This document shows, in pieces, positions 1 to 33,046 of a stretch of 33,046 bases of DNA. Source of the stretch: Myxococcota bacterium (GTDB lineage: Bacteria > Myxococcota_A > UBA9042 > DTJE01); contig JAGOKF010000030.1 of the NCBI GenBank assembly GCA_017994695.1, positions 7,404 to 40,449 of the forward strand, read 5' to 3'. Under the pieces are notes generated by a model. It searched no databases, was not told the DNA's origin, and saw nothing but the letters and a program-made list of their open reading frames with translations. Position 1 is the first letter of the stretch, and each line of letters begins with the position of its first letter. The position numbers and the translations under genes are program-made.

Positions 1-265
1 CGTCGCCGTCGCGGTCCGGGTCGCAATCATCACCGATGCCGTCCTGGTCCAGGTCCTGCTGTCCCGGATTCGGCACAACGGGACAGTTGTCCGTTTCATC
101 GACCACGCCGTCGCCGTCGCGGTCCGGATCGCAATCATCACCGATGCCGTCCTGGTCCAGGTCCTGCTGTCCCGGATTCGGCACAACGGGACAGTTGTCC
201 GTTTCATCGACCACGCCGTCGCCGTCGCGGTCCGGGTCGCAATCATCACCGATGCCGTCCTGGTC
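1..265. repeat. 108-bp tandem repeat encoding 36-residue thrombospondin type 3 units
   Basis: A unit of exactly 108 bp (36 codons) starts at 33, 141 and 249. The full copies 33-140 and 141-248 differ at one base, a synonymous GAC/GAT change. Partial copies cover 1-32 and 249-265, and the array continues past the left edge. Each unit reads, on the minus strand, as an Asp-rich calcium-binding type repeat with one CP and one DDC motif. Near identity at silent sites points to recent expansion or gene conversion. Confidence 0.95.
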
Positions 266-1246
266 GAAATCTGCCTCCCCCTCGTCGGTCAAACCATCGC
301 AATCATCGTCGATGCCATTGCAGGATTCGGCCTGGGGGGAGCTTGCCGAACATTCCGAGTCGCAGGTCCTCTCACCGTAGCAGGTTCCGTGAACGTTGGC
401 CACGTGACATGTCGTGAAGACTCCCTTGAACGATTCCGGGCATGGGCAGTTTGCACCTTCTCGGATCACGCAATGTCTGGTCCCTTCATCACTCTGGGTC
501 GTCACGCACCGGAACCCCGATGGACAGTCCACATCTTGCTGGCAGGAAACACCACAGAACCATCCGTCGGAGCCATATTCGATGCATTGGTATCCTTCCT
601 CGGGAAGAGATCCCCCTTGAGGTCTGCATTCCTCATCGGCCCTGCATGGCCGGCAAAGCCTTGCAAACGGGTCCACGCAACCTTTCACGGTGCCATTGTT
701 GAACATCACCTCGCCGCATTTCATTCCTTCTGGACAAGAAGAGTCGTCCGAGCAACGAGGAGTGCAGACCCGACCCGCCGTGGTTTCTGCGCAGAATTCC
801 GAATCGCAATCTTCCGGTCCGCTGCAAAGGCAGCCCATGCCTCCTGGGCATGGTGGTTGGGGTGTTTCGGTTTCCGAATCCCCGTCGAGCCCCCAATCAT
901 CCGTCCAATCGGACAGGTCGGTCGAACTGCTGTCCGTGAGCGGGTCCGGAAGGGGTTGCTCGTCCCGATGGGAATCATCAGTCAGGTCTTCCATGAGGTC
1001 GGGGAATGATTCCCAAGACGAATCCGAAGCATCATCGCCTTGCAGCAGAGAATCGTCTGAAACACCGTCCCCGACGGTCTCGTCCACCTCCGTGACCTCT
1101 TCGGACGGTCCGGTGTCGGTTTCCCCGGAGTCTCTCGGAGCATTCATGGGATCTTTCACGCCGGAAAAGCCGATCTGGCCGCCGCAGGACCAGAAGAGGG
1201 AAAACAGGGAAACCATGCAGACCTTGTTCATTGCCGTTCTCGCCAT
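1..1246 (-). CDS. Cys-rich lipoprotein with MopE motif and thrombospondin type 3 repeats (C-terminus beyond left edge)
   Basis: About 415 residues are visible; the gene runs off the left edge. The N-terminus (MARTAMNKVCMVSLFSLFWSC) looks like a signal peptide with an imperfect lipobox ending FWSC, so an outer-membrane or surface lipoprotein is likely. A linker rich in Asp, Glu, Ser and Thr follows (residues about 30-130). Next comes a Cys-rich region with CPxGMxC and GRVCTPRC-type spacing, then one MopE-type motif (CNGIDDDCDGLTDEG). Last are Asp-rich thrombospondin type 3 repeats (DRDGDGVVDETDNCP), which bind calcium in known members. A Met at 1231 is an alternative start; neither start has a clear ribosome binding site. 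A TTGACA promoter lies directly upstream. Codon use is visibly less GC-biased than in the housekeeping genes next to it (many TCT, GAT, AGA). The function is unknown; the repeats suggest a surface structural or adhesive role. Confidence 0.75.
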   Translation of the reverse strand, partial: MARTAMNKVCMVSLFSLFWSCGGQIGFSGVKDPMNAPRDSGETDTGPSEEVTEVDETVGDGVSDDSLLQGDDASDSSWESFPDLMEDLTDDSHRDEQPLPDPLTDSSSTDLSDWTDDWGLDGDSETETPQPPCPGGMGCLCSGPEDCDSEFCAETTAGRVCTPRCSDDSSCPEGMKCGEVMFNNGTVKGCVDPFARLCRPCRADEECRPQGGSLPEEGYQCIEYGSDGWFCGVSCQQDVDCPSGFRCVTTQSDEGTRHCVIREGANCPCPESFKGVFTTCHVANVHGTCYGERTCDSECSASSPQAESCNGIDDDCDGLTDEGEADFDQDGIGDDCDPDRDGDGVVDETDNCPVVPNPGQQDLDQDGIGDDCDPDRDGDGVVDETDNCPVVPNPGQQDLDQDGIGDDCDPDRDGD

Positions 1247-1589
1247 CGCCCGAGGAGGAATTCTTCTTTCCCCGCTTTCTTTGTCAAGATCCGGAAAGGG
1301 GTGCGTTGCCCTCTGTGGGAAGGGGGGCAGACGTCGGAAAACCGATCGGAACGGATCGCCGGCCCCCTGTCGAGGTCGGTCGAACGGCGACTGGTCACGA
1401 ACCCTGCCAGCACGTGGAAGAAACAGATCGCCGCCCATGCGGTCCAGGAAGAGGCCTCGCGGAGGCCGTCCTTGCGCTTCTGCTGACTGACGAGGTTGCC
1501 TGTGTGCGCTGGTTCCCGGGCCTGGGACTCAGCGAGGTGTTCACGGACTCGCCGTCCTTCGGCCGAAACCAGGAAGGAGTCCCTTGGCC
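1247..1589. other. Intergenic region between apt and the repeat lipoprotein gene
   Basis: This 343-bp gap separates the end of apt from the next minus-strand gene. It holds the lipoprotein promoter at its left end and a 6-bp-stem hairpin (1453-1467, GGCCTC/GAGGCC). The hairpin has no following T-run on the minus strand, so it is only a weak candidate for ending the apt transcript. A 61-codon open frame at 1228-1413 (minus) has no ribosome binding site and no recognisable protein features. I see no RNA gene here. Confidence 0.5.
1260..1287 (-). promoter_or_regulatory. Putative sigma-70 promoter of the repeat lipoprotein
   Basis: On the minus strand a perfect TTGACA (1282-1287) is followed after 16 bases by AAGAAT (1260-1265), four of six matches to TATAAT. 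The predicted transcription start is near 1253, so the leader would be only about 7 to 22 bases depending on which Met is used. Confidence 0.5.
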
Positions 1590-2129
1590 TCAGAACACGA
1601 CCAGGGACTCCACCTGGTCCACGGCCGTCGCCAGGCGCTGCCGCCCGGGAAGGAAGGACAGTTCCACCACGAAGGCGGCCAGCGCGGGCGTGCCCCCGAG
1701 TTCCCGGACCAGGCGGCAGGCGGCCTCCATCGTCCCGCCGGTGGCCAGCAGATCGTCCAGCACCGCCACCCGCTGGCCCGGCTGGACCGCGTCCTCGTGC
1801 ACCTCGATGCGGTCGGTCCCGTATTCCAGCTGGTAGGTCGCCGACCGGGTGCGCCAGGGCAGCTTCCCCGGCTTGCGCACCAGCGCCTGGGGCAGGCCCA
1901 GGCGGGCGGCCACCGGGGCCGCGAAGAGGTAGCCCCGGGACTCGATGCCCATCACGACATCGGCCCGGGCGGCGGCCACCGCCTCCGACAGGGCCTCCAC
2001 CACCCGCCCGTAGAGGGGGGCGTCGAGCAGCACCGGGGTGATGTCCTTGAACAGGATGCCCGGTTTCGGGAAGTCCGGGACGTTCCGGATGCGGGCGTCC
2101 AGCGCCCTGGCCAGTTCCTGGTCCTTCAT
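1590..2129 (-). CDS. apt: Adenine phosphoribosyltransferase
   Basis: This 179-residue enzyme converts adenine and PRPP to AMP in purine salvage. The N-terminal signature IRNVPDFPKPGILFKDITPV (residues 14-33) and the PRPP-binding motif VAVLDDLLATGGT (121-133) are both intact, and the length is normal for the family. The start is fixed by an ATGA overlap with the stop of surE and by an AGGAGG just upstream, so translation is probably coupled. It is the last gene of the lysS-lol-bamA-surE-apt cluster. SurE and APRT both act on nucleotides, which gives the end of the operon a salvage theme. Confidence 0.95.
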   Translation of the reverse strand: MKDQELARALDARIRNVPDFPKPGILFKDITPVLLDAPLYGRVVEALSEAVAAARADVVMGIESRGYLFAAPVAARLGLPQALVRKPGKLPWRTRSATYQLEYGTDRIEVHEDAVQPGQRVAVLDDLLATGGTMEAACRLVRELGGTPALAAFVVELSFLPGRQRLATAVDQVESLVVF

Positions 2130-2935
2130 CTCGCCTCCTGCGCGTTCCCGCTTTCCCCGCGGGGATCCCGGTCCGGGACCCCGGGAAGCCGGTCCACCCA
2201 TGCCAGGTCCCCCATCGACTCCGCCGCCAGGAAGTCCGCCTGGAGCGGCGTCACCGAGGCCCATCCCTCCTGCACCACCCCGCAGTCCGTGTCGGGGGTG
2301 GCCTCCATCGTGACCCGGGTTCCTCCGATCCACAGGTAGTCCTCGCCCCGGGGGTCCGTCCGGGTGATCACGTCGTTGCTGTAGAACCGCCGTCCCAGGC
2401 GGACGACCCGGAAGCCCCGGAAGGGGGCGATGCTGGGGTCGGGGATGTTCACGTTCAGGGTCACCCCCGGGGGCAGGCCCCGGCGGACCAGGTCGGCCAG
2501 CAGCGTCCGGACCGCCGGGATCACCCCGTCGAAATCGAAGTCGGCGGCCGAGATCAGGGAGAGGGCCACCGACGGGATCCCGTGGATCGTGCCCTCCATC
2601 GCGCCCCCGACGGTCCCGCTGTACAGCACGTCCCCCCCGAGGTTCGGGCCCCGGTTGATCCCCGAAATCAGCAGGTCCGGCTTTTGGTCCAGCAGGTGGT
2701 TCACCGCGATGAACACGCAGTCCGCCGGGGTGCCGCTGAGGGACCAGCGCCCCTCCCCGAAGGCGCGCACCCGGAGCGGTTCCGAGAGCGTGATCGCGTG
2801 GGAGACCCCGCTCCGCTCCCGGTCGGGGGCCACCACCCGCACCTCGCCCAGTTCCCGGGCGACCCGGATGGCTGCCTGGAGGCCCGTTGCCTGGATGCCG
2901 TCGTCGTTGGTGACCAGGATGAGGGGTCGGGACAT
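2126..2935 (-). CDS. surE: 5'/3'-nucleotidase SurE
   Basis: A 269-residue protein of the SurE family of metal-dependent nucleoside monophosphate phosphatases. The diagnostic residues are present: NDDG at residues 10-13 (metal-binding Asp pair), DRERSGVS at about 38-45, SGTPADCV, and the SGINRGPNLGGDVLYSGTVG stretch. It begins 18 bases after bamA and overlaps apt by four bases (ATGA). The last 20 or so residues are polar and probably disordered. In many proteobacteria surE neighbours stress genes; here it rides in an envelope-biogenesis operon. Confidence 0.95.
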   Translation of the reverse strand: MSRPLILVTNDDGIQATGLQAAIRVARELGEVRVVAPDRERSGVSHAITLSEPLRVRAFGEGRWSLSGTPADCVFIAVNHLLDQKPDLLISGINRGPNLGGDVLYSGTVGGAMEGTIHGIPSVALSLISAADFDFDGVIPAVRTLLADLVRRGLPPGVTLNVNIPDPSIAPFRGFRVVRLGRRFYSNDVITRTDPRGEDYLWIGGTRVTMEATPDTDCGVVQEGWASVTPLQADFLAAESMGDLAWVDRLPGVPDRDPRGESGNAQEAR

Positions 2936-2953
2936 CTTGCCGAGGAACTCCTG

Positions 2954-5287
2954 TCAGAAGGACCCGATGTTGAACTCGAAGACCACCGGCGGCTCCCCGG
3001 TCTGGCGCTTCAGGGGGAAGCCCCACTCGAACCGCAGGGGGCCGATGGGCGACCACCAGCGGATGCCGAACCCGGCGGCCGGGCGCATCTTCAGCGGGTT
3101 GGGCCACTCCCCGTCGTCGTAGGCGTTCCCGGCGTCGAAGAAGACGACTCCCCGGATCCCCAGGGTCTGGAAGATCGGGAACTCCGCCTCGACGTTCAGG
3201 ATCAGCTGCTGGGCACCGCCGATCTTGAAGGGGGAGGGCCAGGCCGAGGGGTCCCGGGAGGATCCCACGGGCACCGACGGGCCCAGGGACGCCCGCTCGA
3301 ATCCCCGGACCGTGAAGATCCCGCCCACCTGGAAGCGCTCGAAGATGGGCACCGGGCGTCCCTTGGGACTGAAGATGTAGCCCCAGGACCCGGCGACCTT
3401 GCCCACGATGCCCCAGATGATGGGGAAGTACTGCCGGGACCGCACGTTGATCCGCATGTAGTCGAAGTCGCTGCCGATCTCGCTCCCGGCCCATTCCAGG
3501 CTGATGCTGCTGACGTTGCCCCTGGTGGGGAACATCCGGTCGTCCCGGTTGTCGAAGGCCCCGGTCAGCGTCAGGCTGCTCGTGAGGCCCACCTGGTCCA
3601 GGTTCGCCACCGGGACGTCGGAGGAACTCTTGAGCCCGTAGCCGCCGGCCCGGACGTTGACGCCCTCCAGCTTGTAGGTGAGGGCCACGCTGAAGAAGTC
3701 CGCGAAGCGCCGCCCGAAGGTGAAGTCCAGCCCCTTCGAGGCCTGGTAGAAGTTGTACTGGGAGATGTCCGTGTTGTAGGCGCTGAAGCCGAAGGTCCAG
3801 TCGGTGTCGAAGAGGTAGGGCTCGTCGAAGGAGAAGACGAAGAACCGCCTCAGGCTCGACAGCGTGGCCTCCAGGCGGATGTTCTGCCCGCGTCCCAGGA
3901 AGTTCTGCTTGCTCACCTGGGCCTGGAACAGGAAGTTTTCGAGGCTGCTGAAGCCCGCGCCCACGCTGAAGGCGCCGGTCTGGCGCTCCTTGACCTCCAC
4001 CGTGACGTCCACTTCCCCGGGCCTCGGCCCCGGCCGCGGCGTGACCGACACCGTCTCGAAGAAGCCCAGGCGCCGGATCCGGGCCTCGCTGTCCCGCAGC
4101 TTCGACTCGCTGTAGAGGTCCCCCTCGTAGATCCGCAGTTCCCGGCGGATGGTCCAGTCCCGGGTCCCCTCGTTGCCGACGATGTCGATCCGGCCGAACC
4201 GGGCCGTGTCGCCCCTCTGGAGGATGTAGGTGAAGTCCAGCAGGCGGGTGTCCGGGTGCAGGTCCGTGTCGTTGGACACCGTGGCGAAGGCGTATCCCTG
4301 GTCCTTCCAGAAGTCCCCCAGGGTCTGGATGTCCTTCTGGACGTTCAGGGCGTTGAAGATCTCCCCCGGCTTCAGGGCCAGCCGGGGCAGCAGGTCCGCT
4401 TCCGAGGTCCCTTCCAGGTCCCCGGTGACGCGCACCTGGCCGACCCGGTACTGGGGGCCCTCCTCGATGGGGATCGTGATCGTGATGAACCGCCGGTCCC
4501 GGGAGAGCGTCACGATGGGCTCCGAGACCCTCGCCTGGGCGTAGCCCCGGGTGTTCAGGAAGAAGGCGATCCGCTGGACGTCCTGCTCCAGGGCCTCCTT
4601 CTGGAAGGTCCCCTTGCCCGTCAGGAAGGACAGCAGGGACCCCTCCTGGGTCTGCATGAACTTCTTGATGTCCTCGGACGGCACGTGCTCGTTGCCCAGG
4701 AACTCGATGCGCTGCACCCGGACCTTCGCGTGCTCCCGGATCACGAAGACCACGTCCACCATCCGGTTGGGCCTGGGATCCAGCCGGAAGGTCACCTCCG
4801 CCAGGTAGAAGCCCTGCTCCACGTAGTGGGCCCGGAGGGCCTCGGCGCTCTGCTCGACGCGCTCGATGTCCAGGATCGACGCCGGACGGACCGTCAGTTT
4901 CTTCCGGAGGTCGTCCTCCTTCACCTCGTCGTTGCCTTCCAGGCGCACCCGGTCCACCGCCGGCCGCTCCTCCACCCGGAAGACCAGGCGGACGCCCCCG
5001 TCGGCCGGTTCCACCGCGGCAGAGAGGTTCTCGAAGGCTCCCATCCCGAAGAGGGTCTTCAGGTCCGAGGTCACCGTGTCGGGGTCCAGGGGCTGCCCCG
5101 TCCGGGAGTGGATGCGCCGGCGGGCCGTCTCGGCGTCGATTCGGAGCAGGCCGTCGAACCGGATCTCGACCACGACGGGACCCGGAGCGGTCGCCGCGGC
5201 CTCCTCGGCCATCGCCGCGGGCACGGGGCCGCAGGGCGCCAGCATCCACAGGGCCCCGCACACCGCAACCCAGCCGCCGCGCCTCAC
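2954..5287 (-). CDS. bamA: Outer membrane protein assembly factor BamA
   Basis: A 777-residue Omp85 protein, the core of the machine that inserts beta-barrels into the outer membrane. The N-terminus is a signal peptide (residues 1 to about 27, ending PAAMA). POTRA repeats follow to about residue 370, then a 16-strand-type barrel. The conserved VRGF motif of loop 6 lies near residue 661, and the chain ends in Phe as expected for an outer-membrane barrel. I chose a GTG start whose last two bases lie in the lolD stop (GTGA overlap), with GGAGG seven bases upstream. Downstream Met codons would remove the signal peptide. The reading frame stays open far upstream over lolD and lolC, but that is a high-GC shadow. 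Confidence 0.95.
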   Translation of the reverse strand: MRRGGWVAVCGALWMLAPCGPVPAAMAEEAAATAPGPVVVEIRFDGLLRIDAETARRRIHSRTGQPLDPDTVTSDLKTLFGMGAFENLSAAVEPADGGVRLVFRVEERPAVDRVRLEGNDEVKEDDLRKKLTVRPASILDIERVEQSAEALRAHYVEQGFYLAEVTFRLDPRPNRMVDVVFVIREHAKVRVQRIEFLGNEHVPSEDIKKFMQTQEGSLLSFLTGKGTFQKEALEQDVQRIAFFLNTRGYAQARVSEPIVTLSRDRRFITITIPIEEGPQYRVGQVRVTGDLEGTSEADLLPRLALKPGEIFNALNVQKDIQTLGDFWKDQGYAFATVSNDTDLHPDTRLLDFTYILQRGDTARFGRIDIVGNEGTRDWTIRRELRIYEGDLYSESKLRDSEARIRRLGFFETVSVTPRPGPRPGEVDVTVEVKERQTGAFSVGAGFSSLENFLFQAQVSKQNFLGRGQNIRLEATLSSLRRFFVFSFDEPYLFDTDWTFGFSAYNTDISQYNFYQASKGLDFTFGRRFADFFSVALTYKLEGVNVRAGGYGLKSSSDVPVANLDQVGLTSSLTLTGAFDNRDDRMFPTRGNVSSISLEWAGSEIGSDFDYMRINVRSRQYFPIIWGIVGKVAGSWGYIFSPKGRPVPIFERFQVGGIFTVRGFERASLGPSVPVGSSRDPSAWPSPFKIGGAQQLILNVEAEFPIFQTLGIRGVVFFDAGNAYDDGEWPNPLKMRPAAGFGIRWWSPIGPLRFEWGFPLKRQTGEPPVVFEFNIGSF

Positions 5288-5976
5288 GATGCGCCCTCCA
5301 CCGGGTGCAGGACCCCGTTCTCCAGCCGAAGCACCCGGCCCATCCGTTCCGCCAGGCGCAGGTTGTGGGTCGCCACCACGAAGGCCACCCCGAAGCGCCC
5401 GTTCAGGTCCGCCATCAACCCGTGCACCTCTTCGCTGGTCGCCTCGTCCAGGTTGCCCGTGGGCTCGTCGGCCAGGATCACCTCCGGTCGCATCACCAGC
5501 GCCCGGGCCATCGCCACCCGCTGCTGCTCCCCCCCCGAGAGTTCCGCGGGCCGGTGGGTCTGGCGGCTCGAAAGCCCCACGGCCTCCAGCAGGTCCCCGG
5601 CCAGCCGGGCCGCCTCCCGGCGGGAAGTCCCGGCGATTATGGCCGGAATCATCACGTTTTCCAATGCCGAGAACTCGGGTAGCAAGTGGTGGAACTGGAA
5701 GACGAATCCCAGTTTCCGGTTCCGGAAGGCCGCCAGGTCCCGCTCGGCCTTCCCGGTCAGGTCCTCGCCCCGGAACAGGACCCGCCCGCGGTCGGGCCGG
5801 TCCAGGGTTCCCAGCACGTGGAGCAGCGTGCTCTTCCCCACCCCGGACTTCCCCAGCACGGCCACCTGCTCCCCTTTCTCCAGGCGGAAGCCCGTGCCCC
5901 GGAGCACGGGGATCTCGGCCCCGCTCCGGTGGTAGGACTTCCACAGGTCCTTCGCCTCCAGCAGCGCCTCGCCCAT
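5284..5976 (-). CDS. lolD: Lipoprotein-releasing ABC transporter ATPase LolD
   Basis: This 230-residue ABC ATPase of the LolD/MacB class powers extraction of lipoproteins from the inner membrane for transfer to the outer membrane. All motifs are intact: Walker A GKSGVGKST (42-50), Q-loop Gln94, signature LSGGEQQR (146-153), Walker B VILADEP (166-172), D-loop and switch His204 (VATHN). An AGGAGG sits just before the ATG and overlaps the stop region of the upstream permease gene; the two genes are nine bases apart. The neighbouring permease makes the Lol assignment firm rather than a generic ABC ATPase. Confidence 0.93.
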   Translation of the reverse strand: MGEALLEAKDLWKSYHRSGAEIPVLRGTGFRLEKGEQVAVLGKSGVGKSTLLHVLGTLDRPDRGRVLFRGEDLTGKAERDLAAFRNRKLGFVFQFHHLLPEFSALENVMIPAIIAGTSRREAARLAGDLLEAVGLSSRQTHRPAELSGGEQQRVAMARALVMRPEVILADEPTGNLDEATSEEVHGLMADLNGRFGVAFVVATHNLRLAERMGRVLRLENGVLHPVEGAS

Positions 5977-5985
5977 CGGGCCTCC

Positions 5986-7569
5986 TCAGTCGTTCCGCAG
6001 CCCCTCGGACGGGCTGGGACGGGCCACGGACAATGCCGGGTAGAGGGTCGCCACCAGCGCCGATCCCAGCGCCGCCAGCGCCACCAGTCCCACCTCCAGG
6101 CCCCGGACCTCCACCGGCAGGGTCCGGAGGTAGTACTCCGAGGGCAGGCGGATTCCCGCCACCCGGATGTAGGCGCAGGTGCCTAGCCCCAGGGCCAGTC
6201 CCGCCACCATGCCCACGGCGCCGATGCTCCCCCCGAGGGCCAGGAAGAGGTCCCGGATGCCCTGGTGCGTGGCCCCGAGGCTCCGGAGCACCGCCATGTC
6301 CCGGGACTTCTCCATCGCCACCAGCACCAGGGACCCGAAGATGTTGAACCCCGCCACCAGGATCACCAGACCCAGGACCAGGAACATCGCGACCTTCTCG
6401 ATCAGCAGCGCGCTGAACAGGGATCGATTGGTTTCCTGGACCGTCCGGACCTCCCCGCCTCCGTGGCGTTCCAGCGCTTCCCGGGCCACGGCGGCGATCC
6501 GGTCCACCGTCCGCAGGTCGGGAGTCACCACGGCCACCCGGTTCGGAGCCCCCAGCAGGAACAGGACCTCCGCCTCCCGGTCGTCCAGGTAGGCCGTGCG
6601 GAGGTCGTGTTCGTAGAGCCCGCTGGCGAAGGTCCCCGCCACCCGGAAGGTCCGGGTCCGGGGCCGCAGCCCCGCCGGTCCCACGTCCCCGTCGGGCACC
6701 ACCACCGTCACCTCGTCCCCGGCGCCCACCGACAGGCTCCGGGCCAGTTCCTCGCCGAGCAGGATCGCGGGCAGCACCCGTCCCCCGCGCTCCTCGGGGC
6801 CGCCGATCGGGGGCATCGCGCCGGCGGTCCCAGGGGGCTCCTCGTCGGCGGGACCGGCGACGTCGTCCGCCACCGGGGCGGCGACCGGCGGCAAGGCGCC
6901 GGGGTCCCGGCCCTTCCGGGGGATCCTCCGGAAGCCCATGTCCCGGTCGGGGATCAGGCGGAGGGGATCCCGGAGGACCCGCATCGCCTTCGGGTCGGTG
7001 TTGGGGGCCAGCCACCGGGCCTCCAGGATCCCGCCGGGAGGGAGGCCCAGCAGCACCATGCCCGGGCTCATGTTCACCGAGGAGACGATCATCGCCTCCC
7101 CCTCGACGTACGCCTCCACGACGGCATCCCGGGGCAGGCGGGACCGGAGGTCGGCCACCAGCCCGGCCACGCGGTCCGGGGCGTCCTCGTCCGCCACGGC
7201 GGTCCCGGGCTCCATCTTCACGCTGGGAGTCTGCCGGAGGATCTTGCCCTTCAGGTCCGACTCGAAGCCCCCCATCACGCTCAGGACCACGACCAGGGCC
7301 CAGACCCCGATGGCCGTGCTCACCATCGCGATGAAGTTCTGGGTGCTGACGGGGACCAGCCGGTGCCACCAGGAGGGCCGGTCCGCCCGGAATCCCGTCA
7401 GGATCCGCAGCGCCACCTGCAGCCGCCAGCCCGGAAGCCATCCCCGGCCGGTGACCGCCGCCAGTCCCCGGAGCATCCCCGTGACCACCGCCGCGACCAG
7501 CAGGATCGCCAGGCCGATCACCGCCAGCAACTGGATCACCGGCAGCAGCCAGGTCTGCAAGACCTCCAC
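5986..7569 (-). CDS. LolC/LolE-type lipoprotein-releasing permease, enlarged
   Basis: This inner-membrane permease partners with LolD. At 527 residues it is longer than the roughly 400-415 usual for LolC/E. An extra hydrophobic helix at residues 8-30 precedes the normal first helix (78-100, in the conserved VVLSVMGGFES context). The periplasmic domain holds a Pro/Ala/Asp-rich, probably disordered segment at about 215-265. Three C-terminal helices follow, with the conserved EKSRDMAVLRSLGAT loop and the ArgPro-Ser ending typical of FtsX-like permeases. The start is GTG with AGGAG upstream. Only one permease gene is present, so the complex may be a homodimer, as in bacteria with a single LolF-type protein. 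Confidence 0.85.
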   Translation of the reverse strand: MEVLQTWLLPVIQLLAVIGLAILLVAAVVTGMLRGLAAVTGRGWLPGWRLQVALRILTGFRADRPSWWHRLVPVSTQNFIAMVSTAIGVWALVVVLSVMGGFESDLKGKILRQTPSVKMEPGTAVADEDAPDRVAGLVADLRSRLPRDAVVEAYVEGEAMIVSSVNMSPGMVLLGLPPGGILEARWLAPNTDPKAMRVLRDPLRLIPDRDMGFRRIPRKGRDPGALPPVAAPVADDVAGPADEEPPGTAGAMPPIGGPEERGGRVLPAILLGEELARSLSVGAGDEVTVVVPDGDVGPAGLRPRTRTFRVAGTFASGLYEHDLRTAYLDDREAEVLFLLGAPNRVAVVTPDLRTVDRIAAVAREALERHGGGEVRTVQETNRSLFSALLIEKVAMFLVLGLVILVAGFNIFGSLVLVAMEKSRDMAVLRSLGATHQGIRDLFLALGGSIGAVGMVAGLALGLGTCAYIRVAGIRLPSEYYLRTLPVEVRGLEVGLVALAALGSALVATLYPALSVARPSPSEGLRND

Positions 7570-7596
7570 GGCCCGACTCCTGTCACGACCCCGGCG

Positions 7597-9126
7597 TCAC
7601 GACTCCGGCCGCATCAGCGGGAACAGGATGACGTCCCGGATGTTCTCCCGGCCGGTGAGCAGCATCACCAGCCGGTCGATGCCGATGCCCTCGCCGGCGG
7701 TCGGGGGAAGGCCGTAGGACAGCGCCCGGACGTAGTCCTCGTCGAACTCCATCGCCTCGGCGTCCCCACGGTCCTTCGCCGCCAACTGCGCCCGGAAGCG
7801 CTGCTCCTGGTCCTCGGGGTCGTTCAACTCGCTGAAGGCGTTGGCGATCTCGCTGCACCCCACGTAGAGTTCGAACCGGTCCACCAGGAAGGGGTCCGAG
7901 TCCTTCCTCCGGGACAGGGGCGAGACCGCCGCGGGGAAGTCCGTCACGAAGGTCGGCTGGTCCAACAGGGGCTCCACCTTCTCCTCGAAGGCCAGCATCC
8001 CGATCTCCAGCGCCAGGTCCCGGCCCCCTCCCGAAAGCCCCCCGGACTTCCGGACCACGGCCTCGAGGTCCGCCTCGGCGACCCCGCAGGCCTTCGCCGC
8101 CTGGAGGCTCCGGGCCGGGTCCGCCAGGGCATCGTCGTCGTAGCCGCAGTATTCCCGGAGGGCCTGGCAGACCGGCAGGCGCCGGAAGGGGGGCTCGAAA
8201 TCGATCGCGGTGCCCCGCCAGGAGGCCACGTATCCCCCCGTCAGGTCCCGGACGAGTCCCCGGAACAGTTCCTCGGTCAGTTCCATCAGGTCCAGGTAGG
8301 TCGCGAAGGCCTGGTAGAACTCGATCATCGTGAACTCGGGGTTGTGCTTGTGGCTGATGCCCTCGTTGCGGAAGTTGCGGTTGATTTCGTAGACCCGTTC
8401 GAACCCCCCCACCACCAGGCGCTTCAGGTAGAGCTCCGGCGCGATGCGAAGGTAGAGGTCCATGTCCAGGGCGTTGTGGTGGGTGCGGAACGGGCGGGCG
8501 TTCGCCCCTCCCAGCACCGGGTGCATCATCGGCGTCTCGACCTCCAGGTAGTCCCGCTGGTCCAGGAACCGCCGGATGTACTGGATGATCCGCGCGCGCG
8601 TGCGGAAGACCTCCCGGGACTCCTCGTTGACCAGCAGGTCCAGGTACCGCATCCGGTGGCGGGCCTCGACGTCCTTCAGGCCGTGCCACTTCTCGGGCAG
8701 CGGCCGCTGGGCCTTCGCCAGCACCCGGTATTCCCGGGCCAGCACGGTCAGTTCGCCGGTCCGGGTCCGGAACAGGGTGCCCCGGACCCCCACGATGTCC
8801 CCGATGTCGGTCAGGCGGAGGCGCTCGAAGGTGACCTCGTCCACCTGGTCCTTCTTCACGTAGGCCTGGAGGGTTCCGGACTGGTCCCGGATCCTCAGGA
8901 AGGCGGCCTTTCCGAAGGAGTTGACGGCCATCACCCGTCCCGCGATGGCAACGGCCGGCTCCCGGGCCTCGAGGGCCTCCCCGTCCAGGGCCTGGAACGG
9001 GGCGATGACCGGGGCGATCAGGCCGTCGATCCGGAAGTCGTTGGGATACCGGACGCCGTCGATCTCCTCCAGCCGGGCCTGCTTCGCCCGCCGCTGCCGG
9101 ATCAGTTCCTGCTCGGTGGTTTCCAT
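7597..9126 (-). CDS. lysS: Lysyl-tRNA synthetase, class II
   Basis: A 509-residue cytoplasmic enzyme that charges tRNA-Lys. An N-terminal OB-fold anticodon-binding domain lies at about 60-165. Class II motif 2 is in the FRNEGISHKHNPEFTMIEFYQA region, and motif 3 is GEGIGIDRLVMLLTGRENIRDVILFP near the C-terminus. Length and motifs are normal. It is the first gene of the cluster and lies 27 bases before lolC. A lysS-lol-bamA order is recurrent in deltaproteobacteria-like genomes as I know them. Confidence 0.96.
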   Translation of the reverse strand: METTEQELIRQRRAKQARLEEIDGVRYPNDFRIDGLIAPVIAPFQALDGEALEAREPAVAIAGRVMAVNSFGKAAFLRIRDQSGTLQAYVKKDQVDEVTFERLRLTDIGDIVGVRGTLFRTRTGELTVLAREYRVLAKAQRPLPEKWHGLKDVEARHRMRYLDLLVNEESREVFRTRARIIQYIRRFLDQRDYLEVETPMMHPVLGGANARPFRTHHNALDMDLYLRIAPELYLKRLVVGGFERVYEINRNFRNEGISHKHNPEFTMIEFYQAFATYLDLMELTEELFRGLVRDLTGGYVASWRGTAIDFEPPFRRLPVCQALREYCGYDDDALADPARSLQAAKACGVAEADLEAVVRKSGGLSGGGRDLALEIGMLAFEEKVEPLLDQPTFVTDFPAAVSPLSRRKDSDPFLVDRFELYVGCSEIANAFSELNDPEDQEQRFRAQLAAKDRGDAEAMEFDEDYVRALSYGLPPTAGEGIGIDRLVMLLTGRENIRDVILFPLMRPES

Positions 9127-9156
9127 CGGGCCTGTCCCCCGTTCTCGGGCCGCGCG

Positions 9157-9185
9157 AACCTACCGGATTTGGGGGGAGCCGTCAA
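9157..9185 (-). promoter_or_regulatory. Putative sigma-70 promoter of the lysS-apt operon
   Basis: On the minus strand TTGACG (9180-9185) and TAGGTT (9157-9162) are separated by 17 bases. The predicted start is near 9150, giving a leader of about 24 bases to lysS. It is the only good promoter match between the sigma factor gene and lysS, and gaps inside the cluster are 27 bases or less. Confidence 0.55.
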
Positions 9186-9247
9186 ACGCCCCGGGCCGCG
9201 CGGCAACGGGCGTTCTGCCGGGATCGGGGGACGCGGAAGGCGTGGGA

Positions 9248-10741
9248 TCAGAAGGACTCTTCGAGGTAGGAGGCCAGGTCCCGGGACACGGCGGGCCCCT
9301 TCAGCCGACCCAGGGCCTTCATCTCGATCTGCCGGACCCGTTCCCGGGTCAGCCCCACGGCCTCGCCGACCTCCTCCAGGGTGTGCTCCCGGGCGGTCCC
9401 GATCCCGTAGCGCAGGCGGATGATCGCCTCCTCCTTGGGCGTCAGTCCTGCCAGGAGCTTCCGGATGTTCTTCTTCAGGTCGGCCTCCTCGGCCTCCTGG
9501 AGGGGCTGGACGGCCTCGGTGTCCTCGACCACGTCCATCAACTGGGCGTCGTCCTCGCCGATGGGATGCTCCAGGCTCACGGTCCGCAGCATGGTCCGCT
9601 CGGCCCGTTCCACCTGGTCCATGGTGAACCCCGAGGCCTGGGCGACCTCCTCCCGGGTCGGGGGCCGCCCCAGGGACATCTGGAGCCGTGCCCGGGTCCG
9701 CTGGACCTTGGAGACGCACTCCACCAGGTGCAGGGGCACCCGGATCGTGCGGCCGTGCTCGGCCAGCGCCCGGGTGATGCTCTGGCGGATCCACCAGGTC
9801 GCGTAGGTGCTGAACTTGTGCCCGTACCGCCACTCGAAGCGGCTCACGGCCTTCATCAGTCCGATGTTGCCTTCCTGGATCAGGTCCAGCAAGGCCATGC
9901 CCCGGTTCATGTAGTGCTTCGCGATGCTGACCACCAGGCGCAGGTTGGCCCGGATCATCCGGGACCGGGCCTCGTTCACCTGCCGCTGGGCCTCCCGGAG
10001 GGTCGCCAGCGCCTCGTCCAGTTCCGCACCCTCGATCCCCAGCACGGTCCGGGTGGACCCGAGGGTCACGGACCCCACCAGCAGCCCCTCCTCCAGGCTC
10101 AGGGCCCCGAAGGCGTCCGAGTCCCAGGGCTCGGCCACCGGCCCGGCGTCCGGCGCCCGGAGGATTCGTTCCACCTGGCACCAGAGGCTGCGGATCACCA
10201 GCCGCACGATGCCGGCCCCGAACCGGAAGTCCCCGTAGGCGTCATGCAGCGCCCCGGCCAGCCAGGGCAGGTGGCGCGCCGGGTTCCGGGACCGGTTCGT
10301 CCACTGTCCCCACCGCTTCCCGATGCCCCGGATCTCCTCGACGAAGTGCTCCAGTTCCTGGGTCAGGGACGGGGTCCAGTCCTCGTGGCTCGAATCCTCC
10401 AGCGTGGCGACGTCGCTCATCGCCACCTCCCCCTCCAGCAGGCGCGAGGGGAAGGTCAGGAGGTGGTCCCGGGACAGGGGGATGCGGACCAGGGCCTCGA
10501 ACGTCCGCCGGTTGCCCTCCTCCATGGCGATGGCGAGGTCCCGTTCCTGTTCCCGGGTCAGCAGCGCCGTGTCGCCGACGCGGCTCAGGTAGGCCAGCAC
10601 CCCGTTGATCGCCGTGTCCTCCTCGGGGGGCAGGATCTCGTGGGCCAGGGGTTCGTCCAGCATGTCGGTGCACTCTCCCCAGGGATTCGCCGCGCCGACC
10701 CGCGATTCGTCCGGTCTCAGGGCTTTTCTTGTCGGGGCCAT
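9248..10741 (-). CDS. Primary-type RNA polymerase sigma-70 factor
   Basis: A 497-residue sigma factor. Region 1.2 lies at about 45-80, then a long segment with no similarity I recognise (about 85-240) occupies the position of the non-conserved region. Region 2 carries LDLIQEGNIGLMKAV and FSTYATWWIRQ, then come region 3 and a full region 4 with the helix-turn-helix LEEVGEAVGLTRERVRQIEMKAL. Region 1.1, usual in proteobacterial RpoD, is missing, and region 2.4/3 deviates (HLVECVSKV in place of the usual HMIETINKL). It could be the housekeeping sigma or a close group 2 paralogue such as RpoS/SigB types. The start is supported by CGGAGG upstream. A Met at 10663 is an alternative start. Confidence 0.85.
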   Translation of the reverse strand: MAPTRKALRPDESRVGAANPWGECTDMLDEPLAHEILPPEEDTAINGVLAYLSRVGDTALLTREQERDLAIAMEEGNRRTFEALVRIPLSRDHLLTFPSRLLEGEVAMSDVATLEDSSHEDWTPSLTQELEHFVEEIRGIGKRWGQWTNRSRNPARHLPWLAGALHDAYGDFRFGAGIVRLVIRSLWCQVERILRAPDAGPVAEPWDSDAFGALSLEEGLLVGSVTLGSTRTVLGIEGAELDEALATLREAQRQVNEARSRMIRANLRLVVSIAKHYMNRGMALLDLIQEGNIGLMKAVSRFEWRYGHKFSTYATWWIRQSITRALAEHGRTIRVPLHLVECVSKVQRTRARLQMSLGRPPTREEVAQASGFTMDQVERAERTMLRTVSLEHPIGEDDAQLMDVVEDTEAVQPLQEAEEADLKKNIRKLLAGLTPKEEAIIRLRYGIGTAREHTLEEVGEAVGLTRERVRQIEMKALGRLKGPAVSRDLASYLEESF

Positions 10742-10957
10742 GCGTCACCTCCGCTGGCGCCAACCTTCCGGGATGCAGGAATTGTGCCCCTGGAGGCCAT
10801 GCGGCCCGAAGACCCCGAAATGCCGCGGTTCCTCCGGTGTCCTGCCCCGAGCGCCCGGGGAAGCGGACCGGGGTCGGGACCCGGAACCCTGATCCAGATG
10901 TCATGGGGGGCGCAAGAAACGTCCCCCCTGTCGATTCCCGGGCGCAAGTCCCCAGGA

Positions 10958-11005
10958 AGACCACGGATTGTGCCATAGGTCCTGATCCCCTACCACATCT
11001 TGTGT
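10958..11005 (+). promoter_or_regulatory. Paired NrdR-box-like sites upstream of nrdJ
   Basis: Two 16-bp sites, 10958-10973 and 10990-11005, share the pattern ACCAC-N3-TTGTG and are offset by exactly 32 bp. The second matches about 12 of 16 positions of the NrdR box as I know it (acaCwAtATcTtGtgt); the first matches about 9. NrdR boxes are known to occur in pairs spaced about three helical turns apart at ribonucleotide reductase genes. The second site ends eight bases before the nrdJ -35 element, a fitting place for repression. Confidence 0.6.
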
Positions 11006-11012
11006 CTTTTTC

Positions 11013-11042
11013 TTGACAAGGGTCCCTCGACGGGTCTATCGT
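11013..11042 (+). promoter_or_regulatory. Sigma-70 promoter of nrdJ
   Basis: A perfect TTGACA (11013-11018) is followed after 18 bases by TATCGT (11037-11042), four of six matches. The start would be near 11049, giving a leader of about 90-135 bases. Confidence 0.6.
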
Positions 11043-11182
11043 CCAGATGGCAGGAACGCCGACTCCCGACAGCCGAGAGTTCGGGTCCGGCCCCCCGGGG
11101 TCGGGTGGAGTCGTTTTGTCGAGGTGGTCCCGGAGGAACCATGGGAAGGGCATCCGGGAAGGGAAAAACCGGGAGAGGACAG

Positions 11183-13981
11183 ATGAGCAGCGTGGTGCAG
11201 GAACTGTTCGGGGCGGCCCCCGTGGTGCAGCCCCCCGTCGCGACGATCGTCGAGGAACCGGTCGCCACCCCGGCGCCGGAGGCCCCCGCGAAGGAACCGG
11301 CGAAGGAGCCCGCGAAGGCCCCGGTCCGGAGGACGCTCCCGTTCCTCCGGCGGTTCACCGACGGGCAGACCGATCCCTACGACACCGTGACCTGGGCGGT
11401 GCGGAGCGCCGTGATCCAGGGCGAGGGCGGAAAGGACGTGTTCCGCCAGGACGGGGTGGAGTTCCCGGAGTTCTACAGCCAGACCGCGGTCAACGTCATC
11501 GCATCCAAGTACTTCCGCGGCCACATGGGAACGCCGGAACGGGAGCGTTCCCTCCGGCAGATGATCTCCCGGGTGGTGAAGACGCTGGCCCAGTGGGCCC
11601 GGGAGGACGGATACCTGGACGAGGAGGGGGCCCGGGCCTTCGAGGACGACCTGACCTGGCTCGTGCTGCACCAGTACGGCAGTTTCAACAGCCCGGTGTG
11701 GTTCAACGTGGGCGTCGAGCCCCATCCCCAGTGCTCGGCCTGCTTCATCAACTCCGTCGAGGACACGATGGAGTCCATCCTGGGCCTGGCCCGGACCGAG
11801 GGGATGCTGTTCAAGTTCGGGTCCGGGACCGGCACCAACTTCTCGCCGCTGCGCTCCCGGAGGGAGAAACTGCGGGGAGGGGGCGTCCCGTCGGGCCCCG
11901 TGTCCTTCATGAAGGGCTTCGACGCCTTCGCCGGCGTGATCAAGTCCGGCGGCAAGACCCGCCGGGCCGCCAAGATGGTCATCCTGAACGTCGATCACCC
12001 GGACATCCTGGAATTCGTGCAGTGCAAGGTGCGGGAGGAGCAGAAGGCCCTGGCCCTGATCCAGGCCGGATACAGCGGGGCCTTCGGCGGCGAGGCCTAC
12101 GAGTCGGTGTTCTTCCAGAACGCCAACAACAGCGTCCGGGTGACCGACGAGTTCATGCAGGCGGTGGAACGGGACGGTCTCTGGAAGACCCGGGCGGTCA
12201 CCACCGGCGAGGTGGTGGAGACCCTCCGGGCCCGGGAGGTGTTCCGCCAGATCTGCGAGGCGGCCTGGGCCTGCGGCGACCCGGGTCTCCAGTTCGACAC
12301 CCAGGTCAACGACTGGCACACGTGCCCCGCCAGCGGCCGGATCAACGCGTCGAATCCCTGCAGCGAGTTCATGTTCCTGGACGACTCGGCCTGCAACCTG
12401 GCCTCCCTGAACCTGATGAAGTTCGTCCGGGAGGACGGGGCCTTCGACACCGAGGCCTTCCGGGCGGCGGTGCGGACGTTCATCCTGGCCCAGGAGGTCA
12501 TCGTCAGCCGGTCCAACTATCCCACCGAGGCCATCGGCCGCAACAGCGAGCGGTTCCGGCCCCTCGGCCTGGGATACGCGAACCTGGGTGCCCTGCTGAT
12601 GCAGTGGGGGCTCCCATACGACGGGGACGCGGGACGCGCGATGGCGGCGACCATCACTGCCCTGATGACCGGGACCGCCTACGCGGCCTCGGCGTGGATC
12701 GCCGGGGTGAAGGGCCCCTTCGAGGCCTTCGAGAAGAACCGGGACGCGATGCTCCGGGTGATCCGAAAGCACCGGTCGGCCCTGGACTCCGTTCCCGAGC
12801 GCCTGGTTCCCCGGACCCTGATGGAGGAGGCCCGGAAGTCCTTCCAGGAGGCCTCGTCGCTGGGCGAGCGGAACGGCTACCGCAATGCCCAGGTGACCCT
12901 GCTGGCCCCCACCGGCACCATCGGGTTCATGATGGACTGCGACACGACCGGGATCGAGCCGGAACTGGCCATCGTGAAGTACAAGCACCTGGTCGGCGGC
13001 GGTCAGATCAAGATCGTCAACCAGTCCGTGCCCCGGGCGCTCCAGCGCCTGGGATACTCCCGGGAGGACGTCACCGCCATCGTGGAGTACCTGGAGCAGC
13101 ACGACACCATCGAGGGATCGCCCCTGCTCCGGGAGGAGCACCTTCCCGTCTTCGACTGCGCCTTCCGCCCGACCCGGGGCAAGCGGAGCATCTCCGTGGA
13201 CGGACACATCCGCATGATGGCCGCGGTCCAGCCGTTCCTGTCGGGGGCGATCAGCAAGACGGTGAACCTGCCGGCCGACGCGACGGTCGAGGACGTGGAG
13301 AAGGCCTACCGGGACGCATGGCGCCTGGGACTGAAGGCCGTGGCGATCTACCGGGACGGCAGCAAGTCGGCCCAGCCGGTCGTGCTGAAGAACGACGAGG
13401 GGCCGCGGAAGACTCCCCAGGGGGCGCCGGTTCCCCAGCGGCGGCGCCTGCCCGACGAGCGCGATTCCCTGACCCACAAGTTCAGCATCGCGGGACTGGA
13501 CGGCTACATCACGGTGGGGATGTACCAGGACGGGACCCCCGGGGAGATCTTCGTCACGATGGCGAAGCAGGGGAGCGTGATCAGCGGGCTGATGGACGCC
13601 TTCGCGACGGCCATCAGCATCGCCCTCCAGTACGGCGTGCCCCTGAAGGTGCTGGTGGACAAGTTCTCCCACCTCCGGTTCGAGCCGGCGGGGTACTCCT
13701 CGAACCCCCAGATCGGCTACGCGAAGTCGATCCTGGACTACATCTTCCGGTGGCTGGCGCTGAAGTTCCTGAAGCAGGAAGAGGGAGAGGCGGATGTCCG
13801 GGAGGAGGCAAGCCCGGACCTGGAGGCGAAGGAGGGCCTGACCCGTCCGACCCCCTTCCAGACGAGCATCTTCGAGAACCAGGAGGATGCCCCGCCCTGC
13901 AGCGTCTGCGGCACGGTGATGGTCCGCAACGGCGCCTGCTACAAGTGCGAGAACTGCGGCTCCACCTCGGGCTGCTCCTGA
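11183..13981 (+). CDS. nrdJ: Adenosylcobalamin-dependent ribonucleoside-diphosphate reductase (class II)
   Basis: About 932 residues; makes deoxynucleotides from ribonucleotides with a B12-generated thiyl radical, independent of oxygen. The signatures are NSPVWFNVG, CSACFINSVEDTMESI, the SGTGTNFSPLRS loop, the active-site NPCSE at residues 391-395, and a Cys-rich C-terminal tail (CSVCGTVMVRNGACYKCENCGS) that reloads reducing equivalents in this family. There is no ATP-cone domain. The N-terminus is a low-complexity linker with repeated AKEP. An in-frame Met at 11141 with GGAGG upstream is an equally possible start. No nrdA/B or nrdD genes lie nearby. Probable control is by the NrdR-like boxes upstream. 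Confidence 0.95.
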   Translation: MSSVVQELFGAAPVVQPPVATIVEEPVATPAPEAPAKEPAKEPAKAPVRRTLPFLRRFTDGQTDPYDTVTWAVRSAVIQGEGGKDVFRQDGVEFPEFYSQTAVNVIASKYFRGHMGTPERERSLRQMISRVVKTLAQWAREDGYLDEEGARAFEDDLTWLVLHQYGSFNSPVWFNVGVEPHPQCSACFINSVEDTMESILGLARTEGMLFKFGSGTGTNFSPLRSRREKLRGGGVPSGPVSFMKGFDAFAGVIKSGGKTRRAAKMVILNVDHPDILEFVQCKVREEQKALALIQAGYSGAFGGEAYESVFFQNANNSVRVTDEFMQAVERDGLWKTRAVTTGEVVETLRAREVFRQICEAAWACGDPGLQFDTQVNDWHTCPASGRINASNPCSEFMFLDDSACNLASLNLMKFVREDGAFDTEAFRAAVRTFILAQEVIVSRSNYPTEAIGRNSERFRPLGLGYANLGALLMQWGLPYDGDAGRAMAATITALMTGTAYAASAWIAGVKGPFEAFEKNRDAMLRVIRKHRSALDSVPERLVPRTLMEEARKSFQEASSLGERNGYRNAQVTLLAPTGTIGFMMDCDTTGIEPELAIVKYKHLVGGGQIKIVNQSVPRALQRLGYSREDVTAIVEYLEQHDTIEGSPLLREEHLPVFDCAFRPTRGKRSISVDGHIRMMAAVQPFLSGAISKTVNLPADATVEDVEKAYRDAWRLGLKAVAIYRDGSKSAQPVVLKNDEGPRKTPQGAPVPQRRRLPDERDSLTHKFSIAGLDGYITVGMYQDGTPGEIFVTMAKQGSVISGLMDAFATAISIALQYGVPLKVLVDKFSHLRFEPAGYSSNPQIGYAKSILDYIFRWLALKFLKQEEGEADVREEASPDLEAKEGLTRPTPFQTSIFENQEDAPPCSVCGTVMVRNGACYKCENCGSTSGCS

Positions 13982-13987
13982 CCGTTT

Positions 13988-14024
13988 CCGCGTCGCGACG
14001 CGGGGTTCCCGGGGGCCTCCCGGG
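13988..14024 (+). terminator. Inverted repeats downstream of nrdJ
   Basis: Seven bases after the nrdJ stop lies a perfect 16-bp palindrome (13988-14003, centre TCGCGA). It is followed by a second hairpin with CCCGGG arms (14008-14013 and 14019-14024). Neither has a T-run, so a Rho-independent terminator is not proven. The structures may instead protect the 3' end. Confidence 0.3.
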
Positions 14025-14074
14025 GTCGGCGGTGCCGCGGGGCGTCAATTCCCCCGGGCCCTCGAAAAAAGCCC

Positions 14075-14102
14075 TTGCATGACATTTCCAACCGGGTAAT
14101 CT
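14075..14102 (+). promoter_or_regulatory. Possible promoter of the beta-oxidation genes
   Basis: TTGCAT (14075-14080) and TAATCT (14097-14102) are 16 bases apart, with an A-rich stretch (14065-14070) just upstream that could act as an UP element. Both hexamers match only partly. It is the least GC-rich spot in the gap. Confidence 0.35.
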
Positions 14103-14154
14103 CGAACCATTCGCCGAAAGCCTGCCCGGAATCCGGGAAGGCGTCGTGCAGGTC

Positions 14155-14176
14155 GGCCCGCCACCGTGGGCGGGCC
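14155..14176 (+). other. Leader hairpin upstream of fadN
   Basis: A perfect 8-bp stem (GGCCCGCC at 14155-14162, GGCGGGCC at 14169-14176) with a six-base loop lies 33 bases before the fadN start. A smaller CCCGG/CCGGG hairpin sits just upstream (about 14124-14136). They could influence leader stability or translation, but no known riboswitch class fits. Confidence 0.4.
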
Positions 14177-14209
14177 CGGGTGTTGTCTCTGGCAGAACGG
14201 AGGTGCTTC

Positions 14210-16609
14210 ATGGTGCGACGAGTCGAGAAGGCGGCCGTGCTGGGCGCCGGAGTGATGGGCTCCGGGATCGCGGCCCACCTGGCCAACGCCGGGATTCCCT
14301 GTCTGCTCCTGGACATCGTTCCTCCGAATCTCACCGACGAGGAGAAGAAGGACCGGACGGCCCGGAACCGGTTCGCCCTGAACGGGATCGAGACGGCCAA
14401 GAAGTTCAAGCCCGCGCCTCTGTTCTACCACGAGAAACTGGCCGCCCTGGTGACGGTCGGCAACTTCGAGGACGACCTGGACAAGATCTCCGAGTGCGAC
14501 CTGGTGATCGAGGTCGTCGTCGAGAACCTGGAGATCAAGCGCAACCTGTTCAAGAAGATCGAGCCCCTGCTGAAGTGGGGCGCGATCCTCAGCTCCAACA
14601 CCTCCGGCCTCTCCATCGCGTCGATGACCGAGGGCTTCGGCCCGCAGTTCCGGCAGAACTTCCTGGTCACCCACTTCTTCAATCCCGTTCGCTTCATGAA
14701 ACTGCTGGAGCTGGTCGCCGGACCCGAGACGGATCCCGACGTGGTGGAGACGTGGGTCCACTTCGGACAGGAGGTCCTGGGCAAGGGGATCGTCTTCGGG
14801 AAGGACACGCCGAACTTCGTCGCGAACCGCATCGGCGTCTACGCGATCAACAAGACCATCCAGTTGATGATGGAAGGCGACTACACCATCGAGGAAGTGG
14901 ACGCGGTGTTCGGCAAGCCGATGGGCCACCCGAACTCGGCGGCCTTCAAGACCGCCGACCTCGTGGGCGTGGACACCTACAAGCACGTCTCGGCGAACTG
15001 CTACGACAACCTGCCGAACGACGACGAGCGGGAGGTCTTCCAGCTGCCCCCGTTCATCCACCAGATGGTCGAGAAGAAGTGGCTCGGCGGCAAGACGAAG
15101 GGGGGCTTCTACAAGAAGGACACCGGCCCCGACGGCAAGAAGGTCAGCCTGGCCTTGGACTGGAAGACCGTGACCTACCGGGAGGCTACGAAGCCCCAGT
15201 TCGACTCGGTGAAGTCCACGAAGGGCGTCTCGGATCCCGGCGAGCGGATCCGGAATTTGCTGAACGGCGACGACCGGGCGCAGCAGCTGGCCTGGAAGTC
15301 CCTGGCCTACACGCTGAACTACACCGCGAAGCGCATCGGCGAGATCGCCGACGACGTGGTGAACATCGACAACGCGATGAAGTGGGGCTTCAACTGGGAG
15401 CTGGGGCCCTTCGAGGTCTGGGACGCCATCGGCGTGAAGGACAGCGTCGCGAAGATGGCCGAGATGGGGATCCAGGTCCCGGCCCACATCACCCGCATGC
15501 TCGAGAAGAGCGAGGGGACCTTCTACAAGAAGGAGGGCGTCCGGAAGTTCTTCTGGGACTTCCGCACCGACTCCTACGTGGCGATCGACAAGCCCGAGTC
15601 CTTCATCCTGCTGCCGGACCTGAAGGAAGAGGGCAAGGTGATCAAGGAGAACTTCGGGGCGACGCTCTACGACATGGGCGACGGCATCGCCTGCCTCGAG
15701 TTCCACACCAAGATGAACGCCATCGACACCGACATCATCGACATGCTCCACGAGTCGCTGGACGAGGTCGAGGCGAACTGGAACGGCCTCGTGCTCGGCG
15801 GCCATGCGGACAACTTCAGCGTCGGGGCGAACATCGGGCTGGTGCTGATGGCGGCCCAGATGGGCAACTGGGACATGCTGGGCGAGATGGTGACCCGCCT
15901 GCAGCAGGCCGGCCAGCGGATGAAGTACTGCCGCAAGCCGGTCGTGACGGCGCCCTTCGGCATGGCCCTGGGCGGCGGGTGCGAGGTGTCGATGCACGGC
16001 ACCCGGATCCAGGCCCACGCGGAACTGTACATGGGCCTCGTGGAGATCGGCGTCGGCGTGCTGCCCGCGGGCGGCGGCTGCAAGGAACTGATCTGCCGGC
16101 TGCTCCGGGGCATCCCCGGGGACATGAAGGGCGTCTCCCGGATGCCGCTGATCCAGAAGGCCTTCGAGAACATCGCCACGGCGAAGGTCTCGACGTCGGC
16201 CGAGATGGCCCGGGCCCTGGGCTTCCTGCGGCCCGAGGATGGCGTGAGCCTCTCCCGGGACCGGCTGCTCTACGACGCGAAGCAGACGGCCCTTGGTCTC
16301 TGGCGGGCCGGCTACCGCCCGCCGCCCCCGCCGGACTGGCTGGTCATGCCCGGCCCGGACGGCGCGGCGCTGTTCCTGGCGGGGCTCGAGCAGTTCGGGG
16401 CCGGCGGCTTCGCGACGCCCCACGACGTCGTGGCCGGCAAGCAGATCGCCAAGGTGCTCACGGGCGGCAACGTCCGGCCCGGGACCCTGGTGACCGAGCA
16501 GCACCTGCTGGACCTCGAGAAGGAGGGCTTCCTGTACCTGTGCGGGACCGAGGCCACCCAGGCCCGGATCGAGCACATGCTGAAGACCGGCAAGCCCCTG
16601 CGGAACTAG
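14210..16609 (+). CDS. 3-hydroxyacyl-CoA dehydrogenase / enoyl-CoA hydratase fusion (FadN type)
   Basis: A 799-residue bifunctional beta-oxidation enzyme. The N-terminal half is the NAD-dependent hydroxyacyl-CoA dehydrogenase: dinucleotide motif GxGxxG at residues 12-17, likely catalytic His near 155 in HFFNPV, then a duplicated C-terminal helical domain to about residue 440. The C-terminal part is a crotonase fold with the two catalytic glutamates, E592 (GGGCE) and E612 (GLVEIG). They are 20 residues apart, as E144 and E164 are in rat hydratase. This domain order (dehydrogenase first) is that of Bacillus FadN, not E. coli FadB. CGGAGG sits seven bases before the ATG. The thiolase follows, so together they complete hydration, oxidation and cleavage of acyl-CoA. 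Confidence 0.93.
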   Translation: MVRRVEKAAVLGAGVMGSGIAAHLANAGIPCLLLDIVPPNLTDEEKKDRTARNRFALNGIETAKKFKPAPLFYHEKLAALVTVGNFEDDLDKISECDLVIEVVVENLEIKRNLFKKIEPLLKWGAILSSNTSGLSIASMTEGFGPQFRQNFLVTHFFNPVRFMKLLELVAGPETDPDVVETWVHFGQEVLGKGIVFGKDTPNFVANRIGVYAINKTIQLMMEGDYTIEEVDAVFGKPMGHPNSAAFKTADLVGVDTYKHVSANCYDNLPNDDEREVFQLPPFIHQMVEKKWLGGKTKGGFYKKDTGPDGKKVSLALDWKTVTYREATKPQFDSVKSTKGVSDPGERIRNLLNGDDRAQQLAWKSLAYTLNYTAKRIGEIADDVVNIDNAMKWGFNWELGPFEVWDAIGVKDSVAKMAEMGIQVPAHITRMLEKSEGTFYKKEGVRKFFWDFRTDSYVAIDKPESFILLPDLKEEGKVIKENFGATLYDMGDGIACLEFHTKMNAIDTDIIDMLHESLDEVEANWNGLVLGGHADNFSVGANIGLVLMAAQMGNWDMLGEMVTRLQQAGQRMKYCRKPVVTAPFGMALGGGCEVSMHGTRIQAHAELYMGLVEIGVGVLPAGGGCKELICRLLRGIPGDMKGVSRMPLIQKAFENIATAKVSTSAEMARALGFLRPEDGVSLSRDRLLYDAKQTALGLWRAGYRPPPPPDWLVMPGPDGAALFLAGLEQFGAGGFATPHDVVAGKQIAKVLTGGNVRPGTLVTEQHLLDLEKEGFLYLCGTEATQARIEHMLKTGKPLRN

Positions 16610-16615
16610 GTGCGA

Positions 16616-16648
16616 CCGGGGTCCCCGGGACGGTCCCGGGGACCCCGG
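16616..16648 (+). repeat. Perfect 16-bp inverted repeat between the two beta-oxidation genes
   Basis: Arms 16616-16631 and 16633-16648 are exact reverse complements around a single central G at 16632. They start six bases after the fadN-type stop codon. There is no T-run after the stem, and the thiolase gene follows 68 bases later. The repeat could be a partial terminator, an mRNA-stabilising hairpin, or a dispersed REP-like element. Confidence 0.9.
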
Positions 16649-16716
16649 GTTCCTGACAAGTTGCGTGCGCGGGGTCATGCAAATGGCGGGCCCCGGCCAA
16701 CAGAGGAGGAACGAAG

Positions 16717-17892
16717 ATGTCCAGAGCCGTGTACATCGTGTCGGCGGTCCGGACCGCCGTGGGCAAGGCGAACAAGGGCGCGCTGCGGTCCTACCGTCCC
16801 GAGGACCTGCTCGCCAATCCCATCAAGGAGGCGCTGCGGCGCATCGAGGACAAGTTCCCCAAGGAAGACGTGGACGACGTGATCGCCGGATGCGCGTTCC
16901 CGGAAGGGACCCAGGGCATGAACATCGCCCGCATCGCGGTGTACCTGGCAGGGCTGCCCTACACGGTCACCGCGATGACCATCAACCGCTTCTGCTCCTC
17001 GGGACTCCAGGCCATCGCCCTGGGGGCCCAGGGGATCGCCGCGGGCTACCACGAGGTGGTCGTGGCCGGGGGCGTGGAGTCGATGTCCACCGTGCCGATG
17101 GGCGGCTACAACCTGCTGCCCCACCCGGGCCTGATGGCCGAGTACCCCGAGGCCTACACCTCGATGGGCATCACGGCCGAGATCGTGGCCGAGAAGTACG
17201 GGATCACGAGGGAGCGCCAGGACCAGTTCGGCCTCGCCTCCAACCAGAAGGCCGTGGCGGCGATCCAGGCCGGGCGCTTCAAGGAGCAGATCGTCCCCCT
17301 CCAGGTCTACGACTACGAGAAGGGCGAGATGTTCACGTTCGACACCGACGAGGGGCCCCGGGCGGACACCACGCTGGAGGGCCTGGCGAAACTGAAGCCC
17401 GCCTTCAAGACCAACGGCACCGTGACGGCCGGCACCTCCTCCCAGGTGTCGGACGGCGGCGCGGCGCTGGTGCTGATGAGCGAGGACGCGGTGAAGAAGT
17501 ACGGACTGCAGCCCCTGGCCCGGTTCGTGAACTTCCAGGTCGCCGGCGTGCCGCCGGAGGTGATGGGGATCGGTCCCGCGGAGGCGATTCCGAAGCTGCT
17601 GAAGAAGACCGGCATCGCCGAGAAGGAGATCTCCTGGTACGAACTGAACGAGGCCTTCGCGGCCCAGTCGCTGGCCTGCCTGGACCTGCTGGCGAAGTCC
17701 CATGACCTGGACCCGGCGAAGGTGAACCCGAACGGCGGCGCCATCGCCCTGGGCCACCCCCTGGGCTGCACCGGTGCGAAACTGGCGGTCCAGATGGTGT
17801 ACCAGCTGAGGGACACCGGCGCCCGGTACGGCATCGTGTCGATGTGCATCGGCGGCGGCATGGGCGGAGCCGGCCTGATCGAGCGCGTCTGA
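16717..17892 (+). CDS. fadA: Acetyl-CoA acyltransferase (3-ketoacyl-CoA thiolase)
   Basis: A 391-residue thiolase that cleaves 3-ketoacyl-CoA with CoA in the last step of beta-oxidation. Catalytic residues are visible: nucleophile Cys93 in NRFCSSG, the NEAFAAQ motif, His347 in GHPLGCTGA, and Cys377 in CIGGGMGG. Length and motifs are typical. The ATG has a GAGGAACGAAG ribosome binding site. With the upstream fusion protein it forms a two-gene fad unit. An acetoacetyl-CoA thiolase role is a weaker alternative, since sequence alone cannot set chain-length preference. Confidence 0.92.
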   Translation: MSRAVYIVSAVRTAVGKANKGALRSYRPEDLLANPIKEALRRIEDKFPKEDVDDVIAGCAFPEGTQGMNIARIAVYLAGLPYTVTAMTINRFCSSGLQAIALGAQGIAAGYHEVVVAGGVESMSTVPMGGYNLLPHPGLMAEYPEAYTSMGITAEIVAEKYGITRERQDQFGLASNQKAVAAIQAGRFKEQIVPLQVYDYEKGEMFTFDTDEGPRADTTLEGLAKLKPAFKTNGTVTAGTSSQVSDGGAALVLMSEDAVKKYGLQPLARFVNFQVAGVPPEVMGIGPAEAIPKLLKKTGIAEKEISWYELNEAFAAQSLACLDLLAKSHDLDPAKVNPNGGAIALGHPLGCTGAKLAVQMVYQLRDTGARYGIVSMCIGGGMGGAGLIERV

Positions 17893-18055
17893 CGTCTCCC
17901 TCGTTCCCCCTCGGTCTCCTCCCCGGCCTCTGCGGAACCGCTCTCCGGCGGCATTCCCTGTTTCCGGGTAACCCAAGAACGGCCCGGTCCTTGCCCGTTC
18001 GCAGGGGAGACACCGAGGTGGCTGATGGCAGGGGGAATCGTTCCGGAGGTCCGTG

Positions 18056-18469
18056 CTAGCGGGCAGCGGGGCGGTTCGCGACCACCCGGAGACGGGTCTC
18101 GGACTTCTTCAGGGAGGCCTCGGCGGCCTTCCAGGCCTCCCCCATGCCGGGGTGCATCGAGGCCATCCGGGCCGAGACCTCCTCCAGGTGGGCCTTCGCC
18201 CGCTCCGCGTCCACCTCGTCCGACGCCTCGCAGGTCTCGGAGATCACGCGGACCTGGTCCCCCAGCACCTCGACGAAGCCCCCGGAAAGGGCGAACCAGC
18301 GCTCGCCGAAGGATCCGCGGAGCACCATCGGGCCGATGCCCAGGGCGATGATCATGGGCTTGTGGCCCGGGAGGATGCTCAGTTCGCCCAGCACGCCCGG
18401 AAGGGTGACCTCGTCGATGGTCAGGTCCTTCACCTTCGCGCCGTCCTGGGTGACCACCTCGATGTTCAT
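18056..18469 (-). CDS. atpC: F-type ATP synthase epsilon subunit
   Basis: This 137-residue central-stalk subunit has the N-terminal beta-sandwich (LPGVLGELSILPGHKPMI, residues about 23-40) and a C-terminal helical pair after about residue 88. It regulates ATP hydrolysis. The ATG lies seven bases after the atpD stop, with GAGG inside the gap region. It is the last gene of the atp operon and converges on fadA. Confidence 0.95.
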   Translation of the reverse strand: MNIEVVTQDGAKVKDLTIDEVTLPGVLGELSILPGHKPMIIALGIGPMVLRGSFGERWFALSGGFVEVLGDQVRVISETCEASDEVDAERAKAHLEEVSARMASMHPGMGEAWKAAEASLKKSETRLRVVANRPAAR

Positions 18470-18476
18470 CGGCGCC

Positions 18477-20857
<2,381 letters not shown>

Positions 20858-20891
20858 CGCCGTTCCTCGCGGGGCCCCTCACGGCCCGGGC

Positions 20892-22424
20892 TCACTCCGA
20901 CTGGAAGAATCCCTTGAAGGCGCTGATCGCCTGGACCAGGGAGGCCCGCAGCTCGGCCGAGATGTCCTTCTTGTCCCGGATCTCGGCCAGGAGTTCGGGG
21001 TGCTGAGCCTTCATGTGCTCCAGGAACTCCGCCTCGAAGCGCTGGATCTGCCCGACGGGGATGTCCATCAGGAAGCCCTCCTCGGCCGTCCCGGCGAAGA
21101 TCATCAGGACCTGCTGCTCCACGGGCATCGGCTGGTACTGCAACTGCTTCAGCAGTTCCACCAGCCGGGCTCCCTTGTCCAACTGCCGCTTGGTCGCCTT
21201 GTCCAGGTCCGTGGCGAACTGGGCGAAGGCCGCCAGTTCCCGGTACTGGGCCAGTTCCAGCCGGAGCATGCCCGCCACCTTCTTCATCGCCTTGATCTGG
21301 GCCGATCCGCCGACCCGGGAAACCGAGATGCCGGCGTTGATGGCCGGCCGGATGCCCTTGTAGAACAGGTCCGACTCCAGGTAGATCTGGCCGTCGGTGA
21401 TCGAGATGACGTTGGTCGGGATGTAGGCGGACACGTCGCCCGCCTGGGTCTCGATGATGGGGAGGGCCGTCAGGGATCCGCCCCCCAGGTCGCTCCGCAT
21501 CTTCGCGGCCCGCTCCAGCAGCCGGCTATGGAGGTAGAAGACGTCTCCCGGATAGGCCTCCCGGCCCGGCGGGCGCCGCAGCAGCAGCGAGAGCTGTCGG
21601 TAGGCCACCGCGTGCTTGGAGAGGTCGTCGTAGATGATCAGGGCGTGGCCGCCGTTGTCCCGGAAGTGCTCTCCCATCGCGCAGCCGCTGAAGGGCGCCA
21701 GGAACTGCATCGGCGCGGTCTCCGACGCCGTCGCGGCCACCACGGTGGTGTATTCCATCGCGCCGTGCTTCCGGAGGCGGTCCACCACCTGGGCCACCGT
21801 GGACTGCTTCTGGCCGATGGCGACGTAGATGCACCAGACCGGAGCGCTGGTGTTGTGGGTGTCCTTCTGATTCAGGATCGTGTCGATGGCCACCGCCGTC
21901 TTGCCGGTCCCGCGGTCCCCGATGATCAACTCCCGCTGGCCCCTGCCGATGGGCGTCATCGCGTCCACGGCCTTCAGGCCCGTCTGGAGGGGCTCCTTGA
22001 CCGGCTGGCGCACCACGATGCCCGGGGCCTTCAGTTCGATCCGGCGGAAATCCTTCGTGTCGATGGGGCCCAGGCCGTCGATGGGCTGTCCCAGGGCGTT
22101 GACGACCCGGCCCACCACCGCGGGGCCGACCGGCACCTGGGCGATCCGCCCGGTCCGCTGGCACTCGTCGCCCTCGCGGATGCGGTTCACCTCGCCCAGC
22201 AGGGCCACGCCGACGTTGGACTCCTCCAGGTTCAGCACCAGTCCCTTCACGTCGTGGGGGAACTCCAGCAGCTCCCCGGCCATGGCCCCCGAAAGTCCGT
22301 GGACGCGGGCGATGCCGTCGCCGACCGTGATCACGGTCCCCTTCTCCCGGACGTCGACCTTGCGGCCGAAGTCCCGGATCTCCCGCTTGAGGATCTCGGT
22401 GACTTCTTCGATGCGCAGTTCCAT
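20892..22424 (-). CDS. atpA: F-type ATP synthase alpha subunit
   Basis: This 510-residue non-catalytic nucleotide-binding subunit has P-loop GDRGTGKT at 169-176 and the signature [30 protein letters not shown] region with the arginine finger further on ([10 protein letters not shown]). Length is standard. GGAGATCCG precedes the ATG, 16 bases after atpH. Confidence 0.97.
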
Positions 22425-22440
22425 CGGATCTCCTTCGCCT

Positions 22441-22983
22441 CTAGCGGACCGTCGCCAGTCTCTCCCGCAGGGTCTTCAACCAGGTCCGGGCCGTCAGGTC
22501 GAACACCCGGTCGCCCACCGTGACCCGGACCCCGTCCAGCAGGGCGGGGTCCCGTCGCTGCTCCAGCGTCAGCTGCCTTCCCAGGGCCTTTCCCAGGGCG
22601 TCCCGGATCCGGGCGACCTGGATCACCGACAGGGGTCCGGCGGATTCCACCAGGCCCGTGGCCCGTCCCTGGCGCCGATCCCGCTCCTCCCGGACCACCG
22701 CCAGCAGGACCTCGGGGCGACCGAGGCGGCGCCGGGTCGCCAGCAGGCCCAGGAAGGAACGCACCGTTTCCGACAGCACCATCCGGGAAGCGACCTCCTG
22801 GACGACCCGGGAGACGGTGGCGGCGGGCGCCGTGGGGTCCGCCAGCAGTTCCTGGAGGGCCGGGACCTTGCGGACCTGGGTCAGGAAGGACTCCAGTTCC
22901 GACACCAGCCGATCGGCCGCACGGGAATCCCCGGCCAGTTCCAGGAAGGCATTGGCATAGCGACGGGCGACCGTGGGGGTCAT
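22441..22983 (-). CDS. atpH: F-type ATP synthase delta subunit
   Basis: This 180-residue peripheral-stalk subunit joins the b subunits to F1. The helical N-terminal domain starts [13 protein letters not shown], as expected, and the C-terminal part ends in the [19 protein letters not shown]-type sequence. It overlaps the upstream b subunit gene by four bases (ATGA), implying coupled translation. Confidence 0.95.
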
Positions 22984-23522
22984 GCCTTCACCTCGTCCAC
23001 CAGCCTGGCGACCAGGCGGTCCGAAACCGGGCGGTAGGACTGCTCGGCGAGGCGCTGCTCCACCAGGGAGAAGGTCCGCGCCAGCAGCGCATCCACCACC
23101 TCCGCCCGGGCCATCTTGGCCTCCTGGGAAATGCGGAACTCCGCGTCCTCCTCCAGTTTCTTCGCGACCCGGACCCCCTCGTGGACCAGTGCCTCCCGCT
23201 CGGCCTGACCCTGGCGGCGAAACTCCTCCATCAGGGCCCCGGCCTCCTCCTCGAAGTGCTGCAGGCGGGCCTCGGCATCCCGGAGACGCCGTTCCGCCTC
23301 CTCGAACAGGGCCCGGGCCTCGTCGATCTCCTGTCGCACCGTGTCGTGCCGCTGCCGGAGCATCCGCCGCAGCCGCGGCGTCACCAGGATGCCCAGCGGA
23401 ATGGCAAGGATCAGGAAGTCGACCAGGTAGACGTAGAAGTCCGTCCCGGGTCCCGTCCCGTCCCCGGAGGCGCGGGCGATGGCCGGGAACAGGACCAGGG
23501 CCAGCAGGGCGACTCTCCTCAT
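22980..23522 (-). CDS. atpF: F-type ATP synthase subunit b with signal-like N-terminus
   Basis: A 180-residue peripheral-stalk protein. Residues 1-18 resemble a signal sequence (ending ARAS). The membrane helix follows at about 29-48 (FYVYLVDFLILAIPLGILV), and the rest is a long charged coiled coil. A signal-like start is known in the b subunit of Geobacter-type operons. The ATG overlaps the previous stop (ATGA), with GGAGG just upstream, which rules out the long open frame further upstream. Confidence 0.88.
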   Translation of the reverse strand: MRRVALLALVLFPAIARASGDGTGPGTDFYVYLVDFLILAIPLGILVTPRLRRMLRQRHDTVRQEIDEARALFEEAERRLRDAEARLQHFEEEAGALMEEFRRQGQAEREALVHEGVRVAKKLEEDAEFRISQEAKMARAEVVDALLARTFSLVEQRLAEQSYRPVSDRLVARLVDEVKA

Positions 23523-23989
23523 GGGGCCTCCACCGACCGGACCTGCTTCTCCATCTCGTCGGCGAGCTCCGCGGCCTTCCGGTCCGCTTCCTGGAGCAGG
23601 CGGGCCTTCAGGACCCGGAGTTCCTCCAGTTCCTGCTCGACCCGCCGCTGGAGGCGGTCCCGCTCCCGGGCGATCGTCGCTTCCCGGAGCCGGGCCCCCT
23701 CCTCGGCCAAAGCCTTCCGTTCGGCCACCGCGGCCTGCCGGACCTCCGCCATCCGGTCCTCGATGCGCTGCAGGATCTCCCGCGCCTTCCGCTCGTTCTC
23801 CTGGGCCCGCTGCCTCATTCCGTGAGTGGACGCCGCCCGCCGTCGCAACCTGGCGACGTAGGGCCCGAAGAAGACCTGCGACAGCAGCAGGTAGAGCAGC
23901 AGGAAGACTCCCAGCTGGACGAAGTAGGTGGCATCGAGGTCCACCAGTCCCGCCGCGAGCGGTGCGGAGATGTCCGGTGACGGAACCAT
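23519..23989 (-). CDS. atpX: F-type ATP synthase subunit b' (second peripheral-stalk subunit)
   Basis: A 156-residue protein with one membrane helix (about residues 18-37, YFVQLGVFLLLYLLLSQVFF) and a long charged coiled coil. It is the first gene of the operon and pairs with the following b subunit to make a heterodimeric stalk. The ATG at 23989 is preferred because GAGGAGG lies just upstream. An earlier Met at 24025 lies within the predicted -10 box and so could not be on the mRNA. The name follows the Geobacter convention. Genes for subunits a and c are not in this window. Confidence 0.87.
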   Translation of the reverse strand: MVPSPDISAPLAAGLVDLDATYFVQLGVFLLLYLLLSQVFFGPYVARLRRRAASTHGMRQRAQENERKAREILQRIEDRMAEVRQAAVAERKALAEEGARLREATIARERDRLQRRVEQELEELRVLKARLLQEADRKAAELADEMEKQVRSVEAP

Positions 23990-24020
23990 TCCGGTCTCCT
24001 CCTCGCCGGATGGTCGGGGC

Positions 24021-24050
24021 TGCATACCATCCGCCTTCGGCGCGTGTCAA
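24021..24050 (-). promoter_or_regulatory. Sigma-70 promoter of the atp operon
   Basis: On the minus strand a perfect TTGACA (24045-24050) is followed after 18 bases by TATGCA (24021-24026). The start is expected near 24014, giving a 25-base leader before the atpX ATG at 23989. The 18-base spacing matches the nrdJ promoter. Confidence 0.6.
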
Positions 24051-24112
24051 GAGAAGGAACGGCACTTCCCGGGCGATTCCTCGTCCGGGGCGGGAACGGC
24101 CTCCGGCCCCCG

Positions 24113-24141
24113 TGGAACGGGCCCTCGATCCGTGCGATATT
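24113..24141 (+). promoter_or_regulatory. Weak candidate promoter of the VWA/MopE gene
   Basis: TGGAAC (24113-24118) and GATATT (24136-24141) are 17 bases apart. The -10 matches four of six positions and the -35 only three. It is the best match in the 140-bp gap divergent from the atp operon. Confidence 0.3.
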
Positions 24142-24189
24142 CGGAGGCGGCCCGAGCGCGGTCTGGGCGATGGAACTTCCGGAGGGATG

Positions 24190-26013
24190 ATGAACGGGAC
24201 CTGGAGGATCTGCTGCTTGACCCTGACGGGGCTGCTGGCCGGGATTCCGGCGGCGGCCCAGTCTCCCGAGTGCGCGTCGCCGAACATCCTGATCCTGCTG
24301 GACGTGTCCGGCAGCATGAAGGCCGCGACGAATCCCGCCGGGAAATACGCGGCGGCGGTCCCGGCCATCGACGACGTGGTGACCCAGTACCAGGACCGGA
24401 TCCGCTTCGGCCTGATGGTCTTTCCGGACCCGGCCCAGGGCTATTGCGGGGTCTCGACGAACCTGGTGGTGTCCCCGGACCTGGGGACCGCGGAGGCCAT
24501 CCGCAACTATCTGACCCTGGGTGCGCCGGGCTTCTTCGGGGGGCCCCTGGCGACCTTCGATACCCCGATGAAGCAGGCCCTGGAAGCCGTGGCCGGCCAG
24601 TCCGTGCTCCGGAATCCCGAACGGCGGTCCTACGTGCTGCTGATCACCGACGGGATGCAGGACTGCTGCCGGTTCGGGGACTACGACGGCGATCCCGACT
24701 GCCTCCCCTCCAGCACGGTCCTGGACCCTGCCGAGGTGGTGGAGAACCGGGCCGACCTGGTCCAGGTCATCGGCACGCTGGCGGGCCTCGGCATCCAGGT
24801 CTTCGTGGTGGGCTTCGGCAGCGGCGTGGATGCCCTGACCCTCAACGAGATGGCCGTCACCGCGGGGACGGGGCTGTACGGGTGCGACCCCTCCGAACCG
24901 GACCCGACGAAGGGGCGGCAGTGCTACTACCGGGTGGACGAATCGCAGGGTTCCGGCGACGCCACGGCGGCCCTGAAGGCGGCACTGGGGGCGGTGGTCC
25001 AGATCGTGGGGATCGAGGTGTGCGACGGGATCGACAACGATTGCGACGGGGCGACGGACGAGGGCTTCTCCCCGGGGATTCCCTGCGACGGCCCCGACGA
25101 CGACCTCTGCGCCGACGGGTGGGTCGCCTGCACCTGGGACGGCCGGGCCGAATGCCGCGAGATCACGCCGGCGAACCGGAGGGAGGTCTGCGACGGGATC
25201 GACAACGACTGCGACGGGGCGACGGATGAGGGGTACCCGGTCCGGGAGCCCTGCGACGGGGACGACGAGGACCGGTGCCGGGAGGGCTTCTACGCATGCT
25301 CGGGCGACGGCCTGGGCGTCGTCTGCGACGAGCGGGGCGCCGGCCACGTGGAAACCTGCAACGGCCGGGACGACGACTGCGACGGGGTCGTGGACGAGGA
25401 CTCCGACGTGGTCTGCGATTCGCCCTGCGGGGTCAGCCTCCGGAGGTGCGTGGACGGAGCGCTGGGGGACTGCGAGGCCCCTCGGCCCCTTCCCGAGGAC
25501 CTCTGCGGCAACGGGCGCGACGACGACTGCGACGGGGTGACGGACGAGGACTGGGAACACGCCTGCCAGACGGCCTGCGGGGAGGGGATCGAATCGTGCA
25601 GCGGCGGCGTCTGGACGCCCTGCACCGCGCCGGCGCCCCGGGCCGAGTCGTGCAACCTGCTGGACGACAACTGCGACGGGGCCGTCGATGACGGGGACCT
25701 CTGCGGGGAGGGGGCCGAGTGCTTCTGCGGCGCCTGCCAGCAACCCTGTCCGCCCGGCGGCGTCTGCCCCGACGGGCGGGCGTGCGTCCAGGGCTTCTGC
25801 CTGGACGACCGGTGCCCCGCCGGGATGGAGTGCCGCGACCGGGCCTGCGCCGAACGGATTCCGGTCGATCCGGGTCCGGGACCCATGGTGGTCCAGGGGG
25901 GCGGGGGTTGCGGCTGTCGCAGCGGCGGTCTCCCGGCCCTGCCCGGGGGGGTGATCCTGGGCGTCCTGGCCTGGGCCGGAGCCTTCCTGGCCGCCCGTCG
26001 CCGGCGGGCCTGA
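24190..26013 (+). CDS. Secreted VWA-domain protein with five MopE-type repeats and a MYXO-CTERM-like tail
   Basis: A 607-residue exported protein. A signal peptide (residues 1 to about 22, ending AAA) leads into a von Willebrand A domain (about 30-270) with an intact metal site DVSGS at 38-42 and a later ITDG. Then come five Cys/Asp motifs of MopE/putative metal-binding type, starting near residues 278, 334, 390, 439 and 488 (CDGIDNDCDGATDEG and variants), set among Cys-paired modules. The tail is Cys574-Gly-Cys576, a hydrophobic stretch (about 583-600) and an Arg cluster, the layout of MYXO-CTERM surface-sorting signals. The ATG at 24190 has GGAGG at proper spacing; the one at 24187 is too close. 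The role is probably surface-anchored, metal-dependent binding; the partner is unknown. Confidence 0.87.
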   Translation: MNGTWRICCLTLTGLLAGIPAAAQSPECASPNILILLDVSGSMKAATNPAGKYAAAVPAIDDVVTQYQDRIRFGLMVFPDPAQGYCGVSTNLVVSPDLGTAEAIRNYLTLGAPGFFGGPLATFDTPMKQALEAVAGQSVLRNPERRSYVLLITDGMQDCCRFGDYDGDPDCLPSSTVLDPAEVVENRADLVQVIGTLAGLGIQVFVVGFGSGVDALTLNEMAVTAGTGLYGCDPSEPDPTKGRQCYYRVDESQGSGDATAALKAALGAVVQIVGIEVCDGIDNDCDGATDEGFSPGIPCDGPDDDLCADGWVACTWDGRAECREITPANRREVCDGIDNDCDGATDEGYPVREPCDGDDEDRCREGFYACSGDGLGVVCDERGAGHVETCNGRDDDCDGVVDEDSDVVCDSPCGVSLRRCVDGALGDCEAPRPLPEDLCGNGRDDDCDGVTDEDWEHACQTACGEGIESCSGGVWTPCTAPAPRAESCNLLDDNCDGAVDDGDLCGEGAECFCGACQQPCPPGGVCPDGRACVQGFCLDDRCPAGMECRDRACAERIPVDPGPGPMVVQGGGGCGCRSGGLPALPGGVILGVLAWAGAFLAARRRRA

Positions 26014-26033
26014 ACCGTCCGGTCGCCGGAATC

Positions 26034-27101
26034 CTACCGGTCCTTCCCGAAGTTCAGCACGGATTGGCGGGCCGCCACGGCCCCGGCGATCCGGCGGATG
26101 GCCGCCGCGGGCAGGCCCTCCGGGTCACCCAGCAGGAACGGGATCCCCTGGTCCGCCTGGGGGGAGATGCGGCCATCGAGGGGCAGGTCCCCGAGCCACG
26201 CGAGCCCCATCTGTTCCACCGCCCGGCGCACCCGCCCCTCCCCGAAGGGATGGTGCACGGTGCCGCAGGTGGCGCAGGTGAAGGTCGCCATGTTCTCGAC
26301 GACGCCCAGGACCGGGACCTTCGTCGTCTCGAACATCCGGAGGGCCCTCCGGACGTCGGCGAAGGCGACGTCCTGGGGTGTCGTCACCAGCACGGCGGAG
26401 GAGATGGGAACCAGGTTCGCCAGGGAGATCTGGACGTCCCCTGTTCCGGGAGGCAGGTCCAGGACCAGGTAGTCCAGGTCCCCCCACCAGACGTCCTCCA
26501 GGAACTGGGTCAGGGCCTTGTGGAGCAGGGGCCCCCTCCAGATCACGGCCTGGTCGGGATCCAGCAGCAGGCCCATGCTGAAGACCCGGATCCCAGCGAC
26601 CTCCTGGGGCGCCAGGTAGTCCCGACCCTCGATGGTGACCGTCGAGGCCCGGGTCTCCTGGATCCCCAGCAGGATGGGGACGCTGGGGCCGTAGAGGTCC
26701 GCGTCCAGCAGGCCCACCGAGGCCCCCGCCTCCGACAGGGCCAGGGCCAGGTTCACCGCCACGGTCGACTTCCCGACCCCGCCCTTTCCGGACCCCACGG
26801 CGATGACGTTCTTCACCGTGGGAAGCCGCTCCCCCTTGTCCTTTTCCCGGGCCTTGACCCGGGCCCCGAGCGTCACCTCGACCGCGGTGACGCCCGGCAG
26901 CGGCAGGAGGGCCTGCTCCACGTTCCGCTGGATCACGCTCTTCAGGGGGCACGCGGGAGTGGTCAACTGGACCGTCACCCGGACCCGGCCCTCGGCGTCG
27001 ATGTCCCATTGTTCCACCATGCCCAGGGAAACGATGTCCCGTCCCAGTTCCGGGTCCATCACGCTTCGCAGGGCCTCCAGGATCTCCTCTCGAGTCGCCA
27101 T
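26034..27101 (-). CDS. mrp: Mrp/ApbC-family iron-sulfur cluster carrier ATPase
   Basis: A 355-residue P-loop ATPase that carries and delivers Fe-S clusters. An N-terminal MIP18/FeS-assembly domain (about 1-80, MDPELGRDIVSLGMV) is fused to the ATPase, as is common in bacterial Mrp. The deviant Walker A GKGGVGKST starts at 105. The DLPPGTGD motif follows, and the CxxC pair at Cys276 and Cys279 would bind the cluster at the dimer interface. GGGAG lies before the ATG. It faces a cysteine desulfurase gene across a 150-bp gap and converges on the VWA gene with only 20 bases between stops. Confidence 0.93.
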   Translation of the reverse strand: MATREEILEALRSVMDPELGRDIVSLGMVEQWDIDAEGRVRVTVQLTTPACPLKSVIQRNVEQALLPLPGVTAVEVTLGARVKAREKDKGERLPTVKNVIAVGSGKGGVGKSTVAVNLALALSEAGASVGLLDADLYGPSVPILLGIQETRASTVTIEGRDYLAPQEVAGIRVFSMGLLLDPDQAVIWRGPLLHKALTQFLEDVWWGDLDYLVLDLPPGTGDVQISLANLVPISSAVLVTTPQDVAFADVRRALRMFETTKVPVLGVVENMATFTCATCGTVHHPFGEGRVRRAVEQMGLAWLGDLPLDGRISPQADQGIPFLLGDPEGLPAAAIRRIAGAVAARQSVLNFGKDR

Positions 27102-27154
27102 CGATTCACTCCCGTGGACAGGTGCGTCGAAGTCCCTTCCGGGACGCCCGCAGG

Positions 27155-27183
27155 AAGGTTCTGCCGTTTCCTCGGTTCGTCAA
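27155..27183 (-). promoter_or_regulatory. Weak candidate promoter of mrp
   Basis: On the minus strand TTGACG (27178-27183) matches the -35 well. AACCTT (27155-27160) after 17 bases matches the -10 poorly. The location, about 55 bases upstream of the start codon, is reasonable. Confidence 0.3.
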
Positions 27184-27213
27184 CCCCGCAATTCGTCGCG
27201 GGCCCTCCCCGGA

Positions 27214-27242
27214 TCGACAGCCGGCGGCCCGAGTGGCATCAT
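27214..27242 (+). promoter_or_regulatory. Promoter of the cysteine desulfurase gene, implying a near-leaderless mRNA
   Basis: TCGACA (27214-27219, five of six) and CATCAT (27237-27242, four of six) are 17 bases apart. Transcription would start about seven bases on, near 27249, only two or three bases before the ATG at 27252. The gene lacks a recognisable ribosome binding site, which fits leaderless translation. Confidence 0.5.
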
Positions 27243-27251
27243 TCGACCGCG

Positions 27252-28430
27252 ATGGCGATCTACCTGGACAACCTGGCCACCACGCCCCTGGACCCGGAGG
27301 CGTTCCAGGCGATGCTGCCCTGGCTGGGAAAGCCGGGCAATCCCCACGCCCGCATCCATCCCCACGGCGTCGAGGCGGCCCGGGCCGTGGAACGGGCCCG
27401 GGATCAGGTGGCCCGGGCCTGCGGGGTGCGCGCCTCCGAGGTGTTCTTCACCCCCTCGGCGACGGCGGCGAACAACCTGGCCGTGGCCGGCATCGCCGAG
27501 GCCCGGGCGAAGCGGGGCCGGCACCTCCTGGCGACGACGATCGAGCACCCCTCGGTCCGGGAGCCCCTGCGGGCCCTGGCCGCAGCGGGATTCGAGGTCG
27601 AGTGGGTGCCCGTGGGGTCCTCGGGGGTGGTGGACCCCGACGAGGTCGGGCGCCGCCTGAGGCCCGACACCGTGCTGGTGTCGGTGATGGCGGTGAACAA
27701 CGAGATCGGGACCGTCCAGCCCATCGAGGCCATCCGGTCGCTGCTGGGACGCAAGGGGCCCCTGCTGCACGTCGATGCCGCCCAGGCCGCCGGCAAGGTT
27801 CCCCTGGCCCCCCTGGCATCCCTGGCGGACCTCCTGACCCTCTCGAGCCACAAGGTCCACGGTCCCCAGGGCGCCGCCGCTCTGGTTCTGCGGGAGGGCC
27901 GGTCGGTGCACCCCGTGCCGCGGATCCTGGGCGGCGGCCAGGAGGGAGGCCTCTGGCCCGGCACCGTGGCGGTGGCTCCCGTCGTCGGGTTCGGCGAGGC
28001 CCTGGCCCGGGCGGCCGAAGGGTTGCCGCGGGATCGGGACCACGTCGCTTCCCTGGCCTCGATGCTCCAGGACGGGCTGTCCCGGCGGATTCCCGGTCTC
28101 CGGCGCAACGGGGATCCCGGCCGGGCGGTGCCCCATTGCCTGAGCCTCACGTTCCCGGTGCTGGCCGGGGAGACGGTGGTCGCCTGGCTTTCCAGGGCCG
28201 GGATTTCCGTCTCCCTGGGAAGCGCCTGCTCCGTCGAGGCCGCCCGACCCTCGGCGGTGCTCCAGGCCATCGGCCTGTCCCCGGAGGAGGCCCGCCGGAC
28301 CCTGCGGTTCGGCCTCGGGCGCTTCAACACCGTCGAGGAGGTCGAGGCCGTGCTGGCCGCATTCGACGACCTGCTGGCCCGGCTCCGGGAGGCGGGCATG
28401 GACCTCGCTTCGCCGTCCCGGCAGCCCTGA
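27252..28430 (+). CDS. Cysteine desulfurase (NifS/IscS family)
   Basis: A 392-residue PLP-dependent aminotransferase class V enzyme that takes sulfur from cysteine for Fe-S clusters or other thio-cofactors. It starts with the family signature YLDNLATTPLDP. The PLP lysine is K201 in SSHKVHGPQG, and the persulfide-forming cysteine is C326 in SLGSACSVE, so both catalytic residues are present. It lies divergent to mrp, which suggests joint service in Fe-S assembly. No scaffold (IscU, SufU) or Rrf2-type regulator is adjacent. The members of the family (IscS, NifS, others) cannot be told apart by sight, so no symbol is given. Confidence 0.9.
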   Translation: MAIYLDNLATTPLDPEAFQAMLPWLGKPGNPHARIHPHGVEAARAVERARDQVARACGVRASEVFFTPSATAANNLAVAGIAEARAKRGRHLLATTIEHPSVREPLRALAAAGFEVEWVPVGSSGVVDPDEVGRRLRPDTVLVSVMAVNNEIGTVQPIEAIRSLLGRKGPLLHVDAAQAAGKVPLAPLASLADLLTLSSHKVHGPQGAAALVLREGRSVHPVPRILGGGQEGGLWPGTVAVAPVVGFGEALARAAEGLPRDRDHVASLASMLQDGLSRRIPGLRRNGDPGRAVPHCLSLTFPVLAGETVVAWLSRAGISVSLGSACSVEAARPSAVLQAIGLSPEEARRTLRFGLGRFNTVEEVEAVLAAFDDLLARLREAGMDLASPSRQP

Positions 28431-28432
28431 AG

Positions 28433-28446
28433 GACCCGGCCGGGTC
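28433..28446 (+). terminator. Palindrome after the cysteine desulfurase gene
   Basis: A perfect 14-bp palindrome (GACCCGG/CCGGGTC) begins two bases after the stop codon and is followed by TTG only. It abuts the -35 of the next promoter. Termination is plausible but the T-run is missing. Confidence 0.3.
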
Positions 28447-28475
28447 TTGCCAGGAGGCCCAGGAACGCGGATAGT
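28447..28475 (+). promoter_or_regulatory. Putative promoter of mqo
   Basis: TTGCCA (28447-28452, five of six) and GATAGT (28470-28475, four of six) are 17 bases apart. The start would be near 28482, giving a leader of about 42 bases with GAGGGGGA before the ATG. Confidence 0.5.
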
Positions 28476-28523
28476 AACCATCCGAGTGACGGAACGAGGG
28501 ACCGGGAGAAGAGGGGGACGATC

Positions 28524-30008
28524 ATGGCCGATCCGGAACATGCGGTGGACGTGGCGGTCGTCGGGGGGGGCATCATGGGGGCGATGCTGTCCTCCCTGGT
28601 CGGCGAACTGATGCCGGACCTGGAGGTCGAGGTGTACGAGCGCCTTCCGGAGGTGGCGTCGGAGAGCAGCCAGGTGATGAACAACGCCGGGACCGGCCAC
28701 GCCGCCAACTGCGAGTTGAACTACACCCCCCGGGGTCCCGACGGGACGGTGGACATCTCGAAGGCCCTCCGGATCAACGAGTCCTTCGAGATCTCCCTCC
28801 AGTTCTGGGGTTCGCTGGTGGAGCGGGGACGGCTGCCCGATCCCCGGGGATTCCTGAACCGGGTGCCCCACGTGGCCTTCGTCCGGGGGGAGGACGACGT
28901 CCGGTTCCTGCGGGAACGGTTCGACCGGATGTCCGCCCACCCGATGTTCCGGGACATGGAGTGGGCCCGGGACCGGAGGGAGATGGCCGAGTGGATGCCC
29001 CTGGTGATGGAGCGCAGGCGGGAGGACGTTCCCCTGGCCGCGACCCGGGTCCGGCGGGGAACCGACGTGGACTTCGGCGCACTGACCCGCATGCTGTTCC
29101 AGGGGCTCGCGGGGCGCTCCCAGGTCCTGCTGCGGACCTCCCACGAGGTGACCGGACTGAAACGGGCCCGGGACGGCCGGTGGCGGGTCCGCTGGCGGTC
29201 CCCGTCCGGCAGGGGGGAGACCGTCGCCCGGTTCGTGTTCCTGGGTGCCGGGGGAGGGGCCCTGCCGCTGCTCCAGTCCTCGGGGATCGTGGAGGCCAGG
29301 GGGTACGGAGGCTTCCCGGTCAGCGGCCAGTGGCTGGTCTGTCGCGACGACGCGCTGTTCGCCAGGCACCACGCGAAGGTGTACGGGAAGGCCGCCATCG
29401 GGGCCCCGCCGATGTCGGTGCCCCACCTGGACACCCGGTTCCGGGCCGGCCGTCGTGGGCTGCTGTTCGGTCCCTTCGCGGGCTTCTCCACCCGGTTCCT
29501 GAAGCACGGATCCCTGTGGGACCTTCCCAGGTCCGTATCCCCGGACAACCTCTGGCCCATGCTGGCCGTCGCCCGGGACAACTGGCCCCTGGTGCGCTAC
29601 CTGGTCCAGCAGGTGATGCAGTCCATGGAGGACCGGGTCCGGGCCCTGCGGGACTTCTACCCCGAGGCCCGGCCGGAGGACTGGTCCTTGGAGGTGGCCG
29701 GCCAGCGGGTCCAGATCATCAAGAGGGACCCGAAGCGCGGCGGAAGGCTGGAATTCGGCACCGAACTGGTGGTCGCCGGGGACGGGAGCCTCGCGGCGCT
29801 GCTCGGGGCGTCCCCGGGGGCCTCGACCGGGGCCCACACGATGCTGGACCTGATCCACCGGTGCTTCCCGGAACGGGCCCAGAGCCCGGCGTTCCAGCAG
29901 GCGTTGCGGGCCCTGGTGCCCTCCTACGGGCAGTCTCTTGCAGGGAACCCCGAACTGCTGGCCAGGGTGAGGGACCGGGTGGACGGGGTCCTGGGGCTCC
30001 GGCAGTGA
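28524..30008 (+). CDS. mqo: Malate:quinone oxidoreductase
   Basis: A 494-residue peripheral-membrane FAD enzyme that oxidises malate to oxaloacetate and passes electrons to quinone, replacing or assisting malate dehydrogenase. The FAD motif GGGIMG lies at residues 14-19. Family-typical stretches follow: NNAGTGHAANCELNYTP (about 53-69), FLGAGGGALPLLQ, GFPVSGQWLVC, LFGPFAGFSTRFLK and the C-terminal LLGASPGASTGAHTMLDL. The length is normal. The electron output to quinone complements the ATP synthase in this window, although a shared operon is not indicated. Confidence 0.95.
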   Translation: MADPEHAVDVAVVGGGIMGAMLSSLVGELMPDLEVEVYERLPEVASESSQVMNNAGTGHAANCELNYTPRGPDGTVDISKALRINESFEISLQFWGSLVERGRLPDPRGFLNRVPHVAFVRGEDDVRFLRERFDRMSAHPMFRDMEWARDRREMAEWMPLVMERRREDVPLAATRVRRGTDVDFGALTRMLFQGLAGRSQVLLRTSHEVTGLKRARDGRWRVRWRSPSGRGETVARFVFLGAGGGALPLLQSSGIVEARGYGGFPVSGQWLVCRDDALFARHHAKVYGKAAIGAPPMSVPHLDTRFRAGRRGLLFGPFAGFSTRFLKHGSLWDLPRSVSPDNLWPMLAVARDNWPLVRYLVQQVMQSMEDRVRALRDFYPEARPEDWSLEVAGQRVQIIKRDPKRGGRLEFGTELVVAGDGSLAALLGASPGASTGAHTMLDLIHRCFPERAQSPAFQQALRALVPSYGQSLAGNPELLARVRDRVDGVLGLRQ

Positions 30009-30017
30009 GGGCCGGGG

Positions 30018-30749
30018 CTAGACTCCCTGGAACAGCCGCTTCGCGAACTTCTCGTCCAGTCCGGCCTTCCGGATGCGGTCGGCCGAGGACTCGATGTCGT
30101 ATTCGACCCGGACGAACCGCGTGGTGCCCTTCAGGGAATCCCAGATGGCGAAACAGGCCCGGGGGTCCCGATCCCTGGGCTGCCCGATGCTCCCGACGTT
30201 GATGATCAGGCGGGTGTCGGGCTGGGGCTTCACCGTGGTGGCGTCCACGGCCCGAACCTTCTTCGGCCCCAGGGCGAAGGCGAGGGTGAGGTGGGAATGC
30301 CCGATGAAGGACACGGGCTTCAGGCGGTCCAGCACCTGCAGGTGGGTCTGGGCCTCGGGAACCTGCACCACGTAGAAGAAGCCCGAGGGCAGGATCGGCG
30401 CCGAGTGGAAGAAGCCGACGTCCTGTTCCAGCATGCAGAAGGGCAGGGAGTAGAGCCACTGGTAGGTTGCGGGCGAGAGATGCTCCCGGGTCCACTGGAG
30501 GGCCCGACGGGCCCCCTCGTAGTAGTACCCCTCGTCCATCGCCCCGGTCACGGCCGCGTCGTGGTTGCCCAGGAGGGTCGGGATCTCCCGGTCCATCAGG
30601 ATCCGGCAGCATTCCTCCGGGCTTGCCCCGTAGCCCACCACGTCACCCAGGCAGACCACCCGGTCCACCTCGGCCCGGTCCACCTCCCGGAGCACGGCCT
30701 CCAGGGCCTCCAGGTTCGCGTGGATGTCCGACAGGATCGCCACCCGCAT
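30018..30749 (-). CDS. Metallophosphoesterase (YfcE/MJ0936-like)
   Basis: A 243-residue calcineurin-like phosphoesterase. The two-metal motifs appear in order: SDIHAN (residues 7-12), GDVVGYG (about 35-41), GNHD (about 62-65) and GHSH (about 150). Homologues act as phosphodiesterases or on dinucleotides; the substrate here is unknown. The chosen ATG follows an apparent -10 element so closely that the mRNA would be leaderless, and no ribosome binding site is visible. It converges with mqo, nine bases between stops. Confidence 0.87.
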   Translation of the reverse strand: MRVAILSDIHANLEALEAVLREVDRAEVDRVVCLGDVVGYGASPEECCRILMDREIPTLLGNHDAAVTGAMDEGYYYEGARRALQWTREHLSPATYQWLYSLPFCMLEQDVGFFHSAPILPSGFFYVVQVPEAQTHLQVLDRLKPVSFIGHSHLTLAFALGPKKVRAVDATTVKPQPDTRLIINVGSIGQPRDRDPRACFAIWDSLKGTTRFVRVEYDIESSADRIRKAGLDEKFAKRLFQGV

Positions 30750-30755
30750 GGGGGC

Positions 30756-30785
30756 ACGATACCACAAAGGCGTCGGTGCCACCAA
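30756..30785 (-). promoter_or_regulatory. Promoter of the metallophosphoesterase gene, implying a leaderless mRNA
   Basis: On the minus strand TTGGTG (30780-30785) and TATCGT (30756-30761) are 18 bases apart. The -10 hexamer and the spacing are identical to those of the nrdJ promoter. A start seven bases downstream falls at or beside the A of the ATG at 30749. Confidence 0.45.
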
Positions 30786-30889
30786 CGGCACGGATTCCGG
30801 TCCCGTTCCCGTGCCCCGGGGGCCCATCCGGATCACCCCCTCTGTCCTCGGGATGGCGACTCCCGACCGGGTCATTGAAGGGCGTTGAC

Positions 30890-30919
30890 TTGTCCCTGGG
30901 TCGGTGGTGCCGATATGCT
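30890..30919 (+). promoter_or_regulatory. Putative promoter of the PilZ-methyltransferase gene
   Basis: TTGTCC (30890-30895) and TATGCT (30914-30919) are 18 bases apart, each matching four of six positions. A second -35-like TTGACT begins at 30885 but would need a 23-base spacer. The start would be near 30926. Confidence 0.4.
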
Positions 30920-30987
30920 TGCTCTGCGCTCCGGGGGCGGAGCGCCCCGCCTCCGGTGCCCGTACCGGGGACGGGGGCATCCAAAGA

Positions 30988-32595
30988 ATGGGTCAGGAAC
31001 GGGGGGGGACTGTGAAAGAGGAACTGGCGGGACTGGGCGTGACGGGCGGGGCCACCGAATTTTCCGGTTCTGGGATGGAGCGGGGGAGGCCTGACCCGAC
31101 CCACAGGGGAAGGTCCTTCGAGAAAATCGAGGTCCCCGAAGAGGAAAGGCTTCCCTTCCGCTTCGACAGGCACTCGATCGACGAATTCTCGGATCTTGCG
31201 GTCACCTGCCAGATGGAAACCTCGACGGCAAGCGCTCCCGTCCACATCCAGTTGAAGGACCTTTCCAGTTCCGGACTGTCCTTCCACGTGGATGACGCGT
31301 CGAAGTGGCAACAGGGACAGACCATCGCCCGCCTCCGGATCGGTTTCGACGACTGGATCGCCTACGACGGACCTGCCGTGGTGAGCTCCATCCGCCAGGT
31401 GGAGATCGGGGCGGTGCTCGGGATCCAGCTGACGGACTACCTGTTGAACATCGAGGAACTGATCCGGATGCGCGACGTCAAGCGTGCCCACGCCAACCAC
31501 GCGGAGCGAATCCGGTCGTTCGTGGGGCGCACGGCGGTCGTGGGGTGCCATGAATACCGTGCGAGGATTGCGGATTTCCTGCTGTTCCTGCGGGCCGCCA
31601 GGGAGGAGATGGGAGCGCTGGAACAGGAGGTCGGGTGGGAGGATATCCACGGCAGGAATCCGAATGCGGCACGGGACTGCCTGTTCAGGCACCTCCTGGA
31701 GGGATTCGTGCGGCAATGGAACGATTGGATCATCCATCTGAACGAACTCTTCCGGGCGGACCCGGCGACCCGGGACGCCTCCGTAGAGAACTTCTCCAGG
31801 GCCCTCCTGCAGCCCTACCTTCTGGAAGCGCCGGTGCTGGAGAGGGCCTTTCGCAAGCCTCTCGGATATCCGGGAGACTACAGGGTCATGATCTACATCT
31901 ACGACAACGATTTCGAAGGGGCGACACTGTTCGGAAAGGCCGTTCACAAGGCGGCGGTGATGACTGCGGCCTCAAAGGCGGTCAGAGGGAGGAAGGACCT
32001 GCTGAAGGCGATCATGCAGGAGAAATTCCAGAGCCTGAGGACCCGGCGGACGCCGATGCGCATCCTGTCGGTGGCCGCCGGTCCCGCCAGGGAATTGAAG
32101 GAGTTCCTCGAGGGCCTGTCTCCCGAGGACCCGCTGGAGATCGTTCTGTTCGAGCAGGACAAGCAGGCTCTTGCCCATTCGAACAGGGAACTGAGAAGTC
32201 TGATTGCCCGGAGGAGAATGTCGAGGGTGCGCCTGTTCTCCTTGAGGGACACGATCACGAACCTGCTCGGGGACAGCGACCTCCTTCGCCCGACGGCTCC
32301 CTATGACCTCGTCCTGGCATCCGGGCTCTACGACTACCTGAAGCCCCACAACGCATCCCGGCTGACCCGGAAACTCTTCGACCTGCTGGACCTGGGAGGC
32401 GACCTGCTGATCGGGAACTTCGCCCACAGCAATACGACCCGGTGGATCATGGAAAACCAGTTGGCCTGGTACCTCCAGCACCGTACCGAGGAGGAGATTC
32501 TTGCCTTCGCGGACCTTTGCGACCCGGGCAGGCAACTTGAGGTGATCTCGGAACCGAACGGGGTGAATCTCTTCTTGAGGGCCCGTCGCGTGTAG
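30988..32595 (+). CDS. PilZ domain - SAM-dependent methyltransferase fusion protein
   Basis: About 535 residues. After a polar N-terminus comes a PilZ-like domain (about 48-150) with RLPFR at 54-58 and DLSSSG at 91-96. These fit the RxxxR and D/NxSxxG cyclic-di-GMP contacts, though the gap between them is long. A helical middle region (about 155-285) leads to GYPGDYRVMIYIYDNDFEG (293-311). That motif is close to the GYAGDY-type motif I associate with proteins annotated as 3-hydroxypalmitate methyl ester synthesis (PhcB-like). A class I methyltransferase fold follows, with motif I LSVAAGPARE (360-369), the acidic LFEQD (387-391) and LASGLYDYL (443-451). Alternative starts are GTG 31012 (with a G-rich site upstream) and ATG 31075. 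The next gene starts one base after the stop. The substrate is not known. Confidence 0.78.
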   Translation: MGQERGGTVKEELAGLGVTGGATEFSGSGMERGRPDPTHRGRSFEKIEVPEEERLPFRFDRHSIDEFSDLAVTCQMETSTASAPVHIQLKDLSSSGLSFHVDDASKWQQGQTIARLRIGFDDWIAYDGPAVVSSIRQVEIGAVLGIQLTDYLLNIEELIRMRDVKRAHANHAERIRSFVGRTAVVGCHEYRARIADFLLFLRAAREEMGALEQEVGWEDIHGRNPNAARDCLFRHLLEGFVRQWNDWIIHLNELFRADPATRDASVENFSRALLQPYLLEAPVLERAFRKPLGYPGDYRVMIYIYDNDFEGATLFGKAVHKAAVMTAASKAVRGRKDLLKAIMQEKFQSLRTRRTPMRILSVAAGPARELKEFLEGLSPEDPLEIVLFEQDKQALAHSNRELRSLIARRRMSRVRLFSLRDTITNLLGDSDLLRPTAPYDLVLASGLYDYLKPHNASRLTRKLFDLLDLGGDLLIGNFAHSNTTRWIMENQLAWYLQHRTEEEILAFADLCDPGRQLEVISEPNGVNLFLRARRV

Positions 32596-32596
32596 T

Positions 32597-33046
32597 ATGA
32601 CAGACCAGATCGAGAGCGCCGATTTCAGGCAGCGGATCGAGGAGACCTGGCTTTCCTGGTTGCAGAGACGCAACCAGGCGGGCGGGCGCCTCGTATTCCT
32701 GATGACACTCATCCTCTATCCAATCTTCGGATTCCTCGACTGGGTGACCGCTCCCGAGGAACTGGTGGAAATCCTGTGGGTAATCCGGGCTTCCGTAATC
32801 ATTCTGGCCGCCATTCTCTACCTGCTGCTGGTCCGGCGATCGACCTCGAAGCATTTCACCCTGCTGACTTCCCTGCTGACGCTGGTGACGGGCTTCGGCA
32901 TCATCGCGATGGTCGTGCTTCTCGGAGGGTATGAACATCCCTACTATGCGGGCATCAACCTGGTCATGATCGGTACCGGTCTATTGTTCCTGTGGCCGCC
33001 CAAGGTATCGGTCGTGGTCTATGGATCCATTGTGGTAGGATACTTC
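32597..33046 (+). CDS. Multi-pass membrane sensor-like protein, N-terminal part (cut by right edge)
   Basis: The first 150 residues are visible and open to the edge. After a charged 30-residue head come hydrophobic segments at about 31-50, 59-79, 87-110, 118-135 and 137 onward. A GGYEHPYYAGINLVMIG stretch (110-126) lies between the third and fourth. Five or more closely spaced helices with short loops resemble the membrane sensor modules (MASE-like, 7TM) placed in front of histidine kinases or nucleotide cyclases. The output domain would lie outside the window. The start codon follows the upstream stop by one base, so the two genes are almost certainly co-translated. This would fit a sensor for, or partner of, the methyltransferase product, but that is inference. 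Confidence 0.65.
   Translation, partial: MTDQIESADFRQRIEETWLSWLQRRNQAGGRLVFLMTLILYPIFGFLDWVTAPEELVEILWVIRASVIILAAILYLLLVRRSTSKHFTLLTSLLTLVTGFGIIAMVVLLGGYEHPYYAGINLVMIGTGLLFLWPPKVSVVVYGSIVVGYF

Follow-up and report, generated by a model that had tools for sequence, protein, structure and literature searches.

A PilZ-methyltransferase and its adjoining sensor kinase as a candidate Phc-like lipid-signalling pair with c-di-GMP input in a Myxococcota bacterium

In our study, a window of 33,046 nucleotides (the whole stretch of DNA that was analysed) from a Myxococcota bacterium was found to end in two adjoining genes, one encoding a PilZ domain fused to a class I methyltransferase and the other the beginning of a membrane sensor histidine kinase. 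Judging from sequence comparison and structural modelling, we consider it moderately probable that this pair is a Phc-like lipid methyl-ester signalling system, the synthase of which would take c-di-GMP as an input. In Ralstonia, PhcB is a methyltransferase making 3-hydroxy fatty-acid methyl esters and the adjacent PhcS is a membrane histidine kinase sensing them. No description of a PilZ-methyltransferase fusion, or of a PhcB connected with PilZ or c-di-GMP, was found in the open-licence literature. The features lie in the window as follows, with residues numbered from the ATG at 30988.

31012 to 32592, + strand: PilZ-methyltransferase gene (start noted earlier, ATG 30988; likely start, GTG 31012)
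31135 to 31452, + strand: PilZ domain, residues ~50-155 (PF07238 in homologues, AF2 model, Foldseek)
31159 to 31170, + strand: conserved RxxR (R58, R61), both arginines in 45/45 homologues
31258 to 31275, + strand: (D/N)xSxxG motif, DLSSSG, residues 91-96 (D/N 45/45, S 41/45, G 45/45)
31450 to 31821, + strand: helical linker, residues ~155-278 (AF2 model)
31762 to 32592, + strand: class I SAM methyltransferase, residues ~259-535 (PF12147 over cut-off, fold and profile matches)
31855 to 31881, + strand: KPLGYPGDY motif, residues 290-298, nearly invariant
32059 to 32094, + strand: SAM-binding motif I region, ILSVAAGPARE (G365, E369 invariant)
32597 to 33046, + strand: sensor histidine kinase gene, 5' end (membrane sensor module), truncated by the contig end

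The open reading frame of the synthase extends from ATG 30988 to codon 535 (32592), its stop occupies 32593-32595 and the following ATG stands at 32597, one base beyond. GTG 31012 is probably the start in use, because the orthologue of the sister species (same-genus genome G001; 81% identical) starts at the equivalent ATG (MKEEL); the protein would then comprise 527 amino acids, with all domains unaffected. From the N-terminus onward, a PilZ domain is followed by a helical linker, and the protein ends in a class I methyltransferase. The fusion of PilZ with a GYPGDY-bearing methyltransferase, earlier proposed by a sequence-only reading, was borne out by the PF12147 match, the PilZ model and homologue matches, and KPLGYPGDY at 290-298. 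An NCBIfam search of the window protein returned no family, and a full-protein profile recovered relatives in 74 of the 379 Myxococcota genomes sampled, belonging to 49 of 236 genera.

In the window protein alone, PilZ was matched with an E-value of 0.0096, under the Pfam cut-off, and the domain was therefore tested in three other ways (homologues, model and structure matches). PF07238 was matched by 42 of the 45 homologous N-termini (best 6.7e-8), one homologue (L042) lying above the Pfam cut-off. The AlphaFold2 model of the domain has a pLDDT of 92.6, and its best Foldseek matches among solved structures are YcgR, BcsA, MotI, Alg44 and other PilZ proteins, several of them with c-di-GMP. Taken together, these tests show that the PilZ domain of the window protein is real, with the modelled beta-barrel fold. 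R58, R61, D/N91 and G96 are present in 45/45 homologues and S93 in 41/45, at a mean column identity of only 32%. Profile alignment has shown that the family-wide arginine pair is RxxR and lies several residues upstream of the usual RxxxR site; in the window protein a literal RxxxR occurs as well, at R54-R58 (R54LPFR58). The modelled fold and the conserved residues are compatible with predicted c-di-GMP binding. With 14 GGDEF matches over cut-off and 14 further PilZ matches in its genome, this organism is likely to possess c-di-GMP signalling. The fold and the conserved residues would fit the earlier suggestion that c-di-GMP may gate the signal; across the family, the arginine motif departs from the textbook RxxxR.

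The linker is predicted to form helices at residues 155-182, 188-214, 227-257 and 264-278 in the AF2 model. The catalytic domain matched PF12147 above cut-off (E 7.7e-9), and its fold matches are class I methyltransferases, 3ocj being the best. Solved relatives found by profile search include 3ocj and CheR, a carboxyl methyltransferase, the CheR match being weak; the CheR family (catalytic and N-terminal) was absent from the window protein even at E 10. In the homologue alignment (A1), K290, P291, G293, Y294, G296 and D297 are invariant. Rhizobium, Pantoea, Deinococcus and some large myxobacterial genomes also have standalone methyltransferases with the same motif; lacking a sensor partner, these were left aside. 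On a Rhizobium plasmid (L077, 5541-8756), a related methyltransferase is placed divergently beside a GGDEF-phosphodiesterase gene.

The kinase reading frame runs off at position 33046, the last base of the contig. Four hydrophobic segments precede this end, in agreement with the multi-pass membrane protein that had been predicted one base downstream of the synthase. The gene continues in another contig of the same genome (C58:2-2422; L143), where the frame is open for 807 residues; the start of C58 overlaps the final 219 bases of the window at 97.7%, its protein is 90.8% identical to the sister-species kinase and C58 is syntenic with the sister-species contig over 9.5 kb. The C64-C58 join is an assembly inference, the junction itself being unsequenced. 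The complete kinase, as seen in the sister species, consists of a multi-helix sensor, HisKA, ATPase, receiver and a second HisKA/ATPase. An output domain beyond the membrane segments, which the sequence-only reading had left to be looked for, is thus represented by a membrane hybrid histidine kinase with a receiver, both on C58 and in the sister species.

The pairing of synthase and sensor is kept across many Myxococcota genera. Judged by coordinates, a same-strand sensor module lies at most 1.5 kb away from 45 of the 57 PilZ-type methyltransferases of the Myxococcota sample. The remaining 12 comprise four at contig ends, three with the kinase upstream, three with two intervening genes and two with no sensor nearby (G259:C139, L131; G374:C113, L115). 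The last of these, L115, lies near a PAF-acetylhydrolase/PETase-like hydrolase gene. In nearly all PilZ-type loci read, the hybrid kinase directly adjoins the methyltransferase, and in relatives most pairs are flanked by a separate receiver-kinase gene of ~400 aa with the PhcR layout.

The two partners also diverge together. Kimura-corrected distances of the methyltransferase and the sensor module are correlated with r 0.84, and those of the sensor and the kinase of its own chain with 0.72; in the main clade the values are 0.79 vs 0.48. On taxon resampling, methyltransferase-sensor values exceeded methyltransferase-kinase values in 99.6% of draws overall and 97.8% in the main clade, and in 95% in the smaller clade, where the margin is weak. 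Such co-divergence is the pattern expected of a synthase and its receptor, and direct protein contact would also give it. Long proteins of 856-1098 aa with a C-terminal methyltransferase and the same sensor kinase type directly downstream were seen at L147 (2423-5608), L154 (7890-10457) and L153 (2722-6015), with weak PilZ in the first two; these are a possible second synthase class.

In the Phc system of Ralstonia solanacearum, too, a methyltransferase gene precedes those of a membrane histidine kinase and of receiver-kinase modules (PMC8578825, PMC6989110, PMC10653808). Its homology to the pair was judged through the one phc-like operon found in the plasmid collection, that of a Paraburkholderia graminis plasmid, which is phc-like by layout alone. 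The gene order there is methyltransferase (468 aa), kinase (445), receiver (134) and receiver protein (344). The window protein and the Paraburkholderia methyltransferase were aligned over their full length by profiles (436 columns, E 2.7e-52), the PilZ region included, and a match to the Paraburkholderia kinase was likewise obtained for the sensor module (E 6.1e-15). The Paraburkholderia motif reads KPLGYAGDY, and its N-terminal region, which has lost the PilZ motif residues, aligns less confidently (88%) with the PilZ profile. A membrane histidine kinase in the place of PhcS adjoins the synthase in the window organism's own genome and in the sister species, and the PhcR-type receiver with a C-terminal kinase is found as the receiver and second HisKA/ATPase inside the window organism's kinase. 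Unlike in Phc, the synthase bears intact PilZ motif residues, kinase, receiver and second kinase are fused in one protein, and no PhcQ or PhcA equivalent was noticed adjoining the pair on reading the neighbourhood. The host is a member of Myxococcota, whereas the phc cluster has been reported as confined, for the most part, to Betaproteobacteria (PMC10653808).

Mutation positions in strain GMI1000 have been published for phcB, phcS and phcQ (PMC6989110), from which a distance of 1417 bases between the starts of phcB and phcS was computed. PhcB would accordingly have at most about 472 aa, enough for a long stretch ahead of its catalytic domain. The adaptive PhcB mutation R22C affects signal synthesis (PMC6989110), and the region outside the methyltransferase domain that holds it may be a decayed PilZ domain.

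Lipid genes accompany some of these operons. In three genomes (G127, G207 and G301) the order is PilZ-methyltransferase, CMAS, MMPL exporter and sensor kinase (L126, 815-8380; L159, 3-5497; L116, 154-7636), CMAS being of the cyclopropane fatty acid synthase family and MMPL a lipid exporter. Among the operons examined, no more than three have this insertion, and the window organism's pair lacks it. In the Paraburkholderia operon, a cyclopropane-fatty-acyl-phospholipid synthase gene lies ~1 kb upstream. These neighbours favour a lipid of some kind as the product. We agree with the earlier reading that the fatty-acid genes of the window are not evidence; the thiolase gene is ~13 kb off and was left unused. 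Elsewhere in the window, the reading frame at 23479-26013, of which the first ~240 codons are probably non-coding, encodes a putative secreted protein of the von Willebrand type in which CNGIDNDCDG-like motifs recur. The proposal of a Phc-like synthase-sensor unit remains a candidate, strengthened by the adjacent hybrid kinase, the conserved pairing, the co-divergence, the Paraburkholderia alignments and CMAS/MMPL in three relatives.

From sequences and models, we infer the following course of events. The methyltransferase would transfer a methyl group from SAM to a fatty-acyl carboxylate, the substrate being probably a hydroxy fatty acid, and the resulting methyl ester would be diffusible. 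The adjoining membrane sensor would detect this ester and drive the hybrid kinase, which with its HisKA/ATPase, receiver and second HisKA/ATPase would be the counterpart of PhcS fused with a PhcR-like module. The PilZ domain of the synthase would bind c-di-GMP and tune catalysis, upward or downward, via the helical linker. Signal output would thereby depend on cell density as well as on lifestyle state.

The modules are exchanged among relatives. The sensor module is joined to a SpoIIE phosphatase in L132, to an adenylate/guanylate cyclase in L137, L149 and L152, and to HisKA-ATPase-receiver-HD-GYP in L150, where the HD-GYP end of the sensor kinase (6830-9574) links the sensor to c-di-GMP breakdown. 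The methyltransferases of L137, L141 and L142 carry a cNMP-binding domain instead of PilZ. In L137 the cNMP-binding-methyltransferase (6610-8067) adjoins a sensor-adenylate cyclase (8241-11201), and in L152 (6194-9052) sensor, cyclase, cNMP-binding and methyltransferase-like regions occur on one polypeptide; G225:C87 and G178:C15 also carry such cAMP-type versions. No cyclase neighbour was found at the L141 and L142 loci.

It is conceivable, though unlikely in our estimate, that the synthase-sensor pair holds and that its PilZ domain is structural, serving dimerisation or membrane docking with no response to c-di-GMP. In the Paraburkholderia relative, a PilZ-like barrel persists although the arginines and (D/N)xSxxG are missing, and L132 has also lost both, which indicates that the PilZ domain can exist without ligand binding; the departure of RxxR from the textbook RxxxR points the same way. 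On the other hand, the four positions kept in 45/45 divergent homologues despite low overall identity, and the c-di-GMP complexes among the best structure matches, argue for a binding role, and the cNMP-binding domain that occupies the N-terminal slot in three relatives points to second-messenger input. A different possibility, which we regard as distinctly improbable, is that a lipid of the membrane or outer membrane is the target of modification by the pair, with the kinase as an envelope monitor and no cell-to-cell signal. CMAS and MMPL are also typical of envelope lipid pathways; the kinase partner, the receiver-kinase gene and the phc-like layout, however, are signalling features, and in other loci the sensor module is coupled to SpoIIE phosphatase, adenylate cyclase and HD-GYP outputs.

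The least probable of the readings considered is a CheR-like adaptation, in which the methyltransferase would methylate glutamates of the sensor kinase and set its sensitivity under c-di-GMP control. It is consistent with the weak sequence relation to CheR and with the co-divergence, which direct contact would equally produce, and it has a precedent in MapZ-CheR1 of Pseudomonas aeruginosa, where a PilZ protein gives c-di-GMP control over a carboxyl methyltransferase (PMC6370697). However, the methyltransferase co-diverges with the membrane module rather than with the cytoplasmic kinase domains, in which CheR-type sites are to be expected. Intervening CMAS and MMPL genes would be unexpected on this reading, and the window protein resembles a phcB-like synthase over its full length and has no CheR family match. 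MapZ-CheR1 is also a precedent for the preferred Phc-like reading, in which a class I carboxyl methyltransferase would likewise come under c-di-GMP control through PilZ; there, the PilZ protein is separate and the enzyme is a chemoreceptor methyltransferase, whereas here PilZ is part of the enzyme, which belongs to another family and has another partner.

In the DSF/Rpf system (RpfF-RpfC-RpfG), a fatty-acid signal synthase likewise adjoins a hybrid membrane kinase and is linked to c-di-GMP. RpfF is a crotonase-fold enzyme and c-di-GMP is an output through RpfG, whereas the synthase fold is different in the present pair and c-di-GMP would be an input at the synthase; the relative L150 also carries HD-GYP after its sensor kinase.

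The timing of quorum signals is usually explained by density and transcription. If the proposed Phc-like system is correct, a c-di-GMP sensor built into the synthase would couple the making of the signal directly to the switch between motile and sessile life, and Phc-type signalling, reported mainly from Betaproteobacteria, would be extended to a phylum known for social behaviour. Further, we put forward tentatively, at somewhat less than an even chance, that the lipid circuits of Myxococcota form a modular family in which the second-messenger input of the synthase is matched to its circuit, PilZ being paired with a sensor of the histidine-kinase type and a cNMP-binding domain with an adenylate-cyclase sensor, in some genomes as a single polypeptide. 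In such a family, signal production would be set by the intracellular second-messenger state.
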